NCBI GenBank assembly: GCA_017410365.1 | Contig: JAFQQY010000035.1 | Location: 62,001-126,000, forward strand | Origin: Prevotella sp. | GTDB taxonomy: Bacteria; Bacteroidota; Bacteroidia; Bacteroidales; Bacteroidaceae | Length of the DNA stretch: 64,000 bases | Direction of reading: 5' to 3' | Shown here: piece by piece, positions 1 through 64,000 of the stretch | Layout: each line of letters begins with the position of its first letter | Position numbering within the stretch: position 1 is the stretch's first letter | The notes under the pieces: generated by a model | What the model saw: only the letters and a program-made list of their open reading frames with translations | Databases searched by the model: none | What the model was told of the DNA's origin: nothing | Made by a program: the position numbers and the translations under genes

Positions 1-507
1 GCTCATCATCTCGTCGTCTACATCTTCAACGGCAATCTTTCCTTCTTTCACCTCAGTGGCAATCTCCTTTACAGCCTTTGTTATCTCCCATTTTGAAGAA
101 TAGCTCAGCGCCACTACCATAGTCATTGCGGTGTTTCCTGCTGTATGCTCCTCCGTGGCATGCAGTTTTGCCCTTACCTCTTCTGGTATTCTTGACAAGT
201 CGCCGATAACTCTGAAGCGCACATTGTTCTTCATGAATATTTCATCTTCGAGCGATGTGAGCACCAGCCCCATCAGTGCTGCTACCTCATCAGCAGGACG
301 GTTCCAGTTTTCTGTTGAAAATGTATATAGTGTCAGATATTTAACGCCCAGACGGGTGCACTCTGATGTAATGGTGCGCACAGCGTCTACCCCAGCCTGA
401 TGACCGTAACTGCGCTGCTTCCCTCTTTCTGATGCCCAGCGTCCATTGCCGTCCATGATTATGGCAATATGCTGAGGTATGCGGTTCATATCCAATTGTT
501 CTTTCAT
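1..507 (-). CDS. uppS: Isoprenyl transferase (undecaprenyl diphosphate synthase), 3' end outside the window
   Basis: Cis-prenyltransferase that condenses isopentenyl diphosphate onto farnesyl diphosphate to make the C55 lipid carrier for peptidoglycan and O-antigen synthesis; cytosolic, membrane-associated. The reading frame from position 507 gives [20 protein letters not shown] and then NGRWA, the family signature with the catalytic Asp at about residue 19, followed by a [13 protein letters not shown] stretch typical of the substrate pocket. About 169 of the usual 240-250 residues are present; the rest lies left of position 1. A start at 489 (MNRIP) is possible, and neither has a clear Shine-Dalgarno site. 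It lies 18 bp after the upstream barrel gene, an arrangement I recall from Bacteroidetes, where bamA often follows. Confidence 0.93.
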
Positions 508-525
508 AAATAGTATAGTATTATA

Positions 526-1233
526 TTATAAATCGTTGTTGCATGTCTTGCATTTGGCAAAGATATCGTATGTCAACGATACTTGCACCGTGCTGTAGCA
601 ATCGGTGTTCTTAAACAATCCGTTGCTCTTTATCCCGTATGGGTCTTCTATCTGGTCTAGCTTGTCGCTGCCTGAGAAGTGCATCATCCACTCTAATGAC
701 AGGTTCAGCCTTGTTGCCATCTTATATTTCACGCCCACACCGATTGGCATGTTTGCAGCGAACACACTGCCGCCATCCGTACTTACAAATGTTGTCCCCA
801 AACCAACAGCCAGGAAAGGAGTGAATGGCTTTGCTCCGCGATATTCTCTTCCTGTTCCGAACGGCCAGAAGTTGTATTCATATCTGATGCCTACGTCTAC
901 AAGAGAATTATCAAACTCTATCTTCTTGTCTCCCAACGGATACCAAGTATTCAAATTCTCCGACGAACCTTTCAGTTTTCCGAACCCTACGTTAAGCGCC
1001 AATGCCATGCGTGGGTTCATCCTGTACTTCGCCACGGCAGCAAACATTGGCTGCATGTTCTTGGTCAGGCTGCCGTTGAAGTCGCCCAAATACGCCACCA
1101 TTCCTAAGCCTCCGCCAATTTCAGCCTTATATTCCGGATCTTCCTGTGCCTGTGCGCAGATACATGTAAGCAGCATAAGCAGCACCACCGGCACTGCCAT
1201 CATCCGCTGTTTTATAGTCGTTGTTTTCTGCAC
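526..1233 (-). CDS. DUF6089-like outer-membrane beta-barrel protein
   Basis: Predicted exported 235-residue protein. A signal peptide (hydrophobic VVLLMLLTCICAQAQ) is followed by alternating short hydrophobic strands rich in Gly and aromatic residues (GGGLGMVAYLGDFNG, GVGVKYKMATRLNLSLEW), as in an eight-stranded barrel. The family call rests on the GGGLGMVAYLGDFNG opening and on its place directly before uppS. The start at 1233 is a GTG; ATG codons at 1203 and 1200 would give a shorter signal peptide, and no Shine-Dalgarno site decides between them. The C-terminus has four Cys-containing residues (DIFAKCKTCNNDL), unusual for a barrel. The function is not known to me; a cell-envelope role is inferred from location only. 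Confidence 0.7.
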   Translation of the reverse strand: MQKTTTIKQRMMAVPVVLLMLLTCICAQAQEDPEYKAEIGGGLGMVAYLGDFNGSLTKNMQPMFAAVAKYRMNPRMALALNVGFGKLKGSSENLNTWYPLGDKKIEFDNSLVDVGIRYEYNFWPFGTGREYRGAKPFTPFLAVGLGTTFVSTDGGSVFAANMPIGVGVKYKMATRLNLSLEWMMHFSGSDKLDQIEDPYGIKSNGLFKNTDCYSTVQVSLTYDIFAKCKTCNNDL

Positions 1234-1270
1234 CTCTTTATTTTTTTCTTATTCATAGAGCCCTAACCTT

Positions 1271-1425
1271 TCCTAGGTTCTCCTAGATTTTCCTAGGCCT
1301 TCCTAGATATTCCTAGGCCCTCCTAGTATCTCCTAGTTCTTCCTAGATTTTCCTAGGCCTTCCTAGATTTTCCTAGGCTTTCCTAGGCCTTCCTAGTATC
1401 TCCTAGTTCTTCCTAGTCCTTCCAG
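1271..1425. repeat. 10-bp tandem array of TCCTAG units
   Basis: Fifteen consecutive units begin with exact TCCTAG at 1271, 1281 and so on to 1411, with four variable bases (GTTC, ATTT, GCCT, TATC, TTCT) between them. A degenerate sixteenth unit starts at 1421. The DUF6242 stop codon (1413-1415) is the TAG of the last intact unit. CTAG is self-complementary and the period is not a multiple of three, so the array carries TAG stops in all six frames. Confidence 0.97.
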
Positions 1426-2798
1426 CCCATCCTATTCAAGCGCCCGCGCCATATCTGCCCGTTATTGCATACAATCCAGATAAAGTTGTCTGCATCTACA
1501 GCCATTGCGAAGGCTGTTGCCGAAGAGTCAAAACCTTCTGGCAATGAGAAGATTGCATTTGTCTTCCATGTAATACCGCCGTCGCGACTCTCATAAATCT
1601 TCGACAGCGCCTGCTCCTTGCATCCGCCTATACCAGCACCGCCTATTGCCAGCAAGCTGCTGCCGTAGTTTACGACCTGCAGGCCAGCCAAGCGTGGCAG
1701 TGGGTAATAAGATGATTCTGCAAAATCGATATACGACCATCTGTACTTCTTGCTGTATGGAGCATATTCTATAATCTTTCTCCAAACCATGGCTGTCGCT
1801 TCCTCTGGATAGCCGCCAAGTGAACGGTTGCCAATCAAGAGCATATAGTCGGTATCTGCATTATAGTTGAACGCAGAACAATCGTAGTCGACATCCTGCT
1901 GTGGCAGATAAGATGCATCAGAGTCCAGCTCGTCGGCACTCCAAGTCTTTCCGCCATCTTTTGATACCATCATCATGCCGTCTGTGGAGTATGCATAAAG
2001 CTCTGTCTTGCAAGCGCCGACAAGTTTCACAATGTCATTTGCCTCTGCCACATCAGTGAAATTGAAGGCATCAAGCGACCACTTCAGCATCGTACCTTCC
2101 TTTACAAACAGCGTATCGCCCTTGACAACGGCATTTGCCGAAGCCTCAGCACCCAGTGTTGCCATCTCATTCCAAGCGCCAGCCTCATTGGCATAGACAA
2201 CCGTCTTGCTACCATCTGTACCAAGCATTATCACCTTGCCACCTAGCACCAGCATGCGCATGCTCTTCATTGAAGCGAAAGCTGTTTCGTCTGCCATTCT
2301 CTTCCATTGGAACGAGTCTGCCTGCTCCTGATGCACGTTTACCGTCACCTTATATCTGCGGCTTGTGCTGTTGTCTGAAGAATATACACGCAGATAGCGT
2401 GGTTTGCTGAAGTCTATTGTATCTGTAGTCTGCAAGTAAGCCACGGTATCGCCCACCTCATTCTCTATGCCTACCATACCGTTGTTCACAGTGGCATACT
2501 CACAGAGCAATCTGGTCGCGTCTATGCCGTATGGCAATGAGTCCTGATTAAATATCTCACGCTTCACGTGGTCGATAGTGAAAGGATAGCCTACCACAAT
2601 GGTAGTGCTTGAATAATAAGTTGAGTCCTCGCCCTTAGACGATGTTGTGTGATTCAGAATCTTTGCGCTTGTCAGATTGAAAGATGTAATTGCCGCATCA
2701 TCATACAATACAAACTCATTGTCGTCTGAATCGATACAAGATGCAAAGAACACTACTACTGAAAGCAGCAGATATATTGGATTACGAAATTTTTCCAT
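1413..2798 (-). CDS. DUF6242-type lipoprotein with C-terminal propeller-like domain
   Basis: Exported lipoprotein of 461 residues. The N-terminus has a hydrophobic stretch ending in the lipobox FFASC, so the mature protein starts at Cys. Residues to about 155 look like the DUF6242 N-terminal domain (ITSFNLTSAKI, then KPRYLRVYSSDNSTSRRYKVTVNVHQ). The rest has repeated W-containing blades (WKRMADETAF, GGKTWSADELD, SRDGGITWKTNAIF) like sialidase/BNR or kelch propellers. An upstream TTG at 2801 is in frame, but ATG at 2798 is the natural start. A promoter lies at 2820-2849, so the gene is probably its own unit. Its stop codon falls inside the 10-bp TCCTAG array. Ligand and role are unknown. Confidence 0.85.
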   Translation of the reverse strand: MEKFRNPIYLLLSVVVFFASCIDSDDNEFVLYDDAAITSFNLTSAKILNHTTSSKGEDSTYYSSTTIVVGYPFTIDHVKREIFNQDSLPYGIDATRLLCEYATVNNGMVGIENEVGDTVAYLQTTDTIDFSKPRYLRVYSSDNSTSRRYKVTVNVHQEQADSFQWKRMADETAFASMKSMRMLVLGGKVIMLGTDGSKTVVYANEAGAWNEMATLGAEASANAVVKGDTLFVKEGTMLKWSLDAFNFTDVAEANDIVKLVGACKTELYAYSTDGMMMVSKDGGKTWSADELDSDASYLPQQDVDYDCSAFNYNADTDYMLLIGNRSLGGYPEEATAMVWRKIIEYAPYSKKYRWSYIDFAESSYYPLPRLAGLQVVNYGSSLLAIGGAGIGGCKEQALSKIYESRDGGITWKTNAIFSLPEGFDSSATAFAMAVDADNFIWIVCNNGQIWRGRLNRMGWKD

Positions 2799-2819
2799 CA
2801 ATATTTAAAATTTTAACTG

Positions 2820-2849
2820 CAAAGTTACTCACAAATCCGCAAATAGCAA
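2820..2849 (-). promoter_or_regulatory. Bacteroidetes-type promoter for the DUF6242 gene
   Basis: On the minus strand, TAACTTTG (2827-2820) matches the -7 consensus TAnnTTTG, with TTG (2849-2847) 19 bp upstream. The start codon is 22 bp downstream. Confidence 0.65.
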
Positions 2850-2941
2850 CATTTTTATGTCGTTTATTAAATAAAATATATGATTATGTAGTTATTTTTA
2901 GAGTTTTTTTTAAGTTATGTTCAATATTACATCTTAATGAT

Positions 2942-3133
2942 TAACCCAAATAGGTCATTTAGATTTTAGTGCGTTTGTCTTGTTATTTTTGAGAAGATTT
3001 TTTATGTGTTCTAAAGGAGTATAGCGGGCTATACGACTGAAGAGACATGAAAAATATGCCAAAAAGAATAGACAAACGTGCAAAAAGTATTTCTTAATAT
3101 CACATTTACGGTCTAATGAACGATTTGGGTTTA
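2942..3133. repeat. MITE-like long imperfect palindrome
   Basis: The ends are inverted copies: AACCCAAATAGGTCATTTAG at 2943 and, in reverse complement, AACCCAAATCGTTCATTAGA from 3131 inward. Further in, CGTTTGTCT pairs with AGACAAACG, and the centre is the palindrome GTATAGCGGGCTATAC (3019-3034). The whole 192 bp can fold into one imperfect hairpin. A related end-only copy lies at 39554-39585. A 64-codon frame on the minus strand is most likely a by-product. Confidence 0.7.
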
Positions 3134-3150
3134 AGCCTACGTAACACAAA

Positions 3151-3188
3151 ATAAAAAAAGAACGCGGTATGAATCACTCACCCCGCGC
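3151..3188 (-). terminator. Rho-independent terminator after the small ORF
   Basis: Minus-strand stem CGCGG...CCGCG (arms within 3163-3187), extended by weaker pairs, followed by TTCTTTTTTTATTTT. It lies just after the 31-residue ORF stop at 3194. Confidence 0.65.
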
Positions 3189-3193
3189 CCCTT

Positions 3194-3289
3194 CTAACGT
3201 ATGTTGGTATTAATCAGAGTTATTACACTCAGAACAGTCGCAATTGCTACAGTTACCAACACAACCGTTGTTTGAAAATCTAATAACAT
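3194..3289 (-). CDS. Small single-span membrane peptide, 31 residues
   Basis: The frame begins MLLDFQTTVV and continues LVTVAIATVLSVITLINTNI then R: one hydrophobic helix of about 20 residues with an acidic N-terminus. AAGG lies 8 bases before the ATG. Support for expression: a full promoter at 3361-3392 and a terminator at 3151-3188 frame it as a unit of about 200 nt between pckA and the DUF6242 gene. The overlapping -1 frame over the same bases reads CVGNCSNCDCSECNNSD then stop, but has no start codon. The transcript may therefore act as a small RNA, a membrane peptide mRNA, or both. No family is recognised. Confidence 0.45.
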   Translation of the reverse strand: MLLDFQTTVVLVTVAIATVLSVITLINTNIR

Positions 3290-3360
3290 AATCTTTACCT
3301 TAAATCTATTAACTACTAACCTAATGAATAACAATGTATGTATTCGTCACGAACACGATG

Positions 3361-3392
3361 CAAAGATACGATGATTTGTGTCCGCAAACAAA
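3361..3392 (-). promoter_or_regulatory. Promoter of the small ORF
   Basis: Minus strand: TTTG (3392-3389), 20 bp, then TATCTTTG (3368-3361), a full match to the Bacteroidetes TTTG-N19/21-TAnnTTTG pattern. The expected transcript start is near 3355. Confidence 0.7.
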
Positions 3393-3464
3393 TAATTTCA
3401 AAATCTTTCTCGATTATTAGCATTTCTTTTTGATTTATGTCAAAACGACACGTATTCAGGTTAT

Positions 3465-3512
3465 TTACAAAAAGAAGATAGTCCGTTCATCATTGCTGAC
3501 GAACGGACTATC
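3465..3512 (-). terminator. Terminator of pckA
   Basis: Perfect 12-bp stem GATAGTCCGTTC / GAACGGACTATC (3477-3488 and 3501-3512) with a 12-nt loop. On the minus strand it is followed by TTCTTTTTG. It lies 45 bp after the pckA stop. Confidence 0.85.
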
Positions 3513-3557
3513 ATTATGTTATCCCATTCCTCCCTTTCGGTGAGGTTGGAGTTTTTT

Positions 3558-5168
3558 TTAGAGCTGTGGACCAGCAGCAACGAGAGCCTTACCTGCCTCG
3601 TTAGTTGTGTACTTGCTGAAGTTCTTGATGAAGCGAGCAGCAAGGTCCTTAGCCTTCTCTTCCCACTGGCATGCGCACTCGTAAGTGTCGCGTGGGTCAA
3701 GGATAGCTGGGTTAACGTTTGGCAGAGCTGTTGGAACCTCGAAGTCGAACATAGGAATCTTCTTGGTTTCAGCCTTCAGGATTGAACCATCGAGGATAGC
3801 GTCGATGATACCGCGTGTATCTGGAATAGAGATACGCTTGCCAGTACCGTTCCAACCTGTGTTTACGAGGTATGCCTTAGCGCCAGACATGTTCATCTTC
3901 TTAACCAGCTCCTGAGCATACTTTGTTGGGTGCAGCTCGAGGAATGCCTGACCGAAGCAAGCTGAGAATGTTGGAGTTGGCTCTGTAATACCGCGCTCTG
4001 TACCAGCGAGCTTAGCTGTAAATCCAGAGAGGAAGTAGTACTGTGTCTGCTCTGGAGTAAGGATAGATACTGGAGGCAGTACACCAAATGCGTCAGCTGA
4101 AAGGAAGATAACGTTCTTTGCAGCTGGAGCAGATGAACCTGGCTGGATGTTGTTGATGTGGTTGATTGGGTAAGAAACGCGTGTATTCTCAGTAACGGTC
4201 TTGTCGTTGAAGTCGATAGTTCCGTCCTCAGCAACAGTTACGTTCTCGAGCAGAGCGTTGCGCTTGATAGCACCGTAGATGTCTGGCTCGTGCTCCTTAG
4301 AAAGACCGATTACCTTAGCGTAGCAACCGCCCTCGAAGTTGAACACACCGTTGTCATCCCATCCGTGCTCGTCGTCACCGATAAGGCGGCGCTTTGGATC
4401 TGTTGACAGAGTTGTCTTACCTGTACCAGAAAGACCGAAGAAGATAGCTGTGTTCTCACCGTTCATGTCGCAGTTAGCAGAGCAGTGCATAGAAGCGATG
4501 CCCTGGAGTGGAAGGTAGTAGTTCATCATTGAGAACATACCCTTCTTCATCTCACCGCCGTACCATGTGTTGATGATAACCTGCTCGCGGCTTGTAATGT
4601 TGAAAGCAACGCAAGTCTCTGAGTTGATGCCCAGTTCCTTCCAGTTTTCAACCTTAGCCTTAGAAGCGTTGTAAACGATGAAGTTTGGCTCAAACTCATC
4701 AAGTTCCTCAGCTGTTGGCTGGATGAACATGTTCTTAACGAAGTGTGCCTGCCATGCTACTTCAACGATGAAGCGAACAGACATACGTGTGTCCTTGTTA
4801 GCACCGCAGAAGCAGTCAACAACGAACAACTTCTTGTCGCAAAGCTCTTTCTTTGCAATATCCTTCAGAACAGCCCAAGACTCTTCAGAGAGAGGCTTGT
4901 TGTCGTTCTTATAGTCATCTGATGTCCACCATACGGTGTCCTTAGAGTTTTCGTCCATAACGATGAACTTGTCTTTAGGTGAACGACCAGTGTAGATACC
5001 TGTCATTACGTTCACTGCGCCAAGTTCTGTATCCTGACCTTTTTCAAAACCTGTGAGACCTTCCTTTGTCTCCTCCTCAAACAATACTTCGTATGAAGGA
5101 TTGTAAACAACTTCAGTAGTACCGGTGATACCGTACTTCTCTAAATCTGAGATCTGAAACTTTGCCAT
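3558..5168 (-). CDS. pckA: Phosphoenolpyruvate carboxykinase (ATP)
   Basis: Cytosolic enzyme interconverting oxaloacetate + ATP and PEP + CO2 + ADP. In anaerobic Bacteroidetes it usually runs toward oxaloacetate and recovers ATP on the route to succinate. The 536-residue length is standard for the ATP-type family. Visible motifs: the phosphate-binding loop [11 protein letters not shown] at about residue 244, the metal-binding [11 protein letters not shown] soon after, and RVSYPINHI...[20 protein letters not shown], the conserved C-lobe segment. The start at 5168 gives [14 protein letters not shown] and has a strong promoter 64 bp upstream. It is monocistronic, ending in its own terminator. 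Codon use is that of a highly expressed gene (GGT, CGT and AAC favoured). Confidence 0.98.
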
Positions 5169-5231
5169 CTTAAAACTTTATGTTATTTAAATTGTTAATG
5201 TTTCGTTTTTGCCTAGTCTGCATTTTCGTTG

Positions 5232-5262
5232 CAAAATTACTAAAAAACAAATTAACTGCAAA
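5232..5262 (-). promoter_or_regulatory. Promoter of pckA
   Basis: Minus strand: TTTG (5262-5259), 19 bp, then TAATTTTG (5239-5232). This leaves a 5' leader of about 60 nt. Confidence 0.75.
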
Positions 5263-5324
5263 AAGTTTGCGCACACAAAATATATGCTTATAAGTCTTTT
5301 TACGATAAAACAATAGTTTTTTTG

Positions 5325-5366
5325 ATAAAAAGAAACACTTTTGCAAAACAGACTTGACAAAAGTGC
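5325..5366 (-). terminator. Terminator of the DUF1573 operon
   Basis: Stem CACTTTTG / CAAAAGTG (5336-5343 and 5358-5365). On the minus strand the hairpin is followed by TTTCTTTTT. It separates the upstream operon from the pckA promoter. Confidence 0.7.
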
Positions 5367-5412
5367 TTTGATATAATACTACGCTTCAAACCCAAATCCG
5401 CCATAGTCATTT

Positions 5413-5475
5413 GGTATACAGGCAGTATACCATCGGTATACACGGCATATACCATTGGTATATACGGCGTATACC
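5413..5475. repeat. Three tandem 22-bp palindromic units (GGTATAC family)
   Basis: Units start at 5413, 5435 and 5457, exactly 22 bp apart. Each is a 19-bp inverted repeat: GGTATACAGGCAGTATACC, GGTATACACGGCATATACC and GGTATATACGGCGTATACC, separated by 3 bp. The array begins 15 bp after the stop codon at 5491 and lies before the terminator at 5325-5366, so it would be part of the 3' untranslated RNA. Confidence 0.95.
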
Positions 5476-5490
5476 AAATTTAAACGGTCA

Positions 5491-5937
5491 TTACTCTACG
5501 AGTTCCCCCTTGACAAAAATCCTTACATAGCTACGGGGGTCGTTGCTATATACTGTTACCGACTTGCGGAAAAAACCCGGCAACTGACCTTCGCCACGAT
5601 ACGAAACTTTTATCGTGCCTGTTTCTCCTGGCTTTACCGGTTTCTTTGTGTATTCAGGTTTCGTACATCCGCATCCGCTCACGGCATGCAGTACCACGAG
5701 GTCGCTACCGCCTGTGTTCCTGAAAGTAAAAGTATGCGTCTTCAGCGTATCGGAACCAGTAGGCGAGAAACGGCCAAAGTCATGTTCCCGCTCATCAAAA
5801 ACTATATGAGGAGTCTTTGATTGACGGTATTGCATGGAGTCAGCAACAACAGACCTGTTGCCTTGCGCAAAGGCAAGGCAACAGAAAATAAAACACATCA
5901 AAACATCTATTGTTATTATACAAGAGATACGTCGCAT
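5491..5937 (-). CDS. DUF1573 domain protein, exported
   Basis: Small exported protein of 148 residues with a signal peptide (residues 1-25, ending FCCLAFAQ). One DUF1573 Ig-like domain follows: FDEREHDFGRF, then TFTFRNTGGSDLVV, the conserved SGCGCTKPEYTK cysteine motif and GTIKVSYRGEG. The family is related to ASH/MSP-type immunoglobulin folds and is common in Bacteroidetes envelopes; its role is not established. It begins 9 bp after the stop of the 793-residue lipoprotein gene, so the two are very likely cotranscribed and translationally coupled. Confidence 0.85.
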   Translation of the reverse strand: MRRISCIITIDVLMCFIFCCLAFAQGNRSVVADSMQYRQSKTPHIVFDEREHDFGRFSPTGSDTLKTHTFTFRNTGGSDLVVLHAVSGCGCTKPEYTKKPVKPGETGTIKVSYRGEGQLPGFFRKSVTVYSNDPRSYVRIFVKGELVE

Positions 5938-5946
5938 AATCTGATA

Positions 5947-8328
5947 TTACAACTCGATATAATCTACAGCACCCTGAACAACCGAACCACCTTCGCGCTC
6001 ATAAGGATAGTACAGCTGTCTGCTCACCGAATAGGTTCCTTCTTCCCTTGCACCGGAGTATATCCAATATGGTCTTACCCTTATGGAGAAACCATCTACA
6101 GCCCTCTCTGGTTTCTCGCTTGAGATGAACGTAGTTACGACAGTTCTTTTACCACTTTGGCATGTTCCCTCAAATGGCACCGTCTGTTCCATCAGGTGTT
6201 TCTTGCCGTCATAAGGTTCTTGCAACTCATAAGTAACTCCCCACTTCGTTATCTGCGTTGCATTCTTAACGTCCATTACCGTAGAGAAGCAATACTCGGC
6301 ATAGTCTTCTCTCTGAGGATTGCTCACCCCTGCCTTTATCAGCATATCCCTATAATAATCATCCCACAAAAACTCGTCTATCTCTCTGGCATAATTGAAA
6401 TAGACTTTAGGTTGGGTGATACGAGGCACGCCTGAGTTGGCTGTAATTATATTGTTACGATATTCGGTAAAAATCCCCAACTCCTTATCGTATATGCAAG
6501 GAACAGCCAAATATGCCTGAGCATTTGGATCAAGTCCATTGTCTTGAAGATTGCAAGTGAACTCATACACCTTTTTTGCCTCTATCGGTTTGTCCTCGCC
6601 ATATATGGTAATACATTTGTCGCCCTCTATCTCGTCTTGATATATGCGCAATGCCACTCTTTGGTTTTGTGCCTGACAGTATGGCAGAATAAAGAAATCT
6701 TCCAGTTTCTTAAAGCACACCTGCGCATCTATGCCCAGTTCGTAGCGTGTGCCGATTACTGGTTCACCATCGATATAAACAGGATTGCCATTCTCATCGG
6801 TCACCTGAAAATTCTTCGGCACAGCATCCACCTTTGCCTTGGTTTTCTTGGTATCAACTTCTGCCTTTAGATTTTGGAACATATTTGGTGGAAGCAGCTG
6901 ATGGGTTTCGAAGTTGAAATCACCTAAAGAGAAAGTCAGCGTTCCCAACTTTGCCACACCCTTGCCGTAGCCACTTAACTGCGCATAGAAACCTGCCGTG
7001 AAATTCTGACGGTCAACAATAAGGTAGTCATTTAGCGACTCCGTTTCTAATGTTGCCTTGAATCCACCTTTTAGCTCTGCGCCCAATATACCGCCTACAC
7101 CAGCAGCACTATTACCGAACAGCAATCCGAAACCAATTCTACCACGGAGCCAGAAGTCTGCCGAACCGCCCAACTGTATATTGTCGAACCTGAAATAAGG
7201 ATTCGCTCCGGGAATATCAACATCCTTATCTATTTCCTTTTTCTCACCTTTTTCATATATATAACCTACGCGGCGTGGTTGAGAACGCATCAGGGCTTTG
7301 GCCTTGCCATAAATCATCAAGTCAAAACCCGCAGAGAAGTCTGCCTCAAAGATAACAGAAAGAGGAAACGACGGGATACTGATTGTCGGTGAAATATTCT
7401 TGATTTCTTCGTCAATTTTTCTAAGGTCATTTACGTCTGCCATCGTTCTAAAGGCTTGCACCATGTTTTTTGCCTCTGTTGGATTCTTTGGCGTTCCAGC
7501 CAGTTGTTTAGACGCACTCGACTTATCGGTTCCATAACCTACAAGAACTTCAATCTCGCGCTCTGTATAAGAATCCTGCCATTCCTCTTTATATTCTCTT
7601 TTAGAGTCGGACAGATGATGCAGATAAACCACGTCAACCGACTTATAGCCTATTTCGACGTAAATGTTCTGACTATTACCTACTCCAAAGGTCTTTGAGA
7701 AGTTCCATTTTGTCTCTTCTTTCGTCAATCCGTCGCCATCGTCTTCGTCATCACCCACTTCGTCGTCGGCACGTGTCAGTCCTTGCTCCATCCTGTCCCA
7801 AAGCGACATATCTACAAACACCGAATCGTTTTTAAAGAATCCGCTGCGAGTAACGGTTCTCGTGGTATCGCCAGGAGTTCCCAAGTCGGGCACTACATAT
7901 CCGAAATCGAGTTTCATTGCCAATTCCTCAAACACCTCATCCTGCTCTGCTGGTTTGTGCTGAACCCGTATCATGCCCGACTCACGAATAACAGACACGA
8001 CCTTTGCACACAAACCCAACGGAATGGTTCTTGAACAGTTGGCTGCTATATATTGTCCCTCCATAGGAATCCACTTGTCTGGCATATTGTCGGTAAACCA
8101 TATCACCGAGTCGTTCATCATGGCGATATATTCCTGCGGTTCTCCGTTAAGCGGCAACACGTTAGCACGATACTTATACGTTGCCTCTCCATATGGCGTA
8201 ACTACTGTATGCGGTTCTTCTATTCCCTGCTGGTCTTCTGTCACGATATACTCCTCCATCGACAACGTACATGCCGACAGTAGCAATATCTGAGTCAGGA
8301 ACATTATGTAATTGAGTATCTTTTTCAT
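5947..8328 (-). CDS. Large surface lipoprotein, unknown function
   Basis: Lipoprotein of 793 residues: MKKILNYIMFLTQILLLSAC gives a signal peptide with the lipobox LSAC. An acidic linker (DDEVGDDEDDGDG) occurs near residue 190. The middle has Gly- and aromatic-rich strands (GGSADFWLRGRIGFGLLFG, GFYAQLSGYGKGVAKLG) resembling part of the giant protein at 12187-19527 (MMGASSWGYIDVDLGLFYG, YAYLYAKFGIYINLGFWD). I infer, by eye only, that the two share a module. The C-terminal third looks like Ig or fibronectin-type strands. No enzyme motif was found. Composite repeats fill the gap upstream; the DUF1573 gene follows directly. I do not recognise a named family. Confidence 0.75.
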   Translation of the reverse strand: MKKILNYIMFLTQILLLSACTLSMEEYIVTEDQQGIEEPHTVVTPYGEATYKYRANVLPLNGEPQEYIAMMNDSVIWFTDNMPDKWIPMEGQYIAANCSRTIPLGLCAKVVSVIRESGMIRVQHKPAEQDEVFEELAMKLDFGYVVPDLGTPGDTTRTVTRSGFFKNDSVFVDMSLWDRMEQGLTRADDEVGDDEDDGDGLTKEETKWNFSKTFGVGNSQNIYVEIGYKSVDVVYLHHLSDSKREYKEEWQDSYTEREIEVLVGYGTDKSSASKQLAGTPKNPTEAKNMVQAFRTMADVNDLRKIDEEIKNISPTISIPSFPLSVIFEADFSAGFDLMIYGKAKALMRSQPRRVGYIYEKGEKKEIDKDVDIPGANPYFRFDNIQLGGSADFWLRGRIGFGLLFGNSAAGVGGILGAELKGGFKATLETESLNDYLIVDRQNFTAGFYAQLSGYGKGVAKLGTLTFSLGDFNFETHQLLPPNMFQNLKAEVDTKKTKAKVDAVPKNFQVTDENGNPVYIDGEPVIGTRYELGIDAQVCFKKLEDFFILPYCQAQNQRVALRIYQDEIEGDKCITIYGEDKPIEAKKVYEFTCNLQDNGLDPNAQAYLAVPCIYDKELGIFTEYRNNIITANSGVPRITQPKVYFNYAREIDEFLWDDYYRDMLIKAGVSNPQREDYAEYCFSTVMDVKNATQITKWGVTYELQEPYDGKKHLMEQTVPFEGTCQSGKRTVVTTFISSEKPERAVDGFSIRVRPYWIYSGAREEGTYSVSRQLYYPYEREGGSVVQGAVDYIEL

Positions 8329-8338
8329 ATATGTTTGT

Positions 8339-8585
8339 TTTTTAAAGATGTTAAAGGAGTTATAGGAAGTTATCGCTTCTTTTTAGGAGTTCAGGAGTGA
8401 ATTTAAAAGGAGTGTAGGAGTTCAGGAGTGTAGGAGTGCAGACGGATGCTTGCCATGCAAATGTCTTCTATCTTCTTTTATCTCCTTTTATCTTCTTCTA
8501 CATTCCTCCACTCGGGGAGGTTAGGAGGGGGCTTTCAATCCCTCATCCAATCTCCCCTCTTTCGGAGGGGTTAGGGGGAGGTCAA
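8339..8585. repeat. Composite intergenic repeat, copy 1
   Basis: Modules in order: GGAGTTATAGGAAGTTATCG; 8-bp units AGGAGTGC/AGGAGTGT/AGGAGTTC; the phrase CAGACGGATGCTTG; 10-bp pyrimidine units (TCTTCTTTTA, TCTCCTTTTA); and a GC-rich hairpin CCCCTC...GAGGGG (about 8552-8570). The stop of the next gene (8571) lies in the last module. Confidence 0.85.
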
Positions 8586-9269
8586 CCCTATCGGCTCCGA
8601 AGGACTGCCATGCGTCTCGCCGTCAAATATAATATACTGAGGCAAGGTTATAAGAGTCATGTTCTCTCGGTCATGACACTTGAACCGTATGTACTCGGGA
8701 TCTGCGGATATATCACTGTCGTAATTCAGATAGCTATAGATGCGGAACCGAAGCAACTGCCTGTCTCCAATGGTTACCACCTCACCCTTACCACGCATTT
8801 CCGAACCGGCAAATGCAGCAATAGACATCTTGTCCGGATCAAACGGCTTGCCGTTTATGGTCGCTGTGGCATACACCACCATATCGTCAGAATAGTCGTT
8901 AGCATTCAACACCCATGGAGCCATCACATATACCATGCAGGTATCGGCAAAACCATTGAGAACAGAAACGCCCACTACCGATGTCTCGCCCTCTGCCATT
9001 GCCACCACCGTGTCGTTATAAATAGTAACGACCGTCTCGTCCTCAGATAGGAAAAGCAATTCCCGATTGCTTACCGAGTCGGGAAAGAACACCGGTTCGA
9101 TAACAAAGGTGTCGCCCACCATGACATAGACGGTATCGTGCTTGAAGTGCATGTCGTATGCCACCTGAACATCTTCGTTCAGTTCCATGTCTATTATTCC
9201 GCACGACACAGTGAGCATCGACACTAATGCCATGCAGACCATTTTCGTTATATGCCTTAATATTCTCAT
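8571..9269 (-). CDS. Lipoprotein with bacterial Ig-like (BIG2-like) domain
   Basis: Exported lipoprotein of 232 residues; signal peptide ending in the lipobox LTVSC near residue 23. Residues 45-115 resemble a BIG2 Ig fold: DTFVIEPVFFPDSVSN, then LSEDETVVTIYNDTVVAMAE and GETSVVGVSV match the family's 'value in terms of constants, clear and consistent' strand order. The C-terminal half is another beta-rich domain (INGKPFDPDKMSIAAFAGSE). The last residues (LTSP and stop) are encoded by the downstream GC-rich repeat module, so the native end may have been replaced by repeat sequence. Its place between the fibronectin-III protein and the 793-residue lipoprotein suggests one surface assembly. Confidence 0.75.
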   Translation of the reverse strand: MRILRHITKMVCMALVSMLTVSCGIIDMELNEDVQVAYDMHFKHDTVYVMVGDTFVIEPVFFPDSVSNRELLFLSEDETVVTIYNDTVVAMAEGETSVVGVSVLNGFADTCMVYVMAPWVLNANDYSDDMVVYATATINGKPFDPDKMSIAAFAGSEMRGKGEVVTIGDRQLLRFRIYSYLNYDSDISADPEYIRFKCHDRENMTLITLPQYIIFDGETHGSPSEPIGLTSP

Positions 9270-9279
9270 TGTTCGTATT

Positions 9280-9785
9280 TTTTTTAGGAGTTAATCCTTT
9301 TTAGGAGTGCAGGAGTGTAGGAGTGCAGGAGTGCAGACAATAGCATGACATGCAAACCTTAATCTTTAATCCCTAATCCTTAATCCAATTCTTGGAGTGC
9401 AGGAGTTCAGGAGTGTAGGAGTGCAGACGGATGCTTGACACGCAAATGTCTTCTATCTTCTTTTATCTCCTTCTACCTTCTTCTATCTTCTACATTTATT
9501 AGGAGTTCAGGAGTGCAGACGGATGCTTTTTTTAGGAGTTCAGGAGTGAATTTAAAAGGAGTGCAGGAGTTCAGGAGTGTAGGAGTGTAGACGTATGCTT
9601 GACACGCAATCCCTCATCCAAATCCCCCTCCTTCGGAGGGGCTAGGGGAGGTTTCAATCTCTCATCCAATTCTCCCCTCCTTCGGAGGGGTTGGGGGAGG
9701 TTCCTACCTTCTTCAACCCTTCTCCCCTCCTTTGGAGGGGCTGGGGGAGGTTTCACACCCTCATCTCTCATCCCTCATCTCATCT
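9280..9785. repeat. Composite intergenic repeat, copy 2 with three GC-rich hairpins
   Basis: About 500 bp with no gene. 8-bp AGGAGTGC-type units occur at 9297-9335, 9393-9430 and 9530-9595, pyrimidine 10-bp units at 9450-9495, and three copies of CCCCTCCTTCGGAGGGG or a one-base variant at about 9623, 9676 and 9726. GATGAGGGATGAGAGATGAG-like 7-bp repeats end it and encode the C-terminus of the next gene. Confidence 0.85.
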
Positions 9786-12169
9786 CCTCCAGAGGAGGAA
9801 GCAGGTGCCGTCACCTTCACCACATTCGACTCCGTAGTAGATCTGCCGTCTCGATATCTTATTTTTACATAATACTCTGCCGTCTCACCTGCTGAAAGCA
9901 AACGGTCTTCAAATATGCGGTCTTCTTTCTTTACCGACATAAGGAACTTATGACGCTTGTCGCGTGGTCCCTTGCGATATACACAGAAATACCATTCGCC
10001 CTTATATGGCAGTTTGTCATCGGTTTCCCAAACTATCTTGGTCTTCTTCTCCTTCTCATCGTACATTCCCATCAACTTTATCTGCCAGTCGAACACTTTC
10101 TGACCTTCAAAGCGGGTTGAATAGACAAGACTCAAACCACTTCTGATGCCAGCGTATGAGAACGACTCCATGGCGTATTCATAGCGGTTGCGACGAACAT
10201 ACTCAGGCACGTCGTTCACCTCTACCATATTGCCGGCAGCACGCAACGAGTCGCCATTATAGACACCTATCGTTGTCCACTTCTGTGTTCCTGCCAGACG
10301 GCGCATGAGCACATGGTGCGACACTTGCTGCTCATTACTGCACGCCCAACGCATATATACTCCTTTCACCTGATCAACCCATACAGAGTCTATATGTGGG
10401 ACTGCCGGCTGAATCATACTCGGACGGATAACCTGCAACGGTGCGGTATAAGCACCCTCATTGGTTGAATAGTCAACCGCTCTCACCTTATAATATATAT
10501 ATTTCTGGTTCACATCCACAGCCAACGTATCTACGAATGTCGTATCTCGCAAAAGCGAGTCGCCCGGTATCTGGCGCAACATAAACTGATGAGTGGTATC
10601 GTTGGCAAATGCCAGTTCGTAGTAATCGACATCCATCGACGGTGCCGTCCATGTGAGTCTTACCGTTCCCGCCTTATTGTCGAGCACCTCATAGCGGAAG
10701 TTCTCCGGTGCGTCAGGAGCTGCGAGGTCAGTAACACGCATGATGTGGGTCATAGAATAGCTCACGTTCTGGGCAGAGTCGTAAGCAGCCACTGCCACCT
10801 GACTTGTTGTCAAATCACTTACGTTAACCGTATATACGGTATCGCTAACTGGTATCAGTTCTGGTGTCAGTTCCTTCCACACCGCTTTCTGTTCATCGCG
10901 CGAACGCTGGTAATAAAGAATCTTATAACCTATGAAGTCTGCCTCCATCGTGTCCTTATGGAAATGGAAGTCGGCATACACATCCTTGGAAGGGTCGTCA
11001 GGGTTGCGACGGTCTATGATGATGTATTTCAACTTTGGCGGACGTGGAGCATCGAGGTCGGGCATTGTTGCCACATGATAGTTCTTTGCCTGAACATAAT
11101 CGCCAAAGGTATCATATCCTGATATGCGGTACTCGTAAGTTCCAGCCGTCACATTGTCGTTGATGAAGTTGTCCAACCCCTCGTCGTTTATATCACGCAT
11201 CATAATGAAGGGTTTGTCGTTAAGTTTGGTCCACTCCTTCTCGCCCATTGCACGGCGGTGGATGTCGAACGAAGAAAAACGACTGTTCTGCTCCCACCAG
11301 ATACGCAGTTGGTTTATACCTACCACCGAGTCGCCCATCACAACCTCGTATGGTTCGGCGGTATATTCCTTGTTCTCTATCATTTCGATATAGCCCACTC
11401 GGAACTGCAGATGTCCAGTAGAGTCAAACTCAGCAGGACGTACAATGTATTGATACTTCTCGCCTTTCTTTACGTTCTTGTCAACAAAGCGCATGGCAAG
11501 GTCTTCTGCCACATCCTTTCGCCACTCACTGGCAAGCACAGCCATACCGAAACGGAACTGCTGGTCGCCATGAACATCGAGCAAGGCTCCCATCTCCCCC
11601 ACTCCGTGGCGCGACTGCTCTTGGGTGAAACCGCCCTCGCTGTAGAGCGTACCCATGGCAACGGCAGCCACCGAGTCGCTCTCGGGATATTTGCTGCGCC
11701 ACTGCTCCAGTGTGGCAGGCTTCAGGCGGTAGGCCAATGTGTCCAAGCGCATCATCTCCTCGACCTTCTTGGGCGGTTTGTCAAAAATCGGCATACGGTA
11801 AATATTCACACCCACGGTGTTGAGATACTGCCAACTGACATAGTCCTCTGCTGACCAACGAAGCACAATGCTGTCGCCATAGGTACGGGCAAGCAGATGA
11901 ATGCGGCTCTCATAATTGCGCGGGGTGCTGCTTCGCGGTCCCATAAGGGCTGCTGTATCGCGCACTTCACGAGGCAGATACTCACGGGTGGTGTCCGTCT
12001 GTATCACAAATACCGTATCTTCGGCATCGTACACATCCAAATCCTCCACGTCAATGGAGTCAACAGCCACCGTTTGGAAACTGTCAGCGGGCATCTGCTT
12101 GTGCGACGCTGCTGAAGCGCCCAACAGCCCCATCATCAACAGGAATACTATATTCTTACTCTTCTGCAT
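9761..12169 (-). CDS. Fibronectin type III domain surface protein
   Basis: Exported protein of 802 residues. I place the start at 12169 (MQKSKNIVFLLMMGLLGASA), which gives a clean signal peptide; the longer frame from 12205 overlaps the preceding stop. Several fibronectin-III-like units are visible, for example APDAPENFRYEVLDN...VRLTWTAPSMDVDYYELAF and IVWETDDKLPYKGEWYFCVY. It ends APASSSGGDEMRDER, the last residues being encoded by the repeat that follows. No catalytic motif and no type IX sorting domain were seen. It begins 17 bp after the giant protein gene and is probably cotranslated with it. A structural or adhesive surface role is inferred. Confidence 0.75.
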   Translation of the reverse strand: MQKSKNIVFLLMMGLLGASAASHKQMPADSFQTVAVDSIDVEDLDVYDAEDTVFVIQTDTTREYLPREVRDTAALMGPRSSTPRNYESRIHLLARTYGDSIVLRWSAEDYVSWQYLNTVGVNIYRMPIFDKPPKKVEEMMRLDTLAYRLKPATLEQWRSKYPESDSVAAVAMGTLYSEGGFTQEQSRHGVGEMGALLDVHGDQQFRFGMAVLASEWRKDVAEDLAMRFVDKNVKKGEKYQYIVRPAEFDSTGHLQFRVGYIEMIENKEYTAEPYEVVMGDSVVGINQLRIWWEQNSRFSSFDIHRRAMGEKEWTKLNDKPFIMMRDINDEGLDNFINDNVTAGTYEYRISGYDTFGDYVQAKNYHVATMPDLDAPRPPKLKYIIIDRRNPDDPSKDVYADFHFHKDTMEADFIGYKILYYQRSRDEQKAVWKELTPELIPVSDTVYTVNVSDLTTSQVAVAAYDSAQNVSYSMTHIMRVTDLAAPDAPENFRYEVLDNKAGTVRLTWTAPSMDVDYYELAFANDTTHQFMLRQIPGDSLLRDTTFVDTLAVDVNQKYIYYKVRAVDYSTNEGAYTAPLQVIRPSMIQPAVPHIDSVWVDQVKGVYMRWACSNEQQVSHHVLMRRLAGTQKWTTIGVYNGDSLRAAGNMVEVNDVPEYVRRNRYEYAMESFSYAGIRSGLSLVYSTRFEGQKVFDWQIKLMGMYDEKEKKTKIVWETDDKLPYKGEWYFCVYRKGPRDKRHKFLMSVKKEDRIFEDRLLSAGETAEYYVKIRYRDGRSTTESNVVKVTAPASSSGGDEMRDER

Positions 12170-12186
12170 AAGTCTATCTCTTCTTT

Positions 12187-15100
12187 TTAGTAATTGTAAT
12201 AACAATAACTGTTCAGGTTCTTCTTGACAAGGACAAGCCCTGACGGATCCTTAATCGTGCACCTTACCTTGGCATTGCATGGTCCCATGTTCAGATAAGC
12301 ACGGTTGGAAACGGTATATTCAGCCTTCTTGAAATTATAGGCATTCACTCTATAATAAGTCACATCAACTTCCGAGATGTTATTCCATTGTGGAACAAAG
12401 TCGATGTAGGGTCCTCTGTCAGAGTAGTTGTAGCCTCCAATACGTTTTTGTCCTGTAATCACTTCATAATCCACATCAAAAAGTTTAAACGGATAGTTTC
12501 CAACAAGTCCTAGCAGGATGTCTTCGCAACGTTCCTCCTGTGGACGGGTATAATCCTTCGGTATGCCATCGAAGCTCTTCCACATGGTCACTTTACCACG
12601 AGTGTTGGCGTTGTTGAATTGTGAGCCCCATAGGATTCCCAGCTGATAGTATGGCACCTCTATACGGATATCCGGGTTGCGATCTGAAACGGCCGTGATA
12701 TATACTCCGGCATTTGCCTCCATCGAACTTTCGACAAAGTTGGCATATTTGGAACTGAAATCAATTCCGTAAGTTTGATACCCATAACCAAACAAGTTCT
12801 GCAACCGCCATCTGAAGTTCGAATCAAACTTATCGACAAGGCTATAGACCTCATAAAGGTCATTAACCAAATTCTTTGCTCGCTGTCTTTCGTTACTATT
12901 CGGATTGAACGTGTAGGCACGCTCACGTCCGCCGATGGCATAGTTATACTTCGAGTCTGTCATCACTGGGAGCGGATATTGGCAATCGTTCTTCCACTGG
13001 CTGCCGTCATAAATTGACATGGCCTTCACCTTTTCGTAGTCAGCCATCGAGCCATACGAGGTCTTATATGCTCCTTCGTAACTGCCGCCCCGGTCGTGGT
13101 AGATGAGCGACTGCGCCGTAGTAGCATTGATACCCATTCGTTTGTTGGTCAATTCCCAACCACCCACCAGACCATAATTACTCATATAAGTGATATAGGT
13201 ATAGGGGTCTTGGTAACGTAACGGATTCACACCGTCATCTGCCTTATATTTTCCGTAGTAGGACAGGCCACGAAGATTGACACGAGGCTGACTGGTCTTC
13301 ATCTTCACCTTGTTCAGACGGATACCCACAAATGGTTTTTCATAGAGAGTAGAACCGTTGCTATAGCCAGTGTGATAATAGCCATCCTGACCTGACACCT
13401 GCCAATTAGCAATGTTGGTGGTTTCGGTTTCAATCTTGTTCACCGTTTTATCCACAAATTTTCTCAGATTGGCATTCCACACACGCTGAGTAGTCGAAAC
13501 AGTCTTTGACACCATGTAGTTGAGCTGCAGGCGGTAGTTCTTCCACTTGGCCACCTTGGTATCGAAGGCTGCTCCTGCCACTGTCAGGTTACAGGTGCTG
13601 TCCGTTGTCACCCAATAGGCATCCTTTTCCTCCAAGAACTTCCAAGCTCCATTGACTCTTTGTTCGAGCTTCCAGCGCAACTTTCCTTTCTGGAAAGCCT
13701 GCTTGGAGATATCGGTAAAGAAAGCTATGTTCGGCGACTGTATGTCGGAGAGATAAGCATTGATATAGGTATCTGTCCTCTTCAGTTCGTTGTAATATGA
13801 CGGATAGGCTATCGCCACATACTTCTGGAGGTCTTCTGGGCAATCATCGAGCTTTTCAGCCGCACCGGTGCAGAAGTAAAAGTCCTTGTACTGCTGCCAA
13901 GGCACATTCTCATATTTCTTTTTATTCTCGTTCCACTTCAGCGGATCAACTTCCTGACCGTTTTCTATCTCCTTAGCCCAACCTCCTACACGCAAGCGAT
14001 AATACTTGTTCGGGTTCAGTTGCAGCATGTCTATCTGATGCTGGAAACGGCTCTTGCCTTTGAACTGGAAGCCATAGACTCTGTTATAGTTATTCAGATT
14101 CTGGTTAGGACTGTTGTACTCATATATCATTACAACGTTGTTCATGTCGAACACGAACGTGCGGCTTGCCTGTGCTTTCAGCTGTTCCTTATCGCCGTTG
14201 AAGTCTTTTGCCAGACGGTTCCATTCCGTTTCGTCCAACACACGGAAGTGCTCCTCAATCGGCGCTTCAGTGTTCAGATAAGGCGGAATATAGAACTTAG
14301 GATTGACGGCATTCTCCGCCTTCCATCCCTTAGCCTTTACAGTGTCGCCGATAGAGCAGTCACCGAAGAGCTTGAAGTTGTCGAGAGCATTGCCGTAGAA
14401 GATGTCGCACGGTTCACCACACTCAAACTCAAACCTGCGGTTGATATTTACCAGTCCTGCCAACAGGCGCAACTTCACACGGACATCGCCAGTGAAATAA
14501 GTCGGATTAGGGAGTCCCAATCTAAGCACGCCACCGATACCGGCATCAATGATGTCAATCTTCTTGTCCCAGAAACCAAGGTTGATGTAGATACCAAACT
14601 TGGCATAGAGGTAAGCATAGAGCTGGCCTTCAGCATACCATCCGTTGAATCCCGGTGTTCGCGGAATGTTCATACACGGGACGTTTCCGATATTGCGGAT
14701 GCTGACATCGAATCCGGCCAAAGCGCCGATGTTACCATAGAACAGTCCGAGGTCAACATCGATATATCCCCATGACGAAGCACCCATCATCACACCGCCA
14801 TACACCTGTGCCTGAAAGTCTTTGAGGGCTGCGGTTCGGGCATTGTTAGCCTTGCTGATATCAGCACTCTGCACACCACTACCCTTGGTAGAGCCATCGA
14901 GGAACTGACGGATTTTCTGAGGAATCGGTGGCAACTCGCCGTTACCCGGCAACTCGTTACCTACGCAGAGGTAGGCATTGGCTCCGATGTTCACACTTAC
15001 AATCTTTGACTTGAAGTCAACCAGGATGAACTTGCATCGCAGGTCTTCATCGGGTTGTCCCAGGTAGAGGTGCCATTTGGCCTTGTCCAGTTTCTTTCCC

Positions 15101-18100
15101 TTCTCCTTCATGGTGACGCGGAAGTCGAGCGAAATGGAGACTTCGCCCACTTTAGGCTTTTCGGGCATCGTAGCACCGGGGTTCGAGTCGGCTTTTGAGT
15201 TTGATTTGTCATCAAACGCTGCCTGCAATCCGCCACTGGCGTTGCTTACAGCCTCCTTCATGTTCGCGTTGAGCGTCTTCTGCATGTCTGCCAAATCATC
15301 AGACAGGGCTGTCATCTTCTCACTGATGCCACCAATACCGTCGGCCTTGGCATCGACGGTGATGTTCAAGGCAAAGTATTTATCGATATCATCTTCCTGA
15401 TAAACAATTGTGGCATTGGAGTTTATCAACCCTGACACGGCTTTCATGTTACCCGTAAACATGAATGTGGTCAGACGATCTTTTTCGTTATCATAGACAA
15501 CCGTCATTTCAAAGTTGCCACCCAACATTTCCTTGCCTGCCGACGAAGCGATGCCCAATCCTGCAACCACACCGATAATGCCTTTCTGCGGTTCTACTTG
15601 TGTTGCTGACTTACGAATACAGTTGAAATAGAAGCCGGCTGTGATATCGGTAATGGCTATTGGCGGAATCTGAATACCTGTGCTACTGCCCAAAGAAGCG
15701 AGGAAGTATCCCCAACGGTAATCATCACGCTTATAATAACCGCCTTCTGCCTTTGCCGTGAAGAGGTCGCCAGGCATGACAAAGGTAAGAGTTCCCTTAT
15801 ATCCCTTGCCATAACTGGCATCGTTGCTGGCCGTAAGTTCACCGCTCAGTTTCATGCCGGCAAACGAACTGCCGAACGAAGCCTTGTCGAACTGGGTATT
15901 TTCGTAAGAGAATGAAATCTTCGAGAAATCAAAGTCTTTGGCTACAGCTGTCACTCCCTTCAAACTGGCATTGATGGTCATACCTGCCGTTGCACTAAGG
16001 TCAAGTCCTTCAATCAGCTTCACCATTCCCTCAATGGACATACTCAGCAGTTCGTTCTTGTAGTCGAATTTATATTTGTCGAGAGAGAGTTCAAAAGGTC
16101 CCAGTTTCTTTGACATTGATGCCAACGACCACTGTCCTGTGCTGAAATACAACTGGTTCTTTATGTTGAAGTCCTTACCCTTGTAGAGCGTCAGCAATGT
16201 CTTGGTATCGTCCTTTGCTGTCTGCAACTCCTTGATGTCGTCGAACTGCGACTCCCAAACCGGACAGTTGGCAAGACGCATCTTAGAGAAGTGGATACCT
16301 GGCAGGTCGAAGTCAAGTGGCAGACTGCCCATCTTGCTCTTCATGGCGTCGCCACCGATGGAGAGGTCGCCAGTCAAGAGCAGTTCGACACGTGTCTTCA
16401 ACTCTGTCTTTTCCGGCACAGCCTCAACAAGCATATAACTCAATTTCTTATCAAACTCAGCCGTAGCCAAGAAGAAATCCATCTTCAAATCGTCAACCTG
16501 CTGCACCTTGAAGATATAGGCATAGTTGCCTGCCGGCGCATTCTCTATGTCGCTGACTTTTAGTATCTGACAATTATAGCCAATCTTGCCGTCGAGGAGC
16601 GGCACATCGAACTTGCCACTGAACTTACAATGGTTGAAGTTGTTCTGAATAAAGCTTGCCTGAAGCTTGTCGAGCGAGAACGCCCAACCGCCAGCCTTAC
16701 CAGTCTTGGCAGACAGCACATCATCTGCACCAATAGTCAGCGTAGCACCAGAGTCATCGAAGAACATGTCGTTGGCTGATATCTTCAGACGCTTGTCGCC
16801 AGAAGTACCAAACTCCAGCGACTTTGGCATCTTAACGCTGATTTCCTTGATATAGAGACCTTGCCATGTCAGCACATCACCGGCACGGGTTGTCTTCGAC
16901 TTGTCATAATTGGCCGGGAACTTGCCCATGTGAGCCGAATTACGATAATCAGAGTGGTCATAAACGATGTTCTCCACGGTAAACGTCCATCCAGGAAGGT
17001 CTTCTGCCTGGAATGGGTCCATAGAGACGTTGTCCACCATCCAGTCTTCCCACTCGGCAATGCTTGTCTTAATGTTCAATACTGGATTCTCATCTGTCAA
17101 CACTCCATTCACTTCCTTTTTCAGTCCAGGAATCTTCATGTCAACATCTATGCCGAGCATTTCAAACTCATCGGCATGCCAAGAAACGTAACAGCCGTCA
17201 ACTGGTTTCAATGGGTCTTTAGGAGCCTTGAAAGTGCAGTCGAAATCTGAATCGGGGTCTGTAAGCGTAAGGTCGCCGAGCAACGCCAATGTTCCTGACT
17301 CTGGCAGTATGCGGTCGGGAGAGATACAAAGGCGCGGAGCACCGAACACAAGAATCTGGTCTTGCAGCACATCACAGTCTGGCAGAACAAACTCACCGAT
17401 GAGGTCCATCGTGGCGTGAGTAGCAGCAAACTTCATCGTTGAGATTTGTATGTTCACCGGACTATTCTCTGTCATGCTCTCTGGCAGTGCTATAGGCATA
17501 TAGAGCTCGTCGATATTCTGACTGCCTATGGCATTCCACACATTCTGACCAACCACCACATACTCATAATACTTGCTAAGGTCGAGCTCTTCGGCAAGTC
17601 CCTTTGCCTTGCCCTTAACCTCTTCTGATATATAATCGGCGTATGGTATGGCGGAGTTTGTGAGATAATTGTCTATACCCCAGTCGCTGAACAGTTTTTC
17701 TACTATATCATTGTTGCTGTTCTTGTCGTTGGAATAAGACTTGGCTTCACCAGCAAAGACAACATTGTCGGTATTTATTTTCAGGTCTTCAAACTTAACG
17801 CAGACCATGACCTTCGTGCCGAGCGGATTCCACTCCACACGTCCTTTGCCTTCCCAAGTGTCGTCCTTGCTGCCTTTCTTTATCTCGTCGATGGTCAGCT
17901 CGTACTCGCCTAACTTTACTATCTGACCGGTAAGGGCGTCAGCACTGGCTGTCGTTGGTGTCTCATTCTCTATGTTAACCCTATTAGAGCACTGGAAATA
18001 CTGCTTTGACAGAGCTTCTACTATGGCGAAGTCATATACGTTGAGACTATCGAAATGGAAAGCTACGGTCGAATCGGGCGCATTGGTACAGATAGGTTTT

Positions 18101-19527
18101 ACGCGAAGCACCAGATAGTCTTTCTCTTTGATGTTTTCCGCAATACTGTCCCAACGGATGGTATCGGTAAGTTCTGCCGTTCCCTTTATTACCTTATTAT
18201 ATATAGGAGAGGTCTTGAGAACTTCCTCCTTGTCGATAACCTGACCTCCATTATACAGCTGAACCTCGTAATCGAAAGTCAATGTATCTGGTTGCAATCC
18301 CTCGCCGCCCAAATGCCATACCTCGCGCCATGTTACAGCTATGTCGCTACGCAAGAATTGCTTTCGTGCACCGAAATCTCCGAAAGCAGGTGTGGTGATG
18401 GTAGGATTGCGGAAGTTATAAAGGGCATCATTATAAAGACTGTCATTGTACTGTGTCTTTCCCCAAAGCACAGTAATATCATCTTCTTCCTCTTCTTCGG
18501 GTTCTGGTTCAGGTGTCGGTTCCTGCTCTGGTTCGGGTTGTGGTTTGGGCTGTTCCGGCTGTTTCTCTTCAACTTCAGGTTCTGCAGGAATACTGGTCTT
18601 CATCTTGAACAGTCGGTAAGTGCTCTTGCCACCGTTCTCAATCATAACATAGTCCATTGCACTGGCGGTCTTCTGTCTGGCTGTTACCTGTGCAAGATAT
18701 TTCTTGTTGGCAAGGAACTTGTTTGTTATGATATTGGTAGGAATGACGCACATATTGCTGAGCAGTCCCGTTGACTGATAGACAACAGGGTTTCTGTCCA
18801 TTGCCACATCCGGCTGCTGACCGTCGTAGAGTTCTACTACTCTGAAGTCGTAAGCATAATTAGAGAAAGAAGAACCGCAGGCGATGGTTGGCTGTGTCCA
18901 TGTGAACTGAGCATTGAGCACATCAACCTCGGCAACGTCCATCTCACCTAAAGCGGACGCCATTGGCATGAGGAACTGCGGCGCCTGTGCCTTATAGCAT
19001 ACAGTAAAGCTACATGTTCCGCCAGTAGGATTGCTTGCAACTACAGGATTTACATATTGCGGATATTTCCACTTATAGGCTGTAATCTTAGCATTATAAA
19101 TACCTTCGGGAAGGAGTCCGAAAGAACCGCTGGCGTAATCGCTGAACAGACTTGACGGACATTGTATCTCGCTTGAAGGTATATGGTCGAAGAGTTTCTT
19201 CATCTCTACCGTATTAAGCTGATAGGTAGAGTTTGGTTGAATGGTAAATGGCTGTTGTGGCTGTCGGTTCGCCGGTGTTGATATGGTCAGGTCTGATGCA
19301 GGCATCGTCTGCTGCAACTGAATGCCCAGATACACTTGCTGCACCTCATTGGTGGTGTTGGTAAGCGACAACGTGAAATACTTACCGGGGTCTGCTATAT
19401 ATAGCAATACCTGTGGTGGCAGCACCTGTTGCATAGGGGCTACTGTAACAATCACTTCCTGAGCCAGCATACCGACCATGCTGATGCTCATTAATATCAT
19501 TGTTGTTATCGACCTGAATAGTTTCAT
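12187..19527 (-). CDS. Giant exported protein (TANFOR-like), 2,446 residues
   Basis: Start at 19527 (MKLFRSITTMILMSISMVGM), a good signal peptide; the frame upstream to 19614 is encoded by repeats. The N-terminal 120 residues (PPQVLLYIADPGKYFTLSLT, then NTTNEVQQVYLGIQLQ) resemble the TANFOR domain of Bacteroidetes surface proteins. A Pro/Glu-rich linker (QPKPQPEPEQEPTPEPEPEE) follows near residue 335. The long centre is made of beta-strand repeats without enzyme motifs. Around residues 1550-1750 comes a Gly/aromatic segment like that of the 793-residue lipoprotein, and the C-terminus (SGLVLVKKNLNSYCYYNY) lacks a type IX sorting domain. It sits between the barrel gene and the fibronectin-III gene. 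Function unknown; a surface fibre or secretion substrate is a guess. Confidence 0.7.
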   Translation of the reverse strand: MKLFRSITTMILMSISMVGMLAQEVIVTVAPMQQVLPPQVLLYIADPGKYFTLSLTNTTNEVQQVYLGIQLQQTMPASDLTISTPANRQPQQPFTIQPNSTYQLNTVEMKKLFDHIPSSEIQCPSSLFSDYASGSFGLLPEGIYNAKITAYKWKYPQYVNPVVASNPTGGTCSFTVCYKAQAPQFLMPMASALGEMDVAEVDVLNAQFTWTQPTIACGSSFSNYAYDFRVVELYDGQQPDVAMDRNPVVYQSTGLLSNMCVIPTNIITNKFLANKKYLAQVTARQKTASAMDYVMIENGGKSTYRLFKMKTSIPAEPEVEEKQPEQPKPQPEPEQEPTPEPEPEEEEEDDITVLWGKTQYNDSLYNDALYNFRNPTITTPAFGDFGARKQFLRSDIAVTWREVWHLGGEGLQPDTLTFDYEVQLYNGGQVIDKEEVLKTSPIYNKVIKGTAELTDTIRWDSIAENIKEKDYLVLRVKPICTNAPDSTVAFHFDSLNVYDFAIVEALSKQYFQCSNRVNIENETPTTASADALTGQIVKLGEYELTIDEIKKGSKDDTWEGKGRVEWNPLGTKVMVCVKFEDLKINTDNVVFAGEAKSYSNDKNSNNDIVEKLFSDWGIDNYLTNSAIPYADYISEEVKGKAKGLAEELDLSKYYEYVVVGQNVWNAIGSQNIDELYMPIALPESMTENSPVNIQISTMKFAATHATMDLIGEFVLPDCDVLQDQILVFGAPRLCISPDRILPESGTLALLGDLTLTDPDSDFDCTFKAPKDPLKPVDGCYVSWHADEFEMLGIDVDMKIPGLKKEVNGVLTDENPVLNIKTSIAEWEDWMVDNVSMDPFQAEDLPGWTFTVENIVYDHSDYRNSAHMGKFPANYDKSKTTRAGDVLTWQGLYIKEISVKMPKSLEFGTSGDKRLKISANDMFFDDSGATLTIGADDVLSAKTGKAGGWAFSLDKLQASFIQNNFNHCKFSGKFDVPLLDGKIGYNCQILKVSDIENAPAGNYAYIFKVQQVDDLKMDFFLATAEFDKKLSYMLVEAVPEKTELKTRVELLLTGDLSIGGDAMKSKMGSLPLDFDLPGIHFSKMRLANCPVWESQFDDIKELQTAKDDTKTLLTLYKGKDFNIKNQLYFSTGQWSLASMSKKLGPFELSLDKYKFDYKNELLSMSIEGMVKLIEGLDLSATAGMTINASLKGVTAVAKDFDFSKISFSYENTQFDKASFGSSFAGMKLSGELTASNDASYGKGYKGTLTFVMPGDLFTAKAEGGYYKRDDYRWGYFLASLGSSTGIQIPPIAITDITAGFYFNCIRKSATQVEPQKGIIGVVAGLGIASSAGKEMLGGNFEMTVVYDNEKDRLTTFMFTGNMKAVSGLINSNATIVYQEDDIDKYFALNITVDAKADGIGGISEKMTALSDDLADMQKTLNANMKEAVSNASGGLQAAFDDKSNSKADSNPGATMPEKPKVGEVSISLDFRVTMKEKGKKLDKAKWHLYLGQPDEDLRCKFILVDFKSKIVSVNIGANAYLCVGNELPGNGELPPIPQKIRQFLDGSTKGSGVQSADISKANNARTAALKDFQAQVYGGVMMGASSWGYIDVDLGLFYGNIGALAGFDVSIRNIGNVPCMNIPRTPGFNGWYAEGQLYAYLYAKFGIYINLGFWDKKIDIIDAGIGGVLRLGLPNPTYFTGDVRVKLRLLAGLVNINRRFEFECGEPCDIFYGNALDNFKLFGDCSIGDTVKAKGWKAENAVNPKFYIPPYLNTEAPIEEHFRVLDETEWNRLAKDFNGDKEQLKAQASRTFVFDMNNVVMIYEYNSPNQNLNNYNRVYGFQFKGKSRFQHQIDMLQLNPNKYYRLRVGGWAKEIENGQEVDPLKWNENKKKYENVPWQQYKDFYFCTGAAEKLDDCPEDLQKYVAIAYPSYYNELKRTDTYINAYLSDIQSPNIAFFTDISKQAFQKGKLRWKLEQRVNGAWKFLEEKDAYWVTTDSTCNLTVAGAAFDTKVAKWKNYRLQLNYMVSKTVSTTQRVWNANLRKFVDKTVNKIETETTNIANWQVSGQDGYYHTGYSNGSTLYEKPFVGIRLNKVKMKTSQPRVNLRGLSYYGKYKADDGVNPLRYQDPYTYITYMSNYGLVGGWELTNKRMGINATTAQSLIYHDRGGSYEGAYKTSYGSMADYEKVKAMSIYDGSQWKNDCQYPLPVMTDSKYNYAIGGRERAYTFNPNSNERQRAKNLVNDLYEVYSLVDKFDSNFRWRLQNLFGYGYQTYGIDFSSKYANFVESSMEANAGVYITAVSDRNPDIRIEVPYYQLGILWGSQFNNANTRGKVTMWKSFDGIPKDYTRPQEERCEDILLGLVGNYPFKLFDVDYEVITGQKRIGGYNYSDRGPYIDFVPQWNNISEVDVTYYRVNAYNFKKAEYTVSNRAYLNMGPCNAKVRCTIKDPSGLVLVKKNLNSYCYYNY

Positions 19528-19554
19528 ATATTTTTTTTTTGTTGACAAGTTGTT

Positions 19555-19875
19555 TTTTAAAAGGAGTGTAGGAGTGAAGGAGTGTAGGAGTTTTTCGCCT
19601 ACGCTCAACAACACGTCAGACGTATGCTTTATTATTTTAGGAGTTAAATGGAGTTATAGGAAGTTATCGCTTCGCTAAGAAGTTAGAGGACGTATGCTTG
19701 ACATGCAAATGTCTTCTATCTCCTTTTATCTTCTTCTATCTCCTTCTACCTTCTTCTATCTCCTTTTATCTTCTTCTATCTTCTACTATATTCTTTTATA
19801 TTTAGTCTCTCTCATCAAGGAGAGAGCGGAGGCTTTTTATTCCCCTCCCTCGGAGGGGTTAGGGGAGGTTCCTTT
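19555..19875. repeat. Composite intergenic repeat, copy 3
   Basis: Includes 8-bp AGGAGTG-type units (19558-19592), GGAGTTATAGGAAGTTATCG (about 19651), the phrase ACGTATGCTTGACATGCAAA, eleven or so 10-bp pyrimidine units (TCTTCTTCTA, TCTCCTTCTA; 19715-19800) and a CCCCTCCCTCGGAGGGG hairpin (about 19840). About 80 bp of this (19637-19715) is nearly identical to 27424-27505. Confidence 0.85.
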
Positions 19876-21570
19876 CCTCTTTATCGCCAAAAGCGTGAAG
19901 GTGTAGGCGTAGTTTAGACTGACGGTTATATCCGTGCAGTCGAGGGAGCCATGCACCTCTGTTATGTTTACATCTCCGTATTTATTGAATCCCGCACTGG
20001 CTGAGAATACATGTACTTTCTTATGGGTATAGTTGGCTGACAAGTCGCAACCAAGTGAAAGACTCTTTGACTGGCGTACTATCTCGTTGTAGCACAAAGA
20101 GACGGACGCAGAGAAGTTGAGGTTCTTCTCTTTGAGGAACGAACGACTGGTGCCTAAAGACGCCACATCGCTCTTGTATAGCGAGTTGAAACCCTTCGAC
20201 TCCTGATGGCTATAGGTCAGGGTGAAGTCGGTTTCTATCGGTTTGACATCGATATTATATGATAGTCCCAATGCCTTGGTCTTTACATCGCTCTCACCTG
20301 TAGCAAAATCATTTAGGTCTTTATTCTCTGTGTAGTTGAGCGACAGACTGGCACTGTGACCGAGGAGTTCCGTGTCGAACGCCACTGTTGGCGTAAGACT
20401 GAAACTCTGCATCATTCGGTGAATCTTAGTGCTGTCGTTGACCTTTACCGTACCGTCGCGCTGGGTCTGCAAATAACCGTTATAGCCGGCGGTGATATTT
20501 AGATGGTTGCCGAGGCGCATAGTTGCGTTGGCTCCATATATATAACCACAGGTGGTGAACATCTGCTCATTAGAAAGGTTGTCTTCCTGACCTGAGAATG
20601 TGCCGGAAAGAGTGAGCTTATTAAATAATGTTGTTCCTAATGTTATGCCAAGGCTATGATAATTGTTTGTCATGTAGTATGTGCCGAGCGAGGTGTAATC
20701 TGGCTGCACCATTCGGTAACTGACATTGGCATTGACACCCGGCAGGATGATATTGGCACTTACATCGCCGGCAAAGCGCATGAGCGAACTGTATTTGACA
20801 TCGAACACTTTGTCGAAGTCGGTCTTTACAGGCACGTTGTCCATGCGCTTGTCTGTATTGAACACCGAGGTAGCGGCATTGGCTGTGAGCGAGAGCCACT
20901 TGAACGGCGTTACCTGTCCCTTAACGCCCACAACGATATTTTCTTGCGGTGCCAGACTGCTCTGCCAACGTTCATCAATGGAACTGAGGCAGTCGTAGGC
21001 ACGAAGCATATATAGGTCTATGAAGTTCTGACCTGAACCATAACCTATTTTGAATCCCCACCCCATGCGCTTGTACTGCGGCGTGCGGGCATACGGATCG
21101 GTAGGGTCGCCATTAATGGCATTGCGCAAACGGCCATAGAATACACCAGCACGAAGCTTGTCGCTGTTGTATTCTATTCCGAAACCATTGAACGACATGT
21201 TCATAACATAGCTGCTCATGGCCATTGAAGACTGACCAATGTGTCCGGTCCAGTTCTTATATCGTGGTGTAAGGTTAAATGATATCTGCGGATAGTTGAA
21301 ATCCAGATTGTCGTTGCTGTAGAACAACGAGAAAGGCATGTTAAAACCATAAATGCTGATGTTCAGGTTGGCATATATAGTATTGCTAAGGGGCGATGAA
21401 TAGCCATTGCCCACAGACGAATAGCGATACGTGTTCTGCGTGCCTACGGCACCAGAAATAATCAGCGGATCGCTCTTGGCTATCTCAGAGATATTCTGGG
21501 CGCGCGTAACACCGGCAAGCATTACTGATAATGCCAGCACGAACATCAGCTTTATGGTTTTATGTTGCAT
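19837..21570 (-). CDS. Outer-membrane beta-barrel protein
   Basis: Predicted barrel of 577 residues with a signal peptide (KLMFVLALSVMLAGVTRAQ). I start it at 21570 (MQHKTIKLM); the 40-codon extension to 21690 is encoded by 8-bp TTGACAAG repeats. About 24 amphipathic strands are suggested, for example SYVMNMSFNGFGIEYN, SLTANAATSVF and HSASLSLNYTENKDLN, with period-two alternation and many Gly/Tyr residues. The final residues TSPNPSEGGE come from the GC-rich repeat module rather than a normal terminal aromatic strand (NYAYTFTLLAI just before would be that strand). It may anchor or export the giant protein encoded next; this is inferred from context only. Confidence 0.7.
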   Translation of the reverse strand: MQHKTIKLMFVLALSVMLAGVTRAQNISEIAKSDPLIISGAVGTQNTYRYSSVGNGYSSPLSNTIYANLNISIYGFNMPFSLFYSNDNLDFNYPQISFNLTPRYKNWTGHIGQSSMAMSSYVMNMSFNGFGIEYNSDKLRAGVFYGRLRNAINGDPTDPYARTPQYKRMGWGFKIGYGSGQNFIDLYMLRAYDCLSSIDERWQSSLAPQENIVVGVKGQVTPFKWLSLTANAATSVFNTDKRMDNVPVKTDFDKVFDVKYSSLMRFAGDVSANIILPGVNANVSYRMVQPDYTSLGTYYMTNNYHSLGITLGTTLFNKLTLSGTFSGQEDNLSNEQMFTTCGYIYGANATMRLGNHLNITAGYNGYLQTQRDGTVKVNDSTKIHRMMQSFSLTPTVAFDTELLGHSASLSLNYTENKDLNDFATGESDVKTKALGLSYNIDVKPIETDFTLTYSHQESKGFNSLYKSDVASLGTSRSFLKEKNLNFSASVSLCYNEIVRQSKSLSLGCDLSANYTHKKVHVFSASAGFNKYGDVNITEVHGSLDCTDITVSLNYAYTFTLLAIKRKGTSPNPSEGGE

Positions 21571-21584
21571 TGTTTTTACTTTTA

Positions 21585-21765
21585 GTTGACAAGTTGACAA
21601 GTTGACGAGTTGACAAGTTGTTTGGTTCAGTTGACGAGTTGACAAGTTACTTGGTTCAGTTGACGAGTTGACAAGTTTATGAGTTGACAAGTTGCTTGCA
21701 TTGCTATTGTCTGCACTCCTAACTCCTAACTCCTAACTACTAACTCCAAACTCCTAACTCATCAC
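21585..21765. repeat. 8-bp TTGACAAG and 7-bp CTCCTAA tandem repeats
   Basis: Plus strand: repeated GTTGACAA/GTTGACGA units (21588-21700) broken by TTGGTTCAG (twice), then CTCCTAACTCCTAACTCCTAA (21717 on). The stop of the type IX cargo gene (21754) is the TAG inside a GGAGTTAG unit. The same TTGACGAG/TTGGTTCAG mix occurs at 26520-26590. Confidence 0.9.
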
Positions 21766-24639
21766 TTTATTTTTTACCACCTTCTTCGTAACCACCTTAC
21801 CGTTTTCAACGGTCTTGATTACATATACGCCTGACTTAGACATTGTCTCTACACGGCGACCGTTCATGTCGAATACTTGGGCGTCTGAACTACTAACTCC
21901 TAACTCCAAATTCCTAATTCCAGTGGTTTCTGGTGATGTGAGTGCAACTGGTTTCTTGAGCGAACCGAGCTTCTGGCCATACTTCACAGTCTCGAAGATT
22001 TCGCTGTACTCGCCAGTGATGTGGTTATAGAGACGGAACGAAACTTCCTCGCCTGCCTTACCAGCTACGCTGATCATCATCTTGTTGCCAACCACGAAGT
22101 TACCCTCGCCACGGCATTCACCGTCAACAAATGCTCCGATGGTATAGTCTTCAGGATTGTTCAAGTTGCTAATCTCAGCCACCATAGCCATGTTGTCGGC
22201 AAATGCACCAGCATTGTATTGCCATACGCTTGGCATCTGGCGAGCTGCTCTTTGCTTGGCAGTTGCATCATCTACTGATGGATAGACATCAAAGGTAATA
22301 TCTTTTTCTTCCTCGCTTGTGCTATAATAGATATAGCCCTTGCCTGCCTGGAAGTAGAAACCATTCTGTGCCACCCATTTGCCACTGGCACCATCGAATT
22401 CTGCAAAGCCAGTCTTGCCGATAATCATATCGCCATCGGCAGCTGGGTTAATCTCATTGATAGTATTGAACTCATCGACTGTGATGTCCCACTCGTTGGT
22501 ATAGCCAATCCAGTTGTAACCCTTATTGATAGGCTTGCTCACATAGCGGTCCCAAGACATATCACCTTCGGTTTCTACGAACATTGCATCGGCAGCATCG
22601 GCATATTTTGCCTTAATCTTATACATTCCGTCTCTTGATGACAGCATATCAATACTACCGAAGAGTCCATATGTATCATCGTTATAGAGAAGGTCGGTCT
22701 GTGAACGGAGGTCGATGATACGATTGTTGGCATCCTCATTCAACCATGCCTTAAAATTGCCGTCTTCAGTTCTCAAATTATAGGCTTTGGATTCAGTTCC
22801 AGGATAGTATATCCAATCCCAGCCGTCGTTGTTGAATGGTATTTCTACAGGGACTATTGCCTCAGACATTTCTGAGTCTTCAACATTATGCATTAACTGT
22901 CCATTGTAAAGCACTTCAAACGAATAGTTACCAACAAGATGGGCACGCAGATTCCACTTCAGGTTATTGCTACCGCTGACCGCTGTGTATGTTATAGGTT
23001 CTGAAACTCCAGGCATCACATCCTGATTTGCCATGAAGCGCACTTCAAGCAGTTCTGGATCAAAATCACCCTCAACAAGTGTGAGTTCGAGTTCTGTATC
23101 CTTAAACTTAGAAAGAGTGATTCTTGCAGGGAATGTAATGACAACAGGAGTAACAACTGTTACTGTGATTTCAGCTGTGGCCTTAGGATTCTCTTTGCAG
23201 GTCACAAGCAGTGTATATGTACCTGACTTTATAGCACCGCCATTAGCATCGAAACCTTCAGCATCAGTATCATTCTTTGGAGATATGCTATATGTAAAGC
23301 CCATATCCTCAAGTTCAGGCAAAACAGCAATCATACCGTTAAGCTTAGTATAGTAAGACTCACCGATATTCATTGTGATACTCTCTGGTGCCTCAATCTT
23401 ATTGATTATAACCTCCGCCTGCTCCTTAGCCAGAGGATTATCCTCCGACACAATGTCTATAAAGTATCTGCCAGGCATGGGGCCTGCCACACCGTCGACG
23501 ATAGCATCAGATGCCTCGGCTGGCACAACGAAGTTGAAATTCTTATTAGTTGCATCATCAGGATAAACTGAAACGTATGGACGAATCATGTCAAAAACAT
23601 TATCGCCTTCTACTGCATAGAAGCGGTTGCTTGGCGTAGTGAACGAGATGCTCTCTACTGATTTAACCACTGTTACAGCGATTGTTGTAGAAATGCTTCT
23701 ATCAGAAATTGAAACAATATTTATATTATATGTTCCCGTAGCCGAGAAGAAACCATTGTTATACACTGCTTCTGCTGCTTCATCGGCTGGCACAAAGGTG
23801 TATGTCTTGTCCGAAGCATCTTCAGGCAACACTGTGATAGCAGCTGCCAGCTCTTGATTTTCATTCAAGTTGTCATTTATGTTTATTGTCCATGCTGATG
23901 GAGTACAAGAAATACTCTCTACTGGAACCTTAGGTTCTGTAATGATTACGCTTGTCGAGGTTCCAATGTTGAAACCGTCGCCACCTGAAATAGTTAGTCC
24001 AAGATACATACCTGCCTCACCTGTTTCTTGAAGAGCAGTAAGAATATTGTTGTCGCCAATAGTGAAATAGCTTGATGAATTGGCAAAATCCCATTCGTAA
24101 GTCAGCACTGTTTCGATTGTTGACTCGCCAAGCGGAGTGTATGAAGCAGCACTCGATGGGTCGTTGTATGTGTATGATATATCATTAGTTAAATCGTATG
24201 TTCCAGACAATTTTACTTCAATATTCAAAGGATTTGTAATAGATACGCCTGTTGGCATATCGACATTCAATACAACAGGTATCTCTGAATGAGTTTCACC
24301 TGTCCATATTACAGTTTTAGTAAAGGTGAAAACCAATCCTTCCCATGCCACCTTAAACTTAATTGTCTTGTTAGCATCTTTAGTAGGATCTCCCCAAACA
24401 CGAAGCAAATGATACTGCGAATTGCCAATAACAGTTTCTGCGCCATATGAAACAGCACGGCAATCGCCATCGATAAAAGCAGCGATCTCTGCTTTCAACT
24501 GTTCTACTCCGTTAACATTCAACTGAACATAAACAGGAGTAGATGATTGATAATCATTGGCTGTTGGTGCCTCCCAATTTTGCGCCCATGTCACCATCCC
24601 TGCCAACATAAGCATCGTGGTTAATAAAATCTTTTTCAT
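21754..24639 (-). CDS. Type IX secretion cargo with Ig-like repeats and C-terminal sorting domain
   Basis: Exported protein of 961 residues with signal peptide MKKILLTTMLMLAGMVTWAQ. After an N-terminal domain (VQLNVNGVEQLKAEIAAFID) come several Ig/cadherin-like repeats (VESISCTPSAWTININDN; VESISFTTPSNRFYAVEGDN). Near residue 870 is a strand-rich segment, EDYTIGAFVDGECRGEGNFV, that echoes the N-terminus. The last 45 residues form a type A sorting domain: VFDMNGRRVETMSKSGVYVI then KTVENGKVVTKKVVK. The protein should cross the outer membrane through the type IX system and be cleaved and lipid-anchored. The linker before the sorting domain (IRNLELGVSSSD) is encoded by the same 7-bp GGAGTTA repeat found between genes. 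Binding target unknown. Confidence 0.85.
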   Translation of the reverse strand: MKKILLTTMLMLAGMVTWAQNWEAPTANDYQSSTPVYVQLNVNGVEQLKAEIAAFIDGDCRAVSYGAETVIGNSQYHLLRVWGDPTKDANKTIKFKVAWEGLVFTFTKTVIWTGETHSEIPVVLNVDMPTGVSITNPLNIEVKLSGTYDLTNDISYTYNDPSSAASYTPLGESTIETVLTYEWDFANSSSYFTIGDNNILTALQETGEAGMYLGLTISGGDGFNIGTSTSVIITEPKVPVESISCTPSAWTININDNLNENQELAAAITVLPEDASDKTYTFVPADEAAEAVYNNGFFSATGTYNINIVSISDRSISTTIAVTVVKSVESISFTTPSNRFYAVEGDNVFDMIRPYVSVYPDDATNKNFNFVVPAEASDAIVDGVAGPMPGRYFIDIVSEDNPLAKEQAEVIINKIEAPESITMNIGESYYTKLNGMIAVLPELEDMGFTYSISPKNDTDAEGFDANGGAIKSGTYTLLVTCKENPKATAEITVTVVTPVVITFPARITLSKFKDTELELTLVEGDFDPELLEVRFMANQDVMPGVSEPITYTAVSGSNNLKWNLRAHLVGNYSFEVLYNGQLMHNVEDSEMSEAIVPVEIPFNNDGWDWIYYPGTESKAYNLRTEDGNFKAWLNEDANNRIIDLRSQTDLLYNDDTYGLFGSIDMLSSRDGMYKIKAKYADAADAMFVETEGDMSWDRYVSKPINKGYNWIGYTNEWDITVDEFNTINEINPAADGDMIIGKTGFAEFDGASGKWVAQNGFYFQAGKGYIYYSTSEEEKDITFDVYPSVDDATAKQRAARQMPSVWQYNAGAFADNMAMVAEISNLNNPEDYTIGAFVDGECRGEGNFVVGNKMMISVAGKAGEEVSFRLYNHITGEYSEIFETVKYGQKLGSLKKPVALTSPETTGIRNLELGVSSSDAQVFDMNGRRVETMSKSGVYVIKTVENGKVVTKKVVKNKVMS

Positions 24640-24927
24640 AATGGTAAATATTTTTATTTAATTATAGTTATAGCGACGATATGACTTCTCATTCATCAAC
24701 TGGTTCATGATTAACTATTATTTTCATTTGCAAAGGTATTTATAGTTAAAGAAAGTTTTTTTCACTCAAACGACTTTTATTTTAACCAAAACGACAAAAT
24801 GCTTATAAAAAGGCATTTTTTAGCATTTAAAAGGCAAAAAGCGAAAGAATAAGTTCATTTTTTATTATATTTGCATAGAAGACGGTAGGATTTTAAAGGT
24901 CAACAACAACTAAAAAACCAGATAAAA
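24640..24927. promoter_or_regulatory. Divergent promoter region
   Basis: 288 bp between divergent genes. Minus strand: TACCTTTG at 24738-24731 is a -7 box for the type IX cargo gene. Plus strand: TATATTTG at 24866-24873 is a -7 box for the sensor gene. Imperfect AT-rich direct repeats containing GCTTATAAAAAGGC and GCATTTAAAAGGC lie at 24801-24836 and may bind a regulator; this part is inference. Confidence 0.6.
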
Positions 24928-26583
24928 ATGAAAAAAGCATTTTGGGCTATATGTATCATCACTTCTATTTTAATTGGATGCAATGAGACAAACAGTAACC
25001 ATGGGGCAATAGACACAAGTCATGCAGAGGCTATCGCCGACAGTGTGAGAGATTCGGAGCAGCTACGCAAATGGCTGCACCACTACGATTCGCTGGGTGA
25101 CGAAAAGTCGGAACTGCTGATAAGACAGAAATACGGCAAGGTGATGAGAGACAAGTCGGAATTCGAGGCTGCCATAAGGCAGCATGATACTTGCATTGCT
25201 ATGGCGACGAAACAGAAAGACACGCTGCAACTGATTATCGCTCTGAACAACCAGGGCACAAACTTCAGACGGTTGGGCGACTTGCAGGAAGCAAGCAACA
25301 ATCATTATGCGGCATTGAAACTCTGCGACAAGACAACACACGATACTTCTTACGTTGCACGGAAGAACAGGGTAAGGACATACAACGGACTGGGCAACGT
25401 ACTGCTGTCACTGGACAACGACAGTGTGGCTGAGAGTCTGTTCCGCAGGGCATTGGCAGGAGAGACGGAACTGAACAGCGCAACAGGTCAGGCTATCAAC
25501 CTTGCAAACATCGGGGCGATAAAAGAAGGAAGGGGCGAACTGGATTCCGCGCGCGTATATTATAATATGTCTATGGAGAAGAACAAAGAGACGAACAATC
25601 CCATAGGCATAAGCCTCTGTTATCAGAATCTAGGTCAACTGGAATTTTCGGCTGGCAATATGACCGGTGCGATGGAGAACTACCGCAAAGGATTTGAAAT
25701 AGGCAAAAAGACGTCCGACATGTGGCATTGGCTAAAACCTTGTGAGGCAATGGCAGACATCTTTCTTGAGGAGAACAAGATTGATTCTGCACGCAAATAC
25801 ATCAACATGTCGTTGGAGGCGGCATTGAAGATAAAGGCAAAGAGCAGATTGGCAAAGGCTTATACCCAAAATGCCAGACTACAGGAAAAGACCGGGCAGC
25901 ATGCAAAGGCGTTGGAAAGCATAAAGAAGGCACAGGCTTATAAAGACAGCATTGCTTCGGAGAAGAGTCAGACGCACATTCAGAACCTAAGAGTGAAGTA
26001 TGAGGTGGACAAAAGAAAGGAAGAGGTAAGCAGAGCCAAGACTGAAACCGAATTCGAAAAGACTCTGAGGAAGACTATCATGTGGGCAAGCATCACGGTG
26101 CTCATACTCATTGTCATTGTGGTATTATCACAACTGCGCATTATCAAAGAGCGTAAAAAGACACTCGCCATGCTGAAAAAGGTTAACAAGGAACGTCAGG
26201 AGTTCTACCGTGGCATCACTCATCAGCTAAGAACACCGCTGACCGTAGTAAACGGCATGACCGGACAACTGAGAAAGTTCATTCCTGCAGACAATGAAGT
26301 GGCTCAACGCGAGTTTGAGGCAGTGGAGAGAAAGAGCAACGAACTGGTGAACCTCGTAAACGAAATGATTTTATACAACAAGGGCATAGTCAAGGAAATT
26401 GAGGTGTCGGAGGTTGGGAATGGAGTTAGGAGTGAGGAATTAGGAGTGAGGAGTGAGGAGATATCTTTAAGGAGTGAAGGAGTGAAGGAGTTATCTTTAG
26501 GAGTGCAGACGTTAGCTTCAGAATCTAGCAACTCGTCAACTCGTCAACTTGTCAACTTGCGAAGCACTCAACTCGTCAACTGA
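24928..26583 (+). CDS. TPR sensor with HisKA domain but no ATPase domain
   Basis: 551-residue membrane sensor. N-terminal lipoprotein-like signal (IITSILIGC), about six TPR units (residues 45-340, e.g. ALNNQGTNFRRLGDLQEASN), a coiled coil, one membrane helix near residue 385 (MWASITVLILIVIVVLSQLR), then a HisKA dimerisation domain with the H-box THQLRTPLT (His at about residue 432). A kinase should continue into a HATPase_c domain with N, G1 and G2 boxes; none is present. After NKGIVKEIEVSEV the frame is made of repeat DNA (GVRSEELGVRSEE, NSSTRQLVNL) and stops. It overlaps the regulator frame by 35 bp. It may be a degraded hybrid two-component protein or a ligand-sensing partner without autokinase activity. 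Confidence 0.8.
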   Translation: MKKAFWAICIITSILIGCNETNSNHGAIDTSHAEAIADSVRDSEQLRKWLHHYDSLGDEKSELLIRQKYGKVMRDKSEFEAAIRQHDTCIAMATKQKDTLQLIIALNNQGTNFRRLGDLQEASNNHYAALKLCDKTTHDTSYVARKNRVRTYNGLGNVLLSLDNDSVAESLFRRALAGETELNSATGQAINLANIGAIKEGRGELDSARVYYNMSMEKNKETNNPIGISLCYQNLGQLEFSAGNMTGAMENYRKGFEIGKKTSDMWHWLKPCEAMADIFLEENKIDSARKYINMSLEAALKIKAKSRLAKAYTQNARLQEKTGQHAKALESIKKAQAYKDSIASEKSQTHIQNLRVKYEVDKRKEEVSRAKTETEFEKTLRKTIMWASITVLILIVIVVLSQLRIIKERKKTLAMLKKVNKERQEFYRGITHQLRTPLTVVNGMTGQLRKFIPADNEVAQREFEAVERKSNELVNLVNEMILYNKGIVKEIEVSEVGNGVRSEELGVRSEEISLRSEGVKELSLGVQTLASESSNSSTRQLVNLRSTQLVN

Positions 26584-26590
26584 ACCAAGC
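26408..26590 (+). repeat. Short-period repeats inside the sensor-regulator junction
   Basis: Coding-strand repeats GGAGTTAGGAGTGAGGAATT and AGGAGTGAAGGAGTGAAGG, then GCAACTCGTCAACTCGTCAA (8-bp TCAACTCG units, the complement of the intergenic TTGACGAG repeat), ending TGAACCAAGCAAC, which matches the TTGGTTCAG spacer at 21622-21660. This is the same material that fills intergenic gaps. Confidence 0.95.
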
Positions 26591-27370
26591 AACTACATCC
26601 TCGTAGCAGAGGACGACCAAGATGTGGCATTCCTCATTACTGAGATGCTCAAAGAAGAAGGATATGAATATGTTTGGGCACAAGATGGACAGGAGGCATT
26701 GGAAATAATGGACAAGCAGATGCCAAACCTGCTCATTACAGACATCATGATGCCAAGAATGGATGGCATTGAACTGATAAAGAACGTGAGGAAGGATGAG
26801 AACAAATGCCACATGCCAGTAATTGTGGTTTCTGCACGCACTGAAGATGCTGACCGACTGATTGGTTTGGAGGCGGGTGCAGAGGTTTACCTTGGCAAAC
26901 CGTTCAATTCTGAAGAACTGATGCTGAGAGTACGCAAACTGCTTGAGCAACGAGAGATGCTTAGAATTAAATACAGCAGGGAGATAGCAGAAGCCGACAG
27001 GATAGAAGCAGAAGAACAATCGCAAAACATCAATGGCAACGACCGTGAATTCATAGAAAAGGTGGATGAATTTATTCACGAGAATATAATAAACAGCGAA
27101 CTGGATGCAAATGCCTTGGCTGAAACTATGCACATGAGTCCAACGACATTGAACAGACGAATAAAGAGCATAACAGGCACAAACACCACCATCTACATCC
27201 GACAGAAGCGCTTGGGCAGAGCAAAGCAACTGCTGCAGAACACACAGATGTCAATGGGAGAGATTCAGGCTGTTTGCGGATTTGAATCGCCAAGTTATTT
27301 CAGTCGCGCCTTCAAAGCCGAGTATGGCATTTCTCCTTCTGACTTTAGGAAGAAAAGGGGGAATTTTTAA
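26549..27370 (+). CDS. Response regulator with AraC-type DNA-binding domain
   Basis: Receiver domain at residues 15-140 with the acidic pair in VAEDDQDV, phosphoacceptor Asp at about residue 65 (LLITDIMMPRMDG), Thr/Ser position VVSART and the conserved Lys in LGKPF. A C-terminal AraC helix-turn-helix follows (residues 165-270; MHMSPTTLNRRIKSITGTN, CGFESPSYFSRAFKAEYGIS). No ATG exists upstream of the receiver in this frame; the only start-like codon is TTG at 26549, and the frame is open back to a TAG at 26513. It is frame +1 relative to the sensor and looks like the C-terminal half of a former hybrid two-component protein. It may be translated by coupling to the sensor stop. Targets could be the neighbouring surface genes. 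Confidence 0.85.
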   Translation: MSTCEALNSSTEPSNYILVAEDDQDVAFLITEMLKEEGYEYVWAQDGQEALEIMDKQMPNLLITDIMMPRMDGIELIKNVRKDENKCHMPVIVVSARTEDADRLIGLEAGAEVYLGKPFNSEELMLRVRKLLEQREMLRIKYSREIAEADRIEAEEQSQNINGNDREFIEKVDEFIHENIINSELDANALAETMHMSPTTLNRRIKSITGTNTTIYIRQKRLGRAKQLLQNTQMSMGEIQAVCGFESPSYFSRAFKAEYGISPSDFRKKRGNF

Positions 27371-27716
27371 GGAGGATATTTTAAGGAGTGAAGGAGTGAA
27401 GGAGTTTAGGAGTGCAGACAAATGCTTTATTATTTTAGGAGTTAAAGGGAGTTATAGGAAGTTATCGCTTCGCTAAGAAGTTAAAGGACGTATGCTTGAC
27501 ACGCAAATGTCTTCTATCTTCTTTTATCTCCTTCTACCTTCTTCTATCTTCTTCATTCCATTATCAGGAGTGCAGGAGTGTAGACGTATGCTTTCTTTTT
27601 AAGAAGTTAAAGGGAGTTAGGAGGAAGTTAATTGGAGTTATAGGACATTACCTTTAGGCGCAAGCAACTTGTCAACTAGTCAACTTGTCAACTCGCTAAC
27701 TTGTCAACTAATTTCT
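27371..27716. repeat. Composite intergenic repeat, copy 4
   Basis: No gene in this convergent gap. Contains AGGAGTGAAGGAGTGAAGG, the 80-bp segment shared with copy 3 (27424-27505), 10-bp pyrimidine units (27508-27555), AGGAGTGC units (27567-27585) and TTGTCAACTAGTCAACTTGT (27667 on). Confidence 0.85.
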
Positions 27717-28373
27717 TCACAACTTCTCCCCATAACACAAATCACCACAATCGCCGAATCCAGGAATGATATACTTGTGTTCGTTCATGCCCGGATCGAT
27801 GGCTGCAGCCCATAGTGTTGCGGTCTTTGGCACTGCCTTGCTTACCACACCGATACCCTCGTCGGTTGCAATAACACAGGCTATATGGACTGCCTTAGGC
27901 GTACCGGTCTTTGCCAGTGCCTCATAGCTTGCAGCCATCGAGCCGCCTGTGGCAAGCATCGGGTCAACGATGATGAGCGTCTTACCTTCAATGCTTGGTG
28001 CTGCCATATACTCCGTATGTATTCCCACCTGAGTATGTTCGCGGTTGGTGTACATACGGTATGCACTGACGAAGGCATTGTCAGCATGGTCGAATACGTT
28101 GAGAAATCCCTGATGGAATGGCAATCCCGCCCTTAGCACAGTAGCTATTATCAAATCGTCTTGTGGCAGATTGATATCCAAAGTGCCAAGCGGAGTAGTT
28201 ACCATCTGGGCTCTGTACTCCAACTTCTTTGATATTTCGTATGCCATCACCTGACCGATACGTTCAATATTGTTTCTGAACAGCAAACGGTTCTTCTGAT
28301 ACTTTGTGTCTCTAATTTCCGCCATGTATCTGTTCATGACGGAATTGCCATTGCTCAGGTTTATTATTTCCAT
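27717..28373 (-). CDS. upp: Uracil phosphoribosyltransferase
   Basis: Pyrimidine salvage enzyme: uracil + PRPP gives UMP + diphosphate; cytosolic. 218 residues, close to the usual 208-217. The PRPP-binding loop IIVDPMLATGGSM lies at about residues 131-143. The uracil-binding C-terminus PGFGDCGDLCYGEK departs slightly from the bacterial GLGDAGDR type. The start at 28373 (MEIINLSNGNSV) is the only reasonable one. It follows the DASS transporter gene by 113 bp of repeat sequence and may be transcribed from it or on its own; no clear promoter was seen. Confidence 0.93.
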   Translation of the reverse strand: MEIINLSNGNSVMNRYMAEIRDTKYQKNRLLFRNNIERIGQVMAYEISKKLEYRAQMVTTPLGTLDINLPQDDLIIATVLRAGLPFHQGFLNVFDHADNAFVSAYRMYTNREHTQVGIHTEYMAAPSIEGKTLIIVDPMLATGGSMAASYEALAKTGTPKAVHIACVIATDEGIGVVSKAVPKTATLWAAAIDPGMNEHKYIIPGFGDCGDLCYGEKL

Positions 28374-28383
28374 AGTTATATTT

Positions 28384-28480
28384 GGATGAGAGATTAGAGA
28401 TGAGGGATGAGGGATTGCATGTCAAGCATCCGTCTGCACTCCTACACTCCTCAACTCCTACACTCCTCAAAAAAAACTCG
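28384..28480. repeat. Short composite repeat between upp and the transporter
   Basis: GATGAGAGATTAGAGATGAG-type 7-bp units, then the phrase CATGTCAAGCATCCGTCTGC and CACTCCTACACTCCTCAACT units: the reverse-complement form of the AGGAGTGC module. Confidence 0.8.
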
Positions 28481-28486
28481 TTCAAA

Positions 28487-29992
28487 TTACAACAATCCTG
28501 CCTTACCAATAAAATACAGCATGGTATAACCGATTACCAAACTTATAACACCCATGATGAGTCCTATCTTCACCATGTCGTTCTGCTTGATATAGTTGGT
28601 TGAGAAGGCAAGAGCGTTAGGCGGTGTACTGATTGGCAATACCATGGCACTTGATGCTGCAATAGCAATACCGATAAGTACTGTTGCCGTGCCGCCGATA
28701 GAACCGAGGGTGTCGCCCATTGCCGTACATACCACTGCAAGGATTGGCATGAGCAGGGCTGCTGTTGCCGAGTTGCTGATGAAGTTTGACAGCATGTAGC
28801 AAACAAGACCAGAAACGATGAGAATCAATAATGGTGACCACTCTGCAAACGGAATGCTCTTAACGGCATTGGCTGCAAGACCAGAGGCATTGAGACCATA
28901 GCCGAGGGCGAAACCACCGGCAACCATCCAGAGCACACTCCAGTTGATTTCTTCAAGGTCGTACTTAGTGAGCACGCCTGTAAGAGCAAATACTGCCACT
29001 GGCACCATGGCCACTGTATATGAGTTGATACCTGTGAGCTTGTCAGTGAGCCAAAGCAATACGGTAACAATGAATGTCACTATAACGATATATGTCTGAC
29101 GATCTTTCTTCATCTCGCCTTCAATCTCAAGCTGGATAGTCTTCTGACTGAATGGGAAGATTGACTTGATGATAAACCAGCTGATGAAAAGCAAGGCTAT
29201 TGTCAGCGGAGCCATGAATGCCATCCACTCGCCGAAACCTAATGCCATGTTCAGTCCTTCAGGGTCGTTAAGATATTTCAGTGCGATAGTGTTTGGAGGA
29301 GTACCGATTGGCGTTGCCATACCACCGAGATTGGCAGCTACAGGGATAGACATTGCCAAGGCAATACGGCCCTTGCCCTCTGGCGGCAACTGCTTGAACA
29401 CAGGAGTCAAGAAAGCAAGCATCATGGCTGCTGTGGCAGTGTTGCTCACGAACATTGAGAAAAGACCTGTGATGAGCAGGAAACCGAGAAGAACGTTCTC
29501 GCTCTTTGTACCGAACGGCTTCAGCAACACCTTGGCAAGTACTGCATCGAGACCTGTCTTACTGGCCGCAATGGCAAGCACGAAACCACCGATGAACAGC
29601 ATGATAACAGGGTCAGCGAAGGTTGCCATGATTGACTTGTGCGACAGCAGTGGACCTACTACTTCCTTGTCGGTCATGAAGTTGATACCACTGTCGGATG
29701 TGAAGAGCAGCATCAACACGATGATTGCCAATGAAGTCGCCCATGAAGAAACGACCTCAAGCACCCACATGAGCGTTGCAAAAGCGAAAATGGCAATTAC
29801 TCGCTGCTGAACAACAGTCAGTCCTTCGATGCCGAAACTGTCTGAAGGGAGATTCCACAGAGTGAGGGTTACAATTAGAACAAAAGCTAACTTCAAAAGC
29901 TTTTTTGTCCATGCACTTGGATGATACTTCTGCGCATGACGATTCTTGTGGTAGGCTTCCAAGAGATGGAAACCAGGGAAAATTTTAAACAT
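28487..29992 (-). CDS. SLC13/DASS family sodium:dicarboxylate symporter
   Basis: Inner-membrane carrier of 501 residues with about 11-13 helices. The two diagnostic hairpin motifs are visible: FVSNTATAAMMLAFLTPVF and NFISNSATAALLMPILAV, each holding the SNT/SNS substrate- and sodium-binding triplet. After the second comes a GIAIAASSAMVLPISTPPNA segment, and PIGTPPNTIALKYL follows the first. Family substrates are succinate, fumarate, malate, citrate or sulfate; succinate or another C4-dicarboxylate is most likely here, given pckA and kor nearby. A promoter lies at 30041-30070. The last codons lie beside a short composite repeat. Confidence 0.92.
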   Translation of the reverse strand: MFKIFPGFHLLEAYHKNRHAQKYHPSAWTKKLLKLAFVLIVTLTLWNLPSDSFGIEGLTVVQQRVIAIFAFATLMWVLEVVSSWATSLAIIVLMLLFTSDSGINFMTDKEVVGPLLSHKSIMATFADPVIMLFIGGFVLAIAASKTGLDAVLAKVLLKPFGTKSENVLLGFLLITGLFSMFVSNTATAAMMLAFLTPVFKQLPPEGKGRIALAMSIPVAANLGGMATPIGTPPNTIALKYLNDPEGLNMALGFGEWMAFMAPLTIALLFISWFIIKSIFPFSQKTIQLEIEGEMKKDRQTYIVIVTFIVTVLLWLTDKLTGINSYTVAMVPVAVFALTGVLTKYDLEEINWSVLWMVAGGFALGYGLNASGLAANAVKSIPFAEWSPLLILIVSGLVCYMLSNFISNSATAALLMPILAVVCTAMGDTLGSIGGTATVLIGIAIAASSAMVLPISTPPNALAFSTNYIKQNDMVKIGLIMGVISLVIGYTMLYFIGKAGLL

Positions 29993-30402
29993 AACTTAAT
30001 TACTGTATCTTAAAAATAAAGAGTATGCTAAAAAACGATGCAAAATTAATAAGTTTTAATGAATGGGCAAAATCATTCAAGTCAATATTTTCTGCATATT
30101 ATCACATAGCATACAAAAATCATCCTTTGCATAAAAATACAAAGGATGATTGATATGTGGAGTTTGCAAATTCAAGCCATGGTCTTAACAGCACATCAGC
30201 AGGGTGGAATCTATAATTGCGACATCCTTTAATAAGTAATGTTGAATTTATCAGTGCCTACATGATTTGGATTTAGAAGACTTAGTTATGGAAAGGAAAA
30301 GGATATGTATATAAGTAGATTTACATTTTTAATACTTTTAATTACTCTATAATCAAAAAGAATTTATATCTTTGTAATCGAAACGTTTCAATTATTATAA
30401 TT
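29993..30402. promoter_or_regulatory. Non-coding gap with transporter promoter and antitoxin promoter
   Basis: Minus-strand promoter for the transporter: TTG (30070-30068), 19 bp, TAATTTTG (30048-30041). Plus-strand -7 box TATCTTTG at 30367-30374 before the antitoxin gene, followed by the palindrome GAAACGTTTC (30380-30389), a possible autoregulatory operator. Nothing else recognisable between 30160 and 30360. Confidence 0.65.
30118..30151 (-). terminator. Hairpin terminator upstream of the transporter promoter
   Basis: Perfect 12-bp stem AATCATCCTTTG / CAAAGGATGATT with a 10-nt loop. Read on the minus strand the right arm runs into TTTTTG. It would block read-through toward the DASS transporter promoter. 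Confidence 0.6.
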
Positions 30403-30546
30403 ATGGCTACAGTAACATCAAGACTTAAAGCATCACAGATGATTATACGCCGCTCTATCAACAAAGCACGCCGTGAATATGAAAACGGCGAAACCATCAC
30501 ATGCAGCACTCCAGAAGAGATGCAGCGCTATTTCGATAGCCTATGA
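30403..30546 (+). CDS. Antitoxin-like protein, 47 residues, of a decayed YoeB/RelE-type module
   Basis: Frame MATVTSRLKASQMIIRRSIN then KARREYENGETITCSTPEEM, ending QRYFDSL. Basic N-terminal half, acidic C-terminal half, as in small DNA-binding antitoxins. It has its own -7 box at 30367 and a palindrome at the expected transcript start. Its TGA overlaps an ATG (CTATGATA), the usual antitoxin-toxin coupling, but the toxin that follows has lost its N-terminal half. Family placement rests mainly on this context. The gene may persist as an orphan repressor or antitoxin. Confidence 0.55.
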   Translation: MATVTSRLKASQMIIRRSINKARREYENGETITCSTPEEMQRYFDSL

Positions 30547-30657
30547 TATACTTATTCGCGCCACATTACAGCCCACGACCGTATAATCTATGATATTTAT
30601 GACGACCGCGTCACAGTGTTGGTAGTCCAAGCCGAGGAACATTACAACGACAAATAG
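30547..30657 (+). pseudogene. YoeB/RelE-family toxin remnant (C-terminal 34 residues)
   Basis: From 30553 the frame reads YSRHITAHDRIIYDIYDDRV then TVLVVQAEEHYNDK and stop at 30657. This matches the end of YoeB/Txe-type mRNA interferases, where the H-[DR]-R-I-Y core and the final HY belong to the active-site strand. About 50 N-terminal residues are missing and the ATG overlapping the antitoxin stop is out of frame, so an internal deletion has destroyed the toxin. Confidence 0.75.
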
Positions 30658-30701
30658 AATTTTTACTCATTCAACTCAACTCCGCCGAAACAACCCCTCT
30701 C

Positions 30702-32282
30702 TCATTTAGAGGAACTGAGGTCCATAAAGTTTCTTACATCCTCCTTTATTCTTCTAATCTCTTCAGAATCTATTTTTATTTCTTTATTCAATATCATATC
30801 TGCCAAACGGTTTTGCTCTGAAAGATTGCCACTGCGACGATGAATTTTGTATATCTCATAAAGCGGGACAAATCTTGACGGACACATATAATATGCTTGC
30901 CAGTAAAAAGCAATTGCACTTTTGCAGTTGCCTAATTCCTGTTCTATATCCCCACGCAAAAGGCACAGGTCATAGTCAGCCAATATTTCACTGCACACCT
31001 TTGCTGTATTACCAGCTTCTTCATATCGTCCTGCATCAAATTGCATTGCTGCATAGTTGTATAGAAACAGATAGTCATCCGATTTCGTTTCGTACAATGC
31101 TGCATACCTCGGCAGCATCTTTCTTGCCAAACCATAGCCGGCCTTCTCCTGTATCTCTCCAAATTCCAATTCTTGTCTAATCTCTTTGATATAATAATAT
31201 GAACCAAGAGGAAGCAGAAACAAAACAACAATTGCCGAGTTCTTCGTAAACCTTATCTTATCCGAAAAGATGCACAGCAATGCAAAAGCAAGCATTATCC
31301 ATGTAAAAGGATAGAGAAAAGGATAAGAGAAAAGTGAGAACAACATGATGCACAACAATACCGCCAACCCCAACTTTCCTGTTTCAGTCCTATGCTTCTT
31401 GTAATACATCAGCACTGCTATTGCAGCAAAAAAGACTATTGTCAACCCCAACAAACCGTATTCAACCGTAATCAACAGGATTTCATTTAGCGGATGCCTT
31501 ACATTATCTGCAAGTATTGCGTATTCGCTATCTGGATGCTCTCTGAAATAGTCTGCCTGTCTGTTCATATAGTTTTCAAGGAATGCTCCTTTGCCCCATC
31601 CTGCAAACGGTCGTTCTGCAATCATTTCTATTGCCTGGCAATATATAAACCAACGTCCGCGACTTGAATTCGTCTTAACCGTAAGCGTAAGAACAACCAT
31701 TACCGTTATTATTATTGGAATAGAAACAAGAAGCATCTTCTTGTAGTTGCGCAGCAAAAAGAGTGTTGTCATTACAATTAGGCAAACTATTCCTATGCGT
31801 GAAGCAGACAATATAACAGCTATGGCACATATAGCTTTACATGACCAAAAGAAAACATTATATATCCGACCATACAAGCCAAGCAGTCTATATCCAAGTG
31901 GAATGCTTAGGCATAAACATGAGGCAAAACCTGCCACATTGTCGAAACTGCCGGCAGTAAAACGTCCATAAGCAGAAATGACGCCAATTTCCTGCAAAAG
32001 AAACAGCAACGCCTGAGACGAACAGACTATCGTTGTGCTAATCTCAAATGCAGCGATAAGCCTGCAAGTCCTTAAACTTTCTTTTGAAAAGAGCGTGTTT
32101 AACGCCCATAGCAGCCCAAGAATCAAAGTTGCCAATCCTGCTGCAAACCACTTTGGTTCAATCATTGCATCAGGAAAACTCCTGCTAACAGCAAACACAG
32201 ATGCTGTCGGCTGGAGTAAACAAACAAATTTATGAATAAAATCTAAATAGTTTAGTGACGGTTTGATTGGTAGAACACACAT
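30702..32282 (-). CDS. O-antigen ligase-like membrane protein with C-terminal TPR-like region
   Basis: 526 residues. About ten membrane helices fill residues 30-370, with the Wzy_C/WaaL-type periplasmic loop between helices: SSRGRWFIYCQAIEMIAERP then FAGWGKGAFLENY, and a conserved His in NVRHPLNEILLITVEYGLLG. The last 130 residues are soluble and TPR-like (YLFLYNYAAMQFDAGRYEEA, ...LRGDIEQELGNCKSAIAFYW). Members transfer lipid-linked glycans to lipid A (WaaL) or to proteins (PglL type). The N-terminus reads unusually for this family, so the start may lie further in. It ends a three-gene run behind a small secreted protein and a lipoprotein, opposite a TPR regulator. Protein glycosylation is a guess. 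Confidence 0.75.
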   Translation of the reverse strand: MCVLPIKPSLNYLDFIHKFVCLLQPTASVFAVSRSFPDAMIEPKWFAAGLATLILGLLWALNTLFSKESLRTCRLIAAFEISTTIVCSSQALLFLLQEIGVISAYGRFTAGSFDNVAGFASCLCLSIPLGYRLLGLYGRIYNVFFWSCKAICAIAVILSASRIGIVCLIVMTTLFLLRNYKKMLLVSIPIIITVMVVLTLTVKTNSSRGRWFIYCQAIEMIAERPFAGWGKGAFLENYMNRQADYFREHPDSEYAILADNVRHPLNEILLITVEYGLLGLTIVFFAAIAVLMYYKKHRTETGKLGLAVLLCIMLFSLFSYPFLYPFTWIMLAFALLCIFSDKIRFTKNSAIVVLFLLPLGSYYYIKEIRQELEFGEIQEKAGYGLARKMLPRYAALYETKSDDYLFLYNYAAMQFDAGRYEEAGNTAKVCSEILADYDLCLLRGDIEQELGNCKSAIAFYWQAYYMCPSRFVPLYEIYKIHRRSGNLSEQNRLADMILNKEIKIDSEEIRRIKEDVRNFMDLSSSK

Positions 32283-32295
32283 TCTTGTTGTCTAA

Positions 32296-32826
32296 TTATT
32301 GTTTTTGTCCGGCACCTCTTCTTATCAAATTCAATTCACTTTTCATTTCAGAACGAAGCATCTTCATCTTCTTCCAACGTTTCCAATCAACCTCATAATT
32401 CTCGGCATTTATTCTTTGCAAGGAATCGCGGAATTCTTTCTTGGATACACGGTTCTTTCGATGCTTACGAAGTTCTTCCTTTTTCTCATATCTCTTTACA
32501 ACCTCTTCCTTAGTGAGTGCAGGAGAATAAGCCAACATCATACCATCATCATCTACAAGCTTCACTTTATAACAACCAGTTGGTTTGTTTGCGAACCTTG
32601 CCAAACGTTTAACTTCTTTCGGAAGAGATTCTCTTGACAACGAATAGTTTTTAAAAGAATTATATTCTACAAATATCTCGCAGCCATTAGTCTGAGAAAC
32701 ACTATCTACATAATGGTTAAACTCTGATAGGGGTACCAACTTCTTGGTTGGCAAGCAAGAAGTTAATTGAACTAAAAACAATAATACCAATAATATTGGG
32801 GATATCGGATTCTTAACCTTCTTCAT
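32296..32826 (-). CDS. Small lipoprotein with charged helical C-terminus
   Basis: 176 residues from ATG 32826 (MKKVKNPISPILLVLLFLVQ then LTSC lipobox); ATGs at 32838 and 32835 are alternatives, and all overlap the end of the preceding gene, so translation is probably coupled. The mature protein has a globular part (CEIFVEYNSFKNYSLSRESL; CYKVKLVDDDGMMLAYSP), then a strongly basic/acidic helix (KRYEKKEELRKHRKNRVSKK) that may form a coiled coil. No family recognised. It lies 13 bp before the O-antigen-ligase-like gene. Confidence 0.65.
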   Translation of the reverse strand: MKKVKNPISPILLVLLFLVQLTSCLPTKKLVPLSEFNHYVDSVSQTNGCEIFVEYNSFKNYSLSRESLPKEVKRLARFANKPTGCYKVKLVDDDGMMLAYSPALTKEEVVKRYEKKEELRKHRKNRVSKKEFRDSLQRINAENYEVDWKRWKKMKMLRSEMKSELNLIRRGAGQKQ

Positions 32827-33115
32827 CTTCCTCATCATTAGTTGGTGTATACTCTCTAAAAGAGGCAGAACAGAAACCTGCACATTCCGAATAATCTCCA
32901 GAAACGATGAAATGTTGTATACCTGTTGACATTGTTACTTTTAAAGTATATGAAAAAGTAATATTCAAATTATCTACGTCCCCTGTAAATGCATTATCAT
33001 TATTGACATTATTCTTTATAACAATTTTCAGTTCCTCAGCATTAACATATTGTTGGAACAAAGGTGCCATTAATGCCATAAAAGCAATGACAAATTTCAT
33101 TAGGTTTCTTTTCAT
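32813..33115 (-). CDS. Small secreted protein, 100 residues, unknown
   Basis: Signal peptide MKRNLMKFVIAFMALMAPLF with cleavage near QQYVNA, leaving a mature chain of about 75 residues that is Asn-rich (NNVNNDNAFTGDVDNLNITF) with two Cys (CAGFC) and an acidic tail (TNDEEDEEG). The sequence NIT is an N-x-T sequon and the region is Ser/Thr-rich. It is the first gene of the run that ends in the O-antigen-ligase-like protein, with its own promoter at 33147-33178. Its position recalls the small NVEALA-type peptides of Bacteroidetes clusters, but the sequence does not match that family. Confidence 0.65.
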   Translation of the reverse strand: MKRNLMKFVIAFMALMAPLFQQYVNAEELKIVIKNNVNNDNAFTGDVDNLNITFSYTLKVTMSTGIQHFIVSGDYSECAGFCSASFREYTPTNDEEDEEG

Positions 33116-33428
33116 AGTCTTGTCCGTTTAATTAAAATTTACTTCACAAAAGTAGAAAGTTTAAAAGAAACGGCCAAATAAAAAACGGCCTATTTTATTC
33201 CAATATTTCTGTTCCGAAAACGGGCATCTTTCTGATTATCAGAAAGCAAACATGATTTTCAGAGCGTTTTTAACAATCAAAATGTAACATCGATGCGTGC
33301 CCTTAAAACAGGTTGACTTAAAAAAAAGAGAAAAATTAAACCTGTTGCATATTTTTATGAAAAAATAAATTAACTTTGTGAGAGTAATAAAAATTACATA
33401 AAGAAAAGGACAAGAAAAACAAAGAACT
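33116..33428. promoter_or_regulatory. Divergent regulatory region with two promoters and a palindrome
   Basis: Minus strand: TTTG (33178-33175), 20 bp, TACTTTTG (33154-33147) for the secreted-protein operon. AAACGGCC direct repeats at 33168-33175 and 33183-33190 overlap the upstream element. Plus strand: TAACTTTG at 33371-33378 for the regulator gene. Between them lies CTTTCTGATTATCAGAAAG (33228-33246), a 19-bp palindrome with only the centre base unpaired and a candidate operator. Confidence 0.65.
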
Positions 33429-35027
33429 ATGCGAACATTCACTATGCTGCTGATTGCATCTACTATGCTATGGGGATGTAACATAAAGCAAAATGACACT
33501 ATGATATTGCTATCGCAGGCAGACAGTATAATGGAGTTGAAGCCAGACTCTGCTCTTATGATATTGCAATCGGTTAAGGACACAACAGGTTTAGATGAAA
33601 ACTCACGCGCATATTATCTGCTACTGCTCACACAGGCAGAATATAAGTGTGATACGGTACAGACTGTTGACACGCTGCTAGACTATAGCATAGCGCATTA
33701 TCGCAAGGTTGATGATGAGAGCCTGCTTGCGCGCTCGCTTTATTACCGCGGAATGACACAATTCTACAGAGGCAAGCCCGATGTGGCACTAACTTATCTT
33801 ATGGAAGGTGTTGATATTGCAGAAAAAATTGGCGACATGCTTCAGTTGTCGAAATATTATGAGAGTCTATTCCAAGTGAATTATAGTGCAAAGTATTATG
33901 AGAAATCATTAGAATTTGCGAGAATGTTCTTGGACAATTCTATAGCAAGAAAGGATACAAATTGCATTGTTCGTGGATATAGCCACATTTCATCAAATAG
34001 TAAACGAGTAGGAAAACAAGATAGTGTTCTTGTTTATCTGCAACATAGTTTATCATTGTTGCCATATACAAGCATATCTACCCAAACAGCAACATTAACA
34101 AATATCGGTGTCAGATATTACGAAATACAGAATTATGACAGTGCCAAAAATTATCTGCAAAAGTCATTAGCAATTAAACCACGTTACAACACCAACAAAG
34201 TTCTTGGTGATATATACTATAAAGAAGGCGACATAAAACTGGCATCTGAGTATTGGGAGAAAGCACTGGATACTGACAATATCAGACTTAAGATATCTAC
34301 ATTGAAGTCTATATACAAACAAGTGCTGGAAACAAATGATTACGAACAGGCACATACATTATTAATTAAGATAAATACTCTGAATGACTCTGTTGAAAAA
34401 TCATTAAAGACAAAGGAAATTGCCGAACTGCAATACAAATATGACGCAAGCAAAAAGGAGAAAGAATATTATCATGAAAAGAGCCGCTTATATCTGTTGT
34501 TGCTTATCTTGCTTCTCATAGTCTTTACCTCCGTAATTATCATATTTTTCTATCGCCGCAGGATAAAAATGTACCTTGAAGAAATAAAACAACATACAAA
34601 GAAAGCAGAGGATTTAGACAGGCGCATAGCAAGAAAAGAGCAGCAGATTAAGGCAAATGAACGCAGCATTAGGGAGTTGGAAAAAGAGAAAGGAAAGTTG
34701 ATAAAGGAAAAGGAAAAAATTGTATTGAAACATAATGACAACTTGCGCATTGGAAACTGCATATACGACAGCATAAGAAACGGAGAACCAATACCCACAA
34801 ATAATCCAAAGTCAGAGACTTGTCTTGTCGAATATTTTAAAACGGTACATCCAGAGAAAGTTACTGCATGGGATGAGCAATACGAACAGTTGACAAAACG
34901 CCAGACAGTTTATCTGATATTAAAAGATTTGCAATACGATGACAATAAAATAAAGGAAATATTGAGCTGTTCGGACAATGCTCTGAGAGTGATGAAGTCC
35001 CGAATAAAACTTATTCAAAAAGTTTGA
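33429..35027 (+). CDS. TPR membrane regulator with C-terminal helix-turn-helix
   Basis: 532 residues. Lipoprotein-type signal (TMLWGC), TPR units in residues 30-330 (SLYYRGMTQFYRGKPDVALT; YDSAKNYLQKSLAIKP), a membrane helix near residue 360 (LLLLILLLIVFTSVIIIFFY), a long coiled coil (residues 375-440) and a C-terminal LuxR-like helix-turn-helix: LTKRQTVYLILKDLQYDDNK then IKEILSCSDNALRVMKSRIK. This layout is a Bacteroidetes-specific type of one-component regulator sensing outside and binding DNA inside. It is divergent from the secreted-protein/ligase operon and probably controls it. The 3' end overlaps the convergent gene by 17 bp. Confidence 0.8.
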   Translation: MRTFTMLLIASTMLWGCNIKQNDTMILLSQADSIMELKPDSALMILQSVKDTTGLDENSRAYYLLLLTQAEYKCDTVQTVDTLLDYSIAHYRKVDDESLLARSLYYRGMTQFYRGKPDVALTYLMEGVDIAEKIGDMLQLSKYYESLFQVNYSAKYYEKSLEFARMFLDNSIARKDTNCIVRGYSHISSNSKRVGKQDSVLVYLQHSLSLLPYTSISTQTATLTNIGVRYYEIQNYDSAKNYLQKSLAIKPRYNTNKVLGDIYYKEGDIKLASEYWEKALDTDNIRLKISTLKSIYKQVLETNDYEQAHTLLIKINTLNDSVEKSLKTKEIAELQYKYDASKKEKEYYHEKSRLYLLLLILLLIVFTSVIIIFFYRRRIKMYLEEIKQHTKKAEDLDRRIARKEQQIKANERSIRELEKEKGKLIKEKEKIVLKHNDNLRIGNCIYDSIRNGEPIPTNNPKSETCLVEYFKTVHPEKVTAWDEQYEQLTKRQTVYLILKDLQYDDNKIKEILSCSDNALRVMKSRIKLIQKV

Positions 35028-35442
35028 AACGGATTTCGGATGCCATACCTCCAATAAGTGGTTCTGTAGAACGAGGCAGAAGCGTCATTGTTCCTTTTGT
35101 TATATCATAAGATTTTATGATATAGTATATGAATTCATCCATTTGGGGATTGTATTTTACAATATAACATCCACTTGAAGATTTACCAACTAATGTACTA
35201 TCATACGATTGTGGCACATTATCCGTCAGATAATACAAGTATGTATATTCCAAAGTTTTATTACTTCCAGAAATAGAATACCAATAAATCTCTTTATCAG
35301 AAAATGAATATATCATATTTGTATCGTCTAATCCTCCCGTAACTTTCCATGATGTATTTTTTAACTGCGACAAATACACCGGAACCTGAGCATTGCTATA
35401 CAAACAATAAAGGAATATAAAGAAAACAATAATCCTTTTCAT
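35011..35442 (-). CDS. Small secreted protein, unknown
   Basis: 143 residues: signal peptide MKRIIVFFIFLYCLYSNAQ, then a beta-rich body (LKNTSWKVTGGLDDTNMIYS; KEIYWYSISGSNKTLEYTYL) that looks lipocalin-like, although that is by eye only. One Cys in SSGCYIVKYN. It is convergent with the TPR regulator, overlapping its end by 17 bp, and follows korB by 154 bp containing the 22-bp palindrome array, so it may have its own promoter. Confidence 0.65.
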   Translation of the reverse strand: MKRIIVFFIFLYCLYSNAQVPVYLSQLKNTSWKVTGGLDDTNMIYSFSDKEIYWYSISGSNKTLEYTYLYYLTDNVPQSYDSTLVGKSSSGCYIVKYNPQMDEFIYYIIKSYDITKGTMTLLPRSTEPLIGGMASEIRFKLFE

Positions 35443-35496
35443 TTAAAAACTTCATGAAATTGCAAAACAGCTACAGCAGTTTAGGATTACAAGATT

Positions 35497-35581
35497 TTTA
35501 CAAGATTCTTGTAATGGTATTACACGGTGCGTGTAATACCATTACAAGGGTAGAATAAAAAGATTACACGGGCATTGTAAA
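35497..35581. repeat. Four tandem 22-bp palindromic units (TTGTAAT family)
   Basis: Units start at 35497, 35519, 35541 and 35563. The clearest is ATTACACGGTGCGTGTAAT (35519-35537); the neighbours are TTTACAAGATTCTTGTAAT and ATTACACGGGCATTGTAAA, and the third is one-armed (ATTACAAGGGTAGAATAAA). The array starts 15 bp after the korB stop. Confidence 0.93.
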
Positions 35582-35596
35582 AACAGTATTCGTTTA

Positions 35597-36604
35597 TTAC
35601 TTCACTTCCCAGGTATCATTTGTCTCAAGCAGTTCCATGAAGTTGTGATACTTCTTCTGACTGCTGACCTCTGCCAACTGCTCATGAACGGCATCGTCGT
35701 AGGTCGGTGCTTCAACGTCGCGGATAACGCCGAGGGCTACAGGGAAGCCGCTCTCGTTGTCCATCATGGCAAGCTTGAGCTGGAGTGTGTTGTCCTCGCA
35801 ATGGGCATCGTGAACAAGAACATCGTCAAGGGTATAGCCATCCTTGCCAATCTCAACGACCTTCAAGCCGAAACCTTCCTGAACGAGTCCAAACTCATTG
35901 TTCTCACCGAACACGAGCTTCTCGCCGTGGCGAACATAGATGGCGTTCTTCTTGCGACCTTCCTTGTTATATATCGGGTCGTAGCAACCATTATTGAAGA
36001 TGACGCAGTTCTGGAGAATCTCACATACAGACGCTCCCTTATGCTTATATGCCGCCTTCAGCACCTCAACGGTCTCGGCATTGTCAGTAGCCACCGAGCG
36101 GGCGAAGAAATGGCCGCGTGCGCCGAAGCACAGCTCTGCCGGACGGAACGGGTCTTCTACTGTTCCGTAAGGACTTGACTTGCTCACGAAGCCGCGTGGC
36201 GATGTAGGAGAGTACTGTCCTTTGGTAAGTCCATAGATACGGTTGTTGAGCAGAATCATGTTAAGGTCGATATTACGACGCATGGCGTGGATGAAGTGGT
36301 TGCCACCGATAGCCAGTCCGTCACCGTCGCCACTAATCTGCCACACACACAGGTTTGGGTTAGCCACCTTAGCACCTGTGGCGATGGCTGCCGCACGACC
36401 GTGGATGGTCTGCATTGCGTAAGTATTGACATAGTATGGCAGACGGCTTGAACATCCGATACCTGAGATTACTGCCATGTCGTGTGGAGCTACACCCACC
36501 TCCGCCATTGCCTTGTGCAATGATGCGAGGAAGAAGTGGTCGCCACAACCAGGACACCAACGTGGCTGTCCTTTTTTATAGTCTTGTGCTGTATATTCAC
36601 ACAT
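35597..36604 (-). CDS. korB: 2-oxoacid:ferredoxin oxidoreductase, beta subunit
   Basis: 335 residues. Carries the thiamine diphosphate site: WCPGCGDHFFLASLHKAMAE at the N-terminus, GIGCSSRLPYY, and the GDGDGLAIGGNHFIHAMRRN metal/TPP motif ending NNRIYGLTKGQYSPTSP. With the alpha subunit it converts 2-oxoglutarate (or a related 2-oxoacid) and CoA to the acyl-CoA, CO2 and reduced ferredoxin, in reverse fixing CO2 under anaerobic conditions. It is normally directly beside korA; here the pair is separated by about 780 bp holding tandem repeats and a GxxExxY gene. The 5' end (MCEYTAQD) has degenerate copies in those repeats. Confidence 0.92.
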   Translation of the reverse strand: MCEYTAQDYKKGQPRWCPGCGDHFFLASLHKAMAEVGVAPHDMAVISGIGCSSRLPYYVNTYAMQTIHGRAAAIATGAKVANPNLCVWQISGDGDGLAIGGNHFIHAMRRNIDLNMILLNNRIYGLTKGQYSPTSPRGFVSKSSPYGTVEDPFRPAELCFGARGHFFARSVATDNAETVEVLKAAYKHKGASVCEILQNCVIFNNGCYDPIYNKEGRKKNAIYVRHGEKLVFGENNEFGLVQEGFGLKVVEIGKDGYTLDDVLVHDAHCEDNTLQLKLAMMDNESGFPVALGVIRDVEAPTYDDAVHEQLAEVSSQKKYHNFMELLETNDTWEVK

Positions 36605-36649
36605 ATCTTTTTATTTTTTAATAATTCTACAAAGTATATTTTTTATATA

Positions 36650-36945
36650 CACAACGAATTTAACTAATTAAACAAATTATTCTTTAGTTCTTTAATTCTA
36701 TTGTGCTGTTCATTCACATATTTCTTTTTAGATTTAAACACAACGAATTTAACTAATTAAACGAATTTTTCTTAGTCCTTTAATTCGATTGTGCTGTTTA
36801 TCCACATATATCTTTTTATATTTATACACAACGAATTTAACTAATTAAACGAATTATTTCTTAGTTCTTTAATTCGATTGTGCCGTATATTCACATATCT
36901 TTTATTTATAACCACAACGATTTAAACTAATTAAACGAATTATTT
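36650..36945. repeat. Tandem 86-89-bp repeats carrying copies of the korB start
   Basis: CACAACGAATTTAACTAATT begins at 36650 and recurs at 36739, 36827 and (variant) 36913. Each unit also holds, on the minus strand, a copy of the korB beginning: ATATGTGAATATACGGCACA (near 36895), ATATGTGGATAAACAGCACA (36810) and ATATGTGAATGAACAGCACA (36722), compared with the real ATGTGTGAATATACAGCACA at 36604. The copies soon reach TGA or TAA stops. Confidence 0.9.
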
Positions 36946-37341
36946 TCATAGTTCATTAATTCGACTGAAATTGGGCAATCGCTCGAAACGTAAAGACAAT
37001 TCACCAAAATTAATCAATAAAGCCAATGGACTTTGTGATACCTTTGCGTAGTTTATCGCCTGTGAACGATGCATATCTTCCAATTCTTTTACCGCTTTCA
37101 ATTCGACTATTATGCAATTAAAGCAAACAAAATCTGGCTTAAAAACAGATTCCAGCTTCTCGCCTTTATAAATCACAAACAACTCTGGTTCACGAACATA
37201 TGGGATATTATTGTTTTTTAACTCAATCTCAAGGGCATCTTGATATACTTTTTCGGTAAATCCACATCCGAGTTCCCGATGCACACTCATTGCCGCACCT
37301 ATAATCTCATGGACTTCCATTCTATATAACAAATCCCCCAT
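36946..37341 (-). CDS. GxxExxY protein (PD-(D/E)XK nuclease-like fold)
   Basis: 131 residues. The family motif is GCGFTEKVYQDALEIEL; the nuclease-like residues are PDFVCFNCIIVELK (D...ExK), preceded by the conserved start HEIIGAAMSVHRELG. The family (TIGR04256/PDDEXK_3) is abundant in Bacteroidetes and has no established function; a nuclease or DNA-repair role is assumed from the fold. It lies between korA and korB, with no functional tie to them. Both sides carry outward-reading copies of a sequence of about 38 bp (ATAATTCGTTTAATT...TCGTTGT...TATAAAT): 37343-37379 on the plus strand and 36943-36903 on the minus strand, that is, inverted repeats flanking the gene. Confidence 0.88.
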   Translation of the reverse strand: MGDLLYRMEVHEIIGAAMSVHRELGCGFTEKVYQDALEIELKNNNIPYVREPELFVIYKGEKLESVFKPDFVCFNCIIVELKAVKELEDMHRSQAINYAKVSQSPLALLINFGELSLRFERLPNFSRINEL

Positions 37342-37380
37342 TATAATTCGTTTAATTCGATTAATTCGTTGTCGTATAAA

Positions 37381-39228
37381 TTAGTTGTTTAGAATCTCTT
37401 CAAAAGCACCAATAAGAGAACTTGTAGTGAAGGGTTGTCCCTTAACTTCATTAAACTGATAAGGTGCGAAGCCATCAACATTGGCACGGAGCCATGTAGC
37501 AAGCTGACCGAGGTTCTGTTCTGCCACAACCACCTTCTTGTACTTCTTCAGTACCTCTGCCGTGTTCTTTGGCAGCGGATTGATGTACTTGAACTGTGCC
37601 AGTGCAACCTTGTTGCCCTGCTTGCGCAACTCGTCCATGGCACTGTACAGATGGCCGTATGTGCTGCCGAAACCGACGATGAGCAGGTCGGCATCCTCGT
37701 CACCCTCAACCTCAAGGTCTGGTACAGGAATCTTTGCCACCTTCTCGGCACGCAGACGACACATCATGTCGTGGTTGTCTGGGTCGGTAGAGATAGCACC
37801 TGTCTTGCCGTCCTTCTCCAAACCGCCAAGGATATGTGTGTATCCTTCCTGACCTGGCACTGCCCAGTAGCGCACCTTGCTTTCCTCGTCGCGGAAATAT
37901 GGGGTGTAGTTGCCCTTCATCTCCGGTGTGGCATAGTGAGGAGCGATGGCTGGCAGTTCGTCCATTGTAGGCAGTTTCCATGCAGCAGAACCGTTTGCGA
38001 TGAACGCATCTGTAAGCAGAATCACCGGTGTGAGGTGCTCCAGAGCAATCTTTGACGCAGCGTATGCAGCATCGAAGCAATCGGTTGGACTGGTGGCTGC
38101 TATTACCGGCATCGGACTCTCTCCGTTACGGCCGTACAATGACTGCAGAAGGTCTGTCTGCTCGCTCTTTGTTGGCAGACCTGTTGACGGACCGCCACGC
38201 TGAACGTCGATAATAACCAATGGCAACTCGTCGATAACGGCGAGGTTGATTGCCTCTGACTTCAGACAGATGCCAGGTCCTGATGTTGATGTGGCAGCCA
38301 GAGCACCGGCGAAAGCAGCACCAACAGAACTTGCACAACCGCTGATTTCATCCTCGCACTGTACTGTGATGACGCCACATGACTTGTGCTTTGACAGTTC
38401 GTGCAGGATGTCTGTTGCAGGAGTGATAGGATAAGAACCGAGGAAGAGGCGCAAACCGGCCTTCTCTGCTGCTGCTATCAATCCGTAGGCTGTTGCCTTA
38501 TTACCGGTAATGTCCATATAGCGGCCCTTAACCTTGTCCTTTGACTCTATGCGATAGGTGTTTGGCACACCAGCATGTACGTTGTGACCATAGTCATAGC
38601 CGGCCTGTACCACCTTTATATTATTCTCTGCTATGGCAGGTTTCTTTGCGAACTTCTCGCGAAGGAAATTGTTTACAAGTTCCAAATCGCGATTGAACAA
38701 CCAGCACACCAAGCCAAGTGCAAACATGTTGCGGCACTTCAGCATTGCCTTGTTGTCCATTCCGCTGTCAGCAAGACAGTCCTTCACCATCTGTGTGATA
38801 GGGCAAGCCACCACTCTATCGCTGTCGATGCCCATCTCGCCGAGATAATCCTCAGTCTTGAACTGAGCCTTCTCAAGGTCCTTCTGTCCGAAGCTGTCGG
38901 TATCGATAATGATTGTTGCCTGAGGCTTTGCAAATTTATACTGTGTCTTCAGCGCTGCTGCATTCATCGCAACGAGAACGTCGCACTTGTCACCAGGAGT
39001 ATAAACCTTGCCTGCACCGATGTGAACCTGAAAACCAGACACACCCGTCAACGAACCTTGTGGGGCGCGGATGTCTGCCGGATAGTCCGGGAATGTAGAA
39101 ATACCATTACCTACGGTTGCAGAAACCGTAGAAAAGATGTTACCTGCAAGCTGCATGCCGTCGCCCGAGTCGCCCGAGAAACGAACAACAACCTGTTCCA
39201 ATTCTTTTACTTCCATTTTTTCTGCCAT
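37381..39228 (-). CDS. korA: 2-oxoacid:ferredoxin oxidoreductase, alpha subunit (gamma domain fused)
   Basis: 615 residues. The N-terminal 190 are the gamma domain (VVRFSGDSGDGMQLAGNIFS), fused as usual in this subfamily. Then come the TPP pyrimidine-binding domain (SSVGAAFAGALAATSTSGPG, IDVQRGGPSTGLPTKSEQTD) and the C-terminal transketolase-like domain (LLIVGFGSTYGHLYSAMDEL). Partner of korB in oxidative decarboxylation of 2-oxoglutarate with ferredoxin; no iron-sulfur motif is needed in this subunit. It is first in the operon; the following 39 bp hold one inverted-repeat flank of the GxxExxY gene. TTGACGAG-type repeats lie directly upstream of the start. Confidence 0.93.
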   Translation of the reverse strand: MAEKMEVKELEQVVVRFSGDSGDGMQLAGNIFSTVSATVGNGISTFPDYPADIRAPQGSLTGVSGFQVHIGAGKVYTPGDKCDVLVAMNAAALKTQYKFAKPQATIIIDTDSFGQKDLEKAQFKTEDYLGEMGIDSDRVVACPITQMVKDCLADSGMDNKAMLKCRNMFALGLVCWLFNRDLELVNNFLREKFAKKPAIAENNIKVVQAGYDYGHNVHAGVPNTYRIESKDKVKGRYMDITGNKATAYGLIAAAEKAGLRLFLGSYPITPATDILHELSKHKSCGVITVQCEDEISGCASSVGAAFAGALAATSTSGPGICLKSEAINLAVIDELPLVIIDVQRGGPSTGLPTKSEQTDLLQSLYGRNGESPMPVIAATSPTDCFDAAYAASKIALEHLTPVILLTDAFIANGSAAWKLPTMDELPAIAPHYATPEMKGNYTPYFRDEESKVRYWAVPGQEGYTHILGGLEKDGKTGAISTDPDNHDMMCRLRAEKVAKIPVPDLEVEGDEDADLLIVGFGSTYGHLYSAMDELRKQGNKVALAQFKYINPLPKNTAEVLKKYKKVVVAEQNLGQLATWLRANVDGFAPYQFNEVKGQPFTTSSLIGAFEEILNN

Positions 39229-39553
39229 ATATGTTTATTTAAAGTTGACGAGTTAACAAGTTGACGAGTTGACAAGTTGATATATCTTCCTCTATCTTCT
39301 TTTCTCTCCTTTTATCATCATTCCCCCTCAGGGAATTAAAGGAGACTTCTTAACTTCTACTACACATTAATTATTTAAGGTTGCAAAGGTCGCAAAGTTT
39401 ATCGAGAAAACAAAATGTTTTTAAATAAAAATGCAATTATCGATGCAAAAAGATACATTTTTAAATGAAAAACTGTATTTTTATTAATTTAAGCATGCAT
39501 ATTCTTGCATAACTCTGGACAAATAGTATATGAAATGTTTAAGGTAAGGACAT

Positions 39554-39585
39554 TAAACCTAAATCGGTCATTTAGATTTGGGTCA
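39554..39585. repeat. Internally deleted copy of the MITE-like palindrome
   Basis: AACCTAAATCGGTCATTTAG matches the left end at 2943 with only a few differences and runs straight into ATTTGGGTC, the right-end sequence, so both ends are present with no interior. Confidence 0.6.
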
Positions 39586-39815
39586 AAGAATTATTGGTAC
39601 ATTATGCCCCCAAGAAATATCCCTAGAAAATAATTTCATGATTTTCTCATACATCCTACATTTTTGCGCGTAACGCATTGTGCTACAGGTTATTTAGTGC
39701 AGTGTATGAGGATTTCAATCCTACATTTTTTGCCCTATTTTTGACCGTTTTTAGTAATTTTAACAATTTCCCATGTAAAGAAGACATAAGAAGTTAACGG
39801 AAGATATGATTCTCC

Positions 39816-39881
39816 AAACCGCCGTTTTACACTTCTTAAACGGCCGTTTGGGTATCGTAATTGGGCCTTTTGGGTATCAAA
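39816..39881. repeat. Three 22-bp units (AAACGGCCGTTT family)
   Basis: Palindromes AAACCGCCGTTT (39816), AAACGGCCGTTT (39838, perfect) and ATTGGGCCTTTT (39860) are spaced exactly 22 bp. The last two units also share the direct repeat TTTGGGTATC. Confidence 0.85.
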
Positions 39882-39945
39882 AGTGATGCATTTAGGAGTG
39901 CTAACCGAACCACTTTCGTATAAGAAACGAAAGGGATAAAAGAAA

Positions 39946-39977
39946 GATATTGATTACACATATGTGCAATCAATATC
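39946..39977 (-). terminator. Terminator of the NfeD-flotillin operon
   Basis: Stem GATATTGATT / AATCAATATC enclosing a further palindrome CACATATGTG. On the minus strand it is followed by TTTCTTTTATCC. It lies 45 bp after the flotillin stop. Confidence 0.8.
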
Positions 39978-40022
39978 TTCCATCGAATTATGAAATTCTG
40001 AAACTATGATGTTAAGGAAGCA

Positions 40023-41399
40023 TTACTTCACTTCCTCAGCCTCTGTTGTTTCAGCATCCTTTTTCTTTGCCAGGTATTCAGGCAAGTTAAGGCCAGCCAT
40101 ATCGAAGAGGTCGTTCAATGGAGGAACAGACTTCATCAAGCCTGAAACGAAATTGGCTGTTGAACCTTTACCCTCGGCACCGTTGCCACCGTCCCAAACA
40201 GTAACGTGGTCGATATTGATGCCCTTGACAGCCTCAACCTGTGTCTTAACAAGTTCTGGCAATTTCTCAAGCAACAGAAGCATGTAAGCCTTTGTAGCAT
40301 CACCACCAGCAGCCGTAACCATATCCTTGTAACCGGAAGCCTGCTTTGTAAGCACCTCGTAGAGACCCTTAGCTTCAGCTTCCATCTTAGCGAAGATAGC
40401 GTCAGCATCACCCTTTGCACTTACACGGATCTTCTCTGCCTCTGCCTCTGCCTCGATGATACGGCGACGCTTCTCAATTTCCTGTGGCACAAGGATATTG
40501 GCTGTCTGCGTTGAACGCTCACGCTCAGCACGAGCCTCTTCGGCAAGTTTCTGTGCTGCGTATGCCTCTTCAAGAGCCTTAGCCTCCTGAACCTTCTCTG
40601 AAGCAGTAGCCTTGCGCTGTGCTTCTGCCTCACGCTCACGACGGTAAGCCTCACTGTTGGCAATGGCAACTCTTGCCTCGTTCTCTCCCTTTACAGCCTC
40701 TGCATTTGCCTCTGCTGTACGGATACGTGTTTCACGGTCTGCCTCTGCCTTACCGATTTCACCCACCTTATCCTGTTCTGCCACGCGCACCTTAGCCTCG
40801 TTGATAGCACGTGCAGCTGCTTCACGACCGAGAGCCTCGATATATCCAGACTCGTCCTTGATGTCGGTTACGTTAACGTTGATAAGGCGAAGACCGATTT
40901 TCTTCAACTCAACCTCGACGTTGGCAGAAATACTCTCCAAGAACTTATCGCGGTCGCTGTTCAGTTCCTCGATACTCATCGTAGCGATAACCAGACGCAA
41001 CTGACCGAACAAGATATCACGTGCCAATTCCTGAATCTGCCCCTCTGACAGACCGAGCAGACGCTCAGCAGCCGATGTCATATACTCAGGGTCGGTAGAG
41101 ATACCAACGGTGAAACGGCTTGGCACGTCGACACGGATGTTCTGACGAGACAACGCGTTAGTAAGATTGGCATCTATAGAGATTGGTTTAAGACTCAGAT
41201 ACTGGTAGTCTTCGATGATAGGCCATACGAAAGCACCGCCACCATGAATACACTTTGCCGAAGCCTTACTACTCTTATTTCCATAAATTACAAGAATCTT
41301 GTCCGACGGACAACGGCGGTAGCGGTTGATAAGTGCAAGAACAGTTACAACAGCTACAACAACTGCAATAATAATTAAATGATAGCTTTCAAATTCCAT
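40023..41399 (-). CDS. Flotillin family protein
   Basis: 458-residue membrane scaffold of the SPFH family. One N-terminal membrane helix (residues 7-25, IIIAVVVAVVTVLALINRY), then the PHB/SPFH domain (residues 30-200; GGGAFVWPIIEDYQYLSLKP) and a long coiled coil with the Glu-Ala repeats typical of flotillins (AEAEAEKIRVSAKGDADAIF; EAEAKGLYEVLTKQASGYKD). The C-terminal tail is acidic (AETTEAEEVK). It oligomerises on the inner membrane to organise ordered lipid domains. Its upstream neighbour is the NfeD-like partner, 33 bp away, the usual operon for this pair. Confidence 0.92.
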   Translation of the reverse strand: MEFESYHLIIIAVVVAVVTVLALINRYRRCPSDKILVIYGNKSSKASAKCIHGGGAFVWPIIEDYQYLSLKPISIDANLTNALSRQNIRVDVPSRFTVGISTDPEYMTSAAERLLGLSEGQIQELARDILFGQLRLVIATMSIEELNSDRDKFLESISANVEVELKKIGLRLINVNVTDIKDESGYIEALGREAAARAINEAKVRVAEQDKVGEIGKAEADRETRIRTAEANAEAVKGENEARVAIANSEAYRREREAEAQRKATASEKVQEAKALEEAYAAQKLAEEARAERERSTQTANILVPQEIEKRRRIIEAEAEAEKIRVSAKGDADAIFAKMEAEAKGLYEVLTKQASGYKDMVTAAGGDATKAYMLLLLEKLPELVKTQVEAVKGINIDHVTVWDGGNGAEGKGSTANFVSGLMKSVPPLNDLFDMAGLNLPEYLAKKKDAETTEAEEVK

Positions 41400-41432
41400 A
41401 GTTTTATGTTTTTAATGATTAAACTTCCTATT

Positions 41433-41996
41433 TTACTTCACCCTAACAAGCGACTTGTCGATAACCTCTACCACAGTAACCTTGCTGCCCGATGGCAGTT
41501 CACCACCATCAGTAATAGCGGCTATCTCGTGGACAGAACCATTAACGCTTATCTGTATCTTTCCCTGTCCGCCACGGTTGGCAGGAATACGAAGATAAAC
41601 ATCTGCTATCTTTCCCTCACAATTACTAATGTCAAATGCTCCGTTGCTTTCCAATCCACGCAATTTCTTGTAAAGAAACAGATAAAGCAACGAAAACAAT
41701 AAACCAACAACCAATGCTGCAATTACGAGCAAAGACTTGCTTTCGATACTGCTTGACAGGCAAACGCCACCCCATCCGAAACCAACGATGAAATTGATGA
41801 GCGACTTGATTGACAACAACGACATACCGCCGCCGAGGTCCAATGTATCGCCTGTATCAAAATCCATGTCAGCCACATCGGAGTCGATACCAATGAGCAT
41901 CAGTACCACTTGGACAACAAATATTGCTGAACCAACAATAGCGCATCCCCAGAAAACCTGCATCATCATAGGCAGGGCAGAAAACCAATCTAACAT
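41433..41996 (-). CDS. NfeD-like/YuaF-type membrane protein
   Basis: 187 residues with three membrane segments (VFWGCAIVGSAIFVVQVVLM; SLINFIVGFGWGGVCLSSSI; LLVIAALVVGLLFSLLYLFL) followed by a small OB-fold domain (GKIADVYLRIPANRGGQGKI; LPSGSKVTVVEVIDKSLVRV), which defines the NfeD C-terminal family. Lacks the ClpP-like protease part of long NfeD proteins, as YuaF of Bacillus does. Expected to work with the flotillin encoded downstream. A -7 box TATCTTTG lies at 42035-42028. Confidence 0.85.
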   Translation of the reverse strand: MLDWFSALPMMMQVFWGCAIVGSAIFVVQVVLMLIGIDSDVADMDFDTGDTLDLGGGMSLLSIKSLINFIVGFGWGGVCLSSSIESKSLLVIAALVVGLLFSLLYLFLYKKLRGLESNGAFDISNCEGKIADVYLRIPANRGGQGKIQISVNGSVHEIAAITDGGELPSGSKVTVVEVIDKSLVRVK

Positions 41997-42027
41997 AGTT
42001 TTTATTTAATTAATAGTTTATCAAACA

Positions 42028-42035
42028 CAAAGATA
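42028..42035 (-). promoter_or_regulatory. -7 box for the NfeD-flotillin operon
   Basis: TATCTTTG on the minus strand, 32 bp before the start codon; no good upstream TTG at the expected distance. Confidence 0.5.
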
Positions 42036-42084
42036 ATAATAATTAAGGAGAATGGTGTCCCATTAACAAGAATTAACCTTATTG

Positions 42085-42180
42085 GGCTTATAAGGCCCAT
42101 AAGACTAATGGGACCAATGAGGCCAATGAGGCCAATGGGACCAATGAGGCTTATAAGCCCCATAAGCCCCAAACCCTAAT
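42085..42180. repeat. 9-bp tandem array after the uridine kinase gene
   Basis: Units such as GGCTTATAA, GGCCCATAA, GACTAATGG, GACCAATGA, GGCCAATGA, GGCCAATGG and GCCCCATAA follow each other with a 9-bp period, ending a few bases before the stop at 42187. A relative lies at 47700-47801. Confidence 0.92.
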
Positions 42181-42186
42181 AGCCCC

Positions 42187-43854
42187 TTAATACTTAAACG
42201 AGCTTCCCCCAAGGAACTCCCTCAACAACGATGTCGGCGGCACCTGATTGGCTGGCAGCGGCTTAATGTAGCGCAGGAAGCGCAACAGGCGATACGCCTC
42301 GCTATACTGCTCACTATTCTCTGGAACCTGTTCCAGCAGCGGTTCTGCCTGTGTCTTTATGGTTGCCAGTTCAAAGAGCATGGCTGTGTTAATCATTGCA
42401 TCGGCATTCTCCTGGAACGGGAATATCCATTTGTTCTCTCCTGCACGCACCGACGGCCAACGGCGTATGCTCTCCTGTGCCGATACGCCACGATACTTAT
42501 AGTCGCGTATGATGCGGCGCAACAGGCGGTTGTCGGTTGTCGGGATATAGTTGTGGGTGTCGAGCAATATGGATGTCAGTGCAGAGGCATATACCTTATA
42601 TTTCTGATTGTCAGGTATCTGCGAAGTCAGTTCGGGGTTAAGCGCATGTATGCCTTCAACCACCAGCACCTCGTTGCCGCTCAGTTTCATCTTCTTTCCA
42701 CTCCACTCGCTCTTGCCAGTCTGGAAGTTATATCGTGGCAGTTCCACCTCCTCGCCAGAGAGCAAGGCTTTCAGTTGCTGGTTGAGCAGAGGCAGATTGA
42801 GCGAATAAAGACTCTCGAAGTCGTAATCGCCCGAAGCATCGCGCGGCGTCTTGTCGCGGTCAACGAAATAGTCGTCAAGTGACAGCGGCACTGGGCGAAT
42901 GCCATTAGCAACAAGTTGGATGGACAGACGCTTGCAGGTAGTGGTCTTTCCGCTTGACGACGGTCCGGCAATAAGCACCATCTTCACTCCGCCACGCGCA
43001 GCAATATCGTCAGCAATGTTCACAATCTTCTTCTCCTGTAACGCTTCTGAAACATTTATCAGTTGGGTAGCGTTATCGCTTACTATGGCTTCGTTGAGGT
43101 CGCCTATCGTCCGCAGTCCCAGCACATCCTGCCAACGATGATGCTCCTTGAATATCTCGAACATCTTGTCCTGACGGGTCAGTTCTGCCAGTTCGCCAGG
43201 ATTAGTACGCGACGGCAGACGCAACAGCAAACCGTCGTAATACTTCACCACATCAAAGAGATACAGCTCAGACGTGTTTCTAAGCAGTGAGCCATAGTAA
43301 TAGTCGTAATAGCCATCGATGTCGTAATAGACAGTATAGAGACGACCCGTACTCTGCATGAGCTTCACCTTAGAGGCATCATCCTTTTTCTTGAACAGTT
43401 GCAACACCTCCTCAGTAGGCTTATGGTGGCGGCGCACAGGAATGGCAGCCTTCACAATCTCCTGCATCTTTGTGCGAATCTTTTCCACGTCTGCCTCTGT
43501 CACGTCATGCCCGATGCGCAAGTCGCAGTAGTAGCCGTTTGATACCGGAATGTCAATCATCACCTCACCTTCAGGATATAGTTCGTGTACAGCCTTGCAC
43601 AGCACGAAGAACAAAGTGCGGGTGTATGCCCTCTGACCAGAAGAGGAGTACATATCAAGAAACTCCACATCCTTATTATTATATACGCGGAACTGCAAGC
43701 CCTCGACCTTGTTGTTTACCTTTGCACTTATCGGTCCGTACTTCATGTCAAGACCTGACTCACGGTACACCTCTCCAAGCGTGCTTCCCACTGGCACACT
43801 CACGGTCTGCATGTTGTTCTTGCAGCGTATAATCACTGTTTCTTTCATAGACAA
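42187..43854 (-). CDS. Uridine kinase-like nucleoside kinase with TGS-type N-terminus
   Basis: 555 residues. The N-terminal 60 residues form a TGS/ubiquitin-like domain (SVPVGSTLGEVYRESGLDMK), followed by a threonyl-tRNA-synthetase-like editing-type domain (HDVTEADVEKIRTKMQEIVK). The C-terminal half is a P-loop kinase: VLIAGPSSSGKTTTCKRLSI at about residue 293, SLDDYFVDRDKTPRDASGDY and VVEGIHALNPEL. This fused architecture is common in Bacteroidetes and Clostridia and annotated as nucleoside kinase; phosphorylation of uridine/cytidine is likely but untested. A -7 box TAAATTTG lies at 43885-43878. Confidence 0.88.
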   Translation of the reverse strand: MSMKETVIIRCKNNMQTVSVPVGSTLGEVYRESGLDMKYGPISAKVNNKVEGLQFRVYNNKDVEFLDMYSSSGQRAYTRTLFFVLCKAVHELYPEGEVMIDIPVSNGYYCDLRIGHDVTEADVEKIRTKMQEIVKAAIPVRRHHKPTEEVLQLFKKKDDASKVKLMQSTGRLYTVYYDIDGYYDYYYGSLLRNTSELYLFDVVKYYDGLLLRLPSRTNPGELAELTRQDKMFEIFKEHHRWQDVLGLRTIGDLNEAIVSDNATQLINVSEALQEKKIVNIADDIAARGGVKMVLIAGPSSSGKTTTCKRLSIQLVANGIRPVPLSLDDYFVDRDKTPRDASGDYDFESLYSLNLPLLNQQLKALLSGEEVELPRYNFQTGKSEWSGKKMKLSGNEVLVVEGIHALNPELTSQIPDNQKYKVYASALTSILLDTHNYIPTTDNRLLRRIIRDYKYRGVSAQESIRRWPSVRAGENKWIFPFQENADAMINTAMLFELATIKTQAEPLLEQVPENSEQYSEAYRLLRFLRYIKPLPANQVPPTSLLREFLGGSSFKY

Positions 43855-43877
43855 ATCCTTTAACGTTTCAATGGTTA

Positions 43878-43885
43878 CAAATTTA
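43878..43885 (-). promoter_or_regulatory. -7 box for the uridine-kinase-like gene
   Basis: TAAATTTG on the minus strand, 24 bp before the start codon. It lies between the 22-bp array (43932-44016) and the gene. Confidence 0.5.
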
Positions 43886-43931
43886 AATACTTTTTCAGAG
43901 ACGACAAAGGGATTATGATTTTTTAAATGTT

Positions 43932-44016
43932 AGGTTATAAAAAATACAAGGGCCTTGTACGAGTAATACAAAACCCTTGTAAAAGCATTACAAAGCACTT
44001 GTACGAATCGTACAAG
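43932..44016. repeat. 22-bp palindromic units (CTTGTACG family), three full and one partial
   Basis: Full units at 43954 (CTTGTACGAGTAATACAAA), 43976 (CTTGTAAAAGCATTACAAA) and 43998 (CTTGTACGAATCGTACAAG, perfect), each 22 bp after the last. A one-armed unit ends TACAAG at 43950. The array begins 14 bp after the GH128 gene stop. Confidence 0.94.
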
Positions 44017-44030
44017 AACCTTGCATGAGA

Positions 44031-47000
44031 CTATTTACCTCCTAAAACTTTCTTTACCTGCTTGCCGTTGACGTTCAGCATTACGCCATTGTTGCGCACT
44101 GCCTTGCGACCGCCAAGGTCGTAAACGGCTGTCGTGCTGCCATTTTCCGCCTCAACGCCTTCAATGCCGTCGGCATACTCTTCTGTTGCTCCTATGATTG
44201 GCATGGTCTTTCCTGCCCAAGAGTCATGAACAGGCAGTCCTACGGTCTTCATCAGGATTCCAGAATAGTCTTCCATATATGGACGGAAACTTGAGGTTAC
44301 ACGCTGCCACTCACCGTTCTGCAGCACATAACTGTTCAGGCGTGCACGTGCAGAGGTTACGAAATTGCCTCGCAGATTAGCTTCGTCTGTTATGGCAGTC
44401 CTCACGGCATCGCCACTTTCAAAGAAATTAACCTCCGTATCAGTAGAGAAATAAACAGCCGGTTCGCCAGCAACCACTCCTGCCGTTTCCTCAAGGCAGA
44501 GGTTCTTATAGTCAGAAGTGATTCCTACAATCTTGTAAAGATGTGTATCTCCAGAAACGGTGATTGCTCGTGGCAGACAGATAACGCCCCAACCGCCAAC
44601 CGGTGCTGCAACACGGTAGAGCGGACTATAACGGAGCACGAAATCAGTAGCGCACCACCAGCCCTCTCGCTTGTCGCCAGCGTATGTCTTGTCGCCAATG
44701 CGCCACCACTTATTGTCTGTTGCACCCAACTTTGAACCAACAAAACCGAACGAAACAGTGTCGCCGTCAGCCAGATAAACAGGAGCGGTGTGCAATGTCT
44801 GCCACATGGCAGCCTCAGCTATAGTAGGCAGGTCGAGGTAATCTGCGGCGAGGACAGGAGAAACAACTGTATCGTTGCCATGCACCATATAAGCGTGCTG
44901 GTCGCTCAAGCAGAAATGCTGGGTTGCTGCCTTGCACTCCAATACATAGAGACCATGCTCGAAACCGCCTTCTATCGTCTGCCTTATCTCCATTGTCTTG
45001 CCTGTTCCTTCTGATGCATTCAAGCCCGACCACCATGCGTTCCATGCCGTCTTGCTGCCGTGAGTAGCCACACGCTGGTCACCACCGGTAAATGTTCCGC
45101 ACTTAACGGTCCATCCTTTGTCACCATTGGCAAAGTCGCCATTCACCACCTTCACGCCAGAAGCAGAAAGAGGCATATAGCTGTCCATAGCCGAGCGCAA
45201 GGTAGAACAAGCATCGATATAATCGGACGAAGTAGAGCACTTCTCTATCTTGTCGAGTGCAGCACGCACCTCAACACATCCCGGCAAACCGAAAAGCACG
45301 GTCTTGTTTGCTTGCTGACTCAATGAGTCGATAGTGCGCATGTCTTTCAATGCCTGAACAGCATTCATTACCACAGCATTCAGTTGCTCATATTCAGCAA
45401 CGTAATCAGTAACATCGCTCTTAACAGCCTCACGCAGTTCGGCAGCAATGCCAGGATAGTCTTTTTCCAGATATGCAGCCATTGCCTGTGCCTTTAGACC
45501 AACCTGCTCCAGACCGTCGGCGTATGCCTCCTCCTTTGTTTCAAACAAACGACAGAGCGTTAGCTTGTCTATCTGCGCGCCAGCAGAGAGCATGCGCAAC
45601 GAAAGCTGTATCTTTGAGAAACTGCCGCTATTGAAGTTGGCCGACTGCATGAGCCATGTAGTACTACCGTTCATCATTGTTGCAACAGAATCTTCCTTGT
45701 TATCGCCACTGGTAAAGCACAGACGCATCAATGGCAAGCCAGAGCATTGCGATGCACCAGAGAAATAGTAGTCGGCATACGGTTCGATGTCAAACACGTT
45801 GAGCACCGACTGCTCTTTCTTCGTACCGCCATCGCCATAAGCCTGCAGGTATGCACCACCGTCGTAGCCGCCTACCGACAATGCCTGGAAATATGGTTCT
45901 GACAACGGGGTGCCGTCGCCTGCCGTCCATGACATGAAACCGAGGTCAAAGTCGCCGTTCACAAAGCGATTGCCACCTGCATAGTAAACCTTATTGTCAA
46001 CAGACATTGCCATACCTGTTGACACCTTGCTTGGCACAGCCTTTACAGAGCGTGTGATATAGCTCTTGCCTGTAGCATCAATCATGTGCAGACGATACAT
46101 ATAGCCAGATACTGCAGATTGGTCAACAAACTCATAGTGAGCACCTTCTTCCTCAAATGCTATCTCTGCATAGTCTTCCCATTTCTTTCCGTCAGCCGAG
46201 CGCTGTATGGTCATCGACTCGTTATACTCTCCGTTTGGTTCATACCATGTTAGACTAGCCACGCCCTTGTCGCTATCGTACTTGATAGAGAAGTTTGACG
46301 GTCCGTACATCTTAGGCAGCTTTGGCACCACCTCATATCTTGAATCGTACGCTATATTAGATGGTTTGTTGGCATAGTATTTTCCGAAAGGAGTCAGCTG
46401 CATCTTGCCATCTATAACCATACGGCAGTCTTCTACCCAGTTGTATATAGCATAACGCTCCAGCCAAGGAGTTTCTTCCAAACCATCGATGACAGGATTC
46501 ATGTGCTGAGTCTGTATTGCATAGTTAGCATCGCTGCCAGTACGGTCACTTCCTGGCCATCCTGTCCAGTTGGCGCCGTAGTTCATCTCGGTAATCCATA
46601 CAGGGCGGCCAGTGCGGTTGCGAACATTCTGAAGTGTGTTCTTCCAACTTGGCCAGTCGCTCAACCAATAGCAGTGCATCACTACAAAATCGCAACGCCA
46701 GCCACGGGCATCGATTGAGTCAAAGAACTCATAAAGCCAGTTGAGGTTGCTTGCCATTGCAGGCGAACCAAGACGACGACCTGTAGCCATCATCTCTGGC
46801 CATGTGGCAAGGACTTCTGCTACGCTATTCACCTGTTCACGGTCATCACCAGTATTGTCAGGTTCGTTGTTGCCAAGAATATTGGCAGATGTTCCGTTAT
46901 TACCTACATCGGCAATACCTGGCCATCCCTCATGGTGATGCTGTGTAACATACTCACGGTCGGTCCAAATGTTTATTCCAGCATCCCAGCTATAACACCA

Positions 47001-47690
47001 TGTAGTGTTCAGCGGGTCGTTGTATGCAGGATCCCAACCGGCATAACCCTTCTTGCTGGCATCGTTCCACTTGCTGACACGCAGCGCAGAAATAGAATTG
47101 CTGAGGATAGTCGGCAGGTTGACTGATATCGGTTCTTTGTCGGCAATGAACACTCGGTTATATCCTTTGCCGTCGGCCTTAGTTGCAAACCATGCCATAT
47201 AGCCTCGCTTCAGGGTGAAACTCTTTATGCGGTTGTTCATAGGTGAGTTTCTCAGAGACTGGCGGGTGCTCACACCAAACTGCGCCGATTCGCCCTGCTG
47301 GTCTTTCTCTGTATATACCGTCAGCGGTTTGCCTTCAGCATAAGGCAGCAATATGGCACCGTCGCCATGTATGCGTGCTTGACAGTTGGCAGCCGAAGCC
47401 TTCTGGCCGTTGATGCGTATGTTGCCATAAAAGCTGCTCACCTTTGATGGTTTCAGACTTGAGAAAACGATTGTTGCCTTCTCTGTATTTACAATATCCA
47501 CAACTGCACCGCTGGCAAAAGGTGTTGCTGATGTAATGACATAGTCAACATCCTCGGTCAGCGTAACCGTTCCTTTCACCTGCTCTACAGTCTCTGTAGT
47601 GTTGCCGTAAGCAGAAAAGGCAACGGCAAGGAGCATCACGCTCCCCACCATTGCCTTTCTTGCGGCATTAAATATTAATTGCCTTTTCAT
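44031..47690 (-). CDS. GH128-type glycoside hydrolase with type IX-like C-terminus
   Basis: Exported enzyme of 1,219 residues; likely endo-beta-1,3-glucanase. I start it at 47690 (MKRQLIFNAARKAMVGSVML), a true signal peptide; the frame back to 47759 (MSPISPMGLISPIGLI...) is translated 9-bp repeat. The catalytic barrel spans about residues 195-430: YAGWDPAYNDPLNTTWCYSW, ILGNNEPDN (acid/base Glu about residue 276), GRRLGSPAMASNLNWLYEFF, and VWITEMNYGANWTGWP (nucleophile Glu about residue 368). Fibronectin-like and carbohydrate-binding-like domains follow (residues 440-1090, two repeats of the VVNGDF/FVNGDF type). The end (AVYDLGGRKAVRNNGVMLNV) resembles a type IX sorting domain. It is the last gene of the PUL. 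Confidence 0.82.
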   Translation of the reverse strand: MKRQLIFNAARKAMVGSVMLLAVAFSAYGNTTETVEQVKGTVTLTEDVDYVITSATPFASGAVVDIVNTEKATIVFSSLKPSKVSSFYGNIRINGQKASAANCQARIHGDGAILLPYAEGKPLTVYTEKDQQGESAQFGVSTRQSLRNSPMNNRIKSFTLKRGYMAWFATKADGKGYNRVFIADKEPISVNLPTILSNSISALRVSKWNDASKKGYAGWDPAYNDPLNTTWCYSWDAGINIWTDREYVTQHHHEGWPGIADVGNNGTSANILGNNEPDNTGDDREQVNSVAEVLATWPEMMATGRRLGSPAMASNLNWLYEFFDSIDARGWRCDFVVMHCYWLSDWPSWKNTLQNVRNRTGRPVWITEMNYGANWTGWPGSDRTGSDANYAIQTQHMNPVIDGLEETPWLERYAIYNWVEDCRMVIDGKMQLTPFGKYYANKPSNIAYDSRYEVVPKLPKMYGPSNFSIKYDSDKGVASLTWYEPNGEYNESMTIQRSADGKKWEDYAEIAFEEEGAHYEFVDQSAVSGYMYRLHMIDATGKSYITRSVKAVPSKVSTGMAMSVDNKVYYAGGNRFVNGDFDLGFMSWTAGDGTPLSEPYFQALSVGGYDGGAYLQAYGDGGTKKEQSVLNVFDIEPYADYYFSGASQCSGLPLMRLCFTSGDNKEDSVATMMNGSTTWLMQSANFNSGSFSKIQLSLRMLSAGAQIDKLTLCRLFETKEEAYADGLEQVGLKAQAMAAYLEKDYPGIAAELREAVKSDVTDYVAEYEQLNAVVMNAVQALKDMRTIDSLSQQANKTVLFGLPGCVEVRAALDKIEKCSTSSDYIDACSTLRSAMDSYMPLSASGVKVVNGDFANGDKGWTVKCGTFTGGDQRVATHGSKTAWNAWWSGLNASEGTGKTMEIRQTIEGGFEHGLYVLECKAATQHFCLSDQHAYMVHGNDTVVSPVLAADYLDLPTIAEAAMWQTLHTAPVYLADGDTVSFGFVGSKLGATDNKWWRIGDKTYAGDKREGWWCATDFVLRYSPLYRVAAPVGGWGVICLPRAITVSGDTHLYKIVGITSDYKNLCLEETAGVVAGEPAVYFSTDTEVNFFESGDAVRTAITDEANLRGNFVTSARARLNSYVLQNGEWQRVTSSFRPYMEDYSGILMKTVGLPVHDSWAGKTMPIIGATEEYADGIEGVEAENGSTTAVYDLGGRKAVRNNGVMLNVNGKQVKKVLGGK

Positions 47691-47699
47691 GATGTTTTC

Positions 47700-47801
47700 T
47701 GTAATAATTATTATGAGACCAATGGGGCTAATGAGTCCCATTGGGCTTATGGGGCTCATGGGCTCTATGAGGCTTATTAGTCTTATGAGCCCAATTGCCC
47801 A
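47700..47801. repeat. 9-bp tandem array between susD and the GH128 gene
   Basis: Units GACCAATGG, GGCTAATGA, GTCCCATTG, GGCTTATGG, GGCTCATGG, GCTCTATGA, GGCTTATTA, GTCTTATGA. Translated on the minus strand in frame with the GH128 gene it yields MSPISPMGLISPIG, which makes the open frame look longer than the gene. Confidence 0.92.
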
Positions 47802-49655
47802 TTACTTCACCCCAATCTTTCCGTTCCAGTCAAGATACCAGTTGGCTGGAGTATAGAGGTCTTTCTTTATCTCGCTCTTCATCGCGTCTTTGTTTTCCTC
47901 ACCACGACGCATATAGATACGGTCAGCAAGATAAGCAGGGTCGTTGCGACGGAGAGCTACACGCATGAGGTCGTAGAAGCGAATGCCCTCGTAAGCAAAC
48001 TCCAGTGCGCCCTCGTCAACAATCATGTCCTCTACCTTGTCCATCTGGTAAGCAATCTGCTCAGCACTCAACTGGTCAACAATCATAGTATCTCTTTCAA
48101 CACCGTCAACAATGTATTTTGCAGCAACCTTCAATGTTGTGTCAACCGGCATAGCATAGTATGGGTTGTACAAGCTCCATCCTGCACCGCGGTCGTGCAG
48201 ACCCATGGTGTTTTCATTAGCCTGATTGGTTGTCGTGCGCAGATAATACTGGTTGTTAGGGAAGTTGAACGAGCGCAAGAATGTTGAATCATTCTTGTAA
48301 TAAGGAATAATGTCGCTCTCAATAACAGACCTGTTGACACCACCTGCCAATAATCTGTATGCGAAACGAGGATAACCGGCACGGTTCAGAGCCTCAGCCA
48401 TGCGCAGATAAACCATTGCACGACGATAGATATGCACGTTGCGGGTTTCATACTTATTGCAGTACTGATATGGCAAGCGTTCGTTGTTGTGAACAACGAA
48501 TGTGTTTAAAGCCCATGAACGCGAATAACGCAAGTCTCCGGTCCTATAGTTAGTAAGATTCTGAGGCGCTATGATTGTATCATTGCCTGTTGTGATATGA
48601 CAGTAGTACTGAGACGAAGATATTTCCCAATGTCTCGTTGATGGAGAAAGCGATGGTCTGTACTCGTTCTCACTTGTTGAATTAAACGTATTGCGCAACT
48701 CGCTATAATAACCTTCTGAAGGTATTGAGTCGCCTGGCAGAATAGTGATAAGTTCGCCGTTTGAATTATATCTTTCATTGCTATATTGTGAACTCCATAA
48801 ATAGTCACTTAAACTTTGCCAGTTGGATGAGTTGTCACCCCATGCAACACGTGTTGTTCCTAAAGCATAAGGATTGTTCATGCCGTTGCGGGTGCTGATA
48901 TACTTGTAATAGTTGGTTGCAGCATCCTTATAGTTACCAGCCCAGAGGTTCAGTTCACCCAACAGCAGATATACTGGAATGTTCATCAGACGTGAGTCAA
49001 CACCGCGAATCTCACCATACTGTGGCAGTACTATGTCGCCCAGTCCTTGCAAGTCGCGAACAAAGTATTCGCTGATGGCCTTGATATCCATGCGAGGATA
49101 GTCGCGGTCTGCCTCTTCCTTGGTAAGAACAGGTTCTGTAACGAATGGCACACTGCCATAGTTGAGTGCCAACTGCAGGTATGTCCACGCACGGAACGCC
49201 TTAACGGCAGCATACTCCTTGAGGAATATCTTCTCGTTACGATTATTCTTCAGCGCGGTATCAACATGAGCGATAAAGTAGTTACAGTTGTTTATCACGG
49301 CATAATAGTCGCGTGGCTGATTGTACTTGTTCTCGCTGCCGACATTGAACAGAGCAACATCGCGCAAATCGCTGCTTGTTGTCTCGGTAATGTCAACAAG
49401 GTCGCCACGAGCCTCACCCAACAGAATTGTCCTGTCGGCAACAGCCTGCATCTTATTCATGATGCCCACCACTGAATATATTGTGTCGGTTGCACCGTTC
49501 AGATGACTGTTCTCTGTGAATATCACATGCTTTGATTCTTGTTCAAAGAAATCGTCGCATGATGTCATCACAGCAGAAGCCGCTACGACACCCAGTGTGC
49601 CGAGAGCGATACGCACCGAGCGAAATATCTCATTTTTAATAATTCTTGCTTCCAT
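47802..49655 (-). CDS. SusD/RagB family glycan-binding lipoprotein (pair 1)
   Basis: 617 residues with signal and lipobox VMTSC near residue 33, so anchored to the outer membrane outer leaflet. Helical SusD fold: N-terminal TPR-like part (YAAVKAFRAWTYLQLALNYG, VPFVTEPVLT) and the C-terminal VDEGALEFAYEGIRFYDLMR motif with ALRRNDPAYL. Caps the SusC pore encoded upstream and delivers oligosaccharide to it. The 223-bp gap before it holds an inverted purine/pyrimidine repeat; SusD genes usually follow SusC more closely. The start could be nearer SVRIALG. Confidence 0.92.
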   Translation of the reverse strand: MEARIIKNEIFRSVRIALGTLGVVAASAVMTSCDDFFEQESKHVIFTENSHLNGATDTIYSVVGIMNKMQAVADRTILLGEARGDLVDITETTSSDLRDVALFNVGSENKYNQPRDYYAVINNCNYFIAHVDTALKNNRNEKIFLKEYAAVKAFRAWTYLQLALNYGSVPFVTEPVLTKEEADRDYPRMDIKAISEYFVRDLQGLGDIVLPQYGEIRGVDSRLMNIPVYLLLGELNLWAGNYKDAATNYYKYISTRNGMNNPYALGTTRVAWGDNSSNWQSLSDYLWSSQYSNERYNSNGELITILPGDSIPSEGYYSELRNTFNSTSENEYRPSLSPSTRHWEISSSQYYCHITTGNDTIIAPQNLTNYRTGDLRYSRSWALNTFVVHNNERLPYQYCNKYETRNVHIYRRAMVYLRMAEALNRAGYPRFAYRLLAGGVNRSVIESDIIPYYKNDSTFLRSFNFPNNQYYLRTTTNQANENTMGLHDRGAGWSLYNPYYAMPVDTTLKVAAKYIVDGVERDTMIVDQLSAEQIAYQMDKVEDMIVDEGALEFAYEGIRFYDLMRVALRRNDPAYLADRIYMRRGEENKDAMKSEIKKDLYTPANWYLDWNGKIGVK

Positions 49656-49878
49656 ATATTTTTACGTTTTGCAATTTAAATTTTGTTTTGCAAGTTCTCT
49701 GTTAAAGTAGTTATAGGAAGATATAAGAAGATAGAGGAAGATAAATGACAATAGCACTATTTTATACTAATGTTCAATACTATTTCTTCACTCATCATTT
49801 GAATTGTAATGTCTTCTATCTCCTTATATCTTCTTTTATCTCCTTTTATCTTCAATAATTAACTTACAACCCTTGTTT
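49656..49878. repeat. Inverted purine/pyrimidine repeat between susC and susD
   Basis: Plus strand: GGAAGATATAAGAAGATAGA at about 49715-49735 and its approximate reverse complement in TCTATCTCCTTATATCTTCT at 49814-49833. The arms could form a hairpin of about 30 bp in the susC-susD mRNA. The pyrimidine arm belongs to the 10-bp module seen at 8460, 9450, 19715, 27508 and 39283. Confidence 0.75.
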
Positions 49879-52800
49879 TTACAGTTTAATCTTCACACCA
49901 GCCACGATTGATGTACTGTTTGGCATACGTCCGAGGTCGATACCCTGACCGATAACGGCAGATGTCATGGTGAACTCTGGGTCGCTGCCAAGATACTTGC
50001 TGAATGTAAACACGTTGTTTGCCTGTACCCAGAACTGGAGTCCTTGCAGATACTCAGACTGCATTGGCAGGTCGTAAGACAATGTTACGGTCTTCAAGCG
50101 CAGATAACTGCCATCCTCAATCCAGCGGTCGCTAAAGCGTGCGTTGTTCATTGGGTCCAGGAACATTGCGCGAGGCATGTCGGTCTGCTGTCCCTCGACC
50201 TTCCAGCGGTTAAGCATGGCCGTTGTCTGGTTCATAAAGCGACTACCGCCTTCCAACTGTGAACGCATGTAGTTGTAAACATCATTGCCTAATGAATAGT
50301 TGAAACGAACGTCAAGCTTCAGACGCTTCCACTGCAGTGTGGTGAAGATATTACCATAAATATCCGGGTTAGGATCACCTATGATGGTACGGTCGTCAGC
50401 ATTTATCTCATGGTCGCCATTAAGATCGGCAAAGTGCATGTCACCAGCCTTGAAGTAATTCTTTGTCACACCGTTCTCAGCAAGTGTATAGAGACCGGCA
50501 GCCTCTGCTTCTTCGGTCGTTGAGAACACGCCGAGTGCCTTATATCCGTAGAAGAGGTTTGCAGCCTGACCAATCTGTGTGCGTACAGTAGCACCGTAGA
50601 TTTCATTGTCAACAAACTGCTGACCGTCTGACAATTCGGTAATCTTATTCTTATAGTGACCTACACTGGCGCCGAGTTGCCACTGCCAGTCTTTCATAGC
50701 CAGCACCTTTGCATTGAAAGCGAAGTCGAATCCTTGGTTCTCAAGCTTGCCACCGTTAGACCAGTTGTTCTCAAGTCCAGATACGAAACCGAGCGACTGA
50801 CTTGTAAGCAGGTTGTCTGTATTGCTCTTGAAGTAGTTAACGCTAAGGTTCAGACGGTTATCAATGAGGTTTGTTTCCAGACCTACGTTGAAGCGGCGTG
50901 TTGTTTCCCACTGAATCTCGGTGTTTCCGATACCGTCGAGAGTAATACCTGAGATAGCATTGAGGAACTTGCTTGCACGGAAGTAGCTTCTGGCAGCATA
51001 GTAGTCGATATCGTCATTACCGCTGATGTCATAGCCGGCAGTCAGCTTCAGATAGTTGATACCACGTACCTTGGCAAACCATGGTTCGTTAGAGATAACC
51101 CATGAAGCCTGAACAGATGGGAATACTGCCCATGCAGCATCAAGGAGCTTCAGTCCGTCAGCCTCTGTTCCGAAGCGTGAAGAACCTTCGGCTGTCAGAT
51201 TTCCCTGAAGGAAGTAGCGTCCCTTATAGTTGTACTCTGCCTGAGCATACCATGCTATTGAATTCCAACTGTCGCTTGTTCCGAATGTCTGGGCATTCAT
51301 CAGACCGGCATGCATGAACGGAGTCTTATCGTTACCTGTGTTATAACCAAGTTGTGAGTTGAGAGTGTATGTCTCCCAGTTGATGCGAGCACCTCCGAAG
51401 ACGTGCAGGTCGTGTGCACCATAGCGGTTGTTCCAGTCGATACGCGTATCGCTGGTCACAGAGTTCTGCTTAGAGAACAACGCGCGTACCTCGTTCTCAC
51501 GATAAGCACTGACGCTCTTTACATAGTAGTCAGGCACACCATTAACTGGGATATAGTACTTTTCGTTGGTATTCACCAGATTATAACTGAAGTGCTCGCT
51601 TACATAGAGGTTCGGATTGATTTGGAACTTAGGCTTAACAGAGATGTTGAGCATTGAGTTCTCAAAACGGTTCTTTGTCGCAGCATCTGCATACTCGTTG
51701 AGAGCAGCAGGGTTAGCAAGCTTGTAGTTATAATTAGCGTGATGAGCAAGAGCCTCATCGAGATAAGTCTCGTCAGTAATTTCAAAGTGATTGTCTGACA
51801 ACAAACCGCGTCCGTAAGTATAAGGACTCAGGAACGGACTCTTTGCGTATGCAAGGAAAGCCGGTGATGTAGGCGTTCCCTCGTTATATCCTTCTGGAGC
51901 ACCGTCGTCACGCACGTTGCGTGTCTGGTTGCTGAACGAAGCGTCAAACTGAACAAACAGATTCTTAGTGATGTTGATGTCTGTATTGAAACGGATGTTC
52001 AGACGGTTAAGGTCGTTGTACTCAAGATTGCTCTCTGCTGCAGTGTAGCCAACAGAAAGGTTGTACATAGCCACGTTGTCACCACCTTCGATGTTGATAC
52101 CGTAGTTCTGGCTGATGGCTGTGCGATATACATAGTCTTTCCAGTCGGTATTGTTGTGGTACTGCTTGTAGTAATAGTAGTTAGGGTCCTCGTTGAGGAA
52201 CTTGAACTGGCTAATCTTTGTGCCTGTACCCTTCAGCAGTTCTGAAGCATAGTTGCGATACTGCTCGGCGTCCATCACATCGATGTACTTAGGCAGCATG
52301 GTAACACCTGCTGAAGCAGAAGCTGTGATACGTGTTGCCATAGACTTGGCACGGCGTGTCTGAATCTGGATAACACCGTTGGCACCTTTGGCACCATAAA
52401 GGGCTGTACCGTTGCGAAGCACTGTCACCTTCTCAATATCGTTGAGGTTGATGTTTGAGAGGATATCGTTGTGCAGACCGTCATGCAACAGTGTACGGCT
52501 ATACTGCTGGTCGATAATCACTCCGTCGATAACGATGAGCGGCTGGGCGTTCACGTTAAGAGAGTTAAGACCCTGCATGAACATTACAGCACCCACACCT
52601 GGAGTACCGTTGTAGTTAACTGTGCGTGCGTATGCACCGAGCTGCTTCTGGATTTCCTCCTTCACGTTGACAGCGTTTGAATACAGGAAGTCGGTAGCCG
52701 ACTTGTCTGTGCTGCCATTCATGCCTTCTGTGTAGTCGGCGGTGAACTTTGCAGGATAAAGGCGTGCTATAGTCTGCTCAGTATCTTTTGACAAACCTAT

Positions 52801-53127
52801 CACCACTGCATTGTAGTCAGGTGTTGATATGCGCAATGCGGAAGCGAAAACCGGTGTCTTCAATTCGTAATTTCCATTGTCATCTGTAAGCACACTGTAA
52901 CCATCGATACCGTCTGCTGCCACGATAACACCGGCAATAGGATTGCCAGTTGTAGCGTCGAGCACGGTACCCTTTACCACGCGTGTCTCATACTGCTTTT
53001 TCTTTGGCGCAATCTTGCGTACACCAGTCTCTGTCTGGTCGCCAAGAACCTCGTCCTGCGCCATCAGGCTCAGCGGGCAAGCCATCAGCAGTGTTATTCC
53101 GTATAAAATATATCGTTTCATATTCAT
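49879..53127 (-). CDS. SusC/RagA family TonB-dependent transporter (pair 1)
   Basis: 1,082 residues. Signal peptide, then a carboxypeptidase-like Ig domain (VVKGTVLDATTGNPIAGVIV, DDNGNYELKTP), the plug (MFMQGLNSLNVNAQPLIVID; the TonB-dependent LRNGTALYGAKGANGVIQIQ) and a 22-strand barrel ending AGVKIKL. Imports oligosaccharides across the outer membrane using energy from TonB/ExbBD. MNMKRY has two usable ATGs six bases apart. It begins 26 bp after the fasciclin gene, so transcription of the whole run is continuous. Confidence 0.95.
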   Translation of the reverse strand: MNMKRYILYGITLLMACPLSLMAQDEVLGDQTETGVRKIAPKKKQYETRVVKGTVLDATTGNPIAGVIVAADGIDGYSVLTDDNGNYELKTPVFASALRISTPDYNAVVIGLSKDTEQTIARLYPAKFTADYTEGMNGSTDKSATDFLYSNAVNVKEEIQKQLGAYARTVNYNGTPGVGAVMFMQGLNSLNVNAQPLIVIDGVIIDQQYSRTLLHDGLHNDILSNINLNDIEKVTVLRNGTALYGAKGANGVIQIQTRRAKSMATRITASASAGVTMLPKYIDVMDAEQYRNYASELLKGTGTKISQFKFLNEDPNYYYYKQYHNNTDWKDYVYRTAISQNYGINIEGGDNVAMYNLSVGYTAAESNLEYNDLNRLNIRFNTDINITKNLFVQFDASFSNQTRNVRDDGAPEGYNEGTPTSPAFLAYAKSPFLSPYTYGRGLLSDNHFEITDETYLDEALAHHANYNYKLANPAALNEYADAATKNRFENSMLNISVKPKFQINPNLYVSEHFSYNLVNTNEKYYIPVNGVPDYYVKSVSAYRENEVRALFSKQNSVTSDTRIDWNNRYGAHDLHVFGGARINWETYTLNSQLGYNTGNDKTPFMHAGLMNAQTFGTSDSWNSIAWYAQAEYNYKGRYFLQGNLTAEGSSRFGTEADGLKLLDAAWAVFPSVQASWVISNEPWFAKVRGINYLKLTAGYDISGNDDIDYYAARSYFRASKFLNAISGITLDGIGNTEIQWETTRRFNVGLETNLIDNRLNLSVNYFKSNTDNLLTSQSLGFVSGLENNWSNGGKLENQGFDFAFNAKVLAMKDWQWQLGASVGHYKNKITELSDGQQFVDNEIYGATVRTQIGQAANLFYGYKALGVFSTTEEAEAAGLYTLAENGVTKNYFKAGDMHFADLNGDHEINADDRTIIGDPNPDIYGNIFTTLQWKRLKLDVRFNYSLGNDVYNYMRSQLEGGSRFMNQTTAMLNRWKVEGQQTDMPRAMFLDPMNNARFSDRWIEDGSYLRLKTVTLSYDLPMQSEYLQGLQFWVQANNVFTFSKYLGSDPEFTMTSAVIGQGIDLGRMPNSTSIVAGVKIKL

Positions 53128-53153
53128 TTCTGATATTGATTATTCATTATACT

Positions 53154-54875
53154 TTAGTTCTCACCATGCGGTTTAAGAATCAAACAATCCACACGGATAG
53201 TCTTCGTGTGAGTCTTTCTTGTGTTCGCTTCGGTATTTGATGCACGGTTGCTAATCTTAATGGCTGCCTTTGGTTTCTTGTCGTCAGTCAATCCGTAAGA
53301 ACATGCTGGTAAAGTAAGACCTTCCTTGATAAGGATAGTGTCCATAACGTTTGCCTTTGTCTCATGTGAACTGAGGAGAACCTCGGACTTAGCTTCGCTT
53401 CCGTCTGCCTTTGTGTATTCAAGTTCTACCCTTATCTTGTTTGGCTTGCGCTGTGCCTCTGATGCCAGTGTGTCGCCGGCAATGGCAGGAGCAATTACAA
53501 CGTATGCGTCGTAAGCCAGATTAGAGAATGTGTATGGCAGATAGAACTTTGCGTATGGGTGAGTACTTGGAGTAACAGGAGCAATCTCTACGTATGAGTT
53601 GCTTGAAACCTTATTGTAGAATGGATTGCTGCTCTGAACACGTACTGTGTTAAGCGGTTCGATAGTCGCCTTGTTTGTTGTATCTTCTTTTTGATTGTAA
53701 ACATATTCTGCCTCAATCTTTATTCGCTGATAGAATGTCTGGCGCTTGTCAATGTTCCATGTAGCAGCCTTCATCACCTGGCCGTTACTTGTTGTTGTGT
53801 TTTCTGTTCCATAGAACACACCACCTGGCATGAATGGCTTGAAGTACTGATAGTATGCTACATCAGTAAAGCCATAAGTATTTTCACGATATTGATAAGG
53901 AATGGCATTTACAGACATTGCAGAGTCCTGAATAGCAGCATCTGGGTTGTTGGTGCGGCTGAACACAGCGCCATACAACATGAACAGACGCGGATAAAGA
54001 TAGCTCAGTGAGTCACGCTCACGCTTTGCTGCCTCACCCTCGCCCTTCTCAGGTGCATAGACAAAATAATTTGAATATTCCTCAACGAGGTTCTTCCATA
54101 CTTCATTGGTTGGAGCAACCATCCAATAGGTACTGTCCTCTGAATTGATTCTGCCAATCTGGCGGAACAAATCATTCTGAAGCATGAACACTGAGTCAAG
54201 ATATACAGTCTGTCCGTTAACAATTCCGCCCGGCACACTCTGTTCTGCATCAAACTCATAGATGCTATAGCCATGCAAGAAAGATGCTACGCTATCCAAA
54301 TCCGGATCTGTGCGCAGATACTCAAACACGTTAGGGAAGTACTTCACCTTGTCGTTCAATGTGAACAGCACTCCGTTGTTATGCAAAACGTTTGCCTTCA
54401 GAATTTTCTGACCGCCGAAGGTGCTTGATGTAAGCACCGAGTATTTGCCGTTCATCATCACAATAGAGTCATTGCTGTTTCCTGATACAGAATAGTTATA
54501 CAGGGTGATGTGGTTATGAATGAACTCCTTGATGGCAGCATTGTCGCGCTCAATCTTTCCTGTAGCCTTATCTGCCTGATAGATAGCTATCACGCTGTCG
54601 GCCTGCGCCTCAGAGAAAGAGTCGTTTGTTGGCACGAAAGCGGTAAACATCTGACTGCTGTTCAGTGCCTTGTCGTATCCACAAGCCTTTACAACCTTGG
54701 CAAAGTTGCTCAGATTGTCTTGTGTAGAGATGGTCTCCCAAAGTGTGGCATCCACCCCGTTTTCCATACCGCTTGCTGCATCGTAGTGGTCGTTCCACGT
54801 GTCGGTGCAGGCGGTCAGTGACAGGGCAGCAAGTGCCACCCCAATCACTTTATTATATATATTATTGTATTTCAT
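53154..54875 (-). CDS. Fasciclin-domain lipoprotein A
   Basis: 573 residues; lipobox LTAC near residue 23. A fasciclin (FAS1) domain covers about residues 40-185: LSNFAKVVKACGYDKALNSS, MFTAFVPTNDSFSEAQADSV and EFIHNHITLYNYSVSG match the FAS1 H1 and H2 boxes. A second, more diverged FAS1 domain follows, and the C-terminus is beta-rich. Outer-membrane surface location is inferred from the lipobox and PUL context. Such proteins may bind glycan or stabilise the SusCD complex; no function is established. Confidence 0.85.
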   Translation of the reverse strand: MKYNNIYNKVIGVALAALSLTACTDTWNDHYDAASGMENGVDATLWETISTQDNLSNFAKVVKACGYDKALNSSQMFTAFVPTNDSFSEAQADSVIAIYQADKATGKIERDNAAIKEFIHNHITLYNYSVSGNSNDSIVMMNGKYSVLTSSTFGGQKILKANVLHNNGVLFTLNDKVKYFPNVFEYLRTDPDLDSVASFLHGYSIYEFDAEQSVPGGIVNGQTVYLDSVFMLQNDLFRQIGRINSEDSTYWMVAPTNEVWKNLVEEYSNYFVYAPEKGEGEAAKRERDSLSYLYPRLFMLYGAVFSRTNNPDAAIQDSAMSVNAIPYQYRENTYGFTDVAYYQYFKPFMPGGVFYGTENTTTSNGQVMKAATWNIDKRQTFYQRIKIEAEYVYNQKEDTTNKATIEPLNTVRVQSSNPFYNKVSSNSYVEIAPVTPSTHPYAKFYLPYTFSNLAYDAYVVIAPAIAGDTLASEAQRKPNKIRVELEYTKADGSEAKSEVLLSSHETKANVMDTILIKEGLTLPACSYGLTDDKKPKAAIKISNRASNTEANTRKTHTKTIRVDCLILKPHGEN

Positions 54876-54896
54876 AAATCCTTCGATTATTTGGTT

Positions 54897-56951
54897 TTAC
54901 AAGTCGTCTTCCATTTCGCCTGCTGCAGCAACGCCGTAAACGCTCTTCGGAACGAGTTCCAGATAGTCGAGCATGAACTCGTTGTTGTTACCGAGCTTGC
55001 TTGATGATGTACAACGGATGCGCAGGTAGTGGTCCTTGTTTGCATCGATGTTCACCTGACAGAGCACACGGCGATAGGTACGTGGGTTGGTAACGAACTC
55101 GTTTTTCACGTTTCCGTCACTATGATAACCTCCGTATGCGCCACGATAGTAGCCCTTGTTTTTCAGAATCTTCTGGTCCTGTGCCTTCTCCTCGTCAGTC
55201 ATCTTGGTATAGTCCTTGTCACTGAAAGTAGAACCGATAACCGACTCGTGGTCAAGACGCTTACGCATATCGATAGGAATACCCTGTGGTTTGCCGTCGA
55301 AATAGATCTGAGCCACACCACGGGTGTCAAGAGCACAGAAACCGAGACGAATCTGATACTCACCGGTATATGGTACTGGCGGTATGCGGAAGGTGAAGTC
55401 ATAGTCGCCGAAGAGGTTGAACTCGTCACCTTCGTATGACCAGAAGTTCCAGTGTGGACGGCGATATACGAACTGGCAGTTACCTGTCAGTGTAACGTTT
55501 GCCAGATAACCTTCCGGGAAGTAGTAGTTACGTCCGTACTTGTAGCTTTCGTCAGCCACACTTGAGTTGTCATCTTTAGTCGGGTCGCCGTTCAGACGGA
55601 TATCGTTGGTCATCAACTCTGGGAAGATGGTTGAGAAGTCCATACGGATACGCATGTTCTGAACCTTGTCGCGCACGTCTGTACTGAAAGCCACGATGTC
55701 GTTAACGTAGAAGTAACGGCCATTTGGAGAGTCCTGAATATACTCCTCTTCAATGGTCTGTGCTATTTCAGCACCCTCAATCTGGTAATCGTCATCATAA
55801 CGGCGGTTGATATAACGCTCGTTCTTTGTGCCGTTGCCCAAATAGTTGGCCATTGTGAGCTGCTCGAACTTCATCATGGTGTGAGGCAGCAATGTCTCAT
55901 ACCAGTCGATAGGGTTCATCTTCTCCGTATGAATACCGATGGCTCCCTGAACAACACCCTGACTCATTACGAGCGGTGTCAGGTAGTCCCAACCCTTAAC
56001 GTCGCGTGTCAGAATGGTATAGGCAATGAAACGGTTGAGCGGATTGCGACGGTCGGTCAACTGGTCAAAGCCATGATATGGCTGGTTGACATCATCCGGA
56101 TAAACAGCGTCGTAAATCTCGCAAGCCTTGTTGTAGAGTCCCTCCAGAGTAGTAATGCCATACTTCTCTTTCAGCACATCGTCAGGGGTGACAAAGGCTG
56201 TAAAACCATATTTCTTCGTATCAGGCACTGTTGCCACTTCCTTCCAGAAGTCAGATGTGTACCAATACTTAGGATATGATGAACGAATCTCCTCGTATGC
56301 CTCATCCTTCATAGGCATGATAGAGTCGCGCAGACCTGTAGCCGTCAGTGCTTCGTAATACAAGCCTACTCTTGGATTTTCTTTCAAGATGTCAGCCACT
56401 GTACTGTTAGAACTTTCCAACACCATGTCGATAGGCTGCACGATACCGTTCTCTACCGAGTCGTCCTGCAAAGCAAAGTAAATCTTTGCCGAGCGGTTGA
56501 GCACAACAACGGCATTGCTGTCTGCATCGAATCCATGGGTAATCTGGATGTAACGGCGGTTCATATTGGCTGTATGGAGCGTACCGTCGCTCATCTCTAT
56601 GGTTGAGTACATATTGCCAACCAGGTGGGTACGTGCGATTGTGTCGCACTCTTCATCTGTCAACTGGTCAATAGATGTCATACCGCGCTTCTGCAGGAAT
56701 GTTGCAAAGGCGCTGTCTGATGGCAGGAAACAGGTATAGTGTCCGTAGGTTGACAGCAAGTCCATCAGATTGGCACGGGTGACAATCTGTGTGAAGTTGC
56801 TGTATTGCGGACGCGACTTGATATAGTCGCTCATCATCTCACCGGTAAAGGTGTAGTAGTTCTCGCCGTCCGGTTCGTCAGAACATCCTGAGACACAGAA
56901 GGCGCCGACTGCACAGAGCATGCTGATGAATAAATATCTGAATGTTTTCAT
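54897..56951 (-). CDS. Fasciclin-domain lipoprotein B
   Basis: 684 residues; MKTFRYLFISMLCAVGAFCV with lipobox VSGC. FAS1-like domain at residues 38-190 (RPQYSNFTQIVTRANLMDLL; STYGHYTCFLPSDSAFATFL; TIARTHLVGNMYSTIEM) and a second at about 195-420. The last 200 residues form a jelly-roll-like beta domain (NVTLTGNCQFVYRRPHWNFW; YTGEYQIRLGFCALDTRGVA; HYLRIRCTSSSKLG), of the type that binds carbohydrate. This domain is missing from lipoprotein A. It begins 27 bp after the SusD gene of pair 2 and ends 21 bp before lipoprotein A. Confidence 0.85.
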   Translation of the reverse strand: MKTFRYLFISMLCAVGAFCVSGCSDEPDGENYYTFTGEMMSDYIKSRPQYSNFTQIVTRANLMDLLSTYGHYTCFLPSDSAFATFLQKRGMTSIDQLTDEECDTIARTHLVGNMYSTIEMSDGTLHTANMNRRYIQITHGFDADSNAVVVLNRSAKIYFALQDDSVENGIVQPIDMVLESSNSTVADILKENPRVGLYYEALTATGLRDSIMPMKDEAYEEIRSSYPKYWYTSDFWKEVATVPDTKKYGFTAFVTPDDVLKEKYGITTLEGLYNKACEIYDAVYPDDVNQPYHGFDQLTDRRNPLNRFIAYTILTRDVKGWDYLTPLVMSQGVVQGAIGIHTEKMNPIDWYETLLPHTMMKFEQLTMANYLGNGTKNERYINRRYDDDYQIEGAEIAQTIEEEYIQDSPNGRYFYVNDIVAFSTDVRDKVQNMRIRMDFSTIFPELMTNDIRLNGDPTKDDNSSVADESYKYGRNYYFPEGYLANVTLTGNCQFVYRRPHWNFWSYEGDEFNLFGDYDFTFRIPPVPYTGEYQIRLGFCALDTRGVAQIYFDGKPQGIPIDMRKRLDHESVIGSTFSDKDYTKMTDEEKAQDQKILKNKGYYRGAYGGYHSDGNVKNEFVTNPRTYRRVLCQVNIDANKDHYLRIRCTSSSKLGNNNEFMLDYLELVPKSVYGVAAAGEMEDDL

Positions 56952-56978
56952 ATTATACTATTCTTATATCGTTTTTAC

Positions 56979-58721
56979 TTACTTTGCCGTATTGGTATAA
57001 CTGTCATCCTCACCGCTACCGAACGCAGGGTTCTGAATAAGGTTCTTGTTAACCTTCAGTTCGTCGATATTGTAAGGCCAGAAGATAGCATCCATCTTGG
57101 CAAGCTTGTTCTGCACTACAGAAGAGTTGCTGCTGTGCTTCTTGATTGTCTCTCTTGTAAGATAGTCGGTGTTGCCCTCACGCATAGAACGGCGCACAAG
57201 GTCAAACCAGCGCTTGCCTTCGAACATCAGTTCGCGCTGACGCTCTTGATAAACGAGGTCGGTCATCTGAGTCTTAGAACTGTAGTTGCTATAGACAAGT
57301 GTGTCCTTGAGTGTAGGCTGACCCACAGAACGTTTGTTCACGGCATTGACAAGGGTAAATGCCTCGCGCAACTTGGCGTTGTTTGCCTCTATTGTTGCCT
57401 CGTCGTCACCGGTTAGCATTGTCTGGGTTATAGCCTCTGCCTTAAGCAGCATGATGTCTGTAAGACGGTAGAACATCCAGTTGCTCTTGTTCTTGTCCTT
57501 ACCATAAATGCTGACCATCATTGAAACCTCACTTCCAGTTGTACCGCTGATGATTACGTCAGCCATTCTTCCTGTCATCTTCTGAATGCGGAAGGTTGAA
57601 GAACCCTCTGAAGCAATATTTTCATAATAGCGTACATCAAACTGGTTGTTGAATATAGCATAAATCTTATTGCTAACATCCTGACCTACTGATGGTGATG
57701 GTGCGGCATATCCGATTGGTTTTTCAACATTGCCATAGAAAGCATTGACAGCACCGTTTGATGGCATATTGTCATCATCCATGAATGTCAATTCGAAAAT
57801 TGACTCTGAGCTGTTGCCTTGTCCGAAGATATAATAGTAAGCTTGGCCAAAACTATTGCCACCTTCACGGTAAGATGAAGAGATAAGCGGGAAACCGTCG
57901 ATGCCTGTACCTCTGTTCTGGGCAGAACTTGCACCATTGGCCTTCTTGTCGTTCTCTTCCTTTTCCTTCTTCTTGGCATCAATCACGAGGTCTGCATATC
58001 TGATACAGTTCTGATAGTCCTTCTTCCAGAGATACATCTCGCAAAGCATTGCATGAATAGCATCCTGTGTGATACGGCCTGTCTGATAGAGCGGCTGTGT
58101 TTCAGGATACTTCTTCACGGCATCAGGACGCACACGCTCAAGGTCTTGAATCAGACTGTCGAGCACTGCATCAAACTTTGTTGCAGGCAGATCCATCACC
58201 TGGTCGTCGCTAAGGAATGCCGTTGTAGAATAAGGCACGTCACGGAACGTACGGATAAGATAGAAATAGCATAGCGAACGAAGTGCTGTCATCTCGGCAA
58301 TCGTTGCACGCAACTCACTCTCCGTAAAGCTGAGGTCCTTCTCTGCCACCTGTGGAGCAAACTGGATTACAGTGTTGCAACGATTGATGACATTATAGAA
58401 CTCGTCCCATGTTGTATAAACGTTTGAGGCATCGATGTTTGCCTTGAGCACATTGTCAAGATGTATGTCGTCGCTAATGTTCTGTCCAGCCACCACATTG
58501 TCGCTGCGGAACTCGCCCCACACCATCATGCGCTTAATTATTCCTTCCGACTGGAGCTTTGAGTAACATCCTGCCACGATGCCATCAACGTCGGCCTTCT
58601 CGTTCCAGAAGTTCTCGTGGATAATCTCGTTCTGTGGTTCAATCTCAAGGAAATCACCGCATGACGAGAAACCGCAGATGGCACCGATGGCACACATTAT
58701 ATTATAATATATTCTTTTCAT
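56979..58721 (-). CDS. SusD/RagB family glycan-binding lipoprotein (pair 2)
   Basis: 580 residues; lipobox GFSSCGD near residue 21. SusD landmarks: LEIEPQNEIIHENFW at the N-terminus, the TPR-like MTALRSLCYFYLIRTFRDVP, and the C-terminal QERQRELMFEGKRWFDLVRR followed by IDELKVNKNLIQNPAF. Partner of the SusC encoded 29 bp upstream. The short charged insert KKKEKEENDKKANG near residue 255 is not typical and probably forms a surface loop. Sequence differs enough from pair 1 to suggest a different ligand. Confidence 0.95.
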   Translation of the reverse strand: MKRIYYNIMCAIGAICGFSSCGDFLEIEPQNEIIHENFWNEKADVDGIVAGCYSKLQSEGIIKRMMVWGEFRSDNVVAGQNISDDIHLDNVLKANIDASNVYTTWDEFYNVINRCNTVIQFAPQVAEKDLSFTESELRATIAEMTALRSLCYFYLIRTFRDVPYSTTAFLSDDQVMDLPATKFDAVLDSLIQDLERVRPDAVKKYPETQPLYQTGRITQDAIHAMLCEMYLWKKDYQNCIRYADLVIDAKKKEKEENDKKANGASSAQNRGTGIDGFPLISSSYREGGNSFGQAYYYIFGQGNSSESIFELTFMDDDNMPSNGAVNAFYGNVEKPIGYAAPSPSVGQDVSNKIYAIFNNQFDVRYYENIASEGSSTFRIQKMTGRMADVIISGTTGSEVSMMVSIYGKDKNKSNWMFYRLTDIMLLKAEAITQTMLTGDDEATIEANNAKLREAFTLVNAVNKRSVGQPTLKDTLVYSNYSSKTQMTDLVYQERQRELMFEGKRWFDLVRRSMREGNTDYLTRETIKKHSSNSSVVQNKLAKMDAIFWPYNIDELKVNKNLIQNPAFGSGEDDSYTNTAK

Positions 58722-58750
58722 ATTCTATATCTCCTATGTTTTATTACCAT

Positions 58751-61700
58751 TTAGAAGTTTACTGTCATACCAAATGTGTAAGAACGTGAACGCGGTGTCT
58801 GGGCATTGTCCATAGCTGGGTCATAGCCATAGTTAACAATGTCTGGGTCAACACCAGAGTACTTTGTAAGTATGAATGGGTTGTTGGCACTTGCATAGAG
58901 ACTTATACCATTGATGCCGAGCCACTTCAGATGCTTAGCCTTGATGTAGTAAGACAACTGTGCATAACCCATACGCAGATAGTCGCCTTTCTCAACAAAG
59001 CGGTCGCTAATCAATGTATTATAATTGGAGTTGTTTCCATACATTGCACGTGGGATGCTTGTCACGTCGCCTTCCTTACGCCAACGATAGTTAACAGCCT
59101 CGCTCTGGTTGTCGTTACCTGTCATCGCCTCAGCATGCAAACGGGCAAGATTCAGAATCTTGTTGCCCACACGGTATGTGAACTGAGTTGTAAGACGCCA
59201 GTCACCATAGCGGAATGTGAAACCGAAACCACCGGTGAGCTTTGGCAGTGAGCTACCCAGATAAACGATGTCGAGAGCATTGATGTTACCATCGTGATTT
59301 ATATCCTCATAGATAGCGTCACCACCGCAGAACTTATATTCTCCTGCAGCATCGTTATCGTAGTGATATACCATTCTAAGCGGATTGCCTTCTGCATCGA
59401 GAACCACATTACCTGCTGCGTTCTTCACAATTGGAGCAGTCTTGCCTGCTGCAATAAATGCCGCACGCTCATCCTCGCTCATGTTCTTGAAGGTGTCGTA
59501 ATTGTACTGATAAACACCCTTGTACTTGAAACCATAGATGGCACCCAACGGATTGTGCAACTGTACTCGGCGCAACCACTCGGCATTGTTATATCCGAAA
59601 GTAGAGTTGAGATTGTTGAGAATGAACTCATCCATCTCAAGTATCTCGTTTCGGTTGTTACCGAAGTTGGCATTCATGTCGAATGTGAACTTACCTGTCT
59701 TGATAAGTGAGTTGGTAGAGATATGGAACTCCCAACCAGTGTCTCTTACCTTACCGCTGTTACGGTATGGCACTGTCATGTAACCTGCATTTGAAGGGAT
59801 GCGGTATCCTGCCGACAGAATGTCTTTTGTCGTTGCACTATATGCCTCAAGCGCAAACTTCAGGCGCTCATTCCATAGCCACAAGTCAATACCAAGGTTA
59901 TAACTTGTCTTTGTCTCCCATTTCAAGTCTGTCAGTTTGACGTTATTTGGACTTATAGAAGGCATATCAATATATGTACTTCCTTGATTATATTTCAGGG
60001 TGTAGAGATATTCCTGGTTTGGCTGTCTACCCACGATACCCCAGCTTGGGCGGATGGCAAGCAATGACAGCCATGACTCTGTAGATTTCATCCAAGACTC
60101 GTCACTGATAATCCATTTTGCAGAAGCTGCTGGGAAATAACCCCAACGGTTGTTAGGACCGAACTTGGTTGTACCGTCGGCACGCAGTGTAAAGTCTAAC
60201 ACATATCTCTCCTTATAGGCATAGTGGGCAGAGAATGTGAAGTACATTGAGCGCCACTCTGAATACCATGAGCTGAGACCTGTTACCAAGCCACCTGCAT
60301 CAGGACTTTCAATACCGCCTGACGGCAAGTTCTTGCCGCTAACAGACTGTCCGCTTCTTGAACCGGTTGTCAACTCGAAACGTCCCATCGCCATCAGAGC
60401 ATGGTCTTTGTTTGTGAATGCAGGTACAAGGGTAAGGGTCTGCTTTGTGTTGAACTGAACACTCTTTGAGCTACCAGAGTTAGAGGTATTCACACCACCA
60501 CCGTCTGACCATCTTGAAGATACCAGTTCGGCAGGATAGAAAGAGTCGTCATACTGGTTGAAGACAGACATGTTCACCTGTCCTCTCCAGTTCAACTGCC
60601 AATGGTCGTCGTCAAGACCGAGCAGACGATAGTCAAGTATAAGTTCTGGCATCAAGTCGTAAGTGCGCTGCTGGTTCTTTGCCAAGTTAGCACTTGCTAC
60701 CGGATTAACGTATGCTTTCTGATTATCAACCTTTCCATTACTTGGATTAAACACACTTGAAGCTATGTTCTGGTCCATCTTATAGAACTCATCAGTATCT
60801 TCGCCTGTCAGCGGGTCTTGCTCATAGATTGCCATGTTAGGCATCTTCTTCATTGCTATATTAAGCAGGTTGTCGCTGTTACGGTCGTTCTTGGTATATG
60901 TAAGAGCGAAGTTGGTCTGAACCTTGATACGCTCACTGATATTATAGTCAAGAGCCACACGGGTAGAGAAACGACTCAGCTTCTGCTTTATCATAGTACC
61001 TGTCTCATGGTCAAAACCACCACCGATACGGAAAGTTGCCTTCTCACCACCACCAGAAATCTGTACATAGTGGTTCTGACGAAGACCCCATTGTGTAACG
61101 GCGTCGCGCCAGTCGGTATTGTTGTTGAACTGCTCATACTCAGAGTATGTAGGGTCGTAGTTCAACTCAGGAATGTTGCTTGCATTATCACTCTGCTGCG
61201 GATTGAAGTATGACTCCTTAAGAAGCATAGTATAGTCGTCACCGCTCAACAGCTTATAACCGTCTGGTTGGAAAGTACCTGTCAGCTTCAGAGAGTAAGA
61301 AAGCTGTGGTTTGCCTCTTGTACCACGCTTGGTTGTAATTTCAATAACACCATTAGCACCCTGACTACCATAGATAGCTGTGGCACCAGCATCTTTCAGC
61401 ACTGTAATGCTGGCAATGTCCTCTGGGTTGATATTCAGCAACTGTGAGAACTGCTCCTCGTTTGCTGTACTCAAGTCGAAGTTCGACATATCCACGTTTC
61501 TGGTATTGCCATCGACAACAATCAGAGGGTTGGCATCTGTAAGTGATGAGATTGACGATGAACCACGCAGACGCATGGTTGAACCAGAACCAAGGTCACC
61601 AGAGTTACCGATGATGTCAAGACCGGCAATACGTCCCTGCAAAGCCTCATCGACAGAGGTGATACCCAGACCTTCAAATTCCTTCATTGAAATTGTCTGT

Positions 61701-62107
61701 GTAGAAGCTGCAATCTCTCGCTCAGGAATAGGCAGCGAGTTACCCTGCATACGCTTCTTCGCCTTTACAGTCACTTCCTTCAGCACCGTTGCCGAATTCA
61801 TTGTCAGATTGAACGTTGTCTTGTTGATAGGCAATGTCAGAGTCTTCATTCCGACATAGCTGATACGGATTTTATCCTTTGCATTACGAACCTTCATAGT
61901 AAAGTTACCGTTCATATCGGTAATCGTACTCTCTATGATACGTCCGTTGGCATCAATTTCACAAACAGTAGCACCCATCAATGGTCCCATATCGTCGCTG
62001 ACGGTACCATGAACAGATGTAATCTGTGCCTGCACTGCTGTTGCCACAAACAGGAGCAGTGCCATTGCCATAAAGCGGAGTCTATTTTTCAATATATTAT
62101 TCTTCAT
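58751..62107 (-). CDS. SusC/RagA family TonB-dependent transporter (pair 2)
   Basis: 1,118 residues. Signal peptide LRFMAMALLLFVATAVQAQI, Ig-like domain (VHGTVSDDMGPLMGATVCEI; DMNGNFTMKVRNAKDKIRIS), plug with TMRLRGSSSISSLTDANPLI and the SusC signature DIASITVLKDAGATAIYGSQ then GANGVIEITTKRG, and a barrel ending TPRSRSYTFGMTVNF with a terminal Phe. Pairs with the SusD gene 29 bp downstream. Only 3 bp separate it from the fasciclin gene upstream, so the two are translationally coupled. Confidence 0.96.
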   Translation of the reverse strand: MKNNILKNRLRFMAMALLLFVATAVQAQITSVHGTVSDDMGPLMGATVCEIDANGRIIESTITDMNGNFTMKVRNAKDKIRISYVGMKTLTLPINKTTFNLTMNSATVLKEVTVKAKKRMQGNSLPIPEREIAASTQTISMKEFEGLGITSVDEALQGRIAGLDIIGNSGDLGSGSTMRLRGSSSISSLTDANPLIVVDGNTRNVDMSNFDLSTANEEQFSQLLNINPEDIASITVLKDAGATAIYGSQGANGVIEITTKRGTRGKPQLSYSLKLTGTFQPDGYKLLSGDDYTMLLKESYFNPQQSDNASNIPELNYDPTYSEYEQFNNNTDWRDAVTQWGLRQNHYVQISGGGEKATFRIGGGFDHETGTMIKQKLSRFSTRVALDYNISERIKVQTNFALTYTKNDRNSDNLLNIAMKKMPNMAIYEQDPLTGEDTDEFYKMDQNIASSVFNPSNGKVDNQKAYVNPVASANLAKNQQRTYDLMPELILDYRLLGLDDDHWQLNWRGQVNMSVFNQYDDSFYPAELVSSRWSDGGGVNTSNSGSSKSVQFNTKQTLTLVPAFTNKDHALMAMGRFELTTGSRSGQSVSGKNLPSGGIESPDAGGLVTGLSSWYSEWRSMYFTFSAHYAYKERYVLDFTLRADGTTKFGPNNRWGYFPAASAKWIISDESWMKSTESWLSLLAIRPSWGIVGRQPNQEYLYTLKYNQGSTYIDMPSISPNNVKLTDLKWETKTSYNLGIDLWLWNERLKFALEAYSATTKDILSAGYRIPSNAGYMTVPYRNSGKVRDTGWEFHISTNSLIKTGKFTFDMNANFGNNRNEILEMDEFILNNLNSTFGYNNAEWLRRVQLHNPLGAIYGFKYKGVYQYNYDTFKNMSEDERAAFIAAGKTAPIVKNAAGNVVLDAEGNPLRMVYHYDNDAAGEYKFCGGDAIYEDINHDGNINALDIVYLGSSLPKLTGGFGFTFRYGDWRLTTQFTYRVGNKILNLARLHAEAMTGNDNQSEAVNYRWRKEGDVTSIPRAMYGNNSNYNTLISDRFVEKGDYLRMGYAQLSYYIKAKHLKWLGINGISLYASANNPFILTKYSGVDPDIVNYGYDPAMDNAQTPRSRSYTFGMTVNF

Positions 62108-62110
62108 AGC

Positions 62111-64000
62111 TTATTTCCCTCCTTCTTTAATTGCTTGCTCTACTTCATCCTTCCATTTCGTAAGCTGACTGTTGCTATAGAACAGAGGACCGTCAATCTG
62201 ATGCACTACAGCATCAGACGCTGCATAAATAACCTCATACATACCTGAACCCTGGAGCCATATATCACGGCAAAGCTGGTTGTACAATGCGTTGTCGGCA
62301 GTGTTCACACGACGGGTATTTCCAATCTGGTCTTTCAGCACGATTGCTTCCTTTTGCTCCTGGTTGACCTCAAGAGCGTAGAATCGCTTGTTTTCTGGGT
62401 TAAGCATCATGGTCTCGTATGAATTAACAAACTTGTAGTTACCTTGCTCGTCCTTGTCAGGAGCACCGTTTATGGCCACAGAGTGGTCTTGAACGTGATA
62501 GCGGACGAAGTTCATGATTCTGTCCTTGATTACCTTCTTGGCTGCCACAGCGTATGCACGTTCTGTTTCATCCTCAGTAACCTTGTATATGCTGTCCTGC
62601 TCCTCGAAGTCAGTCCATGTAGGCAGCACGCCGTCGTCTATCAGCTGACGGATAGAAGCGTTTGTAGGAACATATACAGTGTAGTTATAGTTGTCAAACA
62701 AGCCCATATTGAAGTTGTCTGCCTTGTTTGGACAATAATACTGTGTACCGAGCTGGTTGAGCATAAGGTTCTCCTGCGGAGTTGCCTCGTCACCGCCAAG
62801 CAGCAGCTGCAGGAACTCAGAGAACTCCTCACGCTCTGTAAGTGTCATATATACAGACTTTGTTGAACCGAGTGGCATCATTGAGTCAACCATATATGCC
62901 TTACCGTTACCTGTCATTGACATGTCGTAGATAGTGTCAACGCCCAAAGCCATGTTATGCTGGTCTTGCCATGCGCCGTTGATTACCATCTGGCCTGCCT
63001 TGCCGGCATTAGCCACGCGCACGAAGTTACCTGCCTTTGTCTTGTAGTACTCATAGCCGTCCTCAACGTTGCCGATAACAATCATCTGGTTAACCATATC
63101 CTCCAGACGGTCGTTCTTCAGGTTGTCTGGTGCATCAGCAAGAATACGGTTGCCTAATGTTATCGTTCCGTCTTCAGCCACTGTTGCCACATAAAGTTCT
63201 GCTGTCACCTCATTGTTTTCATCGAAGTAGAAGCGGAACACTCTCTGCTGAGCCTCACCATAGTGTGTAGGGTCAACATAGTAGCACATGGCATTGTTGC
63301 TTGGCAGGATAAGACTGTAGTATGAGTCCATTGAGTTCAGATAAGGGGTGAACTCAAGGTTGTCGATAGCCCAGTAGATAGAGCTGAATGTGCGCTGGTG
63401 AGCAAGTGCTGGGAAAGTAACACTTGAATACTCACGCGGCGGGAATACACGGTTCACAAGATAAACGAGTCCGTTACATCCCATATAGCTGCGCACCACA
63501 TGCTCTTTCTTCAAGCCCAATGGCAACTTGGCATCGTCGGTGATATTGTCGAACTTAGAAGCCACACCCTTCTCTGTCATTGTCTCAATCATGTTCACAT
63601 TAATCAACTTTGACAATGTAAGCAGAGGAATAGCCTCCCAAGAGCCGTATTCATCCTGAAGCACCTTGCCGTCGTGCTCCCACCAGTACTGCAATGCCTC
63701 GTTTGTAGGTACAATCATCATACCGGCATCATAGTGCATGTCGTTGCCCATTGTGTTAGAGTACATATACTCGTTCCAACCTGGGTCGAATGTCAGAGCG
63801 GCAGGCACACGGTTTCCGTCAGGGTCCTGTATAAGCATTGCCTTGTTGTAACCTGCATTACTGAAATAACGCAATACGAATGCAGAGTCTTCATTGTTGT
63901 AAAGACGGTTGTACTCCTTTGTAAGATTAGCATCATAGTAAGGAGCACAGAAACGGTCAACAAGGAAAGACCACATCGACATCTCTGGTGTTGTTCGTAT
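62111..64000 (-). CDS. Fasciclin-domain protein C, 5' end outside the window
   Basis: The frame is open to the right edge (residues IRTTPE precede the first ATG at 63982), so the true start and any signal peptide lie beyond 64000; at least 630 residues are present. FAS1-like features: MHYDAGMMIVPTNEALQYWW, LTLSKLINVNMIET, NYTVYVPTNASIRQLIDDGV and RIMNFVRYHVQDHSVAINGA, indicating two or more diverged FAS1 domains. It is the most upstream PUL gene visible, 3 bp before the SusC gene of pair 2. Likely a surface lipoprotein like A and B. Confidence 0.8.
   Translation of the reverse strand: MRTTPEMSMWSFLVDRFCAPYYDANLTKEYNRLYNNEDSAFVLRYFSNAGYNKAMLIQDPDGNRVPAALTFDPGWNEYMYSNTMGNDMHYDAGMMIVPTNEALQYWWEHDGKVLQDEYGSWEAIPLLTLSKLINVNMIETMTEKGVASKFDNITDDAKLPLGLKKEHVVRSYMGCNGLVYLVNRVFPPREYSSVTFPALAHQRTFSSIYWAIDNLEFTPYLNSMDSYYSLILPSNNAMCYYVDPTHYGEAQQRVFRFYFDENNEVTAELYVATVAEDGTITLGNRILADAPDNLKNDRLEDMVNQMIVIGNVEDGYEYYKTKAGNFVRVANAGKAGQMVINGAWQDQHNMALGVDTIYDMSMTGNGKAYMVDSMMPLGSTKSVYMTLTEREEFSEFLQLLLGGDEATPQENLMLNQLGTQYYCPNKADNFNMGLFDNYNYTVYVPTNASIRQLIDDGVLPTWTDFEEQDSIYKVTEDETERAYAVAAKKVIKDRIMNFVRYHVQDHSVAINGAPDKDEQGNYKFVNSYETMMLNPENKRFYALEVNQEQKEAIVLKDQIGNTRRVNTADNALYNQLCRDIWLQGSGMYEVIYAASDAVVHQIDGPLFYSNSQLTKWKDEVEQAIKEGGK

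Follow-up and report, generated by a model that had tools for sequence, protein, structure and literature searches.

Short intergenic arrays of inverted repeats raise the question of whether they are copied elements, products of a replication error, or sites read by a protein or an RNA. The case considered here lies in a stretch of 64,000 nucleotides of a Prevotella genome, referred to as the window (contig 33, positions 62001-126000). The genome to which the window belongs, called the own genome in all counts below, has 3.28 Mb in 55 contigs and is 89% complete. Judged by a single protein, its closest named relatives are records of Prevotella and Xylanibacter. An earlier note on this DNA had described four intergenic loci whose inverted-repeat units are spaced by exactly 22 bp, and had taken them to share geometry only, with no copied family behind them. 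We therefore asked what these arrays are, how widely the 22-bp geometry is found, and what might read it.

Results

The arrays of the window

All four loci do lie on a 22-bp lattice (Table 1), and the observation is real and larger than had been reported. The units of the first array, F1, begin at 5413, 5435 and 5457, and each is built of two 7-bp arms around 5 bp, followed by 3 bp, which gives 22 bp. They had been called intact, and this is nearly so: unit 1 has perfect 7-bp arms, and units 2 and 3 have one mismatch each. The description of 19-bp palindromes with 3-bp spacers at three loci, and of shorter ones at 39816, holds for F1 and for F3, in which the dyads of the window are shorter (AAAC..GTTT) at 22-bp spacing, but it does not hold for the array at 43945, F4, which has 5-5-5 cores and 7-bp linkers. 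By eye, F4 looks like F2. Tandem Repeats Finder reported two of the four arrays at period 22 (5413 and 43943). The genes next to the window arrays are ordinary, and when the neighbours of other arrays were run against Pfam, one XRE-type HTH (L046) and one NUDIX (L086) were found.

Table 1. Arrays of the window and the genes beside them, in window coordinates
Feature	Position	Strand	Description
F1 array	5409..5479	.	three 22-bp dyad units GGTATAC-5-GTATACC-3 with inverted ends ATTTGGTATAC / GTATACCAAAT; 1 of 15 genomic places
F2 array	35486..35590	.	22-bp dyad units ATTACAC-GGTGC-GTGTAAT and degenerate neighbours; 1 of 5 places
F3 array	39816..39885	.	AAAYGGSCCRTTT-like dyads at 22 bp, within a longer dispersed element; ~19 places
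F4 array	43945..44024	.	TACAA-5-TTGTA cores repeated every 22 bp, separated by 7-bp linkers; no other place at E<=0.001
DUF1573 gene	5491..5937	-	stop codon ~15 bp from F1 array
PEPCK (ATP) gene	3558..5168	-	start ~240 bp (243 bp) from F1 array, on the side opposite DUF1573
TPP_enzyme_C gene	35597..36604	-	2-oxoacid:ferredoxin oxidoreductase beta type; 3' neighbour of F2; query for the 80 species loci
Flotillin-like gene	40023..41399	-	3' neighbour of F3
Glyco_hydro_cc gene	44031..47759	-	3' neighbour of F4

Tandem arrays of other kinds are present in the window as well. Short ones with units of 7, 8 and 10 bp (AGGAGTGC, TCTTCTATCT, AGTTGACA/CAACTTGT) lie at 8408-8441, 9303-9336, 19562-19591, 26422-26581, 28437-28470, 39242-39280 and other places, and AGGAGTGC is found within the F3 element too. 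A tandem array with an 88-bp period and 3.6 copies (36649-36964) is situated 5' of the TPP_enzyme_C gene, and one with a 50-bp period (9607-9755) has the palindrome-like CTCCCCTCCTTCGGAGGGG inside.

Dispersed families of arrays

A sequence search of the 3.28 Mb of the own genome found F1 at 15 places, F2 at 5 and F3 at about 19, with F4 alone at E<=0.001. Three of the four window arrays are thus themselves copied as dispersed families, and the claim that no sequence is shared fails inside the own genome; it is different families that have only their geometry in common. The copies of F1 have one common size and inverted ends AAATTTGGTATAC...GTATACCAAATTT, some of them degenerate, and the order and orientation of their inner units vary. 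No target duplication is visible around them by eye, and F1 had no match in plasmid records. For F3 the pairwise homology between copies extends up to about 300-400 bp, and the copies differ by whole units, as judged by eye. Further families of the own genome came out of the period scan described below, for example TGTATTT-GGCGT-AAATACA, AGTCCGA-ACGGC-TCGGACT and GAGAAGTGCCAGTTCTC. In viral contigs, the F1 pattern was found in three stretches (two of them in AT-rich contigs, inside ORFs), the F6 pattern in one and the F7 pattern in none. An F1-like array in the genome G059 (contig C35; L062, 1480-1600) is enclosed by longer inverted ends (GGGCGTGTCAAAA...TTTTGACGCCCCC) and has a MITE-like appearance.

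The array families are nearly species-specific. F1 is present in 4 of 149 genomes, the own genome included, with one match in each of the other three, and F2 in 2 of the 149.

The period of 22 bp in Prevotella

We scanned the own genome and G016 for three dyads combined with a direct repeat, using all periods between 14 and 40. The own-genome sample of 464 kb comprised the window and 20 further stretches, which were taken from contigs that earlier searches had pointed to but were not centred on the matches. It contained 22 dyad arrays at 22 bp, no other period gave more than 7, and the dinucleotide-shuffled sample contained none at period 22. The genome scan proposed in the earlier note thus finds the excess, and at more than the four original sites. 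G016 gave 12 arrays at period 22 versus at most 7 elsewhere (the 7 being at period 14), and shuffled G016 gave 2 at 22. When the harmonic at 44 is set aside, the count at period 22 compares with that of the best other period as 12 to 2 in G010, 3 to 1 in G024 and 8 to 2 in G028; in G059 it is 6, and 8 at period 14. Among 80 loci of Prevotella-group species, which were retrieved with the protein encoded at 35597-36604, there were 39 matches at 22 bp in 27 loci, 24 at 44 and 19 at 14, and each remaining period between 12 and 45 gave no more than 8. The proposed scan of related Prevotella therefore shows the same peak in G016, G010, G024, G028 and the 80 species loci. In 12 genomes from 12 other families of the order (388 kb) no clear array was found, only one AT-rich match at 22 and four at 14.

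A control with mirror symmetry at period 22 gave 5 mirror versus 22 dyad arrays in the own genome and 3 versus 12 in G016, and with 24 versus 39 it was not clean for the 80 loci. The 22-bp geometry is a class property of Prevotella intergenic arrays. A second, smaller excess of dyad arrays is seen at period 14 (19 in the 80 loci, 8 in G059 and 4 in the set from other families).

Position relative to genes

Array matches fell into 21 convergent, 20 divergent and 48 same-strand gaps, for which 105, 130 and 358 gaps of at least 66 bp were available; this count uses crude ORFs, includes an own-genome set partly made of stretches chosen round F1 and F3 copies, and omits 17 matches in ORFs and 4 at stretch ends. 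Arrays are found in every class of intergenic gap and are not confined to 3' UTRs. The F1 array, which had been assigned to the 3' UTR of the DUF1573 gene, lies close to the stop codon of that gene and also near the PEPCK start.

Comparison of orthologous loci, another of the proposed checks, gave a divided answer. Array positions are mostly not conserved between species: the gap from the gene beside F2 (TPP_enzyme_C) to the next crude ORF contains an array in only 2 of the 80 species loci (L168, L189), and within 700 bp of the end of this gene an array is found in 6 (L168, L189, L182, L194, L198, L208). Between very close species arrays are retained in place (L213/L215, L198/L208). L213 is about 420 bp longer than L218 around its array, and among the loci compared there was no close strain with an empty site.

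Properties of the repeat unit

The best-sampled family is that of G016 with the core TGAYGCA. In 400 kb there are 59 same-strand pairs of this core at most 70 bp apart, with 28 at 22, 18 at 44 and 7 at 66 bp. The six off-lattice pairs occur once each at 15, 39, 48, 54, 59 and 65 bp, none being found at 20, 21, 23 or 24, and by hand arithmetic a random placement of the 254 cores would give about 5 off-lattice pairs. Across the whole G016 genome there are 84+84 core pairs at 22 bp versus 0+1 for the reversed pattern. Reversed cores are mainly on the same 22-bp lattice, the orientation flipping about the same dyad centre.

In 134 distinct G016 units we observed no covariation of the arms (seven arm pairs, all |z|<1.7), and the core pair 9-11 had a z of -3.2. 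Conservation along these units is uneven and roughly symmetric around the dyad. Pairs above expectation occurred in F1 (9-11 in the core, z 3.8), F3 (3-11 and 4-10, z 3.0 and 3.2) and F7 (2-16 and 3-15, z 2.2 and 3.5), which we read, by way of conjecture, as a mixture of unit subtypes. Rfam gave no match in the window at gathering thresholds. Independent arms with symmetric conservation, as in G016, have the look of the half-sites of a symmetric dimer and not that of a hairpin. In this family, arms that do not covary, together with a spacing locked to multiples of 22 bp, point to sites of a dimeric protein rather than to hairpins or slippage.

In four of five families, neighbouring units resemble each other about as much as units from other loci do, with mean identities of 0.588 vs 0.569 in G016, 0.784 vs 0.796 in F1, 0.724 vs 0.694 in F7 and 0.573 vs 0.578 in G010; local duplication thus does not keep these arrays alike. 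F3 is a modest exception (0.602 for adjacent units vs 0.532 elsewhere). Only one of 71 adjacent pairs in G016 is identical. Reversed units were found to the left of forward ones in 19 cases versus 4 with strict G016 cores, and in 6 versus 0 among the 13 F1 arrays scored, with ambiguous units set aside. Whole arrays therefore tend to be mirror-symmetric, with their cores pointing outward. The strict pattern was used for this count, and a loose one (27 versus 31) was discarded since it counts palindromic matches that overlap on the two strands alike.

HU-HIG genes and their neighbouring arrays

In the search for a dimeric DNA-binding family we examined HU-HIG (PF18291), whose profile gave matches to PDB chains of HU and IHF. 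Matches beginning no later than model position 5 were found in all seven Prevotella genomes searched and in none of seven genomes of other families, where every PF18291 match starts at position 19 or later, as in ordinary HU. These are families in which our scan showed no clear array.

We read 20 HU-HIG loci of the genome G003 (of 30 matches, chosen by score, with two near contig ends replaced) and 20 loci of six other genomes (2 of 5 matches in the own genome, 3 of 7 in G016, 2 of 6 in G010, 6 of 11 in G024, 5 of 11 in G028 and 2 of 10 in G059). The G003 loci contain 20 arrays at 22, 16 at 44 and 0-3 at each other period; in the loci of the six other genomes there are 10 at period 22 and 6 at 44, and no further period gives more than 2. 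In G003 an array lies within 300 bp of 18 of the 20 HU-HIG genes, and outside those zones none of 85 other ORFs has one; 14 of these 18 arrays are upstream of the HU-HIG gene, at 81-241 bp, and 4 are downstream. The corresponding numbers for the six other genomes are 5 of 20 HU-HIG genes versus 5 of 96 other ORFs. The general rate of ORFs with an array within 300 bp, taken from unselected samples, is 42 of 332 in the own genome, 27 of 317 in G016 and 60 of 983 in the 80 loci. As a matter of counts the link is therefore weak outside G003, and the case rests on G003.

Most of the G003 HU-HIG paralogues have an array sequence of their own, for example TTCACCATGGTGAA, AAAACGTATATACGTTTT, CCTAAGTATCATACTTAGG and TTCTTCGCGAAGAA, and close duplicates share one. 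Array similarity follows HU-HIG protein similarity, with a Mantel rho of 0.249 that was reached by 5 of 2000 permutations, for 22 loci that include recent duplicates and four loci from outside G003 picked for having an array. This correspondence may reflect joint inheritance. L295 in G016 and L321 in G003 encode an identical HU-HIG protein of 153 aa and have an upstream array of the same family.

The profile also identified six HU-HIG genes in DNA that had been fetched for other reasons. Four of these genes have an array match within 500 bp, one match being AT-rich and weak. Of the six, L294, L296, L298 and L301 also belong to the loci read on purpose; the remaining two, L125 and L232, are new, and both have an array that the blind scans had found. 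The L232 array was found before HU-HIG was considered and has one of the highest scores in the 80 loci; it lies between the HU-HIG gene and a VapE-like/BT4734 gene, all three within 8910-12058 of L232.

Some units next to HU-HIG genes are found in many further places. One HU-HIG gene of G028 has an upstream array with the unit AGTAAAATAGGCTATTTTACT, and this unit matches 124 forward and 129 reverse places in G028 at up to 3 mismatches; since it is a near-palindrome, this amounts to about 130 places, and among the matches listed some are 22 bp apart. In seven other genomes it occurs 0, 0, 0, 0, 0, 1 and 3 times, and a reversed control gave 0-2 per strand. In G010 an AT-rich array beside one HU-HIG gene most resembles the dispersed arrays of that genome.

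In the own genome there is no array near either of the two HU-HIG genes, and a search of these loci with the cores of F1, F2, F3, F5, F6 and F7 found only one TGTATTT within 3 kb. Arrays of the dominant G016 family keep a distance of at least about 2.3 kb from the three HU-HIG genes read. Near one of these genes there are isolated TGATGCA cores, 0.2 and 0.5 kb away, which may be due to chance. In G024 no array lies within 300 bp of any of six HU-HIG genes, and a weak AT-rich match is found just beyond this distance. Several HU-HIG genes of this genome (L300-L304) have near-identical 5' regions, as if carried on a repeated cassette. In G028 the dyads TTTATATATAAA / TTTGTATACAAA by the HU-HIG gene of L305 (upstream of 3040) seem, by eye, to be spaced by about 23 bp and so to depart from the period of 22. 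A copy of the dispersed GGCAGCGGCCGCTGCC element is situated inside the 3' end of the HU-HIG reading frame of L310 in G059 (3544), and the predicted C-terminus of the L310 HU-HIG protein is unlike that of L309.

Discussion

Our results suggest that the arrays probably represent a Prevotella-wide class of intergenic double-stranded binding sites, and that HU-HIG proteins are the most likely readers, at least beside their own genes, a binding which we infer. A class of proteins recognising 22-bp phasing had been among the options of the earlier note, and this option is supported by the lattice, the symmetric half-sites that do not covary, the flips about the dyad centre and, in some species, the HU-HIG link. 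Each 22-bp unit would be an imperfect dyad read by a protein dimer, and the dimers would sit side by side, one per about two helical turns. A HU-HIG paralogue, belonging to a branch of the HU/IHF family, would read the private array beside its own gene and in this way regulate itself, and some paralogues would encounter the same array sequence at scores of further places. If the shared dimer fold sets the geometry and the contacts of each protein set the sequence, families would be expected to turn over and the period to stay at 22. A reader of this kind would also have to be assumed for F1-F4. The linkage with HU-HIG genes is not binding, and both binding and autoregulation are predictions that follow from the proposal.

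It is also conceivable that the arrays are non-autonomous, MITE-like mobile elements, in which a transposase or recombinase acting in trans uses the units as its sites and small elements with ends of 22-bp units have spread. Among the families, the F1 copies resemble such elements in their common size and their terminal inverted repeats. The G059 element recurs at several loci, and both this family and F1 look mobile; the tendency to mirror symmetry with outward cores, and array places that are mostly not kept in other species, would also be expected of them. We nevertheless consider this explanation unlikely. The F1 copies have neither a target duplication that can be seen by eye nor a match in plasmid records, no gene flanked by two arrays was noticed in an unsystematic look, and the lattice and the uneven, symmetric conservation of the degenerate G016 units are unlike neutral decay. 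The HU-HIG linkage of G003 would be left unexplained. Another DNA-binding family might read the arrays, with HU-HIG genes merely among its targets, and we regard this as quite improbable. The own genome and G016 are rich in arrays whose main families have no HU-HIG partner beside them, and the weak counts outside G003 are in line with such a reader, but it gives no account of the differing array sequences at most G003 HU-HIG paralogues or of the similar arrays of similar HU-HIG proteins.

The remaining explanations concern the origin or the form of the repeats. A satellite-like descent from one ancestral 22-bp array, with an inherited period and a drifting sequence, would explain the period common to the families and the arrays that stay put between very close species. 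Drift would however erase the dyad symmetry, which is kept in unrelated sequences, and the few off-lattice spacings (6 of 59) despite a low unit identity (a G016 mean of about 0.57-0.59), with adjacent units mostly not homogenised, make this explanation very improbable. Arrays of hairpins in RNA or single-stranded DNA, which had also been suggested, appear slightly less probable again: units such as GGTATAC-5-GTATACC can be drawn as a hairpin, but the arms of the 134 G016 units vary independently, with no compensatory change, and the window has no Rfam match. We give least credence to replication slippage or a templated making of palindromes, the other suggestion of the earlier note. The differences by whole units between F3 copies, and the somewhat more alike adjacent units of this family, would fit slippage, but the other four families and the near absence of identical neighbours in G016 speak against it, as does a single period across unrelated sequences and species.

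Several known systems resemble the arrays in part. REP/BIME sequences with their RAYT proteins are dispersed extragenic palindromic units with species-specific sequences, and in these respects they are like our arrays. We considered a RAYT/REP system and rejected it: the Y1-type transposase PF01797 is absent from 5 of 11 genomes (G000, G024, G003, G026, G012), which comprise the own genome and 4 of the 10 other Prevotella genomes searched, and has 1-3 matches in the other six; the lack of arm covariation in G016 is a further difference. Plasmid iterons and centromere arrays of the ParR/parC type are phased sites at about two helical turns with a cognate protein for each sequence. The Prevotella arrays differ from these in being scattered over the chromosome and dyadic, and no Rep or Par gene was noticed alongside. 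A likeness to IHF and HU lies in the HU-HIG profile, which matches their chains; to our knowledge, sequence-specific tandem 22-bp dyad arrays are known for none of the HU/IHF proteins.

Among described repeats of related bacteria, the BrickBuilt MITE of Porphyromonas gingivalis has direct repeats of 23 nt, together with a leader segment, a tail segment and IS5-like ends, and occurs in P. gingivalis and P. gulae only (PMC4596501). It is like our arrays in being intergenic, in having 19 places in one strain, in the similar length of its tandem units and in its related host. The difference is that its repeats are direct and of 23 nt, dyads not being described in the part of the account used here (PMC4596501). 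The Prevotella arrays have period 22 and dyadic units. Compared with BrickBuilt by its description, our arrays do not show the 23-nt direct repeats with leader and tail. PINSR, a 188-bp intergenic repeat of P. intermedia, is present in 177-184 copies per genome, has no coding capacity and is restricted to a Prevotella sublineage (PMC4755523). Compared by its description, it is similar in being intergenic and from Prevotella, and 188 bp is close to 8.5 x 22, but the consulted part of its description contains no 22-bp unit or dyad (PMC4755523). In the open-licence literature we found no description of Prevotella 22-bp dyad arrays or of HU-HIG targets.

HU-HIG readers would suggest a broader picture, on which we are evenly divided: a private-code chromatin in Prevotella, in which a diversifying set of HU-HIG proteins each has its own 22-bp dyad array by its gene, and in some species scores more, with a code that shifts between paralogues and species and a two-turn geometry that stays constant. 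If this is true, a candidate target of HU-HIG proteins and a binding assay for them would be at hand. The 18 protein-array neighbours of G003, recent duplicates included, would be a natural start towards a recognition code. A fold of the HU/IHF type would then be seen gaining many sequence specificities, and a class of repeats that abounds between the genes of a major gut and oral genus would be accounted for.
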